In this document: piece by piece, positions 1 to 64,000 of the stretch | Position numbering within the stretch: position 1 is the stretch's first letter | How the letters are laid out: every line of letters starts with the position of its first letter | NCBI RefSeq assembly: GCF_002968285.2 | Contig: NZ_CP134400.1 | Location: 4,650,001-4,714,000, forward strand | Reading direction: 5' to 3' | DNA length: 64,000 bases | Source: Mycobacterium sp. ITM-2016-00318 | GTDB taxonomy: Bacteria > Actinomycetota > Actinomycetes > Mycobacteriales > Mycobacteriaceae | Made by a program: the position numbers and the translations under genes | Notes under the pieces: model-generated | The model's database searches: none | Seen by the model: only the letters and a program-made list of their open reading frames with translations | Told to the model about the DNA's origin: nothing

Positions 1-2772
1 CAGCCCGCGATCACGGTCGGGAGCGGCGTCCCGATACAGCAGCGCGACACCCAACGCGAACTCGGACAAGCCCACTGCGTGATCGTTGCTGGCCGTTCGG
101 GCGGTCTGCACCGCCTCCTCGCTCGCGCGAACCGCGGAGTCATCGGCGCGAAGCACCCCGTAGGTTATCGCCACACCGTAGGTCCAGGAAACGACAAAGG
201 CGACGGTTGTCGGGTCGCTGTTTCGGGCCATCGCGACGGCGTCATGGAGGTCCTGACTCCACCCAGGACGGCCCAGCCACCACCGAGCAACGCTGCGAGC
301 TGCCAGCGCGAACGCAAGCGGTGATCCCACACCGAAGCCGGCGCCCTTGGCGGGGTCACCGGCGGCCAGGTCAACGACGGTCTGCGACCACCGCAAGATC
401 TCGCCGAACTCACCGGCATCGACCCAGTTGACGAACCCTATGACCGCCAACGCCATGATCAGGGCGGGATCGCCGATCGACTCGAGCAGCGCCATCTGTT
501 CGGATGCCAGCCGCGACCCCTCACGCGAACGCCCGGTGTACACGAGCTCGGTGACCAGCCCAGTCATGGCGATCGCCAGCGAGACCTTGTCCCCGGCCGC
601 GCTGCACAACTCTCCCAGCTCCGCGAAGCGGCCCCGGCTTTCCTGGACCGCTCGGGCATAAAAGTCGGTGGCACACAGCATGGCGCGGGGGGCGATGCGC
701 ATCGACAATTGGTCGGGCTCGTCGCCGGGTAGCGCGTCGGCGATCCGACGTGCCCGCTCCCAACTGAGCCGGGCGGCGCCGAGATCGCGGTCGGTTGACC
801 ACGCGCCGGCGCGCATGTGCCAGCCGAACGCCGCGCGCAGTTCGCCCGCTGCTTCGAGGTGTTCGGCGATCAGCGCCGCGTTCTCCTCCACCAATCCAGG
901 CTCAGACTCTTCAATCGCGGCGGCGAGGCGCCGATGCCACTCGGCGCGATCGGATTTCATCTGCGATTCATATGCCACCGCGCGGATCAGCGGATGGCGG
1001 AAGGCGTACTCGGCGCTCGGCGTGAACCCCACCTGATCGATTAGCTCAGCGGTGAGCAGCTCGTCGAACACGGGATCGATGCCCAGCGCGGCCAGCAGTC
1101 CCTCCCCGAAGCGGGCCCCGATCACCGACGCCGCGGTCACCGTCCGCTTGGCCGAGGTGCTCAGCCGGTCGATGCGCGCCTCGATGGCCGCCTGCACCGT
1201 GGCCGGCACCGCGACGTCGGCGACGTCTGCGTGACAGACGTAGTCCCCGTGCTCGCCGGCCAGCACCCCGCGCTGGGCCAGCTCTCGCACTATCTCCTCG
1301 GCGAAAAACGGGTTCCCGGCGGCCCGCTCGGCGACGATCGCCGCCAATTCACCGACCGAGGGATCGGGACCCAGCAGCTCATCGAGCAGCGTCGCGGTGT
1401 CCCAATCACTCAGTGGGGCAAGCGCTATCGTCTGGGCGCCGTGCGTCCTGGTCAGTGCTCCCTCGTACTCGGGGCGAGAGGTGATCAGCACCATCGCGGG
1501 GGTGCGCGGAATGACGGTGAGGAAGTCGGCCAGCATCGACTCGCTGACCGCATCGATCCAGTGCGCATCCTCGATGATGAACAGCGCCGGTTCGGTGCGC
1601 GCCAGCGTTGCCGCGTTCACCAGCGCGGTCAGCCGGCGCCGCCGTGCATCGGGGTCAATGGCGGGCAGCGGCACCTCGGGGTCGGCGACGCCCAGCAGAT
1701 CATCCAGTAGCAGCAGATCCTGCGGGTCGGCATCGGGCACGTACGCCCGTAACCCAGCGCGGGCGGCGTCACCGTCGAGGTCCGCTACTCGGCTGCCTGC
1801 CCGCAGCAGCTGAGCCACGACAAGGAAGGGGACGTCACGAGCATGGGACTCGCAGAACACCCAAAACACCTCGACCCCGCGACCGGCCGCCAGTGCAGCG
1901 GCCTCGCGCGCCGCCCGGGACTTGCCGATGCCCGGCGGCCCCACCACATTTACGACACCACCGCGGCCACCGATCGTGCAGTTTACGAGGGCCTCCAAGG
2001 CCGCCATCTCCCAGCGCCGACCGACGAGGTCCGCCTCGGCGCGGCCGACCTGGCCATCTCGCGGGCCGATCCCCACCAGCCTTCGCACACGCACCGGCTC
2101 GTCGGCCCCCTTGATGCGCACCAACTCGCTGTCCTTCAGGACTGCGGCGTGCTCGACCAACCGTGCGGTGGCCTCCGACAGCATCACTCCGCCCGGGGGC
2201 GCCACCGATTCCATCCGCTGCGCCATCCCGACCTGCTCACCGATCGCGCCGTAACCCAAGGCCCCCGAACCGATCTCACCGGCGATCACCTGGCCAGAGT
2301 TAAGTCCCACCCGCACCTGGAGTTCCACACCCTCGCACCTTCGGACTTCGACGGCAAGCCGCTTCGCCTCCTCCTGAATGCCCATAGCCGCCAAGCAGGC
2401 GCGAAGGGCGTGATCCTCTAGCGCTGCCGGGGCGCCGAAGGTCGCCATCACCCCGTCGCCGGTGTAGTCCACGCTCCCGCCGTAGCGTTGCACCACCGCG
2501 GCCGACCGCTCCACGACTTCGGTCATGATCTTGCGGAACCGCTCCATGTCCAGCACGGCCGCGAGGTCCATCGACCGCACCACATCGGCGAACAGCACGG
2601 TCACCTGCTTGTACTCCGCGGGTTTGGCGGCAGCGACTACTGGAGCGGCGCACTCGTGGCAGAACTTGTCGCCGGACCGCAGTTCAGCCCCGCACGACCT
2701 ACACGCCAAGCCGGTGGCGGTCTTGTGGTCGCCATGAATTATTGCCCCAGTGCCGTGATGAGCATCGCTCAC
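1..2772 (-). CDS. Zinc-ribbon class III nucleotide cyclase / AAA ATPase regulator (partial)
   Basis: An open frame of 924 codons runs off the left edge, so the C-terminus is missing. From the N-terminus it has a double-cysteine zinc ribbon (Cys24, 27, 38, 41), a class III cyclase domain (about residues 54-165, metal-binding Asp63 in FADVV and Asp106 in TGDG), an AAA ATPase with Walker A GPPGIGKS near residue 278, and a helical C-terminal half typical of TPR-type scaffolds. Mycobacteria have many such cyclase-ATPase signalling proteins that make cAMP or cGMP. The position that often carries the purine-selecting Lys is Asp102 here, so substrate and activity are uncertain. The GTG start was chosen because it precedes the zinc ribbon directly; no clear ribosome-binding site is visible. 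Neighbours do not suggest a pathway. Confidence 0.85.
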   Translation of the reverse strand, partial: MSDAHHGTGAIIHGDHKTATGLACRSCGAELRSGDKFCHECAAPVVAAAKPAEYKQVTVLFADVVRSMDLAAVLDMERFRKIMTEVVERSAAVVQRYGGSVDYTGDGVMATFGAPAALEDHALRACLAAMGIQEEAKRLAVEVRRCEGVELQVRVGLNSGQVIAGEIGSGALGYGAIGEQVGMAQRMESVAPPGGVMLSEATARLVEHAAVLKDSELVRIKGADEPVRVRRLVGIGPRDGQVGRAEADLVGRRWEMAALEALVNCTIGGRGGVVNVVGPPGIGKSRAAREAAALAAGRGVEVFWVFCESHARDVPFLVVAQLLRAGSRVADLDGDAARAGLRAYVPDADPQDLLLLDDLLGVADPEVPLPAIDPDARRRRLTALVNAATLARTEPALFIIEDAHWIDAVSESMLADFLTVIPRTPAMVLITSRPEYEGALTRTHGAQTIALAPLSDWDTATLLDELLGPDPSVGELAAIVAERAAGNPFFAEEIVRELAQRGVLAGEHGDYVCHADVADVAVPATVQAAIEARIDRLSTSAKRTVTAASVIGARFGEGLLAALGIDPVFDELLTAELIDQVGFTPSAEYAFRHPLIRAVAYESQMKSDRAEWHRRLAAAIEESEPGLVEENAALIAEHLEAAGELRAAFGWHMRAGAWSTDRDLGAARLSWERARRIADALPGDEPDQLSMRIAPRAMLCATDFYARAVQESRGRFAELGELCSAAGDKVSLAIAMTGLVTELVYTGRSREGSRLASEQMALLESIGDPALIMALAVIGFVNWVDAGEFGEILRWSQTVVDLAAGDPAKGAGFGVGSPLAFALAARSVARWWLGRPGWSQDLHDAVAMARNSDPTTVAFVVSWTYGVAITYGVLRADDSAVRASEEAVQTARTASNDHAVGLSEFALGVALLYRDAAPDRDRGL

Positions 2773-2894
2773 GTCAATATCGTGTCACCGCTGGGCGGCC
2801 AACATGTGCGATATCGCCGCTGCTGCCGTTGGGATTGCACCGATTTCCGGCGCACACCGTCGAAATCTGTCAAATCCCATTTCTCCCAGGTAGG

Positions 2895-2943
2895 GCGGAC
2901 TTTTAATCCGCAGGCCCCAGGTTCGAGCCCTGGTGGGGGCACA
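2895..2943 (+). repeat. tRNA-Lys(TTT) 3' fragment, candidate attachment site (left copy)
   Basis: The stretch contains an anticodon stem GCGGA/TCCGC around the loop CTTTTAA (anticodon TTT, Lys), a T-arm CCAGG-TTCGAGC-CCTGG and the 3' acceptor strand TGGGGGCA. The 5' half of the tRNA (acceptor 5' strand and D-arm) is absent upstream, so this is not a functional tRNA gene. It matches the copy near 13.28 kb over about 44 bases with only a few differences. Confidence 0.8.
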
Positions 2944-2957
2944 AGTACGTCGTATTG

Positions 2958-3045
2958 CTTCGGTTGATGCCTAGCATCTCGTCTTCGAGTGATGGCTGAC
3001 GGTGTTTCGGCTGATGCCTTACAGCGCTTCGGTTGATCCTTGACA
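2958..3045 (-). mobile_element. IS21-family terminus remnant (multiple terminal repeats)
   Basis: Four imperfect repeats of about 19 bp lie head to tail at 2958-2976, 2983-3001, 3005-3023 and 3027-3045. Read on the minus strand the outermost begins TGTCAAGGATCAACCGAAG and the others follow the same TGTxAxGxATCAxCCGAA pattern. Several such repeats at each end, starting with TGT, are characteristic of IS21-type elements. The tip faces higher coordinates, so the body should lie leftwards, where only the tRNA fragment is found. No istA or istB gene remains. Confidence 0.6.
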
Positions 3046-3239
3046 CTTCCAAGAGCGGGACGGAATGTGGGGCAACAAGGAACGATCTCGTGACCCGAAA
3101 GTGCAGATTGATAAGGCTTTCGGTCCGGAAGCCTGTTCAGTTGAGGACGACGTGTGAGGCCGCGAACAGCCCGACACAACCGACTCGTTGATAGCGGCCG
3201 GGGCAAGTCGCGGCTGCTATTGTTCTCTGGAGCTAGTAC

Positions 3240-3258
3240 GTACTGGCGCGGCCAGTAC
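3240..3258. promoter_or_regulatory. Perfect 8-3-8 palindrome, candidate operator
   Basis: GTACTGGC-GCG-GCCAGTAC is a perfect inverted repeat about 115 bp upstream of the YcnI-like gene, in otherwise non-coding DNA (2773-3372 holds no supported gene). Its position suits an operator for that operon. It does not resemble the ATACCCC-type sites found further along the island, so a different regulator is expected. Confidence 0.35.
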
Positions 3259-3372
3259 TTGAAGTGCACGCGGGCAAGTCAGCGATGGGGACGTGTTGCG
3301 ATGCTCTTCATAGATGTGTCGGCACATTCAGGTGCGGGTCGTCGTCGGCCCAGAGTCGAAGGTGGGGGGCCG

Positions 3373-4062
3373 GTGGTCCGTTCTTTTCTGCGCTTTGTCG
3401 GAGCGTTGTCGGTGGTCGGGGTGGTGGCGCTGGTGGCGAGTTCACCCGCCGCCGCCCATGTCAACGCGGTCCTCGACGGCACTGCGGCGCCGGGGGACTA
3501 CGCGATGATTACGCTGCGGGTGCCCACCGAGTCGGGCACGGTGGCGACCACGAAGGTGGAGATGCGCATTCCTGACGACGTCGTCCTCAAGACCGTGCTC
3601 GTGGAACCGGTGCCGGGCTGGCGCATTGACACGACGAAGAAGAAGATTCCGCCGATCATCGAGGACGACGGCGACCAGGTTACCGAGGTCGTCGACTCGG
3701 TGGCTTGGACAGCGACGGGTCCGGGCGTTCCGCTGGGGCAGTTCGTCCAGTTCGGCCTCGACGTCGGGCCGCTGCCCGACATCAGCACCCTTGCCCTCCC
3801 GACGGTACAAATCTTCTCCGACGGCACCAAGAGGGAGTTCACGGAGAAGACGACCGAAGAGAATCCCGACCCGGAGTCCCCCGAACCCACGGTGACCATC
3901 GGATCCGCACCGAGCGGAGGCGGGATGAGCTCACTCATCGCCTGGACCGCCTTGGGCCTTTCCGTCATCGCGCTGGCGCTCGGGGTGTTCGCCATCGACC
4001 GGGCCAGAGGGTCGCGTCCCACCGCGGACGCCGATACGCCGGATGCGGCCGCCGCGGAATGA
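3373..4062 (+). CDS. YcnI-family (DUF1775) copper-associated membrane-anchored protein
   Basis: The 229-residue product has a signal peptide ending at an Ala-Ala-Ala-His site, so the mature protein starts with His-Val-Asn. YcnI proteins use the N-terminal His plus a conserved Trp to bind copper outside the cell; a Trp is present in VPGW. A single C-terminal membrane helix (about residues 187-207) follows an acidic linker. The GTG start is preceded by AGGTGGGG; an ATG 72 bases upstream is possible but would place extra residues before the signal peptide. It heads a three-gene operon overlapping the next gene by 4 bases. Copper handling is inferred from family and neighbours. Confidence 0.85.
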   Translation: MVRSFLRFVGALSVVGVVALVASSPAAAHVNAVLDGTAAPGDYAMITLRVPTESGTVATTKVEMRIPDDVVLKTVLVEPVPGWRIDTTKKKIPPIIEDDGDQVTEVVDSVAWTATGPGVPLGQFVQFGLDVGPLPDISTLALPTVQIFSDGTKREFTEKTTEENPDPESPEPTVTIGSAPSGGGMSSLIAWTALGLSVIALALGVFAIDRARGSRPTADADTPDAAAAE

Positions 4063-4505
4063 GGTTCGGCGGGACGAGGACGGCAGTCAAGGATCTGCTT
4101 CTGGTCCTCCTGGTCGGCGCCGCCGTGGCGGCATGCGGGTCGGCTTCGGAACCGCCGGCCGCGACAACGACGCAAGCTCCGGAATCTGCTACTGCCTCCG
4201 GCACAACTCCGTCGAAGAGCGCGACGACGGTGCCGGATGGGACTGCCGTGGACATCACCATCGCCGGCGACCAGGTCACCCCCACCAACGACCAGGCACG
4301 GGCGGTGGCGGGGGAGCCGATAGTGCTCGAGGTGAGCAGTGATGTGGTCGACGTGCTTCACGTTCACTCGGTCCCGGAACAGAAGTTCGACGTGGAGGCG
4401 CGCCCCGACCAACGCTTCGAGTTCACCGTCGAGGTGCCCGGACGCGTCGATGTGGAGCTCCACGATCTGCACCGAACGGTTGTCACCTTCGAAGTCCTGC
4501 CTTGA
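4059..4505 (+). CDS. Lipoprotein with cupredoxin-like domain
   Basis: This 148-residue protein has a lipoprotein signal with lipobox VAAC (Cys near residue 26), a low-complexity Ser/Thr/Pro linker, and a beta-rich C-terminal domain of cupredoxin-like pattern (VDITIAGDQVTP, AGEPIVLEV, DVLHVHSVPE, VELHDLHRTVV) with several His residues that could bind metal. Its ATG overlaps the YcnI stop (ATGA) and its own stop overlaps the following TTG start, so the three genes are probably translationally coupled. A role in periplasmic copper binding or transfer is inferred; classical type-1 copper ligands (a Cys in the last loop) are not seen. Confidence 0.75.
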   Translation: MRFGGTRTAVKDLLLVLLVGAAVAACGSASEPPAATTTQAPESATASGTTPSKSATTVPDGTAVDITIAGDQVTPTNDQARAVAGEPIVLEVSSDVVDVLHVHSVPEQKFDVEARPDQRFEFTVEVPGRVDVELHDLHRTVVTFEVLP

Positions 4506-5866
4506 GCCCTGAGATCACTTTTCTTGCGCACGGCGTGGGTGGATCGACCGATCTGCCCGTGCCGCTGTCCTACGCGCTGATCGGTGCGGTGTGGGCGTTG
4601 GTTTTCACGTTCGCGGTGGTCGCCGTCGCGTGGAAGACGCCGAAGTTCGATCCGACGAAGCCGGGACGGGCTCTGCCGCAGTGGGTGACCCGCATCGTGG
4701 ACTCTCCGGCGATCCGCCGGCTCGTCGCGGCGATGGCCATGGCGTTCACCGGATGGGTCGCCGTCGCAGCTATATGGGGCCCGCAGGACGGCAACAACGC
4801 CTTACCGGGCGTGTTCTACGTCCTGCTGTGGGTAGGTCTCGTCGCCGCGTCGATCGCCGTTGGTCCGCTGTGGCGAGTCGTCTCCCCCGCGCGCACGCTG
4901 TACCGGCTCTTCGGGATTCGACGTAACCGCCACCCCGACCGTGAACCCCGCCTCGCATATCCGAACAGTTGGGGCTATTGGCCTGCCGCGCTCGGGCTGT
5001 TCGGCTTCGTTTGGTTGGAGCTGGCCAGTCCGGCCCCAGGCTCGCTGACGGCCATCAAGATCTGGATCCTCGTGTATGCCGTTGTGATGCTCGGCGGCGC
5101 GGCGGCGTTTGGAACGAGGTGGTTCGCGCGGGCCGACCCGTTCGAGGTGTACAGCGTGGCAGCGTCGCGGCTGTCGCCCTTTCGGCGTAACGGTGCGACC
5201 GGGCGCGTCGTGGTGGGCAACCCGCTCGACCATCTGCCGTCCATGCCGGTGCGGCCGGGGACTTTGGCGGTGCTGGCGGTGCTGCTGGGTTCTACCGCGT
5301 TCGACAGCTTTTCTGCGGCACCGACTTTCAGGAACTGGGTCGACCGCAATGCGGCATCGGTTCCACTCGTTGATGACACGATGGGCGGCGCCCTGCTCCG
5401 GTCCGTGGGTCTGTTGTTCTTCGTTGTCGTTGTGGGAGTGACGTTCTCGGTCGCTGCTCGGGCGACCGGCGGCGTGACTCGCGAGCAGCGGCGGCAACTG
5501 CCAGGCCGGTTGGCCCACTGCCTGATTCCGATCGTGGTGGGTTATATCTTCGCGCACTACCTCTCGTATCTGGTGGAGCGCGGTCAGGAGACCGTCGTGC
5601 GACTGGCCGACCCCTTGGGGCGCGGCTGGCACCCGCTCGGGCTGGACTCCGGCGACGTGGTGTATTTCCTATCGCTGAATCCCACGTTGCTGTGGACCAT
5701 CAAGGTCGCGTGCGTCGTCATCGGGCACGTCCTCGGTGTGGTCGCCGCTCACGACCAGGCGTTGCGTGTTCTGCCGACCGGCCATCAACTCGTCGGACAG
5801 CTCGCCATGATGCTGACGATGGTCGCCTATACCTTGACCGGCTTATACCTGTTATTCGGTGGTTGA
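4502..5866 (+). CDS. Polytopic membrane protein of a YcnI/cupredoxin-like operon
   Basis: The 454-residue product has about ten predicted membrane helices and no large soluble domain. Several helices contain His (for example AHCLIPIVVGYIFAHYLSY and VIGHVLGVVAAHDQAL), which would suit metal or haem coordination, but I do not recognise a named family. It starts with TTG overlapping the stop of the cupredoxin-like lipoprotein gene, and is the last gene of the operon. By context it may be the membrane partner (transporter or assembly factor) of the two exported metal-binding proteins; that role is inference. Confidence 0.75.
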   Translation: MSPEITFLAHGVGGSTDLPVPLSYALIGAVWALVFTFAVVAVAWKTPKFDPTKPGRALPQWVTRIVDSPAIRRLVAAMAMAFTGWVAVAAIWGPQDGNNALPGVFYVLLWVGLVAASIAVGPLWRVVSPARTLYRLFGIRRNRHPDREPRLAYPNSWGYWPAALGLFGFVWLELASPAPGSLTAIKIWILVYAVVMLGGAAAFGTRWFARADPFEVYSVAASRLSPFRRNGATGRVVVGNPLDHLPSMPVRPGTLAVLAVLLGSTAFDSFSAAPTFRNWVDRNAASVPLVDDTMGGALLRSVGLLFFVVVVGVTFSVAARATGGVTREQRRQLPGRLAHCLIPIVVGYIFAHYLSYLVERGQETVVRLADPLGRGWHPLGLDSGDVVYFLSLNPTLLWTIKVACVVIGHVLGVVAAHDQALRVLPTGHQLVGQLAMMLTMVAYTLTGLYLLFGG

Positions 5867-5952
5867 GCCCCTGCCCTGTGCGCCGTCGCGCCCCGGTCGA
5901 ACTTGCCTGATGGTGATGGTGGTCGGTTACAGAGACACTTCGCTGTTGATTC

Positions 5953-6467
5953 TTAGCGCCCCTCGGGCAGGTGCGCTCGGCCGATGGCTTGGCGAGGTCG
6001 TCGCAGCACGTCGAGGATTGACATGCCGATGCCGTAAGTAGAGAGGGTGTGACGAGGTCGGATCGCTAGGAAGCACAGGTGTCTACCTTCGCTTATGATG
6101 TGCTGCTCGGCCTCCAGAATCCGGCGATGAAACCAAGATGACTCGAAGGCGCGAAGCGCGCGCGCGTCTTCGGCGGCCAATACTTCCGCGATACCCTGGA
6201 ACTGAACTGCAGCGGGCGGGAACATCGGTAGCCGGTGTGGCACTGGGATGACGAAAGCTACCTGTGCATGGTGCGGATGTTGGCCACTTTGACTGTGGTG
6301 GTCCTGGTGGTGACATAGAGCGTCAGTGGCTGATCTGGTGGTGACACCGCATAAACCACACCGGTGGCGTGGGGCGCTCCCCTGCGGTCCAGCGTCGACA
6401 ACGTCGCGAAGGTGCGTCGCCGGATTGCCCGCTCGACTTCCTCGAATCGCTGGCTTCCCTTGGTCAT
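5953..6467 (-). pseudogene. Pyridoxamine-5'-phosphate-oxidase-like (flavin/F420 split-barrel) gene, frameshifted
   Basis: The frame opens with MTKGSQRFEEVERAIRRRTF and reads through ...VKVANIRTMHR before a stop at 6258. The continuation of the split-barrel fold (QVAFVIPVPHRLPMF ... FLAIRPRHTLSTYGIGMS) lies in another frame, from about 6262 on. Joined, they give a normal small protein of about 170 residues of the PPOX-like family, which bind FMN or F420. A one-base change near 6262 separates the halves, so the gene is broken unless this is a sequencing error. Its ATG overlaps the stop of the 59-codon gene upstream (ATGA), and CsoR-type palindromes precede the pair. Confidence 0.7.
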
Positions 6468-6643
6468 TGCTGACGCACCCGAGGACCACCATGCAGAATC
6501 TGCAGTCGTTCGCGGTACTCCGTATCGGTATTCTCTTCGCGGACGAAGCCTGTGGCGAGCACCTGCTCGGCCGAGGCCGGTGGTGGTGAAATTGGCCGTG
6601 TCGTGTAGCCGGCGGCGGGTCTGATCAACACGACAACGGACAT
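6464..6643 (-). CDS. Small 59-residue protein, first gene behind the CsoR-type operators
   Basis: The frame runs MSVVVLIRPAAGYTTRPISP to LHGGPRVRQQ and stops at TGA overlapping the ATG of the PPOX-like gene. AAGGAG lies 7 bases before the ATG, a strong ribosome-binding site; a second ATG (frame starting MANVRC) abuts the AAGGAG with no spacing and is less likely. The gene sits directly downstream of two CsoR/RicR-type palindromes, so it should be the first gene of a metal- or sulfide-responsive transcript. I do not recognise the family. There are no Cys residues, so a metallothionein role is unlikely. Confidence 0.55.
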   Translation of the reverse strand: MSVVVLIRPAAGYTTRPISPPPASAEQVLATGFVREENTDTEYRERLQILHGGPRVRQQ

Positions 6644-6661
6644 TGGCCATCTCCTTCCTCT

Positions 6662-6733
6662 ATACCCCAGGGGGGTATATGCAGTAAACGCTATCAGTCG
6701 ATGCCGCAGGGGCGCAAGTACCCCCTGGGGTAT
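6662..6733. promoter_or_regulatory. Pair of CsoR/RicR-type operators
   Basis: Two near-perfect palindromes, ATACCCCAGGGGGGTAT (6662-6678) and GTACCCCCTGGGGTAT (6718-6733), lie 40 bp apart immediately upstream of the 59-residue gene. The TACCC...GGGTA pattern is that of CsoR-family regulators (Cu(I)-sensing CsoR/RicR, or persulfide-sensing CstR). No CsoR-family gene occurs in the window, so a regulator encoded elsewhere must act here. Confidence 0.7.
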
Positions 6734-6869
6734 TCCACGTGTCAGGGATGCCGGCCGATCGCGGGCTGCGGGGGGCGACCTTCTTCGGGTAGAAGTGCGG
6801 TCACTTTCGGCGGCCGGGCAGTTGGGAATCCGAGCAGCAACAACGAGGCCGCTGGGAGCAGAATCACCT

Positions 6870-6901
6870 CTGACGCCGCTCCGCTTAGGAGGCGGCGTCA
6901 G
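6870..6901 (-). terminator. Hairpin terminator after the DUF4396 gene
   Basis: CTGACGCCGC pairs perfectly with GCGGCGTCAG around an 12-base loop, 12 bases past the stop codon of the DUF4396 gene. There is no clear U-run, as is common in mycobacteria. Confidence 0.6.
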
Positions 6902-6913
6902 CAGGCAGTGTCA

Positions 6914-7594
6914 TCAGTTGGATTTTTGTTCTGCAGTTGTCGTCGAGGGCTGCGCATGCTGTGTTGCAGGTTCAGGGCCGGCAACTTGATCGGCGATTGA
7001 TACCACCAAGCCGCCCAACATGAACGCTGTGATCGCAGCCGCCAACCCTCCTGTGCTGAAGGCCGGAATGAATCTGCGCGCCCCCGTCGGAGTCGCACCG
7101 CCGTGGTGGTACTCGTGCGTGAGCGCATGGCCCTTGCCTCTACCTAGCAGATAGCGATTGACGGGGTAGGCCGCGATGAAGGCGACGACGAGCGCAATCA
7201 TCATGCCCACCCAGAACACAACATTGACCAATCCTGCGTCCATCGCGCCGGGAATGATGGCCATGACAGCGTTGTCGACGATCTCCATCGTCAGAATCGA
7301 CAACGTATCAGCGGCCAACACCACAGTCAGCGCCGTGCCCAACGCCACGCCGGCGCGGAGCAGCGGCAGCGTGGACAAGGCGTAACCGAACAGAAAAGCC
7401 AGTGCTACGGCCAGCGCGATCGTGGCGAGATTGCTCAGCCCGAGCGCGGTGCCGATGATCAGGCCGGCGATCTCGCCGATCGCGCATCCCGTTAGGCAGT
7501 GCAGCGTGGCGCTCAAGGCCATGGTGTTGACGTTTCCGCCAAGTTCAACTGCGTGGCCGCTGTGATCGTGATTGTGCGTTCGGTGGACGGTCAT
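6914..7594 (-). CDS. DUF4396 membrane protein with His-rich N-terminus
   Basis: The product starts MTVHRTHNHDHSGHAVELGG, a His-rich segment likely to bind metal, followed by about six membrane helices with a CLTGCAIGEIAG motif and a second His-rich loop (HALTHEYHHGG). It ends with a short charged tail. These features fit the DUF4396 family, whose function is unknown. AAGGAG lies 7 bases before the chosen ATG; a second ATG one codon upstream is equally possible. The gene is downstream of a broken secreted-protein gene and of two CsoR-type palindromes, which suggests control by copper or a related signal. A strong hairpin follows the stop. Confidence 0.8.
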   Translation of the reverse strand: MTVHRTHNHDHSGHAVELGGNVNTMALSATLHCLTGCAIGEIAGLIIGTALGLSNLATIALAVALAFLFGYALSTLPLLRAGVALGTALTVVLAADTLSILTMEIVDNAVMAIIPGAMDAGLVNVVFWVGMMIALVVAFIAAYPVNRYLLGRGKGHALTHEYHHGGATPTGARRFIPAFSTGGLAAAITAFMLGGLVVSIADQVAGPEPATQHAQPSTTTAEQKSN

Positions 7595-7665
7595 CATTGC
7601 GCTCCTTGCTAGTAGTCGACGAATCGGCGAAGTGCTTGGACGACGAGTATTCCCGGTTACATGCA

Positions 7666-7960
7666 TCAGCAACGGGCGTCGACGTAGACCGTTGTGTACC
7701 TGGTGACACCTCACGGTCGACGCCAACGGTGCTCATTTCGATGAGGTCCCGGCCCAGCCGTACAGATTCCACTTCGTGCTCCTTAAGGGGGCTGCACCGG
7801 TGCGATTAACAATCACGTTGTAGCCGTTGCGCTGCTGCGAGATAACAACATCCTCCGCGGATGTAGCGGCAGAGGGTGCTGCATGGGCCGAAGGCGCGAC
7901 TCCGAACCTGGATGCGCCGAACATAGCGATGGTAAGAGCTGCCACTCGTCTATTGACCAT
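7666..7960 (-). pseudogene. Small secreted mycobacterial protein gene with two frameshifts
   Basis: The first frame encodes a signal peptide and the segment AEDVVISQQRNGYNVIVNRT, then GAAPL. In intact relatives this is followed by a Cys-Thr-Val-x-x-V-R segment and a C-terminal YTTVYVDVxC. Here VESVRLGRDLIEMSTVG is in a second frame and YTTVYVDARC with a stop is in a third. Two small indels, near 7785 and 7695, therefore disrupt the gene. The ATG at 7958-7960 has GGAG five bases upstream. The first frame alone would still give a shortened exported peptide. Function of the family is not known to me. Confidence 0.65.
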
Positions 7961-7990
7961 GTTCTCTCCAATCATCGAGCTCCCGCGCGA

Positions 7991-8043
7991 ATACCCCTGG
8001 GGGGTATCACTGGCTCACCGCTGAACATACCCCCACGGGGTAC
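7991..8043. promoter_or_regulatory. Second pair of CsoR/RicR-type operators
   Basis: ATACCCCTGGGGGGTAT (7991-8007) and ATACCCCCACGGGGTAC (8027-8043) are palindromes of the same type and close to the same spacing as the pair at 6.7 kb. They lie about 30 and 70 bp upstream of the secreted-protein gene on the minus strand and so should control it together with the DUF4396 gene. Confidence 0.7.
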
Positions 8044-8187
8044 CGCACGCAACCCCGGTGGTCGTGCCTCACGCCTTCGCAGTGGCCGCGCGCCACGTCG
8101 GGGGGCCCGGTATTTCCTGGATCCGCGAGGGATATCAAAAGGGTTGTGCAGGTCGAATTCAGCGCCCATGCCGACCGACAGCTGCCG

Positions 8188-9450
8188 TCAGGCGGCCCTT
8201 TCGCTCACTCCGACCTGCGGTACCGGCTGTAGTCGACCGGTGCGGTCGAGGCGGTATAGCGCAGCAGCTGAGGCCAGCCCAATCAGGGCGAGTGCCAACC
8301 AGATAAGCTCGCCGACGCCGGCATTGCGGGCGGCCTGCATCAGCGCTCCTGTTGCGAGGTTCCCGACCAAGATTCCGACTCCGACGATGGTGTTGTAGAA
8401 GCCGTAGTGCGTGCCGACTAGCCGATTATTGGCCAGCGAGACGACGGTATCCATCTCAAACGGGAACACGGCCGCCGAACCGACCGCTAGTACTCCCGCG
8501 GCCACTAACAGCGCGACAACCGCAGGAACGAGGCCTAAGCGCCCACTGCCCGGTACGACTATCAACGGTACGAACGCGGCCGCGAGAATTACGAGGCCGA
8601 CCACCAGGGAGCGTCCCGCACCCCACCTCGCACCGAAGAATCGTGTGATGCGCATTTGGCCGAACACCGCCACCACACCGGACACGACGAACACGGCGGC
8701 CACCACGAGCGACTCCCGATGCGGCGCGAGTATTCCGGCGTGAAGCGGCAGGGCCAAGTACACCTGAAAGGACAAAACGTACGAGCCGATCATTGCTACG
8801 CCGAACAACAAAAACGATCGATTGGCGAGGACGACACGCCAGTCGGCAAGCACTGACGCTCTGCCTTCCGGCGCGCCGACGCTCCGTGCCGGCAGTGCGA
8901 ACAACTGCGCGACGGTCAGGGCGGCGAACACGACCGCCGCCACCGCCGCAGTGATGCGGAAGTCGAACATCATCAGCGCCAGCCCAACCAGTGGACCGGC
9001 CAGGATTCCTGCCTGATAGAAGATATTGAACACTGCGAACGCCTCAACCCGCCGCGGGCCGGCATCCGCGGCCAGGTATGCCCGCACCGCGGGGTTGAAC
9101 AAAGCACCGGCGAAACCCGTTGCAGCCGAGGCAATAAGCATCGCCGGTAACGACTCGGCCACGACCAGCAGGCCGAATCCGGCGGTACGTAGCAGGCAAC
9201 CCGCCACAATCAACGGCTTATACCCGAGTCGATCCGCGAGCGTGCCGCCGACGATGAACATCCCTTGTTGGGAGAAGTTCCGCACCCCCAACACCAGCCC
9301 GACCGCCCACGCCGCCAACCCGAGCGGACCGGCCAGGTATCCCGCTAAATAGGGCATCAGCATGTAGAAGCCGAGATTGATGCCGAACTGGTTGATCATC
9401 AGCAGCCGGCTCGGCCAGCCGAAACTGCGAAACTTGGTCAGCACAGCCAT
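8188..9450 (-). CDS. Major facilitator superfamily exporter
   Basis: The 420-residue protein has twelve predicted helices. The loop 2-3 signature GGTLADRLGYKPL (the G-x-L-a-D-r-x-G-r/y-k/r motif of drug exporters) is present, as is a long central loop. The ATG overlaps the stop of the upstream cysteine-synthase-like gene by one base (TGATG), so the two are coupled and the transporter probably exports a product or toxic partner of that enzyme. Substrate cannot be told from sequence. The next gene in the same direction starts about 230 bp downstream, behind its own operators. Confidence 0.85.
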   Translation of the reverse strand: MAVLTKFRSFGWPSRLLMINQFGINLGFYMLMPYLAGYLAGPLGLAAWAVGLVLGVRNFSQQGMFIVGGTLADRLGYKPLIVAGCLLRTAGFGLLVVAESLPAMLIASAATGFAGALFNPAVRAYLAADAGPRRVEAFAVFNIFYQAGILAGPLVGLALMMFDFRITAAVAAVVFAALTVAQLFALPARSVGAPEGRASVLADWRVVLANRSFLLFGVAMIGSYVLSFQVYLALPLHAGILAPHRESLVVAAVFVVSGVVAVFGQMRITRFFGARWGAGRSLVVGLVILAAAFVPLIVVPGSGRLGLVPAVVALLVAAGVLAVGSAAVFPFEMDTVVSLANNRLVGTHYGFYNTIVGVGILVGNLATGALMQAARNAGVGELIWLALALIGLASAAALYRLDRTGRLQPVPQVGVSERAA

Positions 9451-10559
9451 CACTGCATCACCGCCACCGGGTCGACGACATTGACGCAGCGAGTCCACGA
9501 CGAAACGACCTGTGCAGCCGGATCATCGATGACAGCCGGCTCATCGGACGGCGTAACGCCCAGCAGACCATGATCCCGGCAGTACTCATCGTTGTAGACG
9601 GTGTCGAAGTAGCGTTGCGGCCCATCGGGAAAGACTGCGGCGATCGTGGTAGCGGAAGGCATCGTGCGTGCCGCCCAACCGGCCACAAGCGCGACTGCCC
9701 CAACACTCCAGCCACCGCTCGCGTAATGCGTGGCCGCAAGATTGCGACAAGCCCACACCGCCTCGGAGGGAGCCACCCAGTGGACCTCGTTGAACGCGGC
9801 GTAGTCCACATTCCCCGGATAGATGCTCGATCCCAGCCCGCGCATTAGACGCTTGCTGGCGGGCTGGCCGAAGATCGTCGATCCGATCGTGTCCACGCCG
9901 ATTAACCGTAGATCAGGGTTGTGCTCCCGAAGGACTCGGGCAACGCCGGATGAATGTCCGCCAGTGCCCACCGAGCACACCAGAACATCGATGTGACCGA
10001 GCTGCGCCTGCAGTTCTAACGCCAGCGGGCGGTAAGCCTCGACGTTGTCGGGATTGTTGTACTGGTCGGGGTACCACGACTGCGGCTCAGCGGCGAGAAT
10101 CTGCTGCACCCGGTCGCGGCGTGCCTGCTGCCACCCACCTTCGGGATGTGGTTCCGTCACCAACTCGACGTCGGCGCCAAAGGCTGACAGCATCCGCTGG
10201 ATGATCGGCTCCATCCCCGGGTCTGTGACCAGAGTGACAGGGTGCTCATAGACTGTGCCGGCCAAGGCGAGACCCAGACCCAATGTGCCGCTTGTGGACT
10301 CGACGATGCGGGCCCCTGGTCGCAGAGCACCGCTGGCCCGCCCCCGCTCGACCATGTGCATCGCGGCCCGATCCTTCATGCCGCCGGGATTGAAGCCTTC
10401 GAGTTTGGCCCAGAAGCCGCGCTCCCCAGGAGTGAATGGCGCTGAGATGCGCAGCACCGGGGTGTGGCCCACCATAGAGCCCGGCCGCTCATTTCGGCGG
10501 AGCCGGTGTTGCCGGGATAGTGCCAGGTCGGGTGTGTGGATTGACAGGACGTGGTCCAT
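9450..10559 (-). CDS. PLP-dependent cysteine-synthase-family enzyme
   Basis: This 369-residue protein belongs to the beta-family of PLP enzymes. The Schiff-base lysine lies in GGMKDRAA, the substrate loop is STSGTLG, and the phosphate-binding loop is GTGGHSSG. Members make cysteine from O-acetylserine or O-phosphoserine, or run the reverse desulfhydrase reaction releasing sulfide. The ATG was chosen because homologous sequence starts shortly after it; a start 33 bases upstream is possible. It is translationally coupled to an MFS exporter. Some islands carry such a pair for amino-acid or cysteine export, but the actual substrate here is unknown. Confidence 0.8.
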
Positions 10560-10632
10560 AGAATGTGTCGCTTCTCTTCGGAGCCGCGACAAGTACCGCG
10601 GCCGCTGATAACGGGTAGCTGTTGCCGACCGA

Positions 10633-10650
10633 GCTCGCCCTATGGCGGGC
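10633..10650 (-). terminator. Short hairpin after the LpqS-like gene
   Basis: A 7-bp stem (GCTCGCC with GGCGGGC, one G-T pair) closes a four-base loop about 20 bases past the stop of the LpqS-like gene. It is a plausible but weakly supported terminator. Confidence 0.35.
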
Positions 10651-10669
10651 TTGGTCTGGTGCTACGCGG

Positions 10670-11080
10670 TCAGCGGCGCGCGATGCACAGCCGGGTCAAC
10701 AGGACCCGGCCACTCTCAGATGCAAGAAGTATTCGGGGCGGGCCACGGATCCCGTTTGGCGATGCCTGTCGCCAGAACAGCACCGAAGCTGCGACTGTGG
10801 CGACCAGCACCAGCGCGACCAGAGCAACGGTGGCGCGCGGCAGAACAGCCTCCGCAATTGCATCAGGTTGTACAGGCATCGACCCTTCCCCCAAGTGCGG
10901 ATGATCAGACACCACAGCAAAGCCGCCGTGTGGGCTTGCAGCCAACGCATGCGGACCGTGGGACACCTCGTCGGCAGTAGATGCCGCCCATTCGGTACCG
11001 GACACGACGATCCAAACCGCGAGTGCCAACGCCACGACTGCGCGCAGTCGCGTCCTAGGAACTAGGTCGTCGTACCTCAC
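10670..11080 (-). CDS. LpqS-like copper-regulon protein
   Basis: The 136-residue protein has an N-terminal hydrophobic segment, an exported region with SDHPHLGEGSMPVQPDAIA, a second hydrophobic stretch and a C-terminus GRVLLTRLCIARR. This layout (DHxHL, SMP, AVLPR, a final LTRxCxARR) matches LpqS, a lipoprotein of the copper-responsive RicR regulon in M. tuberculosis as I remember it. The Cys that usually follows SMPP is Gln here and the N-terminal lipobox is absent, so it may not be lipidated. No RicR palindrome was recognised upstream. The start is GTG. A copper role is inferred from family and from the island. Confidence 0.65.
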   Translation of the reverse strand: MRYDDLVPRTRLRAVVALALAVWIVVSGTEWAASTADEVSHGPHALAASPHGGFAVVSDHPHLGEGSMPVQPDAIAEAVLPRATVALVALVLVATVAASVLFWRQASPNGIRGPPRILLASESGRVLLTRLCIARR

Positions 11081-11516
11081 AATGTTTCCGACTGTAGCAG
11101 CGGATCTGAACGAATCGATCCAGCCGCCGACTTGACGCCGTGTTGTTACCGCCCCGCGATAGCGTGCAGGGTGCCGATTCGTAAAGCGTCACTGGAGTAG
11201 CGCTCACACCCGAGACGTCCTGGAATCAAAAGAGATAACAAGTCGCACCGGGTGCTCGCCGACGGTACTACGTCGAGTGTTTCACCAGCTCACCTACGGT
11301 TTTCCTACGTAGATTGGCGAGACGAGTGGACATGCGGCGAGCGCGGCCGTGGGCCTTCGCTGCTGTCCGCCTGACCATGGGTGCGTCGCGGCGCCGACAC
11401 TTCGCAGCTGGTTGATTGCAGAAGGAGATGCGACGCGGCGCTTGTCAGGGTTCAAACTTGGAGATGCCGTGTGACCATTGACACACTCCAGCAGTCGCCA
11501 GTCACAGCTAACAAGT
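11081..11516. other. Intergenic stretch of the island without a supported gene
   Basis: About 440 bp between the LpqS-like gene and the M56 protease gene. Only very short plus-strand frames are seen: one of 27 codons from about 11331, and one of 17 codons whose ATG directly abuts AGAAGGAG near 11430. Neither has convincing features. The segment CTACGGTTTTCCTACGTAG near 11293 contains a repeated CTACG half-site and could be a promoter element. Confidence 0.4.
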
Positions 11517-12437
11517 TCAGTGGTGACACAGCAGTTCTATGACCGCGGGCGCCGTCAGTGTCACCAGCATGGTGACCGCTAATGCGAGCCGCTGACACCA
11601 TTGAGCCCCGCGGCCGGCGGGCGTGGTTAGTCGAATCGCGCGGGTCGCGACGGCTGTTGCGGCGGCGGCCAAACCGGTGGTTACCGGCGCGTGAGGCCCT
11701 GCCAGAGTCAGCAAGCCGCCAAGCAGGGGGCGCGCTCCGATACGGCGGGCCGCTGTGTCGTCGGCACACATCTCCAACAGCGCAGCGACCGATTCTGCTC
11801 CGCCGCGAAATAGCGGTAGACGAGGGAGGTTGGCGGCTATGGCTCGAAGCACCATGAGCAGTTGGTGATGGCGCCCTGCGATGTGAGCACTCTCGTGTGC
11901 CAGCACGGCCGCTAACTCCCGGCGACCGAGAGTTGTCAGGGCCGCGGAGGTGACGACAATCGCGTAGGGCCTACCGGCCACGCAATAGGCCGCAGGGCGG
12001 TGCGCATCGACGACCACAATGTCGGGTCGACTGGTGGAGCGACCGACCATGCGGGCAGCGTGTGCGTGCTCGTGGCTGCGCGTCCGCAGTGCGGTGATCG
12101 ATCGCCAGACGCGACGAATGATCACGGTTGAAGTGAGTATGCCCACGGTCAGCAGCGCAATCGAACCAAACTGACCAGGCACCTGGGTGTGCTCAGACAA
12201 TCCGAACAGCTCCAGACACAAAGTGACAGCTGAGGAATCAGTGAGGCTGTCCAGTGCCGCATCGAGTACGAGCATTAGCGCGCCCGCCCAGGCCGCAAGC
12301 GCCGCGCCTATCGCTGTGAGCCAGGCCGCCACCCCCATGCGCGGGCTGAGACCAGTGGCGGTAAGTCGCTGTAGCACCGGTGGTGCGAGCCATGTCAGTA
12401 GCCCGCCGTACACCAGAAGCCACAACGCTGTCGTCAT
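11517..12437 (-). CDS. M56-family membrane metallopeptidase (BlaR-type sensor)
   Basis: The 306-residue protein has N-terminal membrane helices, a zinc-protease motif LAHESAHIAGRHH (HExxH variant His-Glu-Ser-Ala-His), a downstream EMCADDTAARR helix that supplies the third ligand, and a final membrane helix. This is the layout of mycobacterial M56 proteases such as Rv1845c, which pair with BlaI repressors and are thought to sense cell-wall or redox stress and trigger repressor inactivation. It lacks a penicillin-binding sensor domain. Its ATG overlaps the BlaI stop by four bases, so the two are made together. Confidence 0.85.
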   Translation of the reverse strand: MTTALWLLVYGGLLTWLAPPVLQRLTATGLSPRMGVAAWLTAIGAALAAWAGALMLVLDAALDSLTDSSAVTLCLELFGLSEHTQVPGQFGSIALLTVGILTSTVIIRRVWRSITALRTRSHEHAHAARMVGRSTSRPDIVVVDAHRPAAYCVAGRPYAIVVTSAALTTLGRRELAAVLAHESAHIAGRHHQLLMVLRAIAANLPRLPLFRGGAESVAALLEMCADDTAARRIGARPLLGGLLTLAGPHAPVTTGLAAAATAVATRAIRLTTPAGRGAQWCQRLALAVTMLVTLTAPAVIELLCHH

Positions 12438-12799
12438 CGCCGCCGCCCCCGGCGCAGGGCTGCTTTGAGCTGAGCGGATTCTTCCTCGCTCATTTGCTCG
12501 ACGAAATGAGCCAGCACCAAGCCAGTGTCGCCGCCGGACTCGAATGCCGCTCGCATCAATCGAGCAGACCGTTCCTCCCGCGACATCGACGCCCGGTACA
12601 AATACGCCTTACCGCTCAGTTCACGTTGCAACCATCGTTTGCGGTGAAGGTTGTCCATCGTCGATAGCACGGTCGTATAGGCGATCCGGCGCTTTGTGGA
12701 GAGTTCGTCAAAGATGTCGCGAACTGTCACCGGCTCAGCGCGATTCCACACACGATCCATGATCACCGCCTCGAGGTCTCCGAACCCTCGCTGCTCCAT
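12434..12799 (-). CDS. blaI: BlaI/MecI-family transcriptional repressor
   Basis: The 121-residue product is a full-length BlaI-type winged-helix repressor: LEAVIMDRVWNRAEPVTVRDI (helix 1-2), a recognition segment RRIAYTTVLSTMDNLHRK, and a C-terminal dimerisation part (ARLMRAAFESGGDTGLVLAHFVEQMSEEE). AGGAG seven bases upstream supports the ATG. BlaI proteins repress their own operon and other targets until a partner M56 protease relieves repression; that partner follows immediately with a 4-base overlap. A weak half-palindrome, TACATTTAGC, about 55 bp upstream could be its operator. This is a second copy type inside an island rather than the core mycobacterial pair. Confidence 0.9.
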   Translation of the reverse strand: MEQRGFGDLEAVIMDRVWNRAEPVTVRDIFDELSTKRRIAYTTVLSTMDNLHRKRWLQRELSGKAYLYRASMSREERSARLMRAAFESGGDTGLVLAHFVEQMSEEESAQLKAALRRGRRR

Positions 12800-13259
12800 C
12801 GTCGTACTCCTGCTCTCGACGTATTCTCCAAGCCTTGGGACGCGTCGTCAGCTAAATGTAGCGGTCCCGCGTCGGGCAGTCTTGCGGCCACGCAGTCGGT
12901 ATGGATCATCTGAAGATGTGTTCTGTTCATGATCGCTACTCTGCTTGCCGGGAGTAAACATTCTTGCGGAACCCCGCGCATCTGAGCAGGTCAGACGCCA
13001 ATTTGGGTTGATTGAGCAATAACACTGGACACAACATTCGCTTTGAATCTCGCGTAGGCCGACTGGGACGCTCAGCACATCAGCCTTGGGTGGGAGCATT
13101 ATCACCACTTCTGCGTGCTGTCGCAGTCCGCGGGAGGTCCGCAGGACTTCCGTATTGATGGTGAAGGATCCGTTCGCAAGCCAACGCCGTCTGTCGGGGT
13201 GGAGCCACCTAACGGCCGTCGCCGAATCCAAGGCGAAATAACAAGCGCAGAAGAAAGCA
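12800..13259. other. Intergenic mosaic at the right end of the island
   Basis: About 460 bp between blaI and the right tRNA-Lys fragment. Minus-strand frames cross it but have no recognisable domain, no ribosome-binding site and one overlaps blaI, so I do not call a gene. The stretch may be remnant DNA left by insertion or deletion next to the attachment site. Confidence 0.4.
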
Positions 13260-13303
13260 GACTTTTAATCCGCAGGTCCCAGCTTCGAGCCCTGGTGGGG
13301 CAC
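13260..13303 (+). repeat. tRNA-Lys(TTT) 3' fragment, candidate attachment site (right copy)
   Basis: Anticodon loop, 3' anticodon-stem strand, T-arm and acceptor end of a tRNA-Lys are repeated here in the same orientation as at 2.9 kb, with changes in the T-stem and one G fewer in the acceptor run. The 5' anticodon-stem strand is not conserved. It is not a functional tRNA. Confidence 0.75.
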
Positions 13304-13411
13304 CGCGCAAATGTCCAAGTCAGGGCGTTATCTGCGGCTATCGCGTGCCAACGGGTGCACTCACAGGCGAGTCACGTCCACACCGCGTCCACATGTGGAC
13401 AGAAGCGTCTG

Positions 13412-14197
13412 CTACCGAGTGCTGGCTTTGCGATACCCGAGGATCATCGGCACCGCGCACACGACGACGATCCCGACCGACCACAGCAAGATTCCGGTCG
13501 CCGGAGTCAGCACCGGACCACTGAGTGACAATCCCCGCATGGCGTCAACGGCGTAGCTCATTGGCTGGTGCTGGACCGCAGGCTGAATCCACTGTGGATA
13601 TTCCGCCAGCGGCACGAACCCGGTGCAGAAGTAGATCAACAGCATGACCGCGACTCCTGTCGCGTCCACCAGCACGGTGTTGACCAGGTACAGGGCCGCA
13701 GTCATGACGAAGAACGAGAATGCGACCCCGAATGCTACTGGCACCGCCACCCACGCCACGCCTGCAGGGATTCCTTGCTCGAACCGAAACCCCAGCGCCA
13801 CGCCGGTGCAAATCACGATCACCGTGGTGACCAGAGTCCTGGCCGCCTCGGCCACCAGGCGCGCCAGAAGACCGGAAGCGCGGTTCACCGGAAGCACCCA
13901 GAAGCGGGCAAGTAGGCCTTCTTCGCGCTCGCGCATCAGCGAGATTCCACTTGCCGTCGATCCGAAGATGGCCCCGACGAGCGCCGCCATCGGAACAGTG
14001 CCGTAGAGCGCGCTGTGACCGGTGACCGCCGAAACGGGTTTGCCGAATACGAGGTTCATGGACAGCAGGAACATGGGCGGCAAGATGAGTGCCTGGATGA
14101 CCGTCTGCACATCGTGACACCACCGGATGAGTAGACGCTGCGTCTGCACCCAGGTATGCAGGTAGAGCAGTCGAGGAGAACCCTCCGAACGGCTCAT
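13412..14197 (-). CDS. ABC-2 type permease (DrrC-like)
   Basis: The 261-residue protein has six predicted helices and the ABC-2 permease pattern, with the EREEGLLARFWVLPVNR segment that follows helix 2 in daunorubicin/lipid exporters of the DrrB/DrrC type. Its ATG overlaps the stop of the partner permease (ATGA). With that permease and the ATPase it should form an exporter for a lipid or hydrophobic compound. The wax-ester-synthase gene at the head of the operon suggests a lipid substrate, but this is inference. It is the last gene of the operon. Confidence 0.85.
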   Translation of the reverse strand: MSRSEGSPRLLYLHTWVQTQRLLIRWCHDVQTVIQALILPPMFLLSMNLVFGKPVSAVTGHSALYGTVPMAALVGAIFGSTASGISLMREREEGLLARFWVLPVNRASGLLARLVAEAARTLVTTVIVICTGVALGFRFEQGIPAGVAWVAVPVAFGVAFSFFVMTAALYLVNTVLVDATGVAVMLLIYFCTGFVPLAEYPQWIQPAVQHQPMSYAVDAMRGLSLSGPVLTPATGILLWSVGIVVVCAVPMILGYRKASTR

Positions 14198-14997
14198 CGC
14201 CGCCTCCGCTGAACCACGACGTACAACAACGCCGTGAACGCCGCTGTACCGATCAGCCACAGCAGTGCCGGCCCGACGACTGACAGTCTCGAAGGGACGG
14301 CTGAGCCGCTCGAATCGCCTGCCAAAGCGCGCAGCGCATATACGAACTGGGAAAATGGCTGATTGCGAACAAATGGCTGGATCCATCGCGGGTACAGCTC
14401 TGCAGGCTGGAATCCCACCGACAATGTCATCAAGGTGATCTGCGGGAGCAGAAGAATGTGGGTCGTCGCCTCGGGATTTGCGGCTGCCATCCCGATCAGG
14501 TCGCCAAGGACCGCCACGACCACGCCGATCAGAAGCACCAAAACGCAGAAGCCAACGGTGTTTTCGGCACCCTGATAGAACCGGAATCCGATCACATGCC
14601 CACAAACAATCGCAGTGGCCAGCGCGACCACGCACCGGTATACGTTGCCTGACATGCGGGCGGCCATTGGTGTCATCACAGGGATCGGCATGGCGCCGAA
14701 TCGCCGGTTGATGCCGTGAACCGAGTCGGTCGCTGATCGCAGCGCAGCCGACATGGCTGCGAAGAAAACCGCCTGCAGCGCAATCGCGGGCATGAGGTAC
14801 TGCGCATAGTTCACCTGCACGACAGTGGCCATGATCCGATTGAGGGGGATGTAGAGGCCGGCGGTGAAGCCGACGGACATCGTGATCGCGATGAGCAGCT
14901 CGCCATTGCGTACAGTCGGCGCGATTACCCGAACGGTGAGCACCCACCACTGTCGTAGTGGCGACGGGCGCGGTCGCGCCATGGTCCACGTGGTCAT
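14194..14997 (-). CDS. ABC-2 type permease (DrrB-like)
   Basis: The 267-residue membrane protein has six predicted helices and the SVHGINRRFGAMPIPVMTP loop that corresponds to the ABC-2 signature region between helices 2 and 3. The Arg/Pro-rich N-terminus is cytoplasmic. Both ends overlap neighbours by four bases, with the ATPase upstream and a second permease downstream. The pair of permeases is unequal in sequence, as in DrrB/DrrC of mycobacterial phthiocerol-dimycocerosate export, so a heterodimeric channel is likely. Confidence 0.85.
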   Translation of the reverse strand: MTTWTMARPRPSPLRQWWVLTVRVIAPTVRNGELLIAITMSVGFTAGLYIPLNRIMATVVQVNYAQYLMPAIALQAVFFAAMSAALRSATDSVHGINRRFGAMPIPVMTPMAARMSGNVYRCVVALATAIVCGHVIGFRFYQGAENTVGFCVLVLLIGVVVAVLGDLIGMAAANPEATTHILLLPQITLMTLSVGFQPAELYPRWIQPFVRNQPFSQFVYALRALAGDSSGSAVPSRLSVVGPALLWLIGTAAFTALLYVVVQRRRR

Positions 14998-15986
14998 GAC
15001 GTCACGGCGGCCGCTGCGGGGTCGCTGGTGCGCGTCGCGGACTCTTTGGTCAACGCGAAGAAGACGTCGTCGAGGGAAGGTCGCCGAAGCACCACGTCCA
15101 CCAACTCGATGTTGGCCGAACCAAGCCGGCGCAGCGCCTCGACGAGGGTGTCCGCGCCGTCGCGCGCGGGCAACGTGATTCGACCGGAATCGGTGGATTG
15201 TTCTAGCCTGTGCTCGTCGGACAACAGCGAGCCCAGGGCGGCTGCCATGGCCGGCAGGTCTTGCGGGTCCTTGGGGGTTATCTCGCAGTAGCCGTCTCCC
15301 GTGCGATTCTTGAGCTCGTCAACCGGTCCCTCCGCGATGACGGTTCCATGATTGATCAAGACGATCCGGTCACAGAGCGCGTCGGCCTCCTCGAGATACT
15401 GAGTTGTCAGAAGTGTGGCTATGCCGGCGTTCTTGAATTCGCGTATCAGGTCCCAAATGCTCTGCCTGCCCCGCGGATCGAGACCGGTCGTCGGCTCGTC
15501 CAGGAAGGCCACCTCGGGGCGGACGATGAGACCGCAGGCGATGTCGATCCGTCGGCGCATCCCGCCCGAGTAGCCATCCACTCGACGATCCGCAGCATCG
15601 CTCAGGTGGAATTCCGCGATCAGCTCTGCCGCCCGTGCACGGGCATCCGACTTGCCAAGGCCCTGAAGCCGTCCGAACATCACCAGGTTCTGTCGGCCGG
15701 TCAGCATGTTGTCGATGGCCACCTGCTGACCCGTCAGCATGATGGATCGGCGCACTCTGGCAGGGTGAGAAACGACGTCGTGGCCGGCAACCCACGCATG
15801 ACCGCTGTCCGGCCGCGTCAGCGTCGACAGGATGTCGACCATGGTCGTCTTGCCGGCGCCGTTGGGCCCGAGCAGACCGATCACCTCACCGCGACCAACC
15901 TCAAAACTGATGTCGCGCAACGCGACAACGTTACCGAACGACTTGCTGACCTCGTCGACGACGACACTGGAATCGGAAGCGGACAT
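14994..15986 (-). CDS. ABC transporter ATPase (DrrA-like)
   Basis: A 330-residue DrrA-type ATPase. Walker A is GPNGAGKTT, the signature is YSGGMRRR, Walker B is VAFLDEPTTGLDP, and a C-terminal extension of about 100 residues carries the DrrA-type domain (SLDDVFFALT near the end). AGGAG lies five bases before the ATG. It energises the two permeases encoded directly downstream and is 18 bp downstream of the acyltransferase-like gene, so all four genes form one operon. DrrA proteins serve efflux of anthracyclines or export of complex lipids. Confidence 0.9.
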   Translation of the reverse strand: MSASDSSVVVDEVSKSFGNVVALRDISFEVGRGEVIGLLGPNGAGKTTMVDILSTLTRPDSGHAWVAGHDVVSHPARVRRSIMLTGQQVAIDNMLTGRQNLVMFGRLQGLGKSDARARAAELIAEFHLSDAADRRVDGYSGGMRRRIDIACGLIVRPEVAFLDEPTTGLDPRGRQSIWDLIREFKNAGIATLLTTQYLEEADALCDRIVLINHGTVIAEGPVDELKNRTGDGYCEITPKDPQDLPAMAAALGSLLSDEHRLEQSTDSGRITLPARDGADTLVEALRRLGSANIELVDVVLRRPSLDDVFFALTKESATRTSDPAAAAVTS

Positions 15987-16004
15987 TGCTACTCCTAGCG
16001 CTGC

Positions 16005-17357
16005 TCAGAGACCGACCGCTCGTTCAAGGTCCTTCAGCGAGGTGTCCAACTGGCTGAGCAGATGTGCGGGATCGGGCAGGACGCAATCGGAGCCGGCGAT
16101 CCCGAACTCGAGGGTTTCGGCATTGCTGTGCGTTCCGAACATCAGCGATTGTCCGAGCAGCATCGGCGCCCACCCGTAGGCGGCTTCGAATCTGGCGCCG
16201 TTGCGGTACTGCGGTTCGTCCTTCCCACGCACGTTACTGATGTAGACGTTGAACATCGGTGGGACCTTCGCGCGCAACCCGGTGCTCCCACTGATCGGAG
16301 CACAAACGAGTCCGCCCAATTGAATTGCCACCTGCCGGGGCAGCTGACGAATTATCTGCTTGTTGTATTGCATCGATGCGTGAATCGTTTCCAGCCGCTT
16401 CTCCGGCTCGTCCAGGTCGGTGGCAAGGTTGCACAGGGCGATGCCGAGGATGTTGTTGGCGTCGACGTCCTGCTCGTCGCGCAAGTCGACCGGAACCATC
16501 GCGACCAGGGGCGCCTCAGGTAGCGCGCCCAGTTCATCGAGAAACGAACGCAGTGCACCGGCTGACATCGCCAACGCCACGTCGTTGACACTCACGGCGG
16601 CAGCATTCGCGACCTTCTGTATGCGCTGCATCGGCCAGGATTGCCATCCGCGGCGCACGATGGCGCCGCTAGTGACGTTCAAGATCGTGCGTGGTGCGCG
16701 GAACGCGGGAATCAACCGCGGTTCCCGCAGTGCGGTCTTCATCAACGACGCGGATCGGCGGAAGTCCGCCGCGAATTTCGCCAGCCCCACTGGTCGCTCG
16801 GGCCGCGTCTGGGCCGGCCGGGCGGACTTCGGAGATTCGGGCTGCCGTTCCCAACCCACCCGAATCCGGCGGTCGTCGGGATCGGTACTGAGCGCCGCGT
16901 TCATCTGATTCGCCCAGGCCATGCCGTCCATCAGCGCGTGATGCACTTTGTACAACAGGGCGAAGCGTCCGTCGTTCAGGCCATCGATCAAAAAACATTG
17001 CCATAGAGGCTTACGCCGATCGAGTAACGGGGCATGCAGCTCGTCGCCCAGTGCGAGGAGTTCTCGCAGCCCACCGGGTGCCGGCAACGTGGTGTATCGC
17101 AGGTGGTAGTCGATGTCTATCTCATCGTCATTGGCCCAGCGCAGCAGCGATGTTCCGTGGCGAGTCGTCGCAGGATGCCCGGTGTAGGACGGCGCGACGT
17201 CCCGATGAGCCCGCATCGCCTCGAAGGTGTTGCGCGCGAATTCAGCATCAGCGCCGTGCGGTGGTCTGAACAGCTGCATGGCCGAGAAGTGCATCGGACG
17301 ACCCTCGGCCTCAAACGACAAGAAGACCATCGCTTCAGGACGCGTGAACCGTTTCAT
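16005..17357 (-). CDS. Wax ester synthase / diacylglycerol acyltransferase (WS/DGAT)
   Basis: The 450-residue protein has the WS/DGAT condensing domain with catalytic HHxxxDG seen as KVHHALMDGM (about residues 130-139), the conserved NDVALA segment and a C-terminal domain containing ISNVRG. Members esterify acyl-CoA with diacylglycerol or fatty alcohols and localise to the membrane. GGGGGG upstream of the ATG provides a ribosome-binding site. It starts an operon with an ABC-2 exporter, which raises the possibility that the acyl product is exported rather than stored. The acyl acceptor cannot be inferred. Confidence 0.9.
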   Translation of the reverse strand: MKRFTRPEAMVFLSFEAEGRPMHFSAMQLFRPPHGADAEFARNTFEAMRAHRDVAPSYTGHPATTRHGTSLLRWANDDEIDIDYHLRYTTLPAPGGLRELLALGDELHAPLLDRRKPLWQCFLIDGLNDGRFALLYKVHHALMDGMAWANQMNAALSTDPDDRRIRVGWERQPESPKSARPAQTRPERPVGLAKFAADFRRSASLMKTALREPRLIPAFRAPRTILNVTSGAIVRRGWQSWPMQRIQKVANAAAVSVNDVALAMSAGALRSFLDELGALPEAPLVAMVPVDLRDEQDVDANNILGIALCNLATDLDEPEKRLETIHASMQYNKQIIRQLPRQVAIQLGGLVCAPISGSTGLRAKVPPMFNVYISNVRGKDEPQYRNGARFEAAYGWAPMLLGQSLMFGTHSNAETLEFGIAGSDCVLPDPAHLLSQLDTSLKDLERAVGL

Positions 17358-17460
17358 GGCCCCCCTTTTTTTGCCACAACTCTGGCGCGCACTTTAGTCC
17401 ATTTGCGCTTGCCCCTTAGCTGGATTTCCCGGGTCGTGCGATCCATAACCCCTGCGCGAC

Positions 17461-17604
17461 CTACGGCTGGAACAACGACCGTTGCTGGCGGCGTCGAGCG
17501 TCCCCGGCGCTGCCGACAAAACCGACGGGTAGACGGCTGCTGACGGTCTCGACGAACCCGCGCCGGTTCAACAAGCCGGTCAATGGATCGTGTTCGGCGC
17601 GCAT
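17461..17604 (-). pseudogene. GGDEF (diguanylate cyclase) N-terminal remnant
   Basis: A 47-codon minus-strand frame reads MRAEHDPLTGLLNRRGFVET and then diverges into unrelated sequence before a stop. HDPLTGLLNRRGF is the hallmark start of a GGDEF domain, which makes cyclic di-GMP; the catalytic GGDEF loop and everything after are missing. Sequence upstream of the ATG does not continue the protein in frame. It is a decayed fragment between the WS/DGAT operon and a divergent DUF732 gene. Confidence 0.65.
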
Positions 17605-17725
17605 GGCGTATGGCCACGGCACAACGCCGGGTGTATCGCTTCGGTCTCAGCCGAACCGACGCACCGCCCGGCACCCGGTCGGATGCCCTATCGTCATGAT
17701 CAACCACAACATCACAGGAGCAGCA

Positions 17726-18079
17726 ATGCCAACAGCCGGTTTCCCGCGAGGGGCATCGGTCGCGACAATCGCGGCAGCGATCCTCGGCGTTGCTATCGCC
17801 TTCGGATCCGGGTCGGCGCACGCCACACCCGAGGACGACGCATTCATCGGCATCGTCAAGCAGCTCGACATCCCGGTCCCCTCGCCCGACGAGGCAGTCC
17901 AAGTGGGACGCGGAATCTGCACGGCAATGGACGCCGGCAAAATCGAACCCGCGCCGACGGTTCGGGGCATCATCAGCAGCCTGAAGTCGAAGGGGCTCGA
18001 CAAGGGGCAGTCCGTCGGTTTGCTCAGGGGTGCCATCAGCGTCTACTGCCCGCGGTACACCGCCCTCGTCGCCCGGTGA
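17726..18079 (+). CDS. Secreted DUF732-domain protein
   Basis: A 117-residue protein with a signal peptide (cleavage near SAHA-TPEDD) followed by a DUF732 domain: DDAFIGIVKQLDIP, VGRGICTAMDAG and CPRYTALV, with the two Cys of the family that form a disulfide. DUF732 proteins are common small secreted proteins of mycobacteria with no known function. AGGAG five bases before the ATG decides the start over an ATG 30 bases upstream. It stands alone, transcribed away from the GGDEF remnant. Confidence 0.85.
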   Translation: MPTAGFPRGASVATIAAAILGVAIAFGSGSAHATPEDDAFIGIVKQLDIPVPSPDEAVQVGRGICTAMDAGKIEPAPTVRGIISSLKSKGLDKGQSVGLLRGAISVYCPRYTALVAR

Positions 18080-18196
18080 CCGCCTGACAACGCACGCCGG
18101 GTGACGGGCGACTGTCCGTTGCCCAGGTGGGTGATCGCGTCGGCCGCGAGGATCGCCACTGTGGTCATGGGTCGAACTTGGCACGAGAATGGCCGC

Positions 18197-18628
18197 GTGT
18201 CGGAATGGTGGGTGGTTCTGCTCGGGTCGGCCGGCGGCTCCGCGCTGATCTGGCTGGCCATGATCATCGCGTTGTGGCTGTCGAGACCCGACGACGTCGG
18301 GCTGCAGGACGCGATGCGGTTGCTTCCCGACGTGCTTCGGCTGCTGAAACGGCTCGCCGGCGATCGCGCACTGCCGTCCGGCGTCCGCATCCGACTCGCT
18401 CTGCTACTCGCCTACCTTGCGCTGCCGATCGATCTGATCCCCGATTTCATTCCGGTCCTGGGTTATGCCGACGACGCCGTCATCGTCGTACTCGTCCTGC
18501 GTTCGACGGCCAGGCGCGCGGGCGCCGACGCCCTTGCCAGGCACTGGCCGGGAACAACGGAGGGCCTTGACGCCGTGCGGCGGCTCTGCGGGCTGACCGG
18601 CACGGGGGCCGACGTCAGCGACAGTTGA
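18197..18628 (+). CDS. DUF1232 (YkvA-like) membrane protein
   Basis: About 143 residues with an N-terminal membrane helix (LLGSAGGSALIWLAMIIALW) and the DUF1232 core RLALLLAYLALPIDLIPDFIPVLGYADD read in two segments, which carries the invariant DLIPDFIP motif. The family is widespread and of unknown function. A GTG start just before the helix is preferred; an ATG 30 bases upstream and another further on are alternatives, and none has a strong ribosome-binding site. It ends 26 bp before the convergent epimerase gene. Confidence 0.75.
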   Translation: MSEWWVVLLGSAGGSALIWLAMIIALWLSRPDDVGLQDAMRLLPDVLRLLKRLAGDRALPSGVRIRLALLLAYLALPIDLIPDFIPVLGYADDAVIVVLVLRSTARRAGADALARHWPGTTEGLDAVRRLCGLTGTGADVSDS

Positions 18629-18654
18629 CGACGCGCTTGACGTCGTCGAGATCG

Positions 18655-19707
18655 CTAGACGTCCGGCGAGGGATCACCCCATCTGTCACGGATCCTGCCG
18701 TACGGGTCGGCGTACTGGCCGGGCTGCTTGTAGTACGGCGCTCGGCGTCGCATCGCACGGGCCAGCACGGGGGCCATCATTCGCATCCGCCGTACCTTCC
18801 AGTCAGCCCGCGCACGGATCTCCTCGTAGGAGTCCGAGTACGATTGCCGCTGAAACGACAGAACCTCTTCCGAGCGAGTCGTGTCCATCCAATCCATTGG
18901 AAACCAATCAGTGTCGCTATCGGGGTCACCCCGACGGCCGGGAAACATCAGGGGGCCCATCCCGATCGCGTCGGCACCCGCGAGGGCCATCTTGCGATGC
19001 GTCACCTTGTGGGAATCATCGCCGGCGATCATCAAGACCTCCCGGATGGCAGGGGTGGTGATCGCCGCTGCGAACGCCGAAGCGACATCGCGCACGTCGA
19101 CGGAGTGACACCGGTTGTCCTCCGGCATGATCGAGCCGAAGTAGAACGAGTCGAAATCCCCGTAGTCGACCAATGGCTCCAGCGTGATGACGCCTGCGAG
19201 CCGCAGTATCGACCACTCCAAACTTGATGCGCGGACGATGTTTTCGGCGAGCAGCTTATGACAGCCGTACAACTCGGAGGCCAGCGGCGGCGTCTCGGGA
19301 GTCAGTAAATCTCTGTGCCGGTGCGGGTTTCGGCTGCCGTACACCGCCATGCTCGATGCGTGCACGAACCTCGGCGGCTTCGTCATGGCCTGCGCGGCGC
19401 GCACCAATGCGGCAGTGGCGTCGACGTTGACAGCGCGGGCCCGCGCGCGGTCGGCGTAGCACAACGGCGGAATATAGGCAGCAAGGTGGACGATGGCCGA
19501 CGGGGCGACGTCGGCGACCAAGGCGCTGACCTGATCCGATTCCGTCAGGTCGACCCGGCGCACGTCGACGTCTGCGGGCAGCGCCGGCTTGACGGTCCGG
19601 TGCGCGGTCGCGGTCACCTTGATTCCGTCCGCGACGAGTCGATCGACGACAGGCCTGCCGACCAACCCGTATGCGCCGGTAACCAGTACGGAATCACGAA
19701 CATCCAC
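18655..19707 (-). CDS. NAD-dependent epimerase/dehydratase (extended SDR)
   Basis: The 350-residue product has an N-terminal Rossmann motif VTGAYGLVG and the extended-SDR active site with SSMAVYG and YGCHK (Tyr-x-x-x-Lys). A C-terminal region rich in Arg and Met (RRMRMMAPVLARAMRRR) follows. Such enzymes act on nucleotide sugars or related substrates; the substrate is not identifiable. AAGGAG six bases before the GTG supports the start, and removes a basic N-terminal extension that a longer frame would add. It is convergent with the DUF1232 gene and downstream of the kinase gene. Confidence 0.8.
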   Translation of the reverse strand: MDVRDSVLVTGAYGLVGRPVVDRLVADGIKVTATAHRTVKPALPADVDVRRVDLTESDQVSALVADVAPSAIVHLAAYIPPLCYADRARARAVNVDATAALVRAAQAMTKPPRFVHASSMAVYGSRNPHRHRDLLTPETPPLASELYGCHKLLAENIVRASSLEWSILRLAGVITLEPLVDYGDFDSFYFGSIMPEDNRCHSVDVRDVASAFAAAITTPAIREVLMIAGDDSHKVTHRKMALAGADAIGMGPLMFPGRRGDPDSDTDWFPMDWMDTTRSEEVLSFQRQSYSDSYEEIRARADWKVRRMRMMAPVLARAMRRRAPYYKQPGQYADPYGRIRDRWGDPSPDV

Positions 19708-19807
19708 CGTGCGCTCCTTTGCGCGAGCGGAATATTGATCACCGAATCTAGTGGGCCATCGCTCTGCTATTCGTCCGTTGGACAAATTTTTGCGCTTCCC
19801 GGTGGCC

Positions 19808-20971
19808 TCAGTTGTTTTTCTTGCCGTTGCCGTGGCCTTTTTTCTTGCCGGGAGGTCCTTGTTCGACCGGCGCAAGCGCAGGAGGCGGCGGTGGCGGTGG
19901 CGGCGGCACCGCAGACGGGGTCGTCGACGACGACGTGACCGCCGTTTGAGTGGTCGCCGGCTTGGGTGTCGGGGACGGTGACGCGGACTCGATCAGGATC
20001 AGGATCGCGGCGAGCGCGATGGCGAACAGCGCCGCTGCGATATACAAAATCGTGCGGTTGCGGTTCCGCCCTGCAGGTGGCGCGACAGCCATCGTCGCGG
20101 GCGGGGGTAGCGGCTCGGCCATCACGCGGGTGGACGGCCGGGCCGCATTGTCATGCAACACAGGGGGTGCCGTGTACAGCGCGGACCGCATCGCCTCGGC
20201 CGTGGGGAATCGCCATTGCGGGTCACGAGCCATCGCGCGCTCGATCGTCGCCGCCAGGGCGGGTTCGACGTCCGGGCGCAGCGATTGCAGGGGCGGCGGT
20301 GCGGTATCCACGATCGCGCGTGCCAGCGCGACGAGGTCCTCTTGCGGGAATGGCTTCTGCCCCGACAGCGCCTCGTAACCGACCGCGCCGACGGCATACA
20401 GATCGTCGGCGACGGAAGCGGGCCGTCCGGCGATCCGGTTGGGACTCAGGTACGCCATCGTGCCGACGATCTGTCCGGTCATCGTGGCGGGCGTTGCGGC
20501 GCTTTTCGCGATGCCGAAGTCCGCCACCTTCACCTGCCCGGTTGGGGTGAGCAGAATGTTGGCGGGCTTGATGTCCCGGTGCAGGATCCCGGCCGCATGC
20601 GCCGCCGTCAGCGCCGACAAGACCTCGTCGAGTATCGTCCGCACCCGGCCCTGCGGCAGCGGACCCTGCCCCAGCTCGTCGGCCAGCGTCCGTCCAGAAA
20701 GACGCTCCATCACGATGAACGGCGTCCCGGCGTGGTCGCCGCTGTCGTGTACCGCGACGATGTGTGGGTGGTTCAGACCCGCGGCCGCCTGCGCCTCGAT
20801 TTCGAAGCGCCGCCGACTGTCCGGCGCCGCGCTGAAGGCGGGATGGAGCAACTTCACCGCGACCGGACGGTCCAGTCTCCTATCCCAACCGTCGCGGACC
20901 TCGGCCATCCCGCCGCGGCCCAGAATTCCCCGCAATTCGTAGCGGCCGCCAAGAATCTCAGGCGCCTGCAC
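19808..20971 (-). CDS. Transmembrane Ser/Thr protein kinase with altered APE motif
   Basis: The 387-residue protein has a Hanks-type kinase domain (about residues 10-270): GRGGMAEV loop, VAVKLL lysine, HRDIKPANILL catalytic loop and DFGIA. A juxtamembrane linker, one membrane helix (about residues 305-325) and an extracellular Thr/Pro-rich tail with nine consecutive Pro follow, ending in a Lys/Gly-rich GKKKGHGNGKKNN. In the activation segment SPE is replaced by SPN, removing the conserved Glu that normally anchors this loop, so activity may differ. The GTG is six bases after a TAACGT -10 element, suggesting a leaderless mRNA. Confidence 0.9.
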   Translation of the reverse strand: MQAPEILGGRYELRGILGRGGMAEVRDGWDRRLDRPVAVKLLHPAFSAAPDSRRRFEIEAQAAAGLNHPHIVAVHDSGDHAGTPFIVMERLSGRTLADELGQGPLPQGRVRTILDEVLSALTAAHAAGILHRDIKPANILLTPTGQVKVADFGIAKSAATPATMTGQIVGTMAYLSPNRIAGRPASVADDLYAVGAVGYEALSGQKPFPQEDLVALARAIVDTAPPPLQSLRPDVEPALAATIERAMARDPQWRFPTAEAMRSALYTAPPVLHDNAARPSTRVMAEPLPPPATMAVAPPAGRNRNRTILYIAAALFAIALAAILILIESASPSPTPKPATTQTAVTSSSTTPSAVPPPPPPPPPALAPVEQGPPGKKKGHGNGKKNN

Positions 20972-21086
20972 ATCTCTACGTTAGCGGGTGGGCACCGTCG
21001 GCCCGCTGAGGTACCCGGCCAGCAGCCCAGCGGGCTGATATTGCCCTCGGCGGCCGGCCGCCAGGCCGTCGGTACGATCGAAGGCG
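20972..21086. promoter_or_regulatory. Divergent leaderless promoters (kinase / DUF2510 gene)
   Basis: On the minus strand TAACGT (20983-20978) is six bases before the kinase GTG. On the plus strand TACGAT (21073-21078) is eight bases before the DUF2510 ATG. Both fit TANNNT -10 elements of transcripts that begin at or near the start codon. Confidence 0.5.
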
Positions 21087-21449
21087 ATGCTTTACCAGCG
21101 CGTTCGACGACCCTTCTGGCAACGCCACCCGATGGCGGCGGCAACGGGCGTCGTTCTCACTATCTGGCTGCTGTACAGCGGTGCGCACGTGTTCGTCGCC
21201 CTGGTCGGCCTCGGGTGGCTCGGCCTTGCGCTTCGCAGGCGGAGTCGGGTCAACGCGCGACGCGATGCCGGGTTGCGCGCCCGCGCCGAGTACGAACACG
21301 GGTTGAGCTTGCGCGGCGATCCGCGCGGGATCTACGGCCGCTATCCGCCGGTGCAGCCGGGCTGGTACTCGGATCCCCACAACCGTTCGCGATTACGGTA
21401 TTTCGATGGTGCAGTGTGGACGGTTCACCTGGCATCCACAGGGCAGTAG
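21087..21449 (+). CDS. DUF2510-domain membrane protein
   Basis: The 120-residue protein has two short hydrophobic segments (about 17-50) and a C-terminal DUF2510 motif, PGWYSDPHNRSRLRYFDGAVWT, in which PGWY-D and the final WDG/FDG-W-T pattern are typical. DUF2510 domains are small actinobacterial modules often attached to membrane proteins, function unknown. It is divergent from the kinase gene, which could hint at a shared role, and its 3' end overlaps the convergent DUF2236 gene by 25 bases. Confidence 0.8.
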   Translation: MLYQRVRRPFWQRHPMAAATGVVLTIWLLYSGAHVFVALVGLGWLGLALRRRSRVNARRDAGLRARAEYEHGLSLRGDPRGIYGRYPPVQPGWYSDPHNRSRLRYFDGAVWTVHLASTGQ

Positions 21450-22438
21450 TGCCAACCGTTGTCTCGGTGGCCTACCGGCGGCAGGTTGCGTGCAGGAGTC
21501 TCCACCAGCGGTGCGTCCGACGGGAGCCGACCCGTCGCGCGATCGAACGCGCTGCGCTTGCGGGGATGCATCATCATGCGGCCCGGCGTCAGCTTGGTGA
21601 CGAGATGAACCAGGTTCCCGAAGCGGCGATGCAGCCACTCCTTGCGCGGTGACCACGTATAGCCCATCAGCTCACGAACGGGTGGGTCGTACAGGCCGAC
21701 GGTGACGAAAAGCAGGAAGCGCTCCATCACCTTCAGGTTGATACGCCACAGCCACTCGGGGATCCACTCCAGTGACGGATGCTTGGTCATGGTGGACAGA
21801 TCGAGTACTTCGCGGGCCGCATAATTGTCCTCCAACACGTTGTTGCACATGTGGTCCCAGTACTCATCGAACTGCTCCAAGGACTTCGGCACCGGGCGCA
21901 TGCTCATTCCGTACATCCGGTACCAGGTGACGTGCTCGTCGAACAACTGGCGCCGTTGGTCGTCGGTCAGCCCGCCCCTGAACCGTTCCGCGGCAAGGAG
22001 TACGGATTTGAAGAAGGTGGCGTGCGCCCAGTAGAAGACGTCGGGGTTCAGCGCGCTGTAGCGACGGCCCTGATCGTCGACGCCCTTGATGCCGATGTGG
22101 TAATCGCGTACCTGGGCGCCGGTCTTGGGCGCACGGTCGCCGTCGAACACCACACCGCCGATCGGGTAGACCGACCGGAAAAGCCGCGGCATCCGCTCCA
22201 TGAAGAAGATCGAGTGGTCCTTGACGGCCGCGCCCAGCTGCGGATGCATGTTCTGCATCGAGCCCGCCCAGGAACCCTGCAACATCCCGGTCCACTGCCC
22301 GAAGTACTTCCAGGTCAGCGAGTCGGGTCCGAGTGGTTCGGGCAGGGTGTCGTATCCGCCGCCGGAAACCGGGCAGCCGGCCGCGACAGGCGTCGTCCCA
22401 GTGGTCACGGGGCATACCTCGGACGTATCTTGAGTCAC
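21425..22438 (-). CDS. DUF2236 (MpaB/latex-clearing-like) oxygenase-family protein
   Basis: The 337-residue protein matches the DUF2236 family by DYHIGIKGVDDQGRRYSALN, the FYWAHATFF segment with its conserved His, WYRMYGMSMRPVP and the C-terminal helix region. Members such as MpaB and latex-clearing proteins bind haem b and carry out oxidative cleavage; most mycobacterial ones are uncharacterised. M. tuberculosis has the equivalent gene next to a TetR gene and desA1. It is divergent from the TetR gene here, with a candidate operator in between. Confidence 0.8.
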   Translation of the reverse strand: MTQDTSEVCPVTTGTTPVAAGCPVSGGGYDTLPEPLGPDSLTWKYFGQWTGMLQGSWAGSMQNMHPQLGAAVKDHSIFFMERMPRLFRSVYPIGGVVFDGDRAPKTGAQVRDYHIGIKGVDDQGRRYSALNPDVFYWAHATFFKSVLLAAERFRGGLTDDQRRQLFDEHVTWYRMYGMSMRPVPKSLEQFDEYWDHMCNNVLEDNYAAREVLDLSTMTKHPSLEWIPEWLWRINLKVMERFLLFVTVGLYDPPVRELMGYTWSPRKEWLHRRFGNLVHLVTKLTPGRMMMHPRKRSAFDRATGRLPSDAPLVETPARNLPPVGHRDNGWHYCPVDAR

Positions 22439-22469
22439 TGATGCACTTTCGTTGGAGTCGGGCAGATTT

Positions 22470-22487
22470 TGACTACATGCGTTGTCA
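22470..22487. promoter_or_regulatory. Candidate TetR operator between DUF2236 and TetR genes
   Basis: TGACTACATGCGTTGTCA is an imperfect 9-9 inverted repeat (TGAC outer arms perfect) in the 67-bp space between the divergent DUF2236 and TetR genes, a usual place for TetR autoregulation. Confidence 0.4.
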
Positions 22488-22505
22488 GTTGATTCTAGGA
22501 GCGAT

Positions 22506-23099
22506 GTGGCTGATGGTCAACGACGCGGCCGGTGGTCGGGCGTACCGCTCGAAGACCGCCAGGCACTGCGCCGCGGCGAGCTGATCGCCGCGGGAGTAGA
22601 CCTGTTGGGCGGTCCCGACGGACCGGCATTGACCGTGCGCGCGGTATGCAGGGCGTCGGGCCTGACCGAGCGCTACTTCTACGAGAGCTTCTCCGACCGC
22701 GACGAATTCGTGCGGGCTGTATACGACGACGTGTGCGCGAGAGCGGTCTCAGCGCTGACGGCGTCGACCACCGCCCGCGATGCCGTCGAGCGGTTCGTCG
22801 CGCTGATGGTCGACGACCCGACGCGAGGTCGGGTCCTTCTGCTCGCGCCGACCGTCGAGCCGGTGCTGACCCGCTCGGGCGCCAGCTGGATGCCGAGCTT
22901 CATCGAGCTGCTGCAACGAAAGGTCACCCGCATCACCGAGATCACCGAGCCGGCCATGCAGGCGATGGTCGCGACCGGCCTGCTCGGCTCACTGACGGCG
23001 CTGTTCATCGCCTACCTGGACGGCCGCCTCACGGCCACCCGCGAGCAGTTCATCGACCACTGTGTCGACATGGTGCTCAACCGGGTCGCGAGCTTCTGA
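22506..23099 (+). CDS. TetR-family transcriptional regulator
   Basis: A 197-residue TetR protein. The helix-turn-helix spans about residues 20-65 (LIAAGVDLLGG, LTVRAVCRASGLTERYFYESF with the canonical YFYESFSDRDE pattern). The rest is an all-helical ligand domain. GTG with AGGAG four bases upstream is the preferred start; a TTG 24 bases earlier has no ribosome-binding site. It is divergent from the DUF2236 gene and therefore the likely regulator of it. Position next to desA1 matches M. tuberculosis gene order. Confidence 0.85.
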   Translation: MADGQRRGRWSGVPLEDRQALRRGELIAAGVDLLGGPDGPALTVRAVCRASGLTERYFYESFSDRDEFVRAVYDDVCARAVSALTASTTARDAVERFVALMVDDPTRGRVLLLAPTVEPVLTRSGASWMPSFIELLQRKVTRITEITEPAMQAMVATGLLGSLTALFIAYLDGRLTATREQFIDHCVDMVLNRVASF

Positions 23100-23102
23100 C
23101 AC

Positions 23103-23531
23103 CTACTCGGCTTCGGCCGCCTCGGCTTCTTCGGCCTCCGCGGCTGCCGCCTCCTCAACCTTGGCCTGGAACTCGCGGCCCGACACGCTTGCTGCCGAGG
23201 CGCCCGGCGTCGTCGCCGTCGCTACGCCGCGGTTGCAGTTGAGGGTGAGCAACACGTCGCCCTCGTCGGGTCCGAAGTACACGTCCTCGGGGATCGGCCG
23301 GACGAACGAGCCGTCGGTGACCCTCTCGACGAGACAGTCGCCCATCGCGTCCTGCCGGTCACCGACCGTCACTGCGATCTTGGGAATCCCGCCGTCTTCC
23401 TCGATCGCGGCGACCGCATCCTCGTACGTCATGCCCTCGACGTCCGGCGCTGCCGATGCGGTGCCCGCTCCCAAGATTCCGAGCACGCCCGCCGCGGCCG
23501 CTACGGCGCCGGTCGAAACAATGAATTTCAC
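23103..23531 (-). CDS. Secreted small protein, paralogue A of a tandem pair
   Basis: A 142-residue protein with a signal peptide (cleaved near SAAPDV) and a compact domain: GMTYEDAVAAIEEDG, IAVTVGDRQDAMGDCLV and VLLTLNCN, with two Cys that could form a disulfide. The fold pattern resembles a PASTA-like unit. A C-terminal tail is almost entirely Glu and Ala. GTG preceded by GGTGG is the start, which begins the signal peptide properly. The next gene on the same strand is a close paralogue. Function is unknown; such proteins are frequent in mycobacteria. Confidence 0.8.
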   Translation of the reverse strand: MKFIVSTGAVAAAAGVLGILGAGTASAAPDVEGMTYEDAVAAIEEDGGIPKIAVTVGDRQDAMGDCLVERVTDGSFVRPIPEDVYFGPDEGDVLLTLNCNRGVATATTPGASAASVSGREFQAKVEEAAAAEAEEAEAAEAE

Positions 23532-23648
23532 CTGCCCACCACCTGTTGTCGCGATTTCCGCAGGCTTTGAGCATGACAAATAACGGCTGAGAAATCGAGA
23601 AGGGAAAGTCAAGTGTGCGTTAATTACCCGCTCGGGATTTCGCCCGGA

Positions 23649-24080
23649 TCACTCGCCGGCCGCGGCGAGTTCTTCCTCTTCGGCCTGCTGGGCCGCGGCG
23701 GCCTCTTCGGCCTTGGCCGTGAACTCGCGGCCTTCCGGGCTGGCCGCCGAAGCGCCGGGAACGCCGGCCGTCGCGGCACCGCGGTTGCAGTTCAGAGTGA
23801 GCAGCACCTCGCCGTCGGCGTGGCCGAACTCGCCGGTCAGGTCCCGTACGAAGGGGGCGTCGCTGGCGTTGGTGACCAGGCAGTCGCCCATCGCGTCCTG
23901 CCGGTCGCCCACGGTGACGGCGATCTTGGCCGTGCCGCCGTCTTCCTCGATGGCCGACACCGCATCGCCGTAGGTCATTCCCACCACATCCGGGGCGGCG
24001 GCGGCGATACCCGCCCCGAACAGCCCCATCGCGACCCCAGCGGCGCCCACGGTGCTGGCCGAAATGATGATCTTCTTCAC
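23649..24080 (-). CDS. Secreted small protein, paralogue B of a tandem pair
   Basis: The 143-residue product has the same plan as its downstream neighbour: signal peptide ending AAAAPDV, GMTYGDAVSAIEEDG, the identical block IAVTVGDRQDAMGDCLV, a VLLTLNCN strand and a Glu/Ala/Gln-rich tail. The two genes are clearly a tandem duplication; differences are concentrated between the two Cys and in the tail. AGGTGG precedes the GTG start. It is divergent from desA1 across a 298-bp regulatory region. Confidence 0.8.
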   Translation of the reverse strand: MKKIIISASTVGAAGVAMGLFGAGIAAAAPDVVGMTYGDAVSAIEEDGGTAKIAVTVGDRQDAMGDCLVTNASDAPFVRDLTGEFGHADGEVLLTLNCNRGAATAGVPGASAASPEGREFTAKAEEAAAAQQAEEEELAAAGE

Positions 24081-24175
24081 ATGCCCACCTATGTCTAAGG
24101 TCTACGGTTGCCGGGAATTTAGGCGCCCTAGGTTGCCTGCGAAAACAATACCGCCGAGCAGGCCGGCCCGCGAGC

Positions 24176-24190
24176 AGTACGGTACGTACT
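24176..24190. promoter_or_regulatory. Perfect palindrome upstream of desA1
   Basis: AGTACG-GTA-CGTACT is a perfect 6-3-6 inverted repeat in the 298-bp region between the secreted-protein gene and desA1. Desaturase promoters in mycobacteria are controlled by TetR-type repressors; this is the best candidate site. Which protein binds it is unknown. Confidence 0.4.
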
Positions 24191-24268
24191 TCGCGCGAAT
24201 CGTGGCGGCGTTACGTCCCGCCAAAATCGTGATCTTGCTGACGCCTCGACGCCCTGACCGCAACTTGT

Positions 24269-24285
24269 TGTGTCTGAGTTACACA
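24269..24285. promoter_or_regulatory. Second inverted repeat upstream of desA1
   Basis: TGTGT-CTGAGTT-ACACA lies about 95 bp before the desA1 ATG, where a promoter would be expected. It may be an operator or chance. Confidence 0.25.
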
Positions 24286-24378
24286 GATATATTGACTGCA
24301 ACCAACAGGTACAGATAAATCTGGGCCCCACGCACGAGAACCCGGACGCCCCCAACTTCTTAGGAGGACGCAGGCCCA

Positions 24379-25377
24379 ATGCATGAAAACCTGACCGACC
24401 TGCACCTGCTCCACGAGCTCGAGCCTGTTGTTGAGAGGAACCTCAACCGGCACCTGTCGATGCGCAAGGACTGGAACCCGCACGACTACATTCCGTGGTC
24501 GGACGGCAAGAACTACTACGCCCTCGGCGGCCAGGACTGGGAGCCCGGTCAGTCGGTGCTGTCCGAGGTCGCGCAGACAGCGATGATCCAGAACCTGCTC
24601 ACCGAGGACAACCTGCCGTCGTATCACCGCGAGATCGCGATGAACTTCTCGATGGACGGCGCCTGGGGCCAGTGGGTCAACCGCTGGACCGCCGAGGAGA
24701 ACCGGCACGGCATCGCGCTGCGCGACTACCTCGTCGTCACCCGGGCCGTCGATCCGGTCGCACTGGAGACCCTGCGCCTCGAGCAGGTGACACGCGGCTT
24801 CAGCCCGGGCCAGAACCAGCAGGGCGACCTGTTCGCCGAGAGCCTGTTCGACTCCGTGATCTACGTGACGTTCCAGGAGCTCGCCACCCGCGTCTCACAC
24901 CGCAACACCGGCAAGGCGTGCGAAGAGACGATCGCCGATCAACTGCTGCAACGTGTTTCGGCCGATGAGAACCTGCACATGATCTTCTATCGCGACGTCA
25001 GCGAGGCCGGTTTCGACATCGCACCGGACCAGGCGATGCACTCGCTGCACCGCGTGCTGCGCAACTTCAAAATGCCAGGGTTCACCGTCCCCGAGTTCCG
25101 CCGCAAGGCCGTGATCATCGCCGTCGGTGGCGTCTACGACCCGCGCATCCACCTCGAGGACGTCGTGATGCCGGTACTCAAGAAGTGGCGCATCTTCGAG
25201 CGCGAGGACTTCACCGGCGAAGCCGCGCGGATGCGGGACGACCTCGGCGTGCTCATCGAGGAGCTCAAGGAGGCCTGCGACAAGTTCGAGGTCGCCAAGG
25301 AGAAGCGCCTCGAGCGGGAGGCGAAGAGGGCCGAGCGCCTCGAAGCCAAGAAGGTTCTGGCGTCATCTCCGTCCTGA
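24379..25377 (+). CDS. desA1: Acyl-ACP desaturase DesA1
   Basis: The 332-residue protein is a soluble di-iron acyl-ACP desaturase: EENRHG (helix with Glu-x-x-Arg-His) and DENLHM (second Glu/His pair) supply iron ligands, and the sequence closely follows mycobacterial DesA1. DesA1 introduces double bonds into meromycolic acid precursors and is essential in M. smegmatis. AGGAGG nine bases upstream marks the ATG. The C-terminus is a charged helix (EKRLEREAKRAERLEAKK). Its last bases overlap the start of the dus gene, so the two are one transcript. Regulation is likely through the palindromes upstream. Confidence 0.95.
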   Translation: MHENLTDLHLLHELEPVVERNLNRHLSMRKDWNPHDYIPWSDGKNYYALGGQDWEPGQSVLSEVAQTAMIQNLLTEDNLPSYHREIAMNFSMDGAWGQWVNRWTAEENRHGIALRDYLVVTRAVDPVALETLRLEQVTRGFSPGQNQQGDLFAESLFDSVIYVTFQELATRVSHRNTGKACEETIADQLLQRVSADENLHMIFYRDVSEAGFDIAPDQAMHSLHRVLRNFKMPGFTVPEFRRKAVIIAVGGVYDPRIHLEDVVMPVLKKWRIFEREDFTGEAARMRDDLGVLIEELKEACDKFEVAKEKRLEREAKRAERLEAKKVLASSPS

Positions 25378-26528
25378 CCGAATCCCGCACGCAGCTGCGG
25401 ATCGGGCCTTTTCGGCTGGCCAGCCCCGTCGTGCTGGCGCCGATGGCAGGCGTGACGAACGTCGCGTTCCGTACGCTGTGCCGCGAGCTCGAACTCGCCC
25501 GGGCCGGCACGGTCAGCGGGCTGTACGTCTGCGAGATGGTGACCGCCCGCGCGCTCGTCGAGCGCCATCCGGTGACCATACACATGACGACCTTCGGTCC
25601 GGACGAGTCGCCGCGGTCGCTGCAGTTGTATGCGGTCGATCCCGAAAACACCTACGCGGCAGCGAAGATGATCGTCAACGAGGGAATGGCCGATCACATC
25701 GATATGAACTTCGGCTGTCCGGTGCCCAAGGTCACGCGTCGCGGCGGTGGCGCCGCCCTGCCCTACAAGCGACGGCTCTTCGGCCAGATAGTGGCCGCCG
25801 CGGTACGCGCCACCGAAGGGTCGGACGTGCCGGTGACGGTGAAGTTCCGGATCGGCATCGACGACGCACACCACACCCATCTCGACGCAGGACGCATCGC
25901 GGCCGAGGAGGGTGCCGCGGCGATTGCGCTGCACGCCCGCACGGCGGCGCAGCGCTACTCCGGAACCGCCGACTGGAAGCAGATCGCCGCGTTGAAGGCG
26001 CACGTCACAGACGTTCCCGTGCTCGGTAACGGCGACATCTTCGACGCTGACGACGCACTGGCCATGATGTCGGCCACCGGATGCGACGGCGTCGTCATCG
26101 GTCGTGGTTGTCTGGGCAGGCCCTGGCTGTTCGCCGAGCTGTCGGATGCTTTCGCGGGGCGCGATGGTGTGATACCTCCCACACTTGGCGAGGTCGCCGC
26201 GATCATGCGCCGACACGGTGAGCTGCTGAGCGCCCACTTCGGTGAGGACAAGGGCATGCGGGACATGCGCAAGCACATCGCCTGGTATCTGCACGGATTC
26301 CCGGCCGGAGCCGACCTTCGGCGGGCATTGGCGCTGGTCAAGACCCGCAACGAGTTGGACGAACTGCTCAACGGCCTGGACCCCGATGTGCCGTTCCCGA
26401 GGGCCGCGACCGGCCCCCGCGGGCGGCAGGGCTCACCCGCCTCGGTGGCTCTGCCGGAAGGCTGGCTGACCGATCCGGATGACTGCACGGTGCCCGAAGG
26501 GGCCGATGTGATGCATTCCGGTGGGTGA
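25374..26528 (+). CDS. dus: tRNA-dihydrouridine synthase (start codon unclear)
   Basis: A flavin enzyme that reduces uridines in tRNA D-loops. Evidence: LAPMAGVTNVAFR near the start, DMNFGCPVPKV with the catalytic Cys, GxARTxxQxYSG-like HARTAAQRYSG, and the C-terminal helical domain. It overlaps desA1. No in-frame ATG, GTG or TTG exists between a GTG at 25185, deep inside desA1, and the conserved domain. I therefore place the start at a CTG at 25374 that overlaps the desA1 stop in the usual 4-base fashion; this is uncertain. Full-length at about 384 residues. Confidence 0.85.
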   Translation: MTESRTQLRIGPFRLASPVVLAPMAGVTNVAFRTLCRELELARAGTVSGLYVCEMVTARALVERHPVTIHMTTFGPDESPRSLQLYAVDPENTYAAAKMIVNEGMADHIDMNFGCPVPKVTRRGGGAALPYKRRLFGQIVAAAVRATEGSDVPVTVKFRIGIDDAHHTHLDAGRIAAEEGAAAIALHARTAAQRYSGTADWKQIAALKAHVTDVPVLGNGDIFDADDALAMMSATGCDGVVIGRGCLGRPWLFAELSDAFAGRDGVIPPTLGEVAAIMRRHGELLSAHFGEDKGMRDMRKHIAWYLHGFPAGADLRRALALVKTRNELDELLNGLDPDVPFPRAATGPRGRQGSPASVALPEGWLTDPDDCTVPEGADVMHSGG

Positions 26529-26705
26529 ACCGAGACCATCTCGACATCACGTCTCTCAGGATCTCTCAGTACGATATGAGCCTGTCGTTATCGGCTCCAG
26601 ACGCGGGGCCGCGGATATTGCCGCTTCAAATGCAGGTGGCAGCTGCGCAGCGGCCGATGCGCGCCGACGCGCACGCTGCTCATACGGTCGGAGGCCAGTA
26701 GGGAC

Positions 26706-28895
26706 ATGAGTGACGGCGATAACGCCACTCCTGGTCGCCGACGCGCGTCCGATGTGAACGGTGCCGATGAAGACGGTGCCAATCAGTGGCTTACTCGATC
26801 TCCTCTACCTCCGCGAGCCGCCGCGCCGTGGGAGCGTGGGTCTTCTGCTGAATCCGGCGAGAACGACACGTCGGCGGCCACCGGCAGCCATACCGACGGT
26901 GTGACGGTCGCCGACCTCATCGCCAAGATCACCGGTGCCCCGGCAGATCTCCCCAGCAGACATGCGGCACCTGAGCCTGAGCCCGAGCACGAATTCCGGC
27001 GTCCGGCGAGGGAACCTCGCGATGCGCCCCCGAGCGCCCCACGTCCACGCGCCACGCAGCCGCGGGCGGCGACTCCCCCGTCGGCGCCGACCCCGGCTCC
27101 GCCACCGCGCACCCGCCGGCCCAAGCCTCTGCGACCCAAGCCGCGGCACGAAGACGTGTCCGATCCCGATACCGAGGTCATTCCCAGGGTCTCCTACGCC
27201 GACGAGATTCCCGACCTGGCCGGGTTGCGGCGGGCACGGCTCGAACGGGTCGCGCCCGAGCGGGTCGGCGAGCCCTCGGCTGATCCCGTGAATCTTCCGA
27301 AGAAGCACAGGTCGCATCGCCGCGTCATGTTCGCGGGCCGCTCGATTGCCGCCATTCTCGCGGTGCTCGCGCTCGCGATGACGGGCGGCGCATGGCAGTG
27401 GCAGTCGACGAAGAACAACATGCTGAACCGTATTTCGGCGCTTGACCCCGATTCCCGCGACATCATCGACCCCAATGCGCAGTTCGGTGACGAGAACTTC
27501 CTGATCGTCGGCATCGACAGCCGGTTCGGCGAGAACGCCGGCATGGGCGCGGGGGACACTGCGGATGCAGGCGGCGCGCGTTCGGACACCATCATGCTGG
27601 TCAACATCCCGGCCAACCGCGAACGTGTTGTGGCGGTGTCGTTTCCGCGCGACCTGAACATCGAGCCCATGGAATGCGAGGCCTGGAACCCCGAGACCGG
27701 TGAGTACGGGCCGCTGTACGACGAGGAGACGGGCACCTACGGTCCCGACGAGATCTACACCGAGACGAAACTGAACTCCGCGTTCTCCTTCGGCGGCCCC
27801 AAATGCCTGGTGAAGGTCATCCAGAAGCTGTCGGGTCTGTCCATCAACCGCTTCATGGCGGTCGACTTCGCCGGCTTCTCCAAGATGGTCGACACACTTG
27901 GCGGTGTCGAGGTGTGCAGCACCACGCCACTGGAGGACTACGAGCTCGGCACCGTGCTGCCCAGCGCGGGACGCCAGATGATCGATGGGCACACCGCGCT
28001 GAACTATGTGCGCGCCCGTCAGGTGACCACCGAAACCAACGGCGACTACGGCCGTATCAAGCGTCAGCAGCTGTTTCTGTCGTCGCTGTTGCGCTCGCTG
28101 ATCTCCAAGGAAGTCTTCTTCTCACTCAGCAAGCTCAACAACGTGGTGAACCAGTTCATCAGCGACAGCTATGTCGACAACATCGACACCAAGGACCTGG
28201 TGGCCCTCGGCCAGTCCCTGCAGAACGTCGCGGCAGGCCGCATCACTTTCCTCACCGTCCCGACCACGGGTTATATGGACGAGTGGGGCAACGAGCACCT
28301 GCGCGAGGACGACACCAATGCCATTTTCGACGCGATCATCAACGACGATCCGCTGCCCGAGGAGCGCAACGCCGACAACACACCGGTTCCCGGCACGCCG
28401 GAGTCGTTGACGAACGAGACTATCGAGTCGCCGACGAGCCAAGCGCAGACTCCCGAGGTTGCCGCCGATCCCGGTGAGGTCGTCGACGCCGTCACCACCG
28501 ATCCCACGTCGGTCACCGTTCAGGTCTCGAACTCGACGGGCCAGGACGGCCTCGGCGCTACTGCGGCAACGGAATTGCAGCAGCACGGGTTCAACGTCGA
28601 GACCCCCGACACCTACCCGAGCTCGCTGACCGAGACGACGGTGTTCTTCTCGCCCGGTAACGAAGAAGCCGCAGCGACCGTGGCGTCGGCCTTTGTCGAG
28701 CCGACGATCGAGCGCGTCAACGGAAAGGGCGACACCGTCCAGGTGGTGCTCGGATCGGACTTCTCCGCGGTGAGCCCGCCCAAGCCGAGCGGCTCCTCGG
28801 TACAGGTGCACGTGCTGCACGGCACCGGGAGCACGCCGACCCAGCTCCCCGAAGATCTTTCGATCACCAACGCCGCCGACACCACCTGCGAGTGA
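26706..28895 (+). CDS. LytR-CpsA-Psr family cell-wall ligase with LytR_C domain
   Basis: A 729-residue membrane protein. Residues 1-210 are a cytoplasmic Pro/Arg/Glu-rich disordered segment, one membrane helix follows (about 215-235), then the LCP domain with FLIVGIDSR, ARSDTIMLVNI, VSFPRDL, NSAFSFGG and ALNYVRARQ, whose Arg/Asp residues bind the polyprenyl pyrophosphate. A LytR_C domain (about 600-700) ends the protein. LCP enzymes attach arabinogalactan to peptidoglycan in mycobacteria. The ATG is preceded by AGTAGGG. It is the Rv0822c position; the core mycobacterial ligase Lcp1 lies elsewhere, so this may be an accessory one. Confidence 0.9.
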   Translation: MSDGDNATPGRRRASDVNGADEDGANQWLTRSPLPPRAAAPWERGSSAESGENDTSAATGSHTDGVTVADLIAKITGAPADLPSRHAAPEPEPEHEFRRPAREPRDAPPSAPRPRATQPRAATPPSAPTPAPPPRTRRPKPLRPKPRHEDVSDPDTEVIPRVSYADEIPDLAGLRRARLERVAPERVGEPSADPVNLPKKHRSHRRVMFAGRSIAAILAVLALAMTGGAWQWQSTKNNMLNRISALDPDSRDIIDPNAQFGDENFLIVGIDSRFGENAGMGAGDTADAGGARSDTIMLVNIPANRERVVAVSFPRDLNIEPMECEAWNPETGEYGPLYDEETGTYGPDEIYTETKLNSAFSFGGPKCLVKVIQKLSGLSINRFMAVDFAGFSKMVDTLGGVEVCSTTPLEDYELGTVLPSAGRQMIDGHTALNYVRARQVTTETNGDYGRIKRQQLFLSSLLRSLISKEVFFSLSKLNNVVNQFISDSYVDNIDTKDLVALGQSLQNVAAGRITFLTVPTTGYMDEWGNEHLREDDTNAIFDAIINDDPLPEERNADNTPVPGTPESLTNETIESPTSQAQTPEVAADPGEVVDAVTTDPTSVTVQVSNSTGQDGLGATAATELQQHGFNVETPDTYPSSLTETTVFFSPGNEEAAATVASAFVEPTIERVNGKGDTVQVVLGSDFSAVSPPKPSGSSVQVHVLHGTGSTPTQLPEDLSITNAADTTCE

Positions 28896-28917
28896 TCGCG
28901 CCGTTCGGGCAAGCGGC

Positions 28918-28935
28918 ATTCACCTGTCGTTCACC
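28918..28935 (+). promoter_or_regulatory. PHO-box-like direct repeat upstream of phoU
   Basis: ATTCACC and GTTCACC are repeated with an 11-base period about 45 bp upstream of the phoU ATG. Actinobacterial PHO boxes are 11-base direct repeats of GTTCACC type, bound by PhoP or RegX3 under phosphate starvation. Confidence 0.6.
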
Positions 28936-28980
28936 CGGCACATCGTGACGATTCAGCTGATCAGCCCTTAGGCTGGGCAT

Positions 28981-29646
28981 ATGCGAACCGCGTATCACGA
29001 GCAGCTGGACGCGCTGACCAACCAGCTCGGCGACATGTGCGGGCTGGCGGGTGCAGCGATGGAGCGTGCGACCCAGGCCCTGCTGCAGGCCGATCTGGTG
29101 CTGGCCGAGCAGGTGATCACCGACCACGAGCAGATCGCTGGGATGAGCGCCAAGGCGGAAGAAGCGGCGTTCGTGCTTCTCGCCCTGCAGGCTCCGGTGG
29201 CCGGCGACCTGCGCGCGATCGTCAGCTCGATTCAGATCGTCGCCGACGTCGACCGGATGGGAGCCCTCGCGCTGCATGTCGCCAAGATCGCCCGCCGGCG
29301 TCACCCGCAGCACGCCCTGCCCGAGGAGGTCAATGGCTACTTCGCTGAAATGGGCCGCGTGGCAGTGGATTTGGGTAACAGCGCCCAGGAGGTGCTGCTG
29401 ACGAAGGATCCGGAGAAGGCGGCGCGGATCAGCGCGGAAGACGACGCGATGGACGACCTTCATCGCCACCTCTTCAGCGTGCTGATGGACAAGGAATGGA
29501 AGCACGGCGTGACCGCCGCGGTCGACGTGACGCTGCTGAGCCGCTTCTACGAGCGGTTCGCCGATCACGCCGTCGAGGTGGCCCGCCGGGTCATCTTCCA
29601 AGCCACCGGCAGGTTCCCCGAGGACGAGCAACTGCCTACCCGTTAG
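28981..29646 (+). CDS. phoU: Phosphate transport regulator PhoU (PhoY-type)
   Basis: The 221-residue protein has two PhoU three-helix repeats, with the metal-binding ExxxD-type motifs seen as [10 protein letters not shown] and [16 protein letters not shown]. PhoU (PhoY in mycobacteria) bridges the Pst transporter and the SenX3-RegX3 system and keeps the Pho regulon off when phosphate is plentiful; loss also affects persister formation. Position after the LCP gene and before pstB matches PhoY2. It is convergent with the pst operon, and its own upstream PHO-box-like repeat suggests feedback control. Confidence 0.95.
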
Positions 29647-29726
29647 GTCGTGCAGTCAGGGCCGGAGCACCGCTGAAGGCGTTGCGGACGTCATCCAGCG
29701 CGAAAACCTTCGCGATCGGGACGTGC
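29636..29726 (-). pseudogene. Possible C-terminal remnant of a zinc-type/quinone oxidoreductase
   Basis: The space between phoU and pstB carries a minus-strand frame, [20 protein letters not shown] then [10 protein letters not shown] and a stop inside the phoU 3' end. The I-A-K-V-F-x-L-D-x-V pattern is that of the last segment of zinc-dependent alcohol dehydrogenase/quinone reductase proteins. There is no start and no upstream part; pstB begins where it should continue. It may be a remnant, or chance. Confidence 0.3.
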
Positions 29727-30503
29727 TCAGCCGAAGCGACCCGAGATGTAGTCCTCCGTCGCCTTCTCCTTCGGGTTGGAGTAGATCTTCTCGGTGTCGT
29801 CGATCTCGATCAACTTGCCCGGCTTGCCCGTCGCCTCGAGGTTGAAGAACGCGGTCTGGTCACTCACCCGGGCCGCCTGCTGCATGTTGTGCGTGACGAT
29901 CACGATCGTGTAGTCCTGCTTGAGTTCGGCGATCAGATCCTCGATCGCCAGCGTCGAGATCGGGTCGAGCGCCGAGCACGGCTCGTCCATCAACAGCACA
30001 TCGGGCTGAACGGCGATCGCGCGGGCGATGCACAGCCGCTGCTGCTGACCACCGGAGAGGCCGCCGCCCGGCTTGTCAAGCCGGTCCTTGACCTCGGTCC
30101 AGAGGTTCGCGCCCTTGAGCGACTTCTCGGCCACCTCGTCGAGAGTCTTCTTGCTCCGCACACCCTGCAGCTTCAGGCCGGCCACCACGTTGTCGCGGAT
30201 CGACATGGTGGGAAACGGGTTCGGTCGCTGAAACACCATGCCGATGGTCTTGCGGACACCGACCGGGTCGACGCCGGCGCCGTAGACGTCCTCGCCGTCC
30301 AGCAGCACCGAACCCTCGACATAGGCACCGGGGATGACCTCGTGCATGCGGTTCAGCGTGCGCAGCACGGTCGACTTGCCGCAGCCGGACGGACCGATGA
30401 AGGCGGTCACGTGGCGAGGCGGGATCGCCATCGACACCTCGGCCACGGCTTGGAACGACCCGTAGAAAATGTTGACGTCTTTGAGGTCAAGGCGCTTTGC
30501 CAT
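29727..30503 (-). CDS. pstB: Phosphate ABC transporter ATPase PstB
   Basis: A 258-residue ATPase with Walker [10 protein letters not shown], signature LSGGQQQR, Walker [14 protein letters not shown] and a C-terminal [14 protein letters not shown] typical of PstB. It powers high-affinity phosphate import with PstA/PstC. AGGAG stands ten bases before the ATG and overlaps the pstA stop region. Unlike M. tuberculosis, where this gene (phoT) is alone, here the complete pstSCAB operon is present, as in fast growers. The order is pstS-pstC-pstA-pstB. Confidence 0.97.
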
Positions 30504-30515
30504 CTGTGTGGTCTC

Positions 30516-31430
30516 CTAAACCTTCTTGGGAGCGAAGAACTTGGCGATGAACCGCGCGCCGATGTTGAGCAGCGCGATCAGCACGATGAGGGTGAATGCA
30601 GCGCCCCAAAGGCGGTCCGTCGGAACCGGATTCGCGCCTGCGCCCGCCGATGTCTGGTCGTACATCATGCCCGGAAGCGACCCCATGAAGCCGCTGAACA
30701 TATCGAAGTTCATCGCCTGCGCGTAGCCGACAAGGATCAGCAGCGGTGCCGTCTCGCCCATGACACGGGCGAGTGCGAGCAGGATACCGGTGACGATGCC
30801 CGACAACGCGGTCGGAATCACAATGGAGGAGATGGTGCGCCACTTCGGCACGCCGAGTGCGTAACTCGCCTCGCGCAGGTCCATCGGGACGATGCGCAGC
30901 ATCTCCTCGGTGGATCGGACGATCACCGGGATCATCAACAGCACCAAGGACAATGACACTGCGAAGCCCGACCGCTGAAAGCCAAAGGTGGCGACCCACA
31001 GCGCGTAGATGAACAGCGCCGCCACGATCGAGGGCACACCGGTGAGAATGTCCACCATGAAGGTGGTCACCTTGCCCAACCGGGTCCCGCCGCCGTACTC
31101 GACGAGATAGATGCCGACGAAGACACCGATCGGAATGGAGATGATCGCACATACCAAGCCCTGCAAGAGGGTTCCGATAATCGCGTGATAGGCGCCGCCG
31201 CCCGCTTGGAATGCCGTCATGCCCGCCTGCGAGTTGTACCACCATGTGCTCGACGTGACGGCGCCGATGCCCTTGACGATCACGGTGTAGAGCACCCATA
31301 ACAGGGGCACCAACGCGATGACCACCGACAGCGTCACCAACACCGTGGCGACGTTGTCAGCCACCTTGCGGCGCAGGCTCAGCCTCTGGAACGTCGGCGC
31401 CTTCACCGGCTGGTCGAGTGTCGCCGTCAT
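30516..31430 (-). CDS. pstA: Phosphate ABC transporter permease PstA
   Basis: The 304-residue permease has six predicted helices and the ABC permease EAA loop seen as LREASYALGVPKWRTISSIV, which docks to PstB. The VPSIVAALFIYALW segment is typical of Pst permeases. The ATG overlaps the pstC stop (ATGA). It forms a heterodimer with PstC. A longer frame upstream exists but lies within pstC and lacks membrane character. Confidence 0.95.
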   Translation of the reverse strand: MTATLDQPVKAPTFQRLSLRRKVADNVATVLVTLSVVIALVPLLWVLYTVIVKGIGAVTSSTWWYNSQAGMTAFQAGGGAYHAIIGTLLQGLVCAIISIPIGVFVGIYLVEYGGGTRLGKVTTFMVDILTGVPSIVAALFIYALWVATFGFQRSGFAVSLSLVLLMIPVIVRSTEEMLRIVPMDLREASYALGVPKWRTISSIVIPTALSGIVTGILLALARVMGETAPLLILVGYAQAMNFDMFSGFMGSLPGMMYDQTSAGAGANPVPTDRLWGAAFTLIVLIALLNIGARFIAKFFAPKKV

Positions 31431-32482
31431 GACTTGCTCCTTCCGGCGACGGCCGCCCGCGCCAGCGAGTTGACGATGAACGTCAGGATGAACAGCACCA
31501 GGCCCGCCGCGATGTACGCGCCCGCCTTGTACTGGTCGTTGAATTCCGAAGCGGCAGAAGCGATCAGGCTGGCGAAGGTGAAGCCTCCGTCGAACAGCGA
31601 CCAGCTGAACACCGCCTGGGTGCCGCGCAGGATGATCAGCAGCGCGATCGTCTCGCCGAGCGCGCGGCCGAGGCCGAGCATGGCGCCGCTGATGTAACCC
31701 GACAATCCGAACGGCAACACGGTCGTCTTCACGACCTCCCACCGGGTGGCGCCCAGCGCCAGCGCGGCCTCGATCTGACCGCGTGGAGTCTGAACGAACA
31801 CCTCGCGCGTGACCGCGGTGATGATCGGCAGGATCATCACCGCCAGCACGATGCCCGCGGTGAAAATCGTTCCGCCGCCTGCCACCGAAGCGTTGCCGGT
31901 TTGAAACAGGAAGAGCCAGCTGAGGTTCTGGTTCAGCCATGTGGCGAACGGTTTGATCACAGGGGCGAGCACGTACAGGCCCCAGACGCCGTAGATGATC
32001 GACGGCACCGCCGCGAGCAGGTCGATCATGTAAGCCAGCGGGCCCGCGACCCGACGGGGCGCGTACTGCGTCAAGAAGATCGCGATACCCAGCGCCACCG
32101 GCATCGCCAGCATGAGCGCGAACACCGACACGAAGACGGTGACCTGCAGCAGGTCGAGGATGCCGAACTGCATCGCCGACGTGTCGGTGGTGACCCAGTT
32201 CCCGCTGTAGAGGAAGAAGTTCTCCTCGTTGCGGGTCAGCGCCGGGATCGCGCGCCAGAGCAGAAACGCCCCGATGGCCGCGATGATGACGACGATGAGG
32301 ATGCCGGAACCCTCGGCCAGGCCGCGGAATATGCGGTCCCCCACCCGAACCTTTCCGCCTTTCGACGGGTCGGTTGAGATGGGCGCCGGTTCGGGAAAGG
32401 GCGAAGCGATCACTTCGCCCGACCCCGCATTGGATGGATCGGGCAGCCCGTCCGCTTCCGTCACATCGAGCCTATCCGTCAT
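31427..32482 (-). CDS. pstC: Phosphate ABC transporter permease PstC
   Basis: About 351 residues with a long cytoplasmic N-terminus, six helices, VPSIIYGVWGLYV and the EAA loop IEAALALGATRWEVVKTTVL. It partners PstA. The ATG before TDRLDVTEA is preferred, but an ATG 27 bases and a GTG 39 bases upstream are also in frame and none has a strong ribosome-binding site within normal distance, so the N-terminus is uncertain by up to 13 residues. It lies 48 bp downstream of pstS. Confidence 0.95.
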   Translation of the reverse strand: MTDRLDVTEADGLPDPSNAGSGEVIASPFPEPAPISTDPSKGGKVRVGDRIFRGLAEGSGILIVVIIAAIGAFLLWRAIPALTRNEENFFLYSGNWVTTDTSAMQFGILDLLQVTVFVSVFALMLAMPVALGIAIFLTQYAPRRVAGPLAYMIDLLAAVPSIIYGVWGLYVLAPVIKPFATWLNQNLSWLFLFQTGNASVAGGGTIFTAGIVLAVMILPIITAVTREVFVQTPRGQIEAALALGATRWEVVKTTVLPFGLSGYISGAMLGLGRALGETIALLIILRGTQAVFSWSLFDGGFTFASLIASAASEFNDQYKAGAYIAAGLVLFILTFIVNSLARAAVAGRSKS

Positions 32483-32530
32483 CGGTTCGCCGCACCCATC
32501 CTCCCGCATCGGAGCGCACACGCCACGTAA

Positions 32531-33655
32531 CTACGCGATTGCGTCGATGGACTTCTCGAGGCGCTCCTTGAACGCACCGGGCAGCGACACGTAGCCCGCC
32601 GCCGACAGTCCCGCCTGGCCTTCATTGGCTGCCACGGTCAAGAACGACTTGAGCGCCGCGGTGGTGTCGGCGTCGTAACCCTTCGAGCAGACGATCTCGT
32701 ACGTCGCGAGCACAAGCGGGTAGGCGTCGGCCGCCTTGGTCCCGTAGATCGAATTCAGGTCGAGCGCCAAGTCGTTGCCCTCGGCGGCGAACTTGGCGCC
32801 GTCGATGGCCTTCTTCGACGTGTCCTCGGTCAACTCGACCGCTCCCCCGCCGTTGTCGATCTGGGCGAACGGCAGACCCGCCTGCTGGGCGAATCCCTTT
32901 TCCACGTAGCCGATTGCGCCTGGGGTGGCCTGCACGGCCTGCACCACACCGGCCGACTTCTGCGCGCCCTCACCGGCGCCGCCCTGGAACTCGCTGCCCG
33001 TATCCTTCGTCCAGGCGTTCGGGGCGGCGGCCTTCAGGTACTTCTGGAAGTTGTCGGTGGTGCCCGACGAATCCGAGCGGTAGACCGGCTTGATGTCGAC
33101 ATCGGGGAGGGTCGCACCGGAGTTCAGCGCGGCGATGGCCGGGTCGTTCCACTTCTTGATCTGGCCCTGGAAGATCCTGGCGAGCACGTCGCCGTTGACG
33201 ACGAGCTTGTCGACACCCTCGAGGTTGTAGGCCATCGCGACCGGGCCGAACACCAGCGGCAGGTTCCACGCCGGGTTGCCTCCGCAGCGATCGGCGGCGG
33301 TCTTGACCTGGTCGTCCTTGAGTGCCGAGTCGGAGCCTGCGAAGTCGACCTGCTTGGCGATGAACTGCTCGCGTCCCGCGCCGGAACCGGTCGGGTTGTA
33401 GGAGAGGTTCTTGCCCGAGCAGACCTGTGCCCAGACTTTGTTGAACTCGGCGATCGCGTTCTGCTGAGCCGTCGAACCCTCACCGGTCAGCGAGTTCTTG
33501 CCGCCGCATCCGGCAGACGACGAGGCGGTTCCCGACGCACCGGAGGTGCTCGTTCCGGCGTTGTTGTCGCTGCCGCAGGCGGACAGCGTCAGCGCGGCGA
33601 GCGCGGCGGCGGAGAGCGTCGTACCGAACGCCTTGCCAATGCTGTTGAGCTTCAC
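32531..33655 (-). CDS. pstS: Phosphate-binding lipoprotein PstS
   Basis: The 374-residue lipoprotein has lipobox LSACG (Cys near residue 27), a Ser/Thr-rich linker and the PstS fold: GEGSTAQQNA and GSGAGREQFI bind phosphate oxyanions, along with YRSDSSGTTDNF. It delivers phosphate to PstCA. GGGAG four bases before the GTG supports the start. An 11-base-period PHO-box-like repeat lies about 85-100 bp upstream, fitting induction by phosphate limitation through RegX3. Confidence 0.97.
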   Translation of the reverse strand: MKLNSIGKAFGTTLSAAALAALTLSACGSDNNAGTSTSGASGTASSSAGCGGKNSLTGEGSTAQQNAIAEFNKVWAQVCSGKNLSYNPTGSGAGREQFIAKQVDFAGSDSALKDDQVKTAADRCGGNPAWNLPLVFGPVAMAYNLEGVDKLVVNGDVLARIFQGQIKKWNDPAIAALNSGATLPDVDIKPVYRSDSSGTTDNFQKYLKAAAPNAWTKDTGSEFQGGAGEGAQKSAGVVQAVQATPGAIGYVEKGFAQQAGLPFAQIDNGGGAVELTEDTSKKAIDGAKFAAEGNDLALDLNSIYGTKAADAYPLVLATYEIVCSKGYDADTTAALKSFLTVAANEGQAGLSAAGYVSLPGAFKERLEKSIDAIA

Positions 33656-33740
33656 GTACTCCCACTTTCATCGAGGAACTCTGACGGCTTCAGACTCCCC
33701 GGCAACGTATGCGGCCGTGGTGGACGGCTGTGGGATGGAG

Positions 33741-33758
33741 GGTGAACGAACGGTGAAC
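33741..33758 (-). promoter_or_regulatory. PHO-box-like direct repeat upstream of pstS
   Basis: On the minus strand GTTCACC occurs twice with an 11-base period (GTTCACCGTTCGTTCACC), the actinobacterial PHO-box form, and points toward pstS. Binding by RegX3 is the expectation. Confidence 0.7.
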
Positions 33759-33786
33759 AGGTACAGCTGATTTGCAGATGAAGCGG

Positions 33787-35456
<1,670 letters not shown>

Positions 35457-35567
35457 GGGCCCTCCAGCGTGCCGGGCAGATATTGACGGACATCGCTGTC
35501 GTCGGATACCTCCCAGATTCGTGCGCGACATCTGGGCGTTACCAGTGCACTAACGATAACCCGACCC

Positions 35568-36422
35568 ATGGTGATTGGCCGCGCCGAGCAGAGCGTGGCC
35601 GCTCCGGTGGGCCAGAATGTCGCTGTGCGCAAGCTGGTGATCGGGGTGATATCGGCGGTGACCGCGGTGGTGGTCGGAGGGGTCGGCGTCGACTTCGGCG
35701 CGGCGATCTACGCCGAATATCGCCTGGCCAGGGCGGTTCGCAGCGCGGCAGAACTCAACTTCGACCCGTGGGTCGGCATCATCGGCTTCCCGTTCATCTC
35801 CCAGGCCGCCGGCAGGCATTACAGCCAGATCGAAATTCGTGCCAATGGCGTAGATCACCCCGTCGGGGGCGAAGTCTCCTACGAGGCGACCTTGTATTCG
35901 GTCGACGTTCCGGCCGACTCGTGGCTCATCGATGCGGATTCCGAACTTCCGGTGGCCGAGGTCGAAAGCCGGGTCATCATCGACTCCACCCATCTCGGTC
36001 GCTTCATGGGCATCCCCGACCTGCTGGTGGAGGCGCCGCCCAAGGAGACGAACAACCCCACCGGCGGCACTACCGAATCGGGTATCTCGGGCAGTAAGGG
36101 GCTGGTCTTCACGGGTACACCGAGAGCAGCCGACTACGACGAGAGAGTGAGCATTTCGGTGGATCTGTCCGTCGCGGGACCCGACCGAACGACCCTGGTG
36201 TTCACCCCGACGGGGGTCCTCACCGGCGCGGGCACCGCCGATCAGGAGGTGCCCGAGGACAAGGCCGCGGCCGTGTTGGCCGCGTTCAGATCCATGATGC
36301 CCGGGCTCGAGCTGCCGTTCGGGCTCGCCCCGACGAGCGAGGGAGTCCGCGGGTCCGACGTCATCATCGAAGGCATCGCCAAGGGAGTAACCGTCTCGCT
36401 GAATGAGTTCACACAGTCATGA
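35568..36422 (+). CDS. lmeA: LmeA-like DUF2993 envelope lipid-binding protein
   Basis: About 284 residues with an N-terminal membrane/signal segment (VIGVISAVTAVVVGGVGV) and a DUF2993 domain: NFDPWVGIIGFPFISQAAG, YSQIEIRANGV, VSYEATLY and a C-terminal ...AKGVTVSLNEF. LmeA (Rv0817c position) binds phospholipid and supports mannan elongation of lipomannan/lipoarabinomannan at the membrane. The start may instead be a GTG at 35625, immediately before the hydrophobic segment; neither has a good ribosome-binding site. Overlaps thiX by four bases. Confidence 0.85.
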   Translation: MVIGRAEQSVAAPVGQNVAVRKLVIGVISAVTAVVVGGVGVDFGAAIYAEYRLARAVRSAAELNFDPWVGIIGFPFISQAAGRHYSQIEIRANGVDHPVGGEVSYEATLYSVDVPADSWLIDADSELPVAEVESRVIIDSTHLGRFMGIPDLLVEAPPKETNNPTGGTTESGISGSKGLVFTGTPRAADYDERVSISVDLSVAGPDRTTLVFTPTGVLTGAGTADQEVPEDKAAAVLAAFRSMMPGLELPFGLAPTSEGVRGSDVIIEGIAKGVTVSLNEFTQS

Positions 36423-36850
36423 GCCCGTCGATTGCCATTGTGATCGTCGTCCTGATCGCGGCGTTCGGGATCGCCTACGTCATCAACAGGCTGATCGCCC
36501 TGCGCGCCGGCCTGATGAAGGAGACAGCGAACGCAGCGGAATCGGAGTCGGTCGACACCTCCGGGCTCGGCCTTTCGCCGACCGGTCCGACGATCGTGCA
36601 CTTCAGCGCGGTGTGGTGCGGGCCGTGCTCGGGTGTACGAAAAGTCGTCGACCAGGTCTGCGCCGAGCTGCCCGCCGTGTCGCATGTGGAGATCGACATG
36701 GACGCCGATCCCGAGGCGGCGCGCCGCCTTTCGGTGCTGTCTTTGCCGACGACATTCATCTTCGACGCCGACGGCCGAAGGCGATACCGGGCCTCCGGCG
36801 TCCCGACTGCCGCTGACCTGCGGTCCGCGCTCGAACCGCTGTTGGCTTGA
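36419..36850 (+). CDS. thiX: Membrane-anchored thioredoxin-like protein ThiX
   Basis: A 143-residue protein with one N-terminal membrane helix (about 5-25) and a thioredoxin fold carrying the redox motif Trp66-Cys-Gly-Pro-Cys70 and the cis-Pro in SLPTTF. It matches the Rv0816c position. The ATG overlaps the lmeA stop, so the two are coupled. Topology of the fold (inside or outside) is not decided by sequence alone. It precedes the cysteine-leader operon. Confidence 0.92.
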   Translation: MSPSIAIVIVVLIAAFGIAYVINRLIALRAGLMKETANAAESESVDTSGLGLSPTGPTIVHFSAVWCGPCSGVRKVVDQVCAELPAVSHVEIDMDADPEAARRLSVLSLPTTFIFDADGRRRYRASGVPTAADLRSALEPLLA

Positions 36851-36866
36851 TCACCATGTCATTGGG

Positions 36867-36872
36867 TAAGCT
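36867..36872 (+). promoter_or_regulatory. -10 element of the poly-Cys leader transcript
   Basis: TAAGCT fits the mycobacterial TANNNT -10 consensus and ends seven bases before the GTG of the leader peptide, so transcription should start at or next to that GTG. Confidence 0.55.
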
Positions 36873-36879
36873 GTCCCGC

Positions 36880-36972
36880 GTGTCCGCCCGCCTCCAGGTG
36901 ATGCTCACCAAGCGCCGCGCAGTCGACCTGTGCCGCATTGCGGGTTCCTGCTGTTGTTGTTGTAGCTGCTGA
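36880..36972 (+). CDS. Leaderless poly-cysteine leader peptide
   Basis: The 30-residue peptide reads MSARLQVMLTKRRAVDLCRI and then AGSCCCCCSC with a TGA. Five consecutive Cys codons plus one more close the frame. An ATG 24 bases upstream is in frame, but the -10 element would then lie inside the gene, so the leaderless GTG is preferred. It precedes the DUF4395-cysA2-sseC sulfur operon. The arrangement matches the cysteine-responsive leader I recall being described upstream of the same operon in M. smegmatis. The peptide acts through its translation, not as a product. Confidence 0.85.
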   Translation: MSARLQVMLTKRRAVDLCRIAGSCCCCCSC

Positions 36973-37054
36973 GCGCAGCTGCGCGGTCTCGCGCGCTTCG
37001 CTCGGAGCAGCCCTGATGTGGCCTGCTCGCAACCAGCCGTATCCAACAACAGGA
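36946..37054 (+). promoter_or_regulatory. Cysteine attenuator: Cys codons complementary to the next ribosome-binding site
   Basis: CTGTTGTTG within the Cys codons (36951-36959) is the exact complement of CAACAACAG (37044-37052) directly in front of AGGAG of the DUF4395 gene; TCCTG at 36946-36950 can extend pairing to the AGGA. Ribosomes paused on Cys codons would free the downstream site. GC-rich DNA in between can fold further. Confidence 0.6.
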
Positions 37055-37065
37055 GTGTGACTTCC

Positions 37066-37548
37066 ATGACATCCGAACTGCGATCGCCCGCGACGAACGC
37101 AACCGTCGACCATGTCGACGTCCGCGGGCCCCGCTTCGCCGCATGGGTCACCACCGCGGTCCTCGTCGCGACGCTGCTGGTGTCCAGCGTCAGCCTCACC
37201 GCCGCCGCGGTGATCCTGGGCGGACAGGCAGTGGTCTTCGCGATCGGCGCGCTCAGCGGGCCCCGCAAGCACCCGTACGGCCTGCTCTTCGCCAAGCTCG
37301 TCGCTCCCCGGCTCGCCCCGGTCACCGAGAAGGAGCCGGTACCGCCGCTGAAGTTCGCGCAGCTCGTCGGCTTCGTCTTCGCCGTCTTCGGCACCGCCGG
37401 GTTCGCGACGGGGCTGAGCACACTCGGACTGATCGCCACCGGGTTGGCATTGGTCGCCGCATTCCTCAACGCCGCCTTCGCCATCTGCCTCGGCTGTCAG
37501 CTCCACCCCCTGATCGCGCGTCTGCGTCGATCGCGGGTTCCCGCGTAA
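37066..37548 (+). CDS. DUF4395 membrane protein of the sulfur operon
   Basis: The 160-residue protein has four predicted helices, a conserved GPRKHPYGLLFAKLVAPRL loop after helix 2 and a C-terminal CLGCQLHPLIARLRR with a Cys-x-x-Cys. DUF4395 proteins often lie beside rhodaneses and may help sulfur compound transport or redox; function is not established. AGGAG is ten bases before the ATG, and this region is complementary to the poly-Cys codons. First gene after the leader peptide. Confidence 0.8.
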   Translation: MTSELRSPATNATVDHVDVRGPRFAAWVTTAVLVATLLVSSVSLTAAAVILGGQAVVFAIGALSGPRKHPYGLLFAKLVAPRLAPVTEKEPVPPLKFAQLVGFVFAVFGTAGFATGLSTLGLIATGLALVAAFLNAAFAICLGCQLHPLIARLRRSRVPA

Positions 37549-37583
37549 TAGGCACGAATCAAGCAATCGAAAGGATTTCCTTC

Positions 37584-38417
37584 ATGGCTCGCTCCGATGT
37601 CCTGGTCACCACCGACTGGGCCGAGAGCAATCTCGACGCACCGAACACCGTCTTCGTCGAGGTCGACGAAGACACCTCCGCCTACGAGGGCGGCCACATC
37701 GCGGGCGCGGTCCGGCTCGACTGGAAGACCGAGCTCCAGGATCAGGTCAAGCGCGACTTCGTCGACGCCCAGCAGTTCTCGAAGCTGCTCTCGGACAAGG
37801 GCATCAGCAACGACGACACCGTGATCCTCTACGGCGGCAACAACAACTGGTTCGCCGCATACGCGTACTGGTACTTCAAGCTGTACGGCCACGAAAACGT
37901 CAAGCTCCTCGACGGCGGACGCAAGAAGTGGGAACTCGACGGCCGCCCCCTGGTCTCCGAGGTGCCCGACCGCCCGTCGACCTCGTACACCGCCAAGGCG
38001 CCCGACAACAGCATTCGGGCATTCCGCGACGAGGTCATCGCGGCGATCAACGAGAAGAACCTCGTCGACGTGCGCTCGCCCGACGAGTTCTCCGGCAAGA
38101 TCCTCGCTCCCGCGCATCTGCCGCAGGAGCAGAGCCAGCGGCCGGGCCACATCCCCGGCGCGATCAACGTGCCGTGGAGCAAGGCGGCCAACGAGGACGG
38201 CACGTTCAAGTCGGACGACGCCCTCGCCAAGCTCTACGCCGAAGCCGGTCTGGACGGTGAGAAGGAGACCATCGCGTACTGCCGCATCGGTGAGCGCTCG
38301 TCGCACACGTGGTTCGTGCTGCAGGAACTGTTGGGACACAAGAACGTAAAGAACTACGACGGCAGTTGGACGGAATACGGCTCCCTTGTGGGTGCCCCGA
38401 TTGAGTTGGGAAGTTGA
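37584..38417 (+). CDS. cysA2: Thiosulfate sulfurtransferase CysA2 (rhodanese)
   Basis: A 277-residue two-domain rhodanese. The C-terminal domain has the active-site Cys233 in YCRIGERSSHTW; the N-terminal domain is the inactive structural copy. It transfers sulfane sulfur from thiosulfate. The family is a well-known secreted/cytosolic mycobacterial protein, Rv0815c. AAGGA upstream supports the ATG. One base separates its stop from sseC, and it is 35 bp after the DUF4395 gene, so all are in one transcript under the cysteine leader. Confidence 0.95.
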   Translation: MARSDVLVTTDWAESNLDAPNTVFVEVDEDTSAYEGGHIAGAVRLDWKTELQDQVKRDFVDAQQFSKLLSDKGISNDDTVILYGGNNNWFAAYAYWYFKLYGHENVKLLDGGRKKWELDGRPLVSEVPDRPSTSYTAKAPDNSIRAFRDEVIAAINEKNLVDVRSPDEFSGKILAPAHLPQEQSQRPGHIPGAINVPWSKAANEDGTFKSDDALAKLYAEAGLDGEKETIAYCRIGERSSHTWFVLQELLGHKNVKNYDGSWTEYGSLVGAPIELGS

Positions 38418-38418
38418 T

Positions 38419-38721
38419 ATGTGCTCTGCACCGAAGCAAGGACAGACGCTGCCTGCAGGCGTCGACCTGGAGAAGGAAACGGTGATCACCGGTCGCGTCG
38501 TCGACGGTGCCGGCCAGTCCGTCGGCGGCGCGTTCGTGCGCCTGCTCGACGCGTCTGACGAGTTCACCGCCGAGGTCGTCGCGTCGGCCACCGGCGACTT
38601 CCGGTTCTTCGCCGCGCCAGGCACCTGGACGCTGCGCGCACTATCCCCCGCGGGCAACGGCGACGCCAGCGTTGCACCGTCGGGCGCAGGAATCCACGAG
38701 GTCGACGTCAAGGTCGCGTAG
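38419..38721 (+). CDS. sseC: SseC (DUF1416) sulfur-metabolism protein
   Basis: A 100-residue protein with Met-Cys-Ser at its start, then TVITGRVVDGAGQSVGGAFVRL and FRFFAAPGTWTLRALSP, an Ig-like beta-sandwich pattern (DUF1416). It always follows cysA2 in mycobacteria and has been named for sulfur metabolism, though its biochemical role is not known. The Cys2 could carry persulfide; this is speculation. A strong stem-loop follows about 60 bp downstream. Confidence 0.88.
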   Translation: MCSAPKQGQTLPAGVDLEKETVITGRVVDGAGQSVGGAFVRLLDASDEFTAEVVASATGDFRFFAAPGTWTLRALSPAGNGDASVAPSGAGIHEVDVKVA

Positions 38722-38779
38722 CGACGAAGGCGGCGTGGGCCCACGCGCCAGCTGGGGAGCACGAGCCGACGTGGGGGCA

Positions 38780-38819
38780 CTCCCCTCGCAAGCTGGGGGC
38801 CCACCCGCTTGCGGGGGAG
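38780..38819 (+). terminator. GC-rich stem-loop after the sulfur operon
   Basis: CTCCCCTCGCAAGC (38780-38793) pairs with GCTTGCGGGGGAG (38807-38819) with one bulge around a 13-base loop. It lies between sseC and the next promoter. Similar GC-rich inverted repeats are dispersed in mycobacterial intergenic DNA, so it may be both terminator and repeat. Confidence 0.5.
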
Positions 38820-38881
38820 AGCTGCGCCATCAACCGCGCCTAGGCGGCAGAAGGCCGCGGTCGCGGACTAGACTTGCGACC

Positions 38882-38980
38882 GTGGTGTTGTTCTACGAAC
38901 TGCTGCTCGTGGCCTGCGTGGTGGTCATCACGTGGTTCGCGCTGTATGCGCTGTACCGGCTCATCACCGACGAATCGTGA
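38882..38980 (+). CDS. 32-residue single-helix membrane protein (leaderless)
   Basis: The frame reads [20 protein letters not shown] then [12 protein letters not shown]: essentially one membrane helix with a short charged C-terminus. TAGACT seven bases before the GTG gives a leaderless promoter. Its TGA overlaps the GTG of the nitrobindin gene (GTGA), so it is translationally coupled and its reading probably controls or accompanies nitrobindin synthesis. The same spacing and coupling make a chance frame unlikely. Function unknown. Confidence 0.65.
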
Positions 38981-39633
38981 CTTCCGACAAGAGTCCCCTG
39001 CCCGACGGGTCGGGCGACCGGGCGGTTGCCGCCGCCGCAGAACGGGCCAAGACGACGGCCGCGCGCAACATCCCGGTGTTCACCGATCTGCCTGCGCCCG
39101 CCGATACCGCGAACCTGCGCAAAGGCGCCAATCTGAACGATGCGCTGCTTGCGCTGCTGCCGCTGGTCGGTGTGTGGCGCGGCGAGGGCGAGGGCCGAGG
39201 CGCGCAGGGCGACTACAGATTCGGACAGCAGATCGTGGTGTCACACGACGGCGGTGACTATCTGATCTGGGAAGCGCGGTCCTGGCGGCTGACCGAGTCC
39301 GGCGAGTTCGAGAAGACCGGCCTGCGGGAGTCGGGTTTCTGGCGCTTCGTCGACGACCCGAACGACGCGAACGAGTCGCAGGCGATCGAACTGCTGCTGG
39401 CGCACTCCCAGGGCTACGTCGAACTCTTCTACGGCAGGCCACTGAACCAGTCGTCGTGGGAACTGGCCACAGATGCATTGGCACGCAGCAAATCCGGCAT
39501 GCTGGTCGGTGGAGCGAAACGGTTGTACGGCATTGTCGAGGGGGGCGATTTGGCTTACGTGGAGGAACGCGTCGACGCCGACGGCGGGCTGGTTCCGCAT
39601 CTGTCGGCCAGGCTGACGAGGTTCGTCGGCTGA
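38977..39633 (+). CDS. Nitrobindin-type haem beta-barrel protein
   Basis: The 218-residue protein has the FABP-like/THAP4 nitrobindin pattern: [31 protein letters not shown] and a C-terminal segment ending in [10 protein letters not shown] with the His that serves as haem ligand. Nitrobindins bind ferric haem in a ten-stranded barrel and isomerise or scavenge peroxynitrite and NO. M. tuberculosis Rv0813c occupies the same place. GTG start coupled to the small membrane-protein gene; overlaps the next lipoprotein gene by one base. Confidence 0.88.
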
Positions 39634-39896
39634 TGCGCGCAGTGCGGTTCGCGGCGGTTGTCGCCGCAGCAGTCGTCATCGCGGGCTGCTCGTCAAACGA
39701 GGCCCCGTCAGAGGAGTCGTCGACGCAGTCGCCCGCCCTGAACGGTCACGGCGGCTACGCGAGTTGCCTCCGCGAACACGGTGTCTCGGCTCCGCCGGGA
39801 CCCGTCACGGGACCGCCCCAAGGGACCGACGAGTCCACCTGGAAGAAGGCCGAGCAGGCGTGCGCTTCGCTCGCGCCAGGCCCCGACGCGCCCTAG
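39633..39896 (+). CDS. Small lipoprotein
   Basis: An 87-residue precursor with a lipoprotein signal (VVIAGCSS, Cys near residue 19), then a short exported domain with CLREHGVSAPPGP and KKAEQACASLAPGP; its two Cys may pair. I do not recognise a family beyond small mycobacterial lipoproteins. The ATG overlaps the nitrobindin stop by one base, so it belongs to that operon, and its end overlaps the convergent solute-binding protein gene by four bases. Confidence 0.75.
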   Translation: MRAVRFAAVVAAAVVIAGCSSNEAPSEESSTQSPALNGHGGYASCLREHGVSAPPGPVTGPPQGTDESTWKKAEQACASLAPGPDAP

Positions 39897-40744
39897 CGAA
39901 GTAGCGGCGCCTTGCCCGCCTCGGCCAGCCACGTGGTCTGCAGCGCGGCCAGCGTGCCGTCATCGCGAAGGGCGTCGACCACCGATGAGACGCAGCGGGT
40001 CAGCGAGCTGTCTTTGTTCAGCACGATCCCGAATTGCTCGACATCGTCTCCGCCTGCGGGCAATTGGCCGACCATGACGCCGTCGCTCAGTTCGTTGGCC
40101 ACTGCGAACGCAGTCGGCAGATCCGCGACTAGCGCGTCGATCTCGCCGCTGCTCAACGCCATCTTCGCGTCGACGTTGGTGCTGTAGACAGATACCGGGC
40201 TGACGCCGTTCACCGAGGTCGCCGCCGAGTAGCTGGTCGTTCCGACTTGCACACCGAGCCGTAGTGGTTTGAGCGCAGCCACGCTGCGCGCCGCCGCAGC
40301 CGGCGACGACTTGCGTGTGACGACGGCTTGCGTCACGTCGAAATACGGCGCCGAGAAATCGACGGCCGCCCTGCGCTGGTCGGTGATGGAGAATTCCGAC
40401 AGGCTCGCGTCGAACTCCTTGCCACCCGGCGCCAGAGCCGCGTTGAACGGCACCCGTACCCACCGCACGTCGTCGCGCTGATAACCGAGCCCGGCCGCGA
40501 CGGCATAGGCGACGGCGGATTCGAAGCCCTCGCCGTTCTCCGGGTTGTCGCCCATGTACCAGGGCGGATAGACGGGCTGGTCGGTGGCGACGGTGAAGAC
40601 GCCCCTGTACATCGTGTCCAGCGAATCCCTCGTGCACTGCGACAGGCCCGCCGCAATGGGCGGCCCGGCCGTCGGGGCGCAGCCGACAAGCGCAGCGGCC
40701 AGCAGCGGAACGAACCGCCCCGGCGAACGCATGCGGGGCATCAT
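39893..40744 (-). CDS. Family 3 extracellular solute-binding lipoprotein
   Basis: The 283-residue precursor has lipobox LVGC and the SBP_bac_3 pattern: TVATDQPVYPPWYM, GFESAVAYAVAAGLG, a DASLSEFSITDQRR stretch (the family's substrate-binding SxxxxTxxR) and DALVADLPTAFAVA. Such proteins bind polar amino acids or related compounds for an ABC importer. No permease or ATPase gene is adjacent, so it may serve a distant transporter or act as a sensor. The SDR gene upstream is on the same strand but separated by 18 bp. Confidence 0.85.
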   Translation of the reverse strand: MMPRMRSPGRFVPLLAAALVGCAPTAGPPIAAGLSQCTRDSLDTMYRGVFTVATDQPVYPPWYMGDNPENGEGFESAVAYAVAAGLGYQRDDVRWVRVPFNAALAPGGKEFDASLSEFSITDQRRAAVDFSAPYFDVTQAVVTRKSSPAAAARSVAALKPLRLGVQVGTTSYSAATSVNGVSPVSVYSTNVDAKMALSSGEIDALVADLPTAFAVANELSDGVMVGQLPAGGDDVEQFGIVLNKDSSLTRCVSSVVDALRDDGTLAALQTTWLAEAGKAPLLR

Positions 40745-40762
40745 CGCACGCGCCGCCCCGGC

Positions 40763-41554
40763 TCAGCGCTTATCGCGCTGACCCTCTGCGACCTTCGCGG
40801 TCACCTTGTCCGCGCCGATGCGTCGCGTCAGACCCGCTGCAAGCTCGGGTGCCAGGCCCGCGAACATCGACACGGCCCGCACGGTCAGCGGCGCGACGTC
40901 GATCTCGCCGCGGTTCTTCTCGATTGCGGTGACGACAGCGTGCGCCACCTCTTCCGGGGAGCTGGTACCTGTGCCCGGCGGGAGATCCACCTTGGCGTCG
41001 GCGAACATGCCCGCCTCGCGGACCATTCCTGGAAACACCACCGATACCCCGACACCTGCCTCGCGTAGGTCGGCCCGTAGTGAGGCGGCGAACCCGCGCA
41101 GGCCGTACTTGGTTGCGCTGTAGACGGAGGTGCCGGTCATCGCGGCCTTTCCGAGAAGGGACGACATGAACAGCAGGTGGCCGCCGCCGTTGGCGGCCAT
41201 CCGCGGCGCGAGTTCGTGGGCGAGCACCATCGGTGCGCGCAGGTTCACATCGAGCGCGCGGTCGATTTCTTTCACGGTGAACGAATCGAGCGTGCCCGAT
41301 GCGGGCAGCGCGGCATTGGCGATCAGGATGTCGACGTCGCCGGCTTCCTGCGCGAGACGGACGACGTCATCTGGCGCGGACAGGTCGACGGTGAGCGGCC
41401 GTGCCTTGAACTCGGTCGCCAGTTGCTCGAGCAGGTCGCCGCGCCGCCCGGTCACGATCAGCTTCCCGCCGCGGTCTGCGACCGCTTGTGCAATTGCGTG
41501 CCCGATACCGCCGGTGGCGCCAGTCAGTAGCACGTTCGACCCGGAGATTCGCAT
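40763..41554 (-). CDS. Short-chain dehydrogenase/reductase
   Basis: A 263-residue classical SDR: cofactor motif TGATGGIG, NAAxP-type LIANAALPASG, catalytic Ser in MSSLLG and YSATK (Tyr-x-x-x-Lys). The C-terminal part has a Leu/Ala-rich helix pair seen in fatty acyl reductase-like SDRs of mycobacteria. Substrate unknown. The ATG MRISG start was chosen at the beginning of the fold. A 325-bp region upstream contains a 13-bp GC stem-loop in its probable 5' leader. Confidence 0.88.
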   Translation of the reverse strand: MRISGSNVLLTGATGGIGHAIAQAVADRGGKLIVTGRRGDLLEQLATEFKARPLTVDLSAPDDVVRLAQEAGDVDILIANAALPASGTLDSFTVKEIDRALDVNLRAPMVLAHELAPRMAANGGGHLLFMSSLLGKAAMTGTSVYSATKYGLRGFAASLRADLREAGVGVSVVFPGMVREAGMFADAKVDLPPGTGTSSPEEVAHAVVTAIEKNRGEIDVAPLTVRAVSMFAGLAPELAAGLTRRIGADKVTAKVAEGQRDKR

Positions 41555-41603
41555 GGGTTTGAGGCCTCGATCCGATAGGGGTCTTCCGACCCTGGAAATG
41601 GTG

Positions 41604-41656
41604 CGGCCCCCGAGCCGCTGTTCCTGGTTGGACAAAACCGAGGGGCTCGGGGGCCG
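41604..41656. promoter_or_regulatory. 13-bp perfect stem-loop in the SDR leader region
   Basis: CGGCCCCCGAGCC (41604-41616) pairs perfectly with GGCTCGGGGGCCG (41644-41656) around a 27-base loop that contains a smaller GGTT/AACC hairpin. It lies in the 325 bp between the divergent SDR and methyltransferase genes, which contain no other gene. It could be a leader structure or terminator; I could not match it to a known riboswitch. Confidence 0.45.
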
Positions 41657-41879
41657 GGTGACTGCGGGGAATTCGCCGGCGCGCGCAGGTGACTCCCCTG
41701 GCGCTGCTAGCTCGCAGCCACCTCACATGTCCATAAGTCAATCAATTTCTCGGACCACCTCCTTCCCTGTGTACGGCCGAAGTTACCACTCACCCAAAGC
41801 TGCTGCTAGGAAATTATTTCCAGAGCGAACAAGCCGCGTCACCTATGATCAACGCTCCGGTCTGAGGGGAGCGAAACCC

Positions 41880-42560
41880 ATGGCGATGGCGCCGTTCGAC
41901 GAGATCACCGCGATCTATACGTCGTTTCACGCATGGACGTACGAGACCATCGTCGCGCCTGCGGTCTATGAGTCCCGGCACGTGATCGACGAGCGGTTTC
42001 TGCCGCACCTTCCCCAGGGCGCCCGCGTCCTGGACGTCGGTTGCGGCGGCGCCAAGTTCACCAAGTACATCGCCGATCAGCGGCAGGACATCCAGCTCGT
42101 CGGTATCGACCTGTCCAAGCCGCAGATCGCGCGCGCCACAAAGCTGATGAGCGGATACGGCGACCGCGTCCGGTTCGAAATCGGCGATGCGACACAGCTG
42201 GCCTTCCCTGACGCCTCCTTCGACGGCGTGCTCAGCTACGGCTCCATCAAGCACTGGACGTCGCAGCATGCCGGGCTGGCGGAGTGCATCCGCGTGCTCA
42301 GACCCGGCGGGCCGCTTCTGGTCACCGATGCCGATCGCAGCGCGACCTTCGAAGACTCCGAGAACCTCGTCGCGAACTACACGACCCCGCGCTTCCTCGG
42401 CGGGCCCAACCTCGCGTTCTTTCGCACCTGGATCGCGGGGCGGTCGCTCGACCTCGACGACGCCCGCGACCTCGCGAGCCGCATCGACCTCGTCGACAAA
42501 GACGTCTCGCGCATCGAAGGCCTGCCGCTGCTGATGCTGTCGGGCCGCAAGCCCGAGTAG
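41880..42560 (+). CDS. Class I SAM-dependent methyltransferase
   Basis: A 226-residue methyltransferase with motif I VLDVGCGGAKF, acidic loop GIDLSKPQIA, motif II GDATQLAFPDASFD and motif III RVLRPGGPLLV. The substrate cannot be told; similar mycobacterial enzymes methylate small molecules or lipids. GGGGAG eight bases before the ATG, and TATGAT (41844-41849) upstream as a probable -10. A much longer open frame upstream is only chance reading through non-coding DNA. Divergent from the SDR. Confidence 0.88.
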   Translation: MAMAPFDEITAIYTSFHAWTYETIVAPAVYESRHVIDERFLPHLPQGARVLDVGCGGAKFTKYIADQRQDIQLVGIDLSKPQIARATKLMSGYGDRVRFEIGDATQLAFPDASFDGVLSYGSIKHWTSQHAGLAECIRVLRPGGPLLVTDADRSATFEDSENLVANYTTPRFLGGPNLAFFRTWIAGRSLDLDDARDLASRIDLVDKDVSRIEGLPLLMLSGRKPE

Positions 42561-42566
42561 GGGCGC

Positions 42567-43454
42567 TCAGCGATCGCTGACGATGGCGGCGTCGACGAGC
42601 TCGGCGAATTCGGCCGCTATCGGCGACGGCCGCAGCGGCTTGCCGTCCAGGGTGTGCACCCGCGCCGCCAGAGTGATGCTCGAGACCAGCCAAACGCCTT
42701 GCGCGGCATAAAGATCGGCGGGCCGCAACGCCCGGTAGTCGCAGTCGTACCCCTTGTTGCGCGCGACCTCGAACAACGCCTGCTGCGTGGTGCCGCGCAG
42801 AATCGGATACCAAGGTGGCGGGGTGAAGAGACAAGGACGTCCGGCCTCCCCCTCCCCGTAGGTGGCGATGACCACCGTCGAACGCGGCCCCTCGAGCACG
42901 TTGCCCTCAGGGCTGACGAAGACGACGTCGCCTGCGCCCTGTCGCTCGGCGTGCCGCAGGGCCGCCATGTTCACCGCGTACGACAGCGTCTTGGCGCCTG
43001 CGAGCAGCCAGGGCATGTCGGCGGCGCCTTGCGACGGCAGGCTGCGCTGCAGCGTCACGGCCGCGGTGCCGTTGGCGCGGACGGTGGCGACCCTGTCGGC
43101 CAGCGCGCCGATCATGGCGTAGGCCGTCGGTTCCGAGCCGCTCTCGCGGCCGCGGCTGTAGATCAGCCGCAACACACCCTCGGCGCCGCCCATCTCCGTC
43201 CAGCGGGCAGTGGCGGCCGCCACTGCGGCACGCCAACGCACCAGTTCCGGTTCGGGCAGATCCATCAGCCGCGCCGACTGCGTCAACCGACCGAGGTGAG
43301 CTTCGAGCAGACACGGCCGTCCGTCACGCACCAACAGCGACTCGAAGATGCCGTCGCCGCGCACCGCGGCCAGGTCGTCGGCGTGCAGCAGCGGTGTCCG
43401 AGGGTCGTGGCACTGCCCGTCGAGCGTGACCACAACCCCCGGTTCGCTCGCCAT
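42567..43454 (-). CDS. Class IV aminotransferase / aminodeoxychorismate lyase-like
   Basis: A 295-residue fold-type IV PLP enzyme: GDGIFESLLV, an Arg-rich LRLIYSRGRESG, the Schiff-base Lys in AGAKTLSYAVNM and the cofactor loop VFVSPEGNVLEGPRS. Members include aminodeoxychorismate lyase (4-aminobenzoate for folate) and branched-chain or D-amino acid aminotransferases; M. tuberculosis Rv0812 at this position has been linked to PABA synthesis. The ATG (MASEPG) is preferred over a TTG six bases upstream. Convergent with the methyltransferase, divergent from the YgfZ-like gene. Confidence 0.88.
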   Translation of the reverse strand: MASEPGVVVTLDGQCHDPRTPLLHADDLAAVRGDGIFESLLVRDGRPCLLEAHLGRLTQSARLMDLPEPELVRWRAAVAAATARWTEMGGAEGVLRLIYSRGRESGSEPTAYAMIGALADRVATVRANGTAAVTLQRSLPSQGAADMPWLLAGAKTLSYAVNMAALRHAERQGAGDVVFVSPEGNVLEGPRSTVVIATYGEGEAGRPCLFTPPPWYPILRGTTQQALFEVARNKGYDCDYRALRPADLYAAQGVWLVSSITLAARVHTLDGKPLRPSPIAAEFAELVDAAIVSDR

Positions 43455-43519
43455 GGCCAAGAAGCGTAGCGCCAGCCGACGAGCGCTTGGCCAGGAGCAT
43501 CGAACGTACGATTGGAACC

Positions 43520-44593
43520 ATGTCAGCAGTTCCCGCCCCCGAATCGGGGCCCGACGCAGGCGCCGCCTGGCACTACGGCGATCCGCTGGGCGAGCAGCGC
43601 GCCGCGGCCGACGACGCCGTGGTGGTGGACCGCTCGCATCGGGTCGTCATCGAGCTGCGAGGCGGCGAGCGCAAGAGCTGGCTGCACAACATCTCCACCC
43701 AGCACGTCAGCGACCTGCCCGACGGCACGGTCACCGAGAATCTGAGCCTCGACGGGCAGGGTCGTGTCGAAGATCACTGGATTCAGACCGAGCTCGGCGA
43801 CGTCACCTATCTCGACACCGAGGCATGGCGCGGAGAGCCGTTGCTGGCCTACTTGCGCAAGATGATCTTCTGGTCCGACGTCGCGATCGAGCAGGCCGAT
43901 CTCGCGGTGTTGTCGCTGCTCGGCCCTCGGCTGGCCGACGACCGGGTGCTTGGTGTCCTCGGGCTCGCTTCGCTACCGGCGGAGAACACCGCCGAGGCTC
44001 TTCCCGGCGGCGGCTTCGTCCGCAGGCTCTGCGGCCCCGACAGCAGGCTCGACCTGGTGGTGCCGCGCGCGCTGGCCGCCGACTGGCTGGACCGGTTGAC
44101 CGCCGCGGGCGTTCGCCGCGCGGGGGTGTGGGCCTATGAGGCGCAGCGGGTGACGGCGCTGCGGCCGCGCCTCGGTGTCGACACCGACGAGCGGACGATT
44201 CCGCACGAGGTGGGCTGGATCGGCAGCGCGGTGCATCTGGACAAGGGCTGCTATCGCGGGCAGGAAACCGTCGCACGGGTTCATAACCTGGGTAAACCGC
44301 CCCGGATGCTGGTGCTGCTGCATCTCGACGGGTCCACCGATCGGCCCGCGGCAGGCGATCCGGTGCTGGCGGGCGGGCGGACCGTCGGTCGGCTGGGCAC
44401 CGTCGTCGACCACGTCGATCTCGGTCCCGTCGCACTGGCCCTTCTCAAACGCGGCCTGCCCGCCGACACGCCGCTGACCACCGGCGGCGAGGCCGAGGTC
44501 GCCGCCGTCATCGATCCCGACTCGATGCCCGCCGCCGACGTCACAGGAGCCGGCCGGGTGGCCGTCGAGCGGCTACGGGGCGGCACACGGTGA
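43520..44593 (+). CDS. ygfZ: YgfZ/GcvT-family folate-binding protein
   Basis: The 357-residue protein has the GcvT-like fold and the YgfZ signature KGCYRGQE (about residues 241-248, with the conserved Cys). YgfZ-type proteins assist assembly or repair of some iron-sulfur clusters in a tetrahydrofolate-dependent way. TACGAT ends seven bases before the ATG, indicating a leaderless mRNA and fixing the start. The neighbour encodes a putative PABA-lyase, so both ends of this divergent pair touch folate chemistry; a shared role is inferred only. Confidence 0.9.
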   Translation: MSAVPAPESGPDAGAAWHYGDPLGEQRAAADDAVVVDRSHRVVIELRGGERKSWLHNISTQHVSDLPDGTVTENLSLDGQGRVEDHWIQTELGDVTYLDTEAWRGEPLLAYLRKMIFWSDVAIEQADLAVLSLLGPRLADDRVLGVLGLASLPAENTAEALPGGGFVRRLCGPDSRLDLVVPRALAADWLDRLTAAGVRRAGVWAYEAQRVTALRPRLGVDTDERTIPHEVGWIGSAVHLDKGCYRGQETVARVHNLGKPPRMLVLLHLDGSTDRPAAGDPVLAGGRTVGRLGTVVDHVDLGPVALALLKRGLPADTPLTTGGEAEVAAVIDPDSMPAADVTGAGRVAVERLRGGTR

Positions 44594-44729
44594 GCCGATC
44601 CGCGCCGGGTGAGGGCCTGCCAGCGCAGCTCGGCAGGGCACGGTAAAGTGTTGGCAGGACATAAAGAACACACAGATCGGAGCCGCCTGTTTATTGGGCC
44701 GCTCCGTTATTGCGCGAGGGGGTCCCCCC

Positions 44730-44906
44730 ATGGGCCGCGGCCGGGCGAAGGCAAAGCAGACCAAGGTTGCTCGTGAGCTCAAATACAGCTCACCGCAGAC
44801 CGATTTCAGCCAGTTGCAGCGCGAGCTGGCCGGGTCGGACGGAAACGAGCCTGACGGCGATCTCGACAGCGCCGACTGGGCGTCCGAGGACGACTGGCGG
44901 CGGTAA
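44730..44906 (+). CDS. DUF3073 small conserved protein
   Basis: A 58-residue actinobacterial protein: MGRGRAKAKQTKVARELKYS opens with a basic stretch typical of the family, then an acidic DGDLDSADWASEDDW tail. Opposite charges at the two ends suggest a nucleic-acid- or ribosome-associated role, but none is established. GAGGGGG precedes the ATG. About 135 bp upstream holds the promoter region and no gene. It is convergent with purM, with a short stem ACCCGCG/CGCGGGT across the junction. Confidence 0.85.
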   Translation: MGRGRAKAKQTKVARELKYSSPQTDFSQLQRELAGSDGNEPDGDLDSADWASEDDWRR

Positions 44907-44921
44907 CCCGCGTCAACCCGC

Positions 44922-45995
44922 CTAGAAGCGCGGGTGCCGGCCCACGAGTTGCGCGCGTGGGCCGTCCTTGCTGCCTTTCTTGACGGTTCCGAGAATCCAG
45001 CAGTTCAGGTGACGCGCGGTCAGGATCGCCAGCGCGCGGTCGGTGTCCTCCGGCGCCACAACGGCCACCATCCCGACGCCCATGTTGAACGTCTTCTCCA
45101 TCTCGATACGGTCGATGCGGCCGCGCTGGGCGATCATGCCGAAAACCGGTGCGGGCGTCCAGGTTCCGCGATCGACCTCGGCCGCCAGCCCGGGCGGGAC
45201 GACGCGCTCCAGATTGCCTGCCAACCCGCCGCCGGTGATGTGGCAGAACGTTCGGACCTGGCTTTCGGCGGCCAGTGCCAGGCAATCCTTGGCATAGATG
45301 CGGGTCGGCTCGAGCAGCTCTTCGCCGAGCGTTCGGCCGAACTCCTCGACGTGGCCGGCCAGGTTCATCCGGTCGATCTCCAGCAGCACCTTGCGGGCCA
45401 GCGAGTAGCCGTTGGAGTGTAGTCCGGTGGAGCCCATGCCGATGATCACGTCGCCCGGTTTGACACGGTCGGGGCCGAGCACGTCGTCCGCCTCAACGAC
45501 GCCGACGCCGGTGGCCGAGATGTCGTAGTGGTCGGGAGCCATCAGCCCGGGGTGTTCGGCGGTCTCACCGCCCAGCAGCGCGCATCCAGCGATCACACAG
45601 CCGTTGGCGATACCTGACACGAGCTCGCTGACCCGCTCGGGAACCGTGCGCCCGACGGCGATGTAGTCCTGCAGGAAGAGCGGCTCGGCGCCGCAGACGA
45701 CCAGGTCGTCGACGACCATCGCGACGAGGTCGAAGCCGACGGTGTCGTGTTTGTCCATGGCCTGGGCCACGGCCAGCTTGGTGCCGACGCCGTCGGTCGA
45801 GCTGGCCAGCACCGGCTCGCGGTACCCACCACGTAGGGCGAACAGCCCGGCGAACCCGCCGAGGCCACCGCGCACCTCGGGCCTGGTCGCCTTGCTCGCC
45901 AGCGGTTTGAACAGTTCGACGGCGCGGTCACCTGCTTCGATGTCCACCCCGGCCGATGCGTAGGAGATGCCGTGTTGTGCGGCGCGATCCGTCAT
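44922..45995 (-). CDS. purM: Phosphoribosylformylglycinamidine cyclo-ligase PurM
   Basis: The 357-residue AIR synthetase catalyses the fifth step of purine biosynthesis. Motifs: STDGVGTKLAVA near residue 65, GGETAEHPG (GGETAEMPG in most), GLHSNGYSLAR and GGGLAGN. Starts at an ATG eight bases after a TAGATT -10, a likely leaderless transcript; the much longer open frame upstream is not needed. Divergent from the cupin gene. In M. tuberculosis purM is next to purF; here two genes of other function lie between them. Confidence 0.96.
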   Translation of the reverse strand: MTDRAAQHGISYASAGVDIEAGDRAVELFKPLASKATRPEVRGGLGGFAGLFALRGGYREPVLASSTDGVGTKLAVAQAMDKHDTVGFDLVAMVVDDLVVCGAEPLFLQDYIAVGRTVPERVSELVSGIANGCVIAGCALLGGETAEHPGLMAPDHYDISATGVGVVEADDVLGPDRVKPGDVIIGMGSTGLHSNGYSLARKVLLEIDRMNLAGHVEEFGRTLGEELLEPTRIYAKDCLALAAESQVRTFCHITGGGLAGNLERVVPPGLAAEVDRGTWTPAPVFGMIAQRGRIDRIEMEKTFNMGVGMVAVVAPEDTDRALAILTARHLNCWILGTVKKGSKDGPRAQLVGRHPRF

Positions 45996-46104
45996 CGCAG
46001 CCAAATCTACCGGGCTGGGCGACCGCACGGTATGCGCTGGCACTTCTGCGTCTTCTGCGGCACATAAACCCAGGACTTCGGCGGTTATGACAAGGTGACC
46101 GACC

Positions 46105-46563
46105 ATGACCCGAAGCATCCGAGGAGCACTCGTGCGAGTTTGTTGGTTTGCGCCGGCCGCCGCTGCAATGGCGGCGGCAGCGGTTGCCGCGCCCGGCGTG
46201 GCGGCCGCGACGCCTGCCCGTGACACCGACGGCACCGTCATCTGGCAAACGAGCGACGAGGGCAAGGACTACATCTTCCGCGAAATCGCCATCGCCCCTG
46301 GCGGCAGCACCGGCTGGCACTCCCACGCCGGCGAGCTGCTCGGAGTCGTCAAGGAGGGCGTCTTGATGCATTACCGGGCCGACTGCTCGATGGACGGGCT
46401 GTATCTGGCGGGCCAGAGCATCGCCGAGAAGGGCGGTCCCGGCTATGTGCACATCGGCCGCAATCCCGGCCCCGGGCCGCTGGTCCTGCAGATTCTCTAC
46501 ATCGATCCGGCCGGCGCGCCCCTGTCGGACGACCAGCCCGATCCCGGCTGCGGGTTTGCCTGA
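46105..46563 (+). CDS. Secreted cupin-domain protein
   Basis: The 152-residue precursor has a signal peptide (Ala-rich, cleaved near AAATPA) and a single cupin domain with metal ligands in GWHSHAGELLGVVKEG (His-x-His...Glu) and HIGRNPG. Small exported cupins bind metals or small molecules; function unknown. The C-terminal CGFA and a Cys in RADCSMDG may form a disulfide. Starts divergently from purM across 109 bp. Confidence 0.85.
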   Translation: MTRSIRGALVRVCWFAPAAAAMAAAAVAAPGVAAATPARDTDGTVIWQTSDEGKDYIFREIAIAPGGSTGWHSHAGELLGVVKEGVLMHYRADCSMDGLYLAGQSIAEKGGPGYVHIGRNPGPGPLVLQILYIDPAGAPLSDDQPDPGCGFA

Positions 46564-46633
46564 GGCCGGAAACGGTCATCCGCCCGTCGACTGGCTCCGA
46601 ATACCTGAGGAGACACGACGGAGGTGAGACGAA

Positions 46634-47614
46634 GTGCCCGCTGCAGATACTCGCTGCCTGGTGACCGGAGCGACGGGGTACATCGGTGGGTTGCTCGTGC
46701 CTCGACTGCTCGACGCCGGCCTGCCGGTGCGGGCGTTGGCGCGTAATCCCGACAAGCTGGCGACGGCGCCATGGCGCGATGACGTCGAGGTGGCTCGCGG
46801 TGATCTGACCGACCCGGAGTCGCTGACCGAGGCGTTCGACGGCGTCGACGTCGTCTACTACCTCGTGCACTCGATGGGCACGTCGAAAGATTTCGTCGCC
46901 GCGGAGAGGGAGTCGGCCCGCAACGTGGTCGAGGCGGCGAAGAAGGCGGGCGTGCGGCGGCTGGTGTACCTCAGTGGGCTGCATCCGGAGGGCGCGGAGT
47001 TGTCGCGCCATCTGATGTCGCGCACGGAGGTCGGCGAGATCCTCATCGATTCCGGCATCGAGACGGTCGTGTTGCAGGCAGGCATCGTGGTCGGCTCCGG
47101 TTCCGCGTCGTTCGAGATGATCCGCCATCTCACCGACCGGCTTCCTGCGATGACGACGCCGAAGTGGGTGAGCAACAAGATTCAGCCGATCTCGATCGAC
47201 GACGCCCTCCACTACCTCGCCGGCGCCGCGACGGCTGACGTCCCGTCGTCGCGGACATGGGACATCGGCGGTCCCGACGTGATGGAGTACGGCGATGCGA
47301 TGCAGGGCTACGCCGACGTCGCGGGGCTGCGCCGTCGAATCATCGTGGTGCTGCCGTTTCTGACGCCGACCATCGCCAGCTGGTGGGTCGGCCTGGTCAC
47401 ACCGATCCCGTCGGGCTTGGCGCGACCGCTGGTGGAGTCTCTCGAATGTGACGCCGTCATGCGCAACCACGACATCGACGAGATCATCCCGCCGCCGGAG
47501 GGTGGGTTGACGGGATACCGTGCTGCGGTCACCGAGGCGCTGCAGGGTGACGGCACCGCGTCAGACGATGGAAAGCGACACCTGTTGAGGTTCAGTCCCA
47601 CTGCGCCGCAGTAG
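46634..47614 (+). CDS. NAD(P)H-binding NmrA/SDR-type oxidoreductase
   Basis: A 326-residue protein with N-terminal Rossmann motif VTGATGYIGG, DVVYYLVHSMG and RLVYLSGLHPEG, without the SDR Tyr-x-x-x-Lys pair, so it belongs to the atypical NmrA-like group that binds NAD(P) and may act as reductase or redox sensor. The C-terminal part is hydrophobic (LPFLTPTIASWWVGLVTP), suggesting membrane association. GGAGGTGA six bases before the GTG is a strong ribosome-binding site. It ends three bases before the convergent purF. Confidence 0.85.
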   Translation: MPAADTRCLVTGATGYIGGLLVPRLLDAGLPVRALARNPDKLATAPWRDDVEVARGDLTDPESLTEAFDGVDVVYYLVHSMGTSKDFVAAERESARNVVEAAKKAGVRRLVYLSGLHPEGAELSRHLMSRTEVGEILIDSGIETVVLQAGIVVGSGSASFEMIRHLTDRLPAMTTPKWVSNKIQPISIDDALHYLAGAATADVPSSRTWDIGGPDVMEYGDAMQGYADVAGLRRRIIVVLPFLTPTIASWWVGLVTPIPSGLARPLVESLECDAVMRNHDIDEIIPPPEGGLTGYRAAVTEALQGDGTASDDGKRHLLRFSPTAPQ

Positions 47615-47617
47615 GTT

Positions 47618-49141
47618 TCAGGGTCGACGCAACGCTGAGGCGTTGTCGCTGTCGGGCCGCAGCGGGATCCCGGTGCGCGCGGCGGTCGAGAGCATCTGCT
47701 CGATGACGTTCTTGCCCAGCGCCGTCTCACCCGGCAGCTCGATCGGGTACTTGCCGTCGAAGCAGGCCGAGCACAGCCTTGACGCGGGCTGTTCGGTCGC
47801 GGCGATCATGCCGTGCTGCGAGATGTAGCCGAGCGAGTCGGCGCCGATGCCGTGCCGGACGGCCTCGACCGCCTCGTCCTCGTTCTCGACGGCGTTGGCG
47901 ATCAGCTCGGCGGGCGTGGCGAAGTCGATGCCATAGAAGCACGGCCACTTCACCGGCGGCGAGGCGATGCGCACGTGCACCTCGATCGCGCCGGCCTCGC
48001 GCAGCATTCGCACCAGCGCGCGCTGCGTGTTGCCGCGCACGATCGAATCGTCGACGACGATGAGCCGCTTACCGCGGATCACTTCCTTGAGCGGGTTGAG
48101 CTTGAGCCGGATACCCAGCTGGCGGATCGTCTGCGACGGCTGGATGAACGTGCGCCCGACGTAGGCGTTCTTCGTCAGGCCCTGCCCGTACGGAATGCCT
48201 GATTCCTGCGCGTAGCCGACGGCGGCCGGGGTGCCGGACTCGGGCACACCGATCACCAGGTCGGCCTCAACGGGCATCTCCTGGGCCAGCCTGCGGCCGA
48301 TGTCCACGCGGGTCTTGTGCACTGAGCGGCCGCCGATGGTGCTGTCGGGCCGCGCCAGGTAGACGTATTCGAAGACGCAGCCCTTGGGCGACGGCGGGGC
48401 GAACCGACTGGAGCGCACGCCGTCGGCGTCGATGGCCAGCAGCTCGCCGGGCTCGATGTCGCGGACGAATGAGGCGCCGACGATGTCGAGCGCAGCGGTC
48501 TCCGACGCGACCACCCAGCCGCGGTCGAGGCGCCCCAATGACAGCGGCCGCACACCGTACGGGTCGCGGGCCGCATAGAGCGTGTTCTCGTCCATGAAGG
48601 TCAGGCAGAAGGCACCGCGCACGGTCGGCAGCAGCGCAAGTGCGGCCTGCTCCAGCGACGAGTCTGCGGCCCCGTGTGCCAGCAGCGCCCCGAGGATGTC
48701 GGAGTCGGTGGTGGCGGTGGCCGCTCCGCGAGTGTTGATGAGGCCGGCGTCGCGGGCTTGGGCGGCGAGTTCGGTGGTATTTACAAGGTTCCCGTTGTGT
48801 CCGAGCGCGACGCCGGTGCCCGCGGCTGTGTTGCGGAACACAGGCTGAGCGTTCTCCCACGTGGTTGAGCCGGTCGTGGAGTAACGGCAGTGCCCAATCG
48901 CGACGTGGCCCTCCATAGCGCCGAGAGTTTGCTCGTCGAAGACCTGGCTGACCAGCCCGAGATCCTTGAACACCAGCACCTGCGAGCCGTCGGCGACGGC
49001 GATACCCGCAGCTTCCTGACCTCGGTGTTGGAGCGCGTAGAGGCCGTAGTAGGTGAGCTTGGCGACCTGCTCGCCGGGAGCCCACACACCGAAGACGCCG
49101 CACTCTTCTCTTGGTTCGTTCTCCGTTTGCTCGACGGTCAC
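47618..49141 (-). CDS. purF: Amidophosphoribosyltransferase PurF
   Basis: The first committed enzyme of purine synthesis, 507 residues. The N-terminal glutaminase nucleophile is Cys14 in EECGVFGVW, exposed after removal of a propeptide. The PRPP loop is VVDDSIVRG. The Cys-rich end RLCSACFDGKYP is that of the iron-sulfur type (Bacillus-like). A GTG start gives a 13-residue propeptide; a frame extending upstream includes a basic, non-conserved segment and is rejected. About 150 bp separate it from the SCP-like gene upstream. Confidence 0.96.
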   Translation of the reverse strand: MTVEQTENEPREECGVFGVWAPGEQVAKLTYYGLYALQHRGQEAAGIAVADGSQVLVFKDLGLVSQVFDEQTLGAMEGHVAIGHCRYSTTGSTTWENAQPVFRNTAAGTGVALGHNGNLVNTTELAAQARDAGLINTRGAATATTDSDILGALLAHGAADSSLEQAALALLPTVRGAFCLTFMDENTLYAARDPYGVRPLSLGRLDRGWVVASETAALDIVGASFVRDIEPGELLAIDADGVRSSRFAPPSPKGCVFEYVYLARPDSTIGGRSVHKTRVDIGRRLAQEMPVEADLVIGVPESGTPAAVGYAQESGIPYGQGLTKNAYVGRTFIQPSQTIRQLGIRLKLNPLKEVIRGKRLIVVDDSIVRGNTQRALVRMLREAGAIEVHVRIASPPVKWPCFYGIDFATPAELIANAVENEDEAVEAVRHGIGADSLGYISQHGMIAATEQPASRLCSACFDGKYPIELPGETALGKNVIEQMLSTAARTGIPLRPDSDNASALRRP

Positions 49142-49289
49142 GATAAGGCTGCTCCCATAGGCGGTGGGTGACGAGGTCAGTCTACGGTCTTGCGGGGTCG
49201 ATGACGGAATCGTGGCGCTCATGTCGCCGGCTCTTTCAACAATCTCGGCGTGCGAGTCGATTCCCTGGCGTGTCGATGGCACGCCCCGG

Positions 49290-49682
49290 TCAGCCGTCCA
49301 CCGGCACGACCGGCAACAGGGCGGCGACCTCGGGCGCGCGTGCGCCGGACATCTGCAACCGGCCGCCGGAGGCGGCATCGGCGACGGTGGTGAGCCCGGT
49401 GGCGAGCAGCAGCCAGGTGCGCGGATCGGTCTCGACGACGTTGGGCGGAGTGCCGCGCGTGTGCCTCGGCCCCGAAATGCATTGCACCGCAACGAACGGC
49501 GGCACTCGGACCTCGACGCTTGCGCCAGGCGCGGAGGTGGCGAGTGTGCGCGCGGTGAGCCGAACGGCTTCTGCGAGCGCGGATCGTTGCGGTGCGGGAC
49601 GATTCTCGTCGCGCAGCCAGTCAGCGAGTGCAAGCACGGCTGCGCGCGTCTTCGCCGGATCAGCGGTGCGGTGGGCGGACAT
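49290..49682 (-). CDS. Sterol-carrier-family (Rv0807-like) protein
   Basis: The 130-residue protein ends GRLQMSGARAPEVAALLPVV and has the PPFVAVQCISGPRHTRGTPP block typical of mycobacterial Rv0807-like proteins, annotated as sterol-carrier family. It binds perhaps a hydrophobic ligand; activity is unknown. The conserved place upstream of purF suggests a housekeeping link. Its ATG is divergent from the orphan mce gene across 16 bp, which leaves room only for overlapping promoters. Confidence 0.75.
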   Translation of the reverse strand: MSAHRTADPAKTRAAVLALADWLRDENRPAPQRSALAEAVRLTARTLATSAPGASVEVRVPPFVAVQCISGPRHTRGTPPNVVETDPRTWLLLATGLTTVADAASGGRLQMSGARAPEVAALLPVVPVDG

Positions 49683-49698
49683 ACCTTAGTGTCTCAAG

Positions 49699-50904
49699 GT
49701 GTTCGTCGACCGACATAAGCCGCCGTACAAGGCGGCTGGAGCGGTCCTCGTCGTGCTCACCGTCGTCGCGGCGAGCCTGCTTTTTCTCCAGTTCCGCGGC
49801 GAGCTCACCGAGAAGACGCCGCTGACGGTGCTCGCCCCGCGCGCGGGCCTCGTCGTCGACCCCGGCTCGAAGGTGACCTACAACGGCGTGGAGATCGGGA
49901 AGGTGGCAGGCGTCGACTACGTGGAGGTCGACGAGACCGCCAAGGCCAAGCTGACGTTGGACGTCGAACCGCGCTATCTGGGTTTCATCCCGAGAAACGT
50001 TATCGCCGACGTCAGTGCGACGACCGTCTTCGGCAACAAATACATCGCGTTCAGCTCGCCGAAAGACCCGAGCACACAGCGCATCACGAGCCGGGACGTC
50101 ATCGACGCGTCGTCGGTGACGACGGAGTTCAACACCCTCTTCGAGACGGTGATGGAGATCTCGGAGCAGGTCGACCCGGTCAAGCTCAACGCCACGCTCA
50201 ATGCGGCCGCCCAGGCGTTCACCGGGCTCGGCGAGCGGTTCGGGGACTCGCTCGCCGACGCGATCCGGATCATGGACGACCTCAACCCGCGGATGCCACA
50301 GATCCGCGCCGACACTCAGGCCGTCGCCGACCTGGCCGACGTGTACGCCGACGCCTCTCCCGACCTGTGGGACGGTCTCGACAACGCCGTGACCACCGCG
50401 CGCACGATCAACGAGCGACGGGGCGACATCGACGCCGCGCTGATGGCCGCGATCGGGTTCAGCAACACCGCGACAGGGAGTTTCGAGCGCGGCGGGCCGT
50501 ATCTCGTCCGGGCCGCCGAGGATCTGCTGCCGACCACGAAGCTCCTCGACGACTACCGGGCGATGATTTTCTGCACGACACGCAACTACGCCGAGGTGGG
50601 CCCAAGGCTGGCGAAGACCCTCGGCGGCGACAACGGCTACGCGCTGCGGGCGTTCGGCACCGTGCTGCTGCCGGGCAACCCGTTCATCTACCCCGACAAC
50701 CTGCCGCGGGTGAACGCTAAGGGCGGGCCCGAGGGACGCCCCGGTTGCTGGCAGAAGGTCACGAAGGATCTCTGGCCGTTCCCGTATCTAGTGATGGACA
50801 CCGGCCTGAGCATCGCGCCCTACAACCATTTCGAAATCGCGACGCCGTGGACGCAGGACTACATCTGGGGCCGCACAGTCGGCGAGGCGACCATCAACCC
50901 CTGA
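49699..50904 (+). CDS. Orphan MCE-family protein
   Basis: A 401-residue protein with one N-terminal membrane helix (about 12-30), the MCE domain (LTVLAPRAGLVVDPGSKVTYNGVEIGKV) and a helical C-terminal part rich in Ala, as in the A-type subunit. MCE proteins form hexameric tunnels for lipid import and are normally encoded in operons of two YrbE permeases and six Mce genes. Here a single gene stands alone. TAGTGT lies six bases before the GTG. It may partner with a complex encoded elsewhere. Two Cys in IFCTTRN and GCWQK could pair. Confidence 0.88.
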   Translation: MFVDRHKPPYKAAGAVLVVLTVVAASLLFLQFRGELTEKTPLTVLAPRAGLVVDPGSKVTYNGVEIGKVAGVDYVEVDETAKAKLTLDVEPRYLGFIPRNVIADVSATTVFGNKYIAFSSPKDPSTQRITSRDVIDASSVTTEFNTLFETVMEISEQVDPVKLNATLNAAAQAFTGLGERFGDSLADAIRIMDDLNPRMPQIRADTQAVADLADVYADASPDLWDGLDNAVTTARTINERRGDIDAALMAAIGFSNTATGSFERGGPYLVRAAEDLLPTTKLLDDYRAMIFCTTRNYAEVGPRLAKTLGGDNGYALRAFGTVLLPGNPFIYPDNLPRVNAKGGPEGRPGCWQKVTKDLWPFPYLVMDTGLSIAPYNHFEIATPWTQDYIWGRTVGEATINP

Positions 50905-50905
50905 T

Positions 50906-50954
50906 TTCCCGCGAAATGGCATTCCAGCAGAAGAATCGCGAGAAGCGGTCTGCC
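50906..50954 (+). repeat. Left flanking repeat (A-B) of the nuclease-like cassette
   Basis: A 20-bp unit TTCCCGCGAAATGGCATTCC (A) is followed directly by a 29-bp unit starting AGCAGAAGAATCGCGAGAAG (B). At the other flank, B recurs in the same orientation and A in inverted orientation, giving A-B ... B-A'. It begins one base after the mce stop codon. Confidence 0.75.
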
Positions 50955-50975
50955 CACATGCAGTGTCGCGAGTAC

Positions 50976-51824
50976 TTAAGGACGCCAGCCGCGCGAGACC
51001 AGCGCATCCCAGGCACGGCGGACGATCGCGGCCGGCCGGTCTTCCTTGATGACGCGCTGCACGATGTAGCCGAGACGCTCGATCTTCGGGATCACCCGCA
51101 TGTCCTTGACGTACTGCGGGCGGTCCGTCCGGTGCTGATCGCCGTCGTACTCCGACAGGACCTTGAAGTCCTCCCAGCCCATGTCGACGGTGCGCAGCAA
51201 GGTCCCGTCGACATCGAAGATCGGTATCTGAGTCCGTGGTGTGGGTAGGCCGGCGTCCACGTAGAGCAGCCGCGACCACGTTTCTCGCGGCGAGGCCGCT
51301 CCGCCGTCGACGAGCGGCACGGCATCCTTGAGCCGTTTCACACCTCGGGCACCGCGGTACCGCTTGGCCAACAGCTACACTTCCTCGCTGGAGAACGGTG
51401 CGGCCCGCATCAAGGCGTCCAGCCGTGCGATCGCTTGCCCGCGCGATTGGTACCGGCCCAGGTCCAGCGCAGTGCGGGCGACAGTCGTCACGGAAATGCC
51501 GTCAACGCAGGTGATCTCGTCTTCAGCGATGCGTTCGTTGCGCGCGATGATCCCCGCGGGAGGCCTAGGGCACCGGTGGATCACCTCGATGTCGATGTCT
51601 GCATCGACCCACTCAGCGCCGTGCAACGCAGACGCCGCGACACCGGTGACAATCGCTCGCCGCTTGGACCACAGCCACGCGCCGAGTGCACGGTCGCTAA
51701 CGGTCAATTGCCTGCGGCGCGGCGCATGCACGTTCGGATAGAACGGCCGATACCAGCGCGCGAGTGCATGTCGCGTGACGACGCCGTTGACTACCGCCTC
51801 GGTTCCGATGAGTATCTCGCTCAC
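50976..51824 (-). pseudogene. AbiEi-like winged-helix / PD-(D/E)xK nuclease-like gene with in-frame amber codon
   Basis: The upstream part (MSEILIGTEAVVNGVVTRHA ... MRAAPFSSEEV) is the winged-helix start of AbiEi-type proteins; after a TAG (51377-51375) the same frame continues LLAKRYRGARGVKRL ... VDMGWEDFK, EYDGDQHRTDRPQYVKDM and ends LVSRGWRP. The latter resembles DUF559/VSR-type endonuclease folds (Asp ... Glu-x-Asp). Together they form a single normal protein of about 280 residues, so one substitution splits it. A TTG two codons after the TAG could restart translation. Such genes recur in mycobacteria, related to abortive-infection toxin-antitoxin systems. Confidence 0.7.
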
Positions 51825-51881
51825 ATCGCTTAGACGTCCGCCACCGACTCGTTCGCTCCCCGCCTCGCGAGATTGCGCTCA

Positions 51882-51930
51882 AGCAGGAGAATTGCGAGAA
51901 GGGGCCTGCCGGAATGCCATTTCGCGGGAA
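51882..51930 (+). repeat. Right flanking repeat (B-A') of the nuclease-like cassette
   Basis: A 29-bp unit B (25 of 29 bases as in the left copy, same orientation) directly joins the 20-bp unit A in inverted orientation, identical to the left copy. It ends one base before the stop codon of the CPBP gene, so both flanks abut neighbouring stops. Confidence 0.75.
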
Positions 51931-51931
51931 T

Positions 51932-52555
51932 CTAGCGCGCGAGGCGCTGCACACCGATCGCCGCGACCGCGCCTGCCTCGTTGATCGCGAAGTGTGCGAG
52001 CATCGGGGCCGCCAGGCTGCCCGAACGTTCGTGCAGCAGCGCGAAGAACCAGCCCGCGACACCGGTCGCCACAATCGTGCCGATCACCGGTTCTCCTGCG
52101 CCCCTGGCGTCGTCGATGTGCGACAGCCCGAACGCCAGCGCCTGAAGCAGTCGCCCGCCGGTCGGCCCGAAGGCGTCGGCCGCGACCGTGCCAAGCGCAG
52201 CGCGGAACGCTGCCTCCTCCGACCACACCGTTCCGACCGGAATCCGAAACCCCAGCCACGAAGCCGGCGCCGCGGGCAGATCCCGTACGGCCATCGCCGA
52301 GCGCACGGGCGACGCGCCCGTCGACGCGCCGACGCCGATGATCACCGGCGCGGCCACGGCCAGCCCGAGACGCAGGCCCGCCCACAGCTGCGGCGGGCGC
52401 AGGCCGAGCGGTGCGCGGGCCGCCATCACCAGCCCTGCCCCGAGCGCCGCGTTGACCGGCGGCCGTACCCGCTCAGGCAGCCGCGGGCTGACCATTCCGT
52501 GCCAGCCGATCAGCCCCGCCGCCATCGCCATCGCTCCAATAGGCTTGGCGCGCAC
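51932..52555 (-). CDS. CPBP-family intramembrane metalloprotease
   Basis: The 207-residue membrane protein has CPBP motifs: EEAAFR (Glu-Glu-x-x-x-Arg), ALAFGLSHI and LAHFAINE, which supply catalytic Glu and metal-binding His/Asn. Members of this CAAX-protease/bacteriocin-immunity family cleave or mature membrane substrates. The GTG overlaps the stop of the hydrolase gene (TAGTG), so it is the third gene of a purL operon, at the Rv0804 position. A CAAX substrate is not expected in bacteria; function unknown. Confidence 0.85.
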   Translation of the reverse strand: MRAKPIGAMAMAAGLIGWHGMVSPRLPERVRPPVNAALGAGLVMAARAPLGLRPPQLWAGLRLGLAVAAPVIIGVGASTGASPVRSAMAVRDLPAAPASWLGFRIPVGTVWSEEAAFRAALGTVAADAFGPTGGRLLQALAFGLSHIDDARGAGEPVIGTIVATGVAGWFFALLHERSGSLAAPMLAHFAINEAGAVAAIGVQRLAR

Positions 52556-54309
52556 TAATACTCGGGTCCGTCGTCGGCCTCGGTCTCCTCCAGAGCCGTC
52601 CTGATTCGTTCGCTGTCCCCGGGTGTCCAGCCGTCCGGCGGGGCGACCGCGGCCCAGCCGTCGAGCACGAACTCGCCGTAATTGTGGCCGTGCCCGCCCG
52701 GCACCGAGCTCGCGTTCGTCATGTCGGCGGCGACCTGCCAGAACGTGACGATCGGGTACCACCGCATGAGCGGCGTGCGGTCCCGCCCAGGCGGCTCCTT
52801 CAGCCAGTCGGGCCGGTTGAACAGAAGGTCCTCCGAATACCAGACGATCGGGTCCGAGGCGTGTTGCAGAAAGAGCACGCGGGTGCCCTCCCATGTGGCC
52901 TCTGTGTCGGAGGCGATCTCGGCCGAGCCATTGGCCTGGGAGAACCGCACGGTGCGACCGTTGTCGTAGCGGGGTTCGACCTCGGGGGTGCCGGGATCGC
53001 GTCGCACGGTGATCGCCTTCCACAGCGGGCTCGCGTTCGGCGGCCCCACCCACAGCACCGAGGAGAACCCCATTCGGGCAATGTCGGGGAGCCAGTCGAA
53101 CGCGCCCTGCCCCGCCATCGAGCCGAGGCTCTCGCCGTAAAGCATCAGCTTGGGCCGCCGATCGGCAGGCAGCCGCGACCACCACTCGTGGACCGCATCG
53201 ATCATCGTCCGACCGGACTGCATCGACTTGTCCCTGTCGCCGAGGAATGAAATCCAGCTCGGCAGATAGGAATACTGCGAACCGACCATCGCGGTGTCGC
53301 CGTTGTACATCAACTCCAGTGCGCGCGCCGCGACGGGGTTGATCCACCCCGTGCCCGTGGTCGGGACGATGACAAGCACCCTGCGGTCGAATGCGCGGGT
53401 GCGGTCGAGTTCGCGAACCAGAATGTCGGCGCGCTCCTGATCGGTGTCCGCCGTCTGCAGGCCCGCGTACACCCGGATCGGCTCCTTGGCGGGTGTGCCG
53501 TTCAGCCGGGTCAGCTCATCGACATGGGGCCCGGTGGCCACGAAGTTGCGGCCCTGGAAGCCCAGCGTCTCCCAGGGCGCGAAAGATGTTGGGCTGCCAG
53601 ACTTCTCGGGATCCAGCGGTTGGGTGATCGCCTCCCGGGTCGTTGTGTTCTGCGGCTGGAACACTCGGTTCGCGCCGACCAGGAAGCCGCGGATCAGCAC
53701 ACCGTTGATCAACGTGATCGCCAGCACGACGACGATCGCGGTGCCGATGAACAGCGCAACCTCGTCGTGAAGGCGCCAGCGCCTGATGAAGTACCGGGCC
53801 ATCGTTTTGATCAGGTCGATGACGACGCGCGCCAACGAGACGCACAGGCCGGTGACGAGCATCGCGACGATCAAGGTGCGCAGGTAGCCGACCGTGCCCG
53901 GCCCTTCCATGCCCATCACCGCCGAAACCCGGCGCTGCCAGGCGGCCGCAGGGATCAGCATCAGTAGGCTCACAGCCGTCGAGAGTGCGATGGTGACGGC
54001 CTTGGCCCAATAGAGGACCCGCCTGGGCGGCGGCCACCATCTCCTTCGCTGTAACACGAAGCGCCGCAACATCTTTCCGATGAAAACACCTATCCCGTAG
54101 CCGATGGCGGCGTTGGTTCCGCCGATCAGTCCCTGGAACAGCCAGTCGCGCGGCAGCAGTGACGGCGTCAACGACAGACAGAAGAACAGTGCGCCGAACG
54201 CGATCCCGACGAAGTCGAGCCGCACCAGGCTCCACGCCCAGACGAGCAGTGGGTGGCTGCGTTCGTCGCCTGCGGCGACCGGTTCGTCCGTGAGGGCGTC
54301 GGTTGTCAC
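52555..54309 (-). CDS. Membrane-anchored alpha/beta-hydrolase family protein
   Basis: The 584-residue protein has about five membrane helices in the first 250 residues ([20 protein letters not shown] is a family hallmark) followed by an alpha/beta-hydrolase-type domain with nucleophile Ser in [22 protein letters not shown] and a late [12 protein letters not shown]is. This Abhydrolase_9-type family is mostly actinobacterial; substrates are unknown. The GTG overlaps the purL stop (GTGA) and the gene ends overlapping the CPBP start, so purL, hydrolase and protease are one operon. Confidence 0.88.
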
Positions 54310-56636
54310 CCGAACAACCCGGGAAGCACACCCTCCGATGTGCTGCGCAGGTCCTCCAACGAAACCGTGAACTGGTCCTGCACCTCGACGGCGTCGCTGC
54401 CTTGATCCACCACCCCGACGCGGGTGACAGGAAGCCCGCGGGCCTCGCACATGGACCGGAACCGGCTCTCCTCGGTGCGCGGAACGGCGACCAGCACCCG
54501 CCCAGTCGACTCGGAAAACAGGAATGTGAACGGGTCTTGGCTCTCGGGAATGATTATGCGGCAACCGGTTTCACCGGTCAACGCCGCTTCGACGACCGCC
54601 TGCATCAAGCCGCCCTCGGACAGGTCGTGTGCGGCCGAGATCAGCCCGTCGCGCGATGCCGCGGCGAGCACCTCGGCGAGCAATTGCTCGCGGGCGAGGT
54701 CGACCTCGGGCGGGTGTCCGCCCAGATGGTCGGCGGTGACCTGCGCCCAGATCGAGCCGTCGAACTCGTCGCGGGTCTCGCCGAGAAGCAGCAGCGTCTC
54801 CCCGGGTTCGGTGCCGATCCCGGTGGGGATGCGACGGCCGACGTCGTCGATGACGCCGAGCACACCGACGACCGGGGTCGGCAGGATCGCCGTCGCGCCG
54901 GTCTGGTTGTAGAAGCTGACATTGCCGCCGGTGACCGGAATGCCAAGGGCGGCACAGCCGTCGGCCAGCCCGCGGACGGCCTCGGAGAACTGCCACATGA
55001 CACCGGGATCCTCGGGCGAGCCGAAGTTCAGGCAGTTGGTGACGGCGATCGGCGTGGCACCGGTCACCGCGACGTTGCGATAGGCCTCGGCCAGGGCGAG
55101 CTGCGCGCCCCTGTACGGGTCCAACTGGGTGTAGCGGCCGGAGGCGTCGGTGGACACCGCGATGCCGCGGCCGGTGGACTCGTCGACCCGCAAGACCCCA
55201 CCGTCGGCGTTCTCGGCGAGCACGGTGTTTCCGCGGACGTAGCGGTCGTACTGCTCGGTGATGAACGCCCGGCTGCAGAGGTGCGGACTGCCGAGCATGG
55301 CAAGCAGAGTCGCGCGCAGCTCGTCACCTGTCTGCGGCCGCGGCAACGTCTCGGACGTGTCGGCGTTGAGCGCGTCCTGGGTCGCAGGCCGCTCGACGGG
55401 CCGTTCGTAGACGGGCCCTTCGTGCGCGACGGTGCGGGGCGGCACGTCGACGACTGTTTCGCCGTGCCAGGTGATCTTCAGCCGGTCGCCGTCGGTGACC
55501 TCCCCGATGACGGTCGCGAGCACCTCCCACTTTCGGCACACCGCCATGAACGCGTCCACGTTCTCGGGCGCGACGACGGCGCACATCCGTTCCTGCGACT
55601 CGCTTGACAGGATCTCGGCAGGCGTCATGTTCGCCGCCCGCAGGGGCACCGCGTCCAGCTCCACGGCCATGCCGCCGTCGCCCGCTGAAGCGAGTTCCGA
55701 TGTCGCACAGGACAACCCGGCGCCGCCGAGATCCTGAATGCCGATCACCAGGCCGGCGGCGTACAGCTCGAGGCAGCACTCGATGAGCACCTTCTCCATG
55801 AAGGGGTCGCCAACCTGAACCGACGGCAGCTTCTTCCGCGACTTCGCTGGTCCAGCTCCGCCTTCGGCTTCGTGTCCGGCCCCGTCCTCGTCGCCACCGA
55901 ACGTCTCCGACGCCAGCACCGATACGCCGCCGATACCGTCGAGGCCGGTGCGCGCACCGAAGAGAATGATCTTGTTGCCTTCTCCCGACGCGAACGCCAG
56001 GTGCAGATCCTCTTTGCGCAATACCCCGACACACAGCGCATTGACGAGGGGATTGCCCGCGTAGGACGCGTCGAACACCGTCTCGCCGCCAATGTTGGGC
56101 AGTCCAAGGGAATTTCCATATCCGCCGATGCCTCGCACCACACCGTCGACGACGCGACGGGTGTCGGGCGCATCCGCGGCGCCGAACCGCAGCTGATCCA
56201 TCACTGCGACCGGGCGGGCGCCCATCGCCATGATGTCGCGGACGATCCCGCCGACACCGGTGGCCGCGCCCTGGTACGGCTCGACGTAGGACGGGTGGTT
56301 GTGCGACTCGACCTTGAAGGTGGCCGCCCAGCCGTCGCCGATGTCGACCACGCCCGCGTTCTCACCGATGCCCGCCAGCATTGCGGCCCGCATCTTCTCG
56401 GTGGTGGTCTCGCCGAAGTAGCGCAGGTGCACCTTCGAGGACTTGTAGCTGCAGTGCTCGCTCCACATCACCGAATACATCGCCAACTCGGCGTCGGTCG
56501 GCCGTCTGCCGAGGATTTCCCGGATGCGGTGGTATTCGTCGTCCTTGAGCCCGAGCTCGCGGAACGGTTGCGGTTGGTCGGCAGTGGCTGCGGCGTGCTC
56601 GACCGTGTCGACGGTCTGCGTGAGCTCGGAGGTCAC
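54306..56636 (-). CDS. purL: Phosphoribosylformylglycinamidine synthase subunit PurL
   Basis: The 776-residue small-type PurL, which acts with PurQ and PurS. Motifs: [12 protein letters not shown] near residue 60, [35 protein letters not shown] and SEGGLMQAV. It makes FGAM from FGAR with ammonia from PurQ. The GTG lies six bases after TAGACT, so translation is probably leaderless. A charged insertion (about residues 235-255, [20 protein letters not shown]) interrupts the usual sequence. Followed by two coupled membrane-protein genes. Confidence 0.97.
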
Positions 56637-56926
56637 CCGGTCAGTCTAGTTTGCGACCTGTCGTATGCGCGGGCAGCCGCGGGCGCGCCCACTCCGTGCA
56701 GGATGACGCTGCCGAGGACCGCGATGACCATGGTCATCAGCACCGCCCGCTCGTCATCGCCGATGAGCACGTTGAACGCCAGCAGGCCGAACACGACCGA
56801 CGTGGTGCCACGCGGGCCCGGCCAGCCCAGCAGCAGCCGTTCGGGCCAGGAGAACCGGGAGCCGAGCATCGCGCTCAGCACCGGCAATAGGCGTACCACC
56901 GTCGGCGCCAGCAGGCAGAACAGCAC
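56633..56926 (-). pseudogene. C-terminal remnant of a monovalent cation/proton antiporter
   Basis: About 97 codons read LLAPTVVRLLPVLSAMLGSR, then LLLGWPGPRGTTSVVFGLLA and VILHGVGAPA, which is the end of an NhaP/CPA1-type antiporter (GWPGPRG and the final LHG-x-G-A-P are hallmarks). The first ten or so helices are missing; upstream of 56930 no continuation is found. The stop overlaps the purL GTG by four bases, so the fragment may have been kept because the purL promoter lies in it. A GTG at 56926 could be used but a functional protein is unlikely. Confidence 0.7.
56637..56648 (-). promoter_or_regulatory. Leaderless promoter of purL
   Basis: On the minus strand TAGACT (56648-56643) is followed by six bases and the purL GTG. 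It lies inside the remnant antiporter gene, which is read in the same direction. Confidence 0.55.
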
Positions 56927-56971
56927 CGTTCGCCAACACGGCCGCGATTGTGCCCGGTGCGCGGCAGTTTG

Positions 56972-57316
56972 CTAGCCGCCCGCGACGCAGAACGCGTTGC
57001 CGTCGGGGTCGGCGAGGACGACCCACTCGAACTCGCCGAAGTTGCCCCTGCCGGTTTCGCTGGCGCCGAGGTCGACCAACCGCTTCACCTCAGCCTCCCG
57101 ATCGGCGGTGCTGAAGTCGAGGTGGATGCGGTTCTTGCCCGGCGTGGGATCCTCGACCTGCTGGAATGCCAGGCCAGGCCCATCGGGTACCGACACGACG
57201 ACGAAAAACGGTGGGGCGACGGGGTTTACCTGCCCGCCGAGGGCCTTGGCCCACCACTGGGCGAGCTTCTCGGGATCGGTGGTGTCGAAGGTGATGTTCT
57301 CGGTTTTCAGCGCCAT
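56972..57316 (-). CDS. VOC-family (glyoxalase-like) protein
   Basis: The 114-residue protein has one VOC module pair: ENITFDTTDPEKLAQWWAKAL, NRIHLDFSTADREAEVKRL with a metal-type His, and a C-terminal FEWVVLADPDGNAFCV. Such proteins act as glyoxalases, dioxygenases or antibiotic-binding proteins; the specific role is unknown. Rv0801 has this position in M. tuberculosis. It is transcribed in the same direction as the antiporter remnant and divergently from the SnoaL-like gene. Confidence 0.85.
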   Translation of the reverse strand: MALKTENITFDTTDPEKLAQWWAKALGGQVNPVAPPFFVVVSVPDGPGLAFQQVEDPTPGKNRIHLDFSTADREAEVKRLVDLGASETGRGNFGEFEWVVLADPDGNAFCVAGG

Positions 57317-57406
57317 GGGCAGACCCTATGCCAGCCCGGTGACAGGCAGCCCCGCATTACCTCGCACGTAATTGAGCTTCGCGCGAACACCGCGCACGCT
57401 TGGTCC

Positions 57407-57796
57407 ATGACCAAAACACAGACCACCCCGACATTCAGCGCCGAGTTGTGGGCGGCCTTCTGGGCCGCGCCGGATGTGACCCGGGCGGGCGACGTCCTCG
57501 CCGACGACATCGTCGGCTACTGGCAGGGCAACCCGAAGCCGGTGCGGAGCAAGGAACTCTATGTCGCCAAGATCGCCGAGCTGGTGGGCGCCATGCCCGA
57601 CCTGGCATTGGAACTCGTGGACAGTGCGACCGTCGACGGCTCCGAACCCGGCGAACAGTTGGTGTATCTGCACTACGTGGGTAAGGGCACCGGGCCGGAC
57701 GGACCGGTCGCCATCCGCGGCCTCGACCGGGTGCGCGCCCGTAACGGCGTCGTGGTGGAGAACGTCATTCGCTACGACATGGTCGAGCCCGGCTGA
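57407..57796 (+). CDS. SnoaL-like (NTF2 fold) protein
   Basis: A 129-residue protein with the NTF2/SnoaL pattern: ELWAAFWAAPDVTRAGDVLADDIVGYW at the start, VRSKELYVAKIAELVGAMPDL, and a C-terminal GLDRVRARNGVVVENVIRYD that closes the cone. SnoaL-like proteins act as cyclases, isomerases or epoxide hydrolases, or bind small ligands. The ATG starts the fold and has no strong ribosome-binding site. Stops nine bases before the convergent aminopeptidase gene. Confidence 0.82.
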   Translation: MTKTQTTPTFSAELWAAFWAAPDVTRAGDVLADDIVGYWQGNPKPVRSKELYVAKIAELVGAMPDLALELVDSATVDGSEPGEQLVYLHYVGKGTGPDGPVAIRGLDRVRARNGVVVENVIRYDMVEPG

Positions 57797-57805
57797 CGCA
57801 ACGGC

Positions 57806-59086
57806 TCAGCTGGGCGAGAGGAACGCGCGCAGCGCCGCGGAGTAGGCGCCGACGTCGTCGGCTCCCATCACCTCGCGCGCGGAGTGCATGGCCAATTGCG
57901 CAGCGCCGACATCCACCGTCGGAATGCCGGTGCGGGCAGCCGTCATCGGGCCGATCGTCGAGCCGCACGGCAGATCGGCACGGTGCTCGTAGCGCTGCAG
58001 CGGAATCCCTGCGTGACTGCAGGCCAGCGCGAACGCCGCGGCGGTACGGCCGTCGGTGGCATAGCGCAGGTTCGGCTGCACCTTGAGCACGGGACCGGCG
58101 TTGACCTCGATCAGGTGGTACGGCTCGTGGCGCTCCGGGTAGTTCGGATGGGTCGCGTGCGCCATGTCGCCCGATGCCACCATCGAGCCTGAGGCCCGGC
58201 GCAGAAAGTCTTCCCGGCCGCCACCCGCGGCCAGCACGATGCGCTCGAGCACCGTGTGCAGCAGTTCGGACTGCGCGCCGTGATCTGACTGGGAGCCGAC
58301 TTCCTCGTGGTCGAACAGCGCGAGCACAGGAACATAACCGGTGGGGTCGGCGGCAAGGAACGCCTCGAGCCCGGCGTAACACGTGCACTGGTTGTCCAGC
58401 CGGGGCGCGCTGACGAGCCGACCGTCGATGCCCGCCACCGTCGACGGGGTCAGGTCGTGGGTCATCAGGTCGAATCCCAGGATCTCGTCGGCGTCGGCCC
58501 CGACCTGTTCGGCGACGTAACCGAGGAAGGATTTCGGGCCGCTGCCGACCCCCCAGACCGCGTTCACGTGCCGTTGCGGGTCCAAGGACACCGCCTTGCG
58601 GTCTTCGGCCAGATGGATGGCCAGCTGCGGCACCCGCAGGATCGGCTCGTCGATGCGAACCAGTCGGTCGGCCACCTCACCGGACGAGCGCACCGACAGC
58701 CTGCCGCTGATGCCGAGGTCGCGATCGAGCCACGAGTTGAGCCACGCGCCGCCGTACGGCTGCAGCGCAACCACCTGCCAGCCGGATACGAAGCGGTCGG
58801 GATGCTGTTTGACCCGCAGATTCGGGCTGTCGGTGTGGGCGCCGACGATGCGGAAGGGCGCATCGGATCCGCCACCGGACTTCCACGCGACCAGCGAACC
58901 CGAGCGGACGACGAAGAAGGCGCCGGCCGTGCTCGATTCGCGGCTCGCCGGGGCAGGCCAGGCATCCTGTTCGTCGAGTTCGACGAAGCCGGCCTGCCGC
59001 AGCCGCTGCGCGACCGTCTCGCAGACGTGGAACGGCGACGGCGAGGCGTCGATGAACTCGCACAACCCCTGTGGACTTGCGGACAT
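57806..59086 (-). CDS. pepC: M18-family aspartyl aminopeptidase
   Basis: The 426-residue metallopeptidase has the M18 ligands: His in [13 protein letters not shown], Asp/Glu in LFDHEEVGS, and His in [14 protein letters not shown]18 enzymes release N-terminal Asp/Glu (or other residues) from peptides with two zinc or cobalt ions and form dodecameric tetrahedral shells. Position and size match Rv0800. Divergent from the DyP gene by 42 bp. Confidence 0.94.
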
Positions 59087-59116
59087 GGTTCACCATCTTC
59101 GCCCACGATCTTGATT

Positions 59117-59122
59117 TAGGGT
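59117..59122 (+). promoter_or_regulatory. -10 element of the DyP-encapsulin operon
   Basis: TAGGGT is followed by six bases and the DyP GTG, the spacing of a leaderless transcript. Confidence 0.5.
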
Positions 59123-59128
59123 TCAACG

Positions 59129-60163
59129 GTGCCCGCAGTCCAGCCGCAACCGGTTCTTGCGCCGCTGACTCCTGCCGCCGTTTTCCTGGTGGCGGCCATC
59201 AAGGAGGGCCAGCGGGCGGTGTCCTCAGTTCACGACGCGCTGACCGATGTCTCGGGATTGGTCCGCGCGATCGGTTTCCGCGACCCGACGAAACGGCTGT
59301 CGGTGGTCACCTCGATCGGATCCGAAGCGTGGGATCGGCTGTTCTCCGGGCCGCGGCCGGCCCAACTACATCCGTTCGTCGAGATCCGTGGCGGCAGGCA
59401 CCAGGCCCCGGCAACGCCGGGCGATCTGCTCTTCCACATTCGCGCCGAGTCGATGGACGTCTGCTTCGAGCTGGCCACCAAGCTCGTCGAGTCGATGGAC
59501 GGGGCCGTGACGATCGTCGACGAGGTGCACGGCTTCAAGTTCTTCGACAACCGCGACCTGATGGGCTTCGTCGACGGCACTGAGAACCCGGACGGACCGA
59601 TCGCTGTGTCCGCCACCCAGATCGGCGACGAGGATCCCGACTTCGCGGGTGGCTGCTACGTGCACGTACAGAAGTACGTGCACGACATGGGGTCGTGGAA
59701 CTCGCTGTCGACGCAAGAACAGGAGCGGGTGATCGAGCGGACCAAGCTCGACGACATCGAGATGGACGACGCCGTCAAACCCGCCAATTCACACATCGCG
59801 TTGAACGTCATCGAAGACGACGACGGTAACGAGCTCAAAATCGTCCGCCACAACATGCCGTTCGGAGAGATCGGAAAGGGCGAATTCGGCACGTACTTCA
59901 TCGGTTACTCGCGGAGCCCTGCGGTCACCGAGCGGATGCTGGACAACATGTTCATCGGTGACCCGCCGGACAACACCGACCGCATCCTCGACTTCTCCAC
60001 CGCGCTGACCGGAGGCATGTTCTTCACCCCGACCGTCGACTTGCTCGATAACCCACCGCCGCAGCCGAATTCGGCGCACGAGGAGCCTGAGTCGACAGCG
60101 GCTTCGGCCGCCCCCCGGGACGGATCACTCGGCATCGGCAGCCTGAGAGGAACGACCCGATGA
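59129..60163 (+). CDS. dyp: DyP-type haem peroxidase with encapsulin-targeting tail
   Basis: A 344-residue dye-decolourising peroxidase. Distal Asp149 lies in GFVDGTENP, the proximal haem His222 in NSHIAL, and an essential Arg in GYSRSP. After about residue 310 a Pro/Glu/Ser-rich linker leads to the C-terminal DGSLGIGSLRG, which matches encapsulin cargo-loading peptides. DyPs reduce peroxide using bulky donors. It overlaps the encapsulin ATG by four bases. The cargo tail is intact even though the shell gene is damaged. Confidence 0.95.
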   Translation: MPAVQPQPVLAPLTPAAVFLVAAIKEGQRAVSSVHDALTDVSGLVRAIGFRDPTKRLSVVTSIGSEAWDRLFSGPRPAQLHPFVEIRGGRHQAPATPGDLLFHIRAESMDVCFELATKLVESMDGAVTIVDEVHGFKFFDNRDLMGFVDGTENPDGPIAVSATQIGDEDPDFAGGCYVHVQKYVHDMGSWNSLSTQEQERVIERTKLDDIEMDDAVKPANSHIALNVIEDDDGNELKIVRHNMPFGEIGKGEFGTYFIGYSRSPAVTERMLDNMFIGDPPDNTDRILDFSTALTGGMFFTPTVDLLDNPPPQPNSAHEEPESTAASAAPRDGSLGIGSLRGTTR

Positions 60164-60956
60164 ACAACTTGTACCGCGACCTTGCTCCGATCACCGAGGA
60201 GGCCTGGGCGGAAATCAAGATGGAGGCGACGCGCACCTTCAAGCGGCACATCGCGGGACGGCGCGTCGTCGACGTCAGCGAACCGAGCGGTCCGGCAACG
60301 GCGGCGGTCAGCACCGGACATCTGCTGAATGTGGGTGCCCCCGGCGACGGCGTGATCGCTCACCTTCGGGAGAGCAAGCCGCTGGTGCGGCTGCGGGTGC
60401 CGTTCACGTTGTCGCGCAGCGACATCGACGACGTCGAGCGTGGTTCGCAGGATTCGGACTGGGATCCGGTCAAGGAGGCCGCGAAGAAGTTGGCGTTCGT
60501 CGAGGACCGGGCGATCTTCGAGGGCTACAAGGACGGGGAGATCGGCGGGATTCGCGCCGGTAGCTCGAACCCGGCGCTGGCCCTGCCGAGCGATCCGCGG
60601 GAGATGCCCGATGTGCTCGCCCAGGCACTGTCGGAGCTGCGACTGGCCGGTGTCGACGGCCCGTATTCGGTGTTGTTGTCGGCCGACGTCTACACGAAGG
60701 TGAGCGAGACCACCGAACACGGCTATCCGATCCGCGAGCACCTCAACCGGCTGGTCGACGGCGACATCATCTGAGCGCCCGCGATCGACGGCGCATTTGT
60801 ATTGTCCACGCGCGGCGGCGATTCGATCTACAGCTCGGCACCGACGTATCGATCGGATACCTCTCGCACGATGCGGAGACGGTGCAGCTGTACCTGCAGG
60901 AGACGTTGACGTTCCTGTGCTACACCGCCGAAGCCTCGGTAGCGCTGACGCCGTGA
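60160..60956 (+). pseudogene. enc: Encapsulin shell gene with nonsense codon and frameshift
   Basis: Codons 1-204 encode a normal encapsulin (Cfp29/linocin family) N-terminal part: MNNLYRDLAPITEEAWAEIK, FKRHIAGRR, PYSVLLSADVYTKV, REHLNRLVDGDII. The next codon, TGG (Trp) in the family, is TGA. The following DNA still encodes APAIDGAFVLSTRGG, then one base is missing at about 60820 and the rest FDLQLGTDVSIGYLSHDAET to ASVALTP follows in another frame to TGA at 60954-60956. So about 60 C-terminal residues of the HK97-type fold are lost. A shell is unlikely to assemble, unless these are assembly errors. Confidence 0.85.
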
Positions 60957-61634
60957 TCAGGCGTTGGCGAGAACCGCGTCGAGCGCAGAGTAGAACAACC
61001 CGAGCCCGTCGTCGGACGGGCCCGTCAGCGCCTCGGTAGCGTGCTCAGGGTGCGGCATCAGGCCGACGACCCGGCCGTTGGCCGATGAGATGCCCGCGAT
61101 GTCGCGCATAGAGCCGTTGGGGTTGTCGCGGTAACGGAACACCACGCGGCCGTCGCCCTCGAGCTTGTCGAGCACGTCGTCGGAGGCCACATAGCGGCCC
61201 TCGCCGGATTTCAGCGGCACCAGGATATCGGCGCCCTGCTCGAAGCGGCTCGTCCACGCCGACGTGTTCGACGCCACCTCCAGCCAGAGGTCGCGGCACA
61301 CGAAATGCAGTCCGGCGTTGCGGGTGAGCGCGCCCGGCAGCAGGCCGGCCTCGCAGAGCACCTGAAAGCCGTTGCAGATTCCCAACACCGGCATGCCGCT
61401 GGCCGCGGCGTCGATGACCGATTTCATCACGGGCGCGAACTTGGCGATGGCGCCGCACCGCAGGTAGTCACCGTAGGAGAAGCCGCCGGGGACGACGACG
61501 GCGTCGACACCCTTGAGGTCGGCGTCGGCGTGCCAGAGGTTGACCGCCTCGGCGCCTGACAGTCGGACCGCCCGTGCGGCGTCGACGTCGTCCAATGTGC
61601 CGGGAAATGTGATGACCCCCACACGAGCAGTCAT
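60957..61634 (-). CDS. purQ: FGAM synthase glutaminase subunit PurQ
   Basis: The 225-residue class I glutamine amidotransferase has nucleophile Cys87 in GICNGFQ and His195-x-Glu197 in MPHPEH. It feeds ammonia to PurL. The ATG overlaps the purS stop by four bases (ATGA), so PurS and PurQ are made in step. Its stop directly abuts the stop of the encapsulin pseudogene on the opposite strand. Confidence 0.96.
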
Positions 61635-61870
61635 GATGGCTCCCTGCTGACAGACCAGTCCTCGATCACGATGTTGGCCAGCAGCGATTCGGCGATCTCG
61701 GCGACGGTCTCGTCGGCGACGCTATCGTCGACTTCGAGCTCAAACCGCTTGCCCTGCCTGACATCTGACACACCGTTGTAGCCGAGACGGCCAAGCGCGC
61801 CGACGATCGCCTGCCCCTGCGGATCGAGGATTTCGGCCTTCGGCATCACGTGCACAACCACCTTTGCCAC
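61631..61870 (-). CDS. purS: FGAM synthase subunit PurS
   Basis: The 79-residue PurS begins [20 protein letters not shown] and ends in [11 protein letters not shown], a complete small bridge protein of the PurLQS complex. A GTG at 61870 lies seven bases after TAGAGT on the minus strand, making a leaderless start; a GTG nine bases upstream overlaps the -10 hexamer and is less likely. With purQ it forms a two-gene operon. Confidence 0.93.
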
Positions 61871-61906
61871 GGCGTTCACTCTACCGGCGGCCCGGGCCGG
61901 ACCGCC

Positions 61907-62587
61907 TCACCGGCACGAATCGATGTACGCCGTGCACAAAGGCGAGTCCATCGCGTCGAGGATCTGGGCGTCCGCGACAGCGGGCCAATCGACCCGCGGG
62001 GGCGTCACCGACCACATCGCCACCTCGACGACCGTGCTGTTGAGAGGGTTGACCAGCAAGTATTCGCGTAGCACGGTCTGCCCCGGCAGCACGCCGCTGA
62101 TCACCGCGGCTACCCGGTTGGGGCTATCGGTGGTCAGCGAAGGCGATGTCAGCGGGGATGTCAGCTGACAGCCGCGCAACGCGGCAGCCGCCTTGTCGAA
62201 GACGGCCGTCGCGAGTTGGCCGCCGCGCCAGGTCTCGCCGCGCCAGTGCATCACCTGGACCTGGAGCTGCCACTGCCCCTCCGGCTGCGGCACCGTGGCG
62301 CGCGCGGCGACGGCGAAGCTGCGCGGGTCGTCGTCAGGGGTGGGCGGCGAGGCGCAGGCCTCCTCGAACCTGAAGCGAGGGTTGCTCGCGGAGACCGCGA
62401 TTCCGGCCAGGCCCGGCCAGCGGTAGGTCGAATACAGGGGAAGCGCCGTGTGGTCGATCCACGCGGAGTTCGGAATACGATCGCAGTTGGGCGGGCAATC
62501 CATCGGGACCGCATACGCAGGGCCGATCGCGCCCGGCGCAACGGCAAGCGCGCAGGCGCTCAACAACACCGCCAGCATCAGTCGCAT
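61907..62587 (-). CDS. Secreted protein of unknown function
   Basis: A 226-residue exported protein with signal peptide (LMLAVLLSACALAVAPGAIG, cleaved near AYAV), the segment MDCPPNCDRIPNSAWID, a central CASPPTPDDDPRSF and a C-terminal CTAYIDSC. Several Cys suggest disulfides. I recognise no catalytic motif; similar proteins occur next to purS in other mycobacteria. GGTGGTGGGCG precedes the ATG. About 35 bp separate its stop from the purS start. Confidence 0.75.
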   Translation of the reverse strand: MRLMLAVLLSACALAVAPGAIGPAYAVPMDCPPNCDRIPNSAWIDHTALPLYSTYRWPGLAGIAVSASNPRFRFEEACASPPTPDDDPRSFAVAARATVPQPEGQWQLQVQVMHWRGETWRGGQLATAVFDKAAAALRGCQLTSPLTSPSLTTDSPNRVAAVISGVLPGQTVLREYLLVNPLNSTVVEVAMWSVTPPRVDWPAVADAQILDAMDSPLCTAYIDSCR

Positions 62588-62618
62588 CGCCCACCACCCT
62601 TGAGCGCACAATATAGGC

Positions 62619-63269
62619 ATGCAGTTGACGCATTTTGGCCATTCGTGCCTACTCGCCGAGTTCGGCAACGGTTCCGCGAACACCACCGTGCTGTTCGATC
62701 CGGGAAACTTCTCACACGGGTTCGAAGGCATCACCGATCTCGATGCGATCCTGATCACCCATCAACACCCCGATCACGCCGACGTCGAACGGCTGCCCGC
62801 GCTGCTCGACGCCAATCCGCAAGCCGCGCTGTACGCCGATCCGCAGACGGCCTCGCAGCTGGGCGGGTCGTGGAAGGCCGTCAACGTCGGCGACGAGTTC
62901 ACCGTCGGCTCACTCACCGTCCGCGGCGTCGGCGGTAAGCATGCGGTGATCCATCCCGAGATCCCGGTGATCGACAACATCTCGTATCTGGTCGGCGACG
63001 GCGACCACCCGGCCCGGCTGATGCATCCCGGTGACGCGCTCTTCACTCCGGGTGAGCCCGTCCACGTGCTTGCCACTCCGGCCGCCGCACCGTGGATGAA
63101 AATCTCTGAGGCCGTTGACTATTTGCGCGCGGTTGCCCCGAACCGCGCGGTGCCGATTCACCAGGCGATCGTCGACCCAAGCGCGCGGGGCATCTACTAC
63201 GGCAGGCTCACCGAGATGACCGACACCGACTTCCAGGTACTCGAGGAAGAGAACGGCACGCAGTTCTAG
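62619..63269 (+). CDS. Metallo-beta-lactamase-fold hydrolase
   Basis: The 216-residue protein has the MBL motif THQHPDHAD (His48, His50, Asp52, His53), with GHSC near the N-terminus and LMHPGDALF supplying further ligands. It resembles UlaG/YtnP-like or Rv0786c-type single-domain MBL proteins that cleave phosphoester or lactone bonds; substrate unknown. Divergent from the secreted-protein gene across 31 bp. No strong ribosome-binding site, so leaderless translation is possible. Confidence 0.9.
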   Translation: MQLTHFGHSCLLAEFGNGSANTTVLFDPGNFSHGFEGITDLDAILITHQHPDHADVERLPALLDANPQAALYADPQTASQLGGSWKAVNVGDEFTVGSLTVRGVGGKHAVIHPEIPVIDNISYLVGDGDHPARLMHPGDALFTPGEPVHVLATPAAAPWMKISEAVDYLRAVAPNRAVPIHQAIVDPSARGIYYGRLTEMTDTDFQVLEEENGTQF

Positions 63270-63276
63270 CCGCGGT

Positions 63277-63564
63277 TCAAGCGGTGTCGCGCGTCGCGGC
63301 CCGGCCCGCGGCCCGGCCGGAAAAGATGCAGCCCCCCAGGAACGTGCCCTCCAGCGACCGGTAGCCGTGCACGCCGCCGCCGCCGAACCCGGCGGCCTCA
63401 CCCGCCGCGTACAGCCCGCGCAACACGTCGCCGTTGCCGCGAAGCACGCGTGAGTCGAGATCGGTTTCCAATCCGCCCAGCGACTTGCGGGTGAGGATGT
63501 GCAGCTTCACCGCGATCAGGCCCGCGAGGCCTGCACCGACGACGATGACATCAGCATCTGTCAT
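63277..63564 (-). pseudogene. FAD-binding dehydrogenase reduced by internal deletion
   Basis: The 95-codon frame fuses the very start of a flavoprotein (TDADVIVVGAGLAGLIAVKL, the GxGxxG FAD-binding strand) to its last part (TRKSLGGLETDLDSRVLRG, LYAAGEAAGFGGGGVHGYRS, GGCIFSGRAAGRAA). The intact family is around 550 residues, so about 450 are missing, and the reading frame is kept. Typical members are ketosteroid-dehydrogenase-like Rv0785 proteins. The product would contain incomplete FAD sites and is unlikely to work. Confidence 0.8.
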
Positions 63565-63585
63565 GGCCGCCAATGTAGCGGTCGG

Positions 63586-64000
63586 TCAGGCGGCGTCGCT
63601 CAACGCGGGATACGGCCGCCACTCGTAGACAGCGGGCACACACCGGCGCATCAGGGCGAGGTCAACGCTGTCGAGCATGGCTTGGCGCGGCCCGGGCTTG
63701 CGCAGATGTCGCGCCGCGACCCCGACCCGCACGACGCCTGCCCGCCGGGCGGTGCGATCGGCCGAAAGGACAAGCGTTCGGCACCACCACGGCTCTGTGA
63801 GGAAGCCTTCGCCGATGCCGAGAACCCGCGCGCGGATGGTGGTTCGGCGCATGAGGTCGGTGATTCCGCTGAGACCGGCGACCAGCCGAAACCCGTTGCG
63901 CGGCAGAGCATCGACCGTGCCCTGCGACACCGTCCAGCCGGGCGCCGCGAAAAGCCGGGTGCGCAGACCGAGATGCTCGAGCACCCGGTCGGCGCCCATC
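63586..64000 (-). CDS. Polysaccharide-deacetylase-like (DUF2334) protein, partial
   Basis: The C-terminal 138 codons of a gene that begins beyond the right edge. LGLRTRLFAAPGWTVSQGTVDALPRNGF and the final EWRPYPALSD fit the DUF2334 polysaccharide-deacetylase-like family, and the position matches Rv0784. The deacetylase metal site would lie in the missing N-terminal part. The reading frame is open to the last base. Same direction as the remnant dehydrogenase 21 bp downstream. Confidence 0.65.
   Translation of the reverse strand, partial: MGADRVLEHLGLRTRLFAAPGWTVSQGTVDALPRNGFRLVAGLSGITDLMRRTTIRARVLGIGEGFLTEPWWCRTLVLSADRTARRAGVVRVGVAARHLRKPGPRQAMLDSVDLALMRRCVPAVYEWRPYPALSDAA

What the first reader, a model, noticed from the sequence alone, without database searches (positions are those of the whole stretch)
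60160..60956. Encapsulin shell gene broken twice beside an intact cargo gene
The Trp codon after DGDII is TGA and one base is lost about 45 bases on; otherwise the remaining C-terminus is well preserved. The DyP partner keeps its LGIGSL targeting tail. Either the strain has just lost its nanocompartment, leaving a free peroxidase, or a shortened 204-residue shell protein has some other use, or the assembly is wrong at two places.
Basis: seen in the sequence. Interest (0 to 1): 0.75.

Follow-up and report, generated by a model that had tools for sequence, protein, structure and literature searches.

The report
Freshly broken encapsulin shell gene
In this mycobacterium the gene for a protein cage is cut short by an early stop and a lost base while the enzyme meant to sit inside the cage is still intact, most likely a very recent loss of the cage (or, less likely, two sequence errors), an ordinary event but a useful natural experiment.

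Summary
Confirmed: a family 1 encapsulin shell gene (window 60160-60956) ends at TGA 60772-60774 after 204 codons and changes frame near 60822, next to an open DyP peroxidase gene (59129-60163) with a targeting tail. In 139 fetched relative loci, chosen as best matches, 138 carry an unbroken 264-269-residue shell; one runs off its contig. The closest shell proteins, 96-97% identical, are full length. No second shell of family 1 or 2 was found in the genome (control); the targeting motif pattern occurs once, in DyP. The 58 residues compared after the stop show no decay: a very recent loss or an artefact. The 204-residue product lacks Asp229/Val230, which hold cargo in solved relatives (PMC11676171), so it should not load DyP. 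Best reading: a fresh pseudogene leaving a free peroxidase. Lesion counts do not mark this assembly as worse than a relative's (8 of 454 genes, this one included, against 7 of 458), but no reads were seen. Three other genomes of the genus keep most of DyP beside a broken shell. Ordinary gene loss; moderate interest.

The parts
59129..60163 (+). DyP-type peroxidase, 344 aa, open frame, the cargo gene
   Evidence: PF04261 and PF20628 over curated cut-offs, TIGR01413; open frame
60122..60160 (+). C-terminal encapsulin targeting peptide of DyP (GSLGIGSLRG and end); Arg at a place that is Lys nearly everywhere else
   Evidence: only genome place of the motif pattern, 60125-60150; residue counts
60160..60774 (+). 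5' part of the family 1 encapsulin shell gene, 204 codons, ending in an in-frame TGA
   Evidence: PF04454 1-205/253 and NF041155 1-202/261
60772..60774 (+). premature TGA
   Evidence: sequence; relatives unbroken
60775..60822 (+). remnant between stop and frame change, still reading as shell in the original frame
   Evidence: 14 residues (codons 206-219) identical in 148 of 216 distinct natural shells; alignment to codon 221
60822..60956 (+). remnant after the frame change: shell codons 222-265 and stop in another frame
   Evidence: 44 of 44 residues identical to shells of L064, L115, L131; PF04454 216-253

Best explanation
The window holds a classical mycobacterial DyP-encapsulin gene pair whose shell gene has become a pseudogene very recently. 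Shown in the sequence: by the standard code the shell frame ends after codon 204, and a second lesion shifts the frame 46-48 bases on; either alone would cut the protein. Inferred: the 204-residue product lacks the end of the HK97-like fold, including the cargo-pocket residues Asp229 and Val230, so no cargo-loaded cage forms and the product is probably degraded. Inferred: DyP, still complete, works as a free peroxidase, its targeting tail now without a partner. The loss probably lies in roughly the last tenth of the branch since this lineage split from its nearest sequenced relative (L114, G033).
For: Two lesions located. Shell unbroken in 138 of 139 fetched loci, one cut by its contig end (these loci were chosen as best matches, so they lean to unbroken genes). 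Less biased: by my reading of the table 344 of 351 genus genomes with a match score like full-length shells (E below 1e-90). P0001 and P0002, 97 and 96% identical, are full length. No other PF04454 or PF19307 gene in the genome, with PF19307 found in 25 of 78 genus genomes as control. Shell dN/dS (codons 1-204) on this branch 0.067-0.084, its sister's 0.085-0.109; no amino-acid change evident in 58 codons after the stop where 24-32 would be expected over the whole branch if neutral, giving an upper bound of about 0.10-0.12 of the branch (pair values). Similar state elsewhere in the genus: G076, G015, G207. Overexpressed unencapsulated DyP alone gave M. tuberculosis mutants nearly wild-type stress resistance (PMC8635971, passages).
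Against: Absence of decay fits a sequence error as well as a recent loss. No second strain of this species was seen, and the genome collection holds one genome per species; one search warns that records of this genome or very near ones may be left out. Another highly conserved gene (acetyl-CoA acetyltransferase-like, C1:4610600-4611806) has a clean frameshift, which could point to scattered indel errors. No expression or protein evidence. In the paper shell plus DyP gave more resistance than DyP alone, so loss may have a cost.
Confidence: 0.62

Rival explanations
1. Sequence or assembly error: the living strain has an unbroken shell gene and the record is wrong at two places within about 50 bases.
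For: No decay in the 58 residues compared after the stop and normal shell selection on this branch; a frameshift in a highly conserved thiolase gene elsewhere in the same contig.
Against: Two errors of different kinds are needed close together; no homopolymer longer than 3 in 60740-60850; lesion counts not clearly higher than in one relative, 8 of 454 (this gene included) against 7 of 458, although both counts are mechanical and include false positives such as the adenine glycosylase gene; genome listed as 99.95% complete, one contig.
Confidence: 0.3
2. The 204-residue truncated shell protein is kept for some other use, for example as a cargo chaperone or a smaller assembly.
For: The remaining 204 codons are open and show normal dN/dS on this branch; [quoted passage not shown]
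Against: No such form in the fetched loci or among the 120 listed hits; codons after the stop are equally undecayed, so the conservation predates the loss; Asp229 and Val230 are missing; family 4 keeps the A-domain alone, about 100 residues, and Pfam gives only Linocin_M18.
Confidence: 0.04
3. Recoding: ribosomes read through the TGA and shift frame to make a full-length shell.
For: Both remnants still read as shell.
Against: Two different recoding events within 50 bases would be needed; in 138 of 139 fetched loci the shell is read without any. Recoding signals were not tested here.
Confidence: 0.02

Closest known systems
Mycobacterial Cfp29-DyP family 1 encapsulin (nearest solved chains 7boj, 9fn9, 7p1t, named Cfp29; their organisms are recalled, not from that call)
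   Same: shell residues 1-204 align with 1-204 of the solved chains; DyP gene directly upstream; targeting peptide; Arg34 and Asp202 of the shell present by numbering
   Different: no codons 205-265 in the open frame; Lys of the targeting peptide is Arg
Broken shells in other genus members: G076 (L189), G207 (L190), G015 (L192); both genes decayed in G329 (L191)
   Same: most of the DyP frame kept (first three), shell broken
   Different: other lesions: a frameshift near codon 130 with the DyP tail kept as GALSIGNLKG (G076), several breaks with the tail lost (G207), a deletion from inside the DyP tail into the shell (G015). G076 and G015 are draft assemblies, so errors are possible there too
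Family 4 A-domain encapsulin-like proteins (PMC8346489, passages)
   Same: truncated HK97-like fold
   Different: about 100 residues, A-domain only, mostly archaeal; no Pfam match beyond Linocin_M18 here

Membership tests
Family 1 encapsulin shell (PF04454, NF041155) | sequence match over the model | tested here: met
   5' ORF 245.9 bits against a cut-off of 24.3, 248.6 against 100, first 202-205 positions only
Family 1 encapsulin shell (PF04454, NF041155) | complete open frame of about 265 residues | tested here: not met
   204 residues; fetched relatives 264-269
Family 1 encapsulin shell (PF04454, NF041155) | cargo gene next door with targeting peptide | tested here: met
   DyP with GSLGIGSLRG tail; Arg in place of Lys
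Family 1 encapsulin shell (PF04454, NF041155) | cargo-pocket residues Arg34, Asp229, Val230 (PMC11676171, section 3.5) | tested here: not met
   Arg34 present; Asp229 and Val230 lie in the remnant after stop and frame change
Family 1 encapsulin shell (PF04454, NF041155) | self-assembly into an icosahedral shell | not testable with these tools
   needs particles from cells
Pseudogene | inactivating lesions where relatives are unbroken | tested here: met
Pseudogene | relaxed selection after the loss | tested here: inconclusive
   no decay seen; loss too recent or an artefact
Pseudogene | lesions real in the organism | not testable with these tools
   no reads, no second isolate
DyP-type peroxidase | both DyP domains in one open frame | tested here: met
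   PF04261 and PF20628, TIGR01413
Family 2 encapsulin (PF19307) as a substitute shell | a match in the genome | tested here: not met
   0 matches; 25 of 78 genus genomes match

The most novel reading that the evidence does not exclude
The lineage is leaving compartment life by steps: the DyP targeting tail began to drift first (Arg for Lys shared with P0121, Arg for Leu in P0122, DyP dN/dS on this branch above its sister's with two of three outgroups), then the shell broke, turning a caged peroxidase into a free enzyme; the genus has done this several times, so it offers repeated natural tests of what the cage is for.
Probability: 0.2. Interest if true: 0.5.

Novelty: new member of a known kind. 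Interest (0 to 1): 0.33.

Why it matters
What the cage adds to the peroxidase is not settled. Species that lost the shell but keep the enzyme (this one and, if their assemblies are right, G076, G015 and G207) allow comparison without engineering: does DyP stay expressed, active and selected, and does its targeting tail decay?

Tried and rejected
A second encapsulin gene: none of family 1 or family 2 (control). Another cargo: three ferritin-family genes without the tail, FolB without it, and the motif pattern found once in the genome, with none for the reversed control pattern. Relaxed selection on the shell before the break: not supported, dN/dS normal; two private residues at columns conserved at 97% or more, one of them (position 126) shared with P0001 and P0002, against 0-5 in 132 comparable proteins. 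DyP: four private changes at such columns; 6 of 124 comparable proteins have as many or more, suggestive only; DyP dN/dS on this branch exceeds its sister's with two of three outgroups and is lower with the third (pair values).

The first lesion surveys counted many antisense or over-long frames as broken genes and were replaced by stricter counts, which still include false positives: the adenine glycosylase hit breaks where the family model starts. G254's match is below the family cut-off, so not counted as a shell. G070's shell is split between contigs, so not counted as broken. No structure was predicted; it would not decide between the readings. Literature searches: encapsulin + mycobacteri + pseudogene (one paper, on Brevibacillus by title), Cfp29 + pseudogene (none), encapsulin + gene loss (none), encapsulin + premature stop codon (four, unrelated by title), and a four-term search with at least three terms (23 papers, 20 listed). 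Only the listings were seen, except three papers opened for passages and one section of one of them read whole. A report of this loss was not found in these.

Full report
What is there. The window lies in a single-contig 5.46-Mb genome that belongs with Mycobacterium/Mycolicibacterium, judging by the named records nearest to its DyP. Between an aminopeptidase-like gene on the minus strand (57806-59086) and a purQ-like gene on the minus strand (60957-61634; both names from reading the translations, not from a search) lie a DyP-type peroxidase (59129-60163) and, overlapping its stop codon, an encapsulin shell gene (from 60160). The peroxidase is complete by both Pfam domains and NCBIfam. The shell frame ends at TGA 60772-60774, after 204 of the usual 265 codons. 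Alignment to the unbroken shell of G011 shows codons 1-221 in one frame up to 60822 and codons 222-265 in another from 60822, and the HMM search of the genome sees the same two pieces.

Is it peculiar to this genome. Of 139 fetched relative loci (best matches, some the same genome twice; 111 distinct shell sequences), 138 have a shell frame of 264-269 residues and one runs off its contig. In the genus search 351 of 396 genomes match PF04454; by my reading of that table all but seven score like complete shells. The seven are this genome, G015, G070, G076, G207, G254 and G329. The four nearest DNA relatives are 84-87% identical over the two genes. The nearest shell proteins, P0001 (97%) and P0002 (96%), are full length, on short metagenome contigs; a library of predicted proteins favours unbroken genes. 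No 204-residue form is among the 120 listed of 5751 hits. No second isolate of this species was seen; the genome collection holds one genome per species, and warns that records very near this genome may be left out.

Real or artefact. For real: two lesions of different kinds, no homopolymer longer than three bases around them, and a lesion count in 1.2 Mb of this genome (8 of 454 genes, this one included) close to that in 1.2 Mb of G011 (7 of 458). Both counts are mechanical and contain false positives. Against: a highly conserved acetyl-CoA acetyltransferase-like gene in the same contig also has a clean frameshift (93.5 and 96.6% identity on its two sides), and the shell remnant is undecayed, as an error would leave it. 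Reads would settle it.

How old. The 14 and 44 residues compared after the stop match natural shells exactly (in 148 and 3 of 216 distinct shells). Over the whole branch since the split from L114 (G033) 24-32 amino-acid changes would be expected there without selection; none is evident, so the loss would fall in about the last 10-12% of that branch, or 15-19% if one change was missed. This takes synonymous change as the neutral clock and three-taxon branch lengths. Shell dN/dS on this branch (0.067-0.084) is no higher than its sister's (0.085-0.109, pair values).

What it does to the system. In the solved M. tuberculosis shell the targeting peptide is held by Arg34, Asp229 and Val230 among others, and Asp202 holds the peptide's Lys in one of nine copies; mutations in the Klebsiella shell point to the same pocket (PMC11676171, section 3.5 read whole). 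The 204-residue product keeps Arg34 and Asp202 and loses 229 and 230. I infer that it cannot load DyP and most likely does not assemble. No other shell was found: PF04454 has no other place and PF19307 none, although 25 of 78 genus genomes have a PF19307 gene. The motif pattern of the targeting peptide occurs only in DyP. So the most likely state is a free peroxidase. That may be workable: in M. [quoted passage not shown] The genome also has a second DyP-domain protein, with a Tat-like N-terminus by eye (C1:4329967).

The targeting tail. This DyP has Arg after IGSL, where 138 of 139 loci (the other has no DyP in its stretch) and 116 of 120 best hits have Lys; one hit has Arg and three did not fit the motif. 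The one Arg is in its nearest relative P0121; the next nearest, P0122, has Arg at the first Leu. In the Klebsiella peptide alanine at the corresponding Lys or Leu abolished binding (PMC11676171, reporting earlier work); Arg is a milder change than Ala at the Lys. DyP dN/dS on this branch is above its sister's with two of three outgroups (0.236 against 0.152, 0.253 against 0.128) and below it with the third (0.177 against 0.215) (pair values). This hints at drift of the tail before the shell broke, but does not show it, and P0121 and P0122 come from short metagenome contigs whose shell genes I could not see.

Precedents. G076 has an open DyP with a tail (GALSIGNLKG) and a shell frameshift near codon 130; G207 has DyP with a lost tail and a shell broken in several places; G015 has a deletion from inside the DyP tail into the shell; G329 has both genes decayed. 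G015 (710 contigs) and G076 (30) are drafts. Of the 45 genomes without a PF04454 match 18 were searched again with the same family, none found. So loss of the shell appears to have happened several times in the genus.

Verdict. A recently broken family 1 encapsulin shell gene beside an open cargo gene: known kind, new instance. Confidence that the loss is real 0.62, artefact 0.30.

Noticed in passing
L151:599-1806 (own genome C1:4610600-4611806, outside the window): acetyl-CoA acetyltransferase-like gene with a frameshift at about codon 109, 93-97% identical to G011's on both sides.
   Followed up: partly
window 60122-60160; proteins P0121, P0122, P0128: targeting-peptide residues that are near-invariant elsewhere are changed in this DyP and in its two nearest relatives (Arg for Lys, Arg for Leu); P0128 has Thr for Ile. 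No listed shell hit shows P0121's contig length, so the shell beside it is unseen.
   Followed up: partly
L189 (G076), L190 (G207), L192 (G015), L191 (G329): other broken shells in the genus, with the DyP frame kept, shortened or decayed.
   Followed up: partly
G076:C11:117732-118453: the family 2 encapsulin of the same genome G076 is also split into two pieces: either a genome losing both cages or a poor assembly.
   Followed up: no
G011, G014, G060, G087, G109, G354, G395: two or three PF04454 matches per genome; possible second family 1 shells or capsids.
   Followed up: no
L280 (own genome C1:4329967-4330515): second DyP-domain protein, with an N-terminus that looks like a Tat signal by eye.
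   Followed up: no
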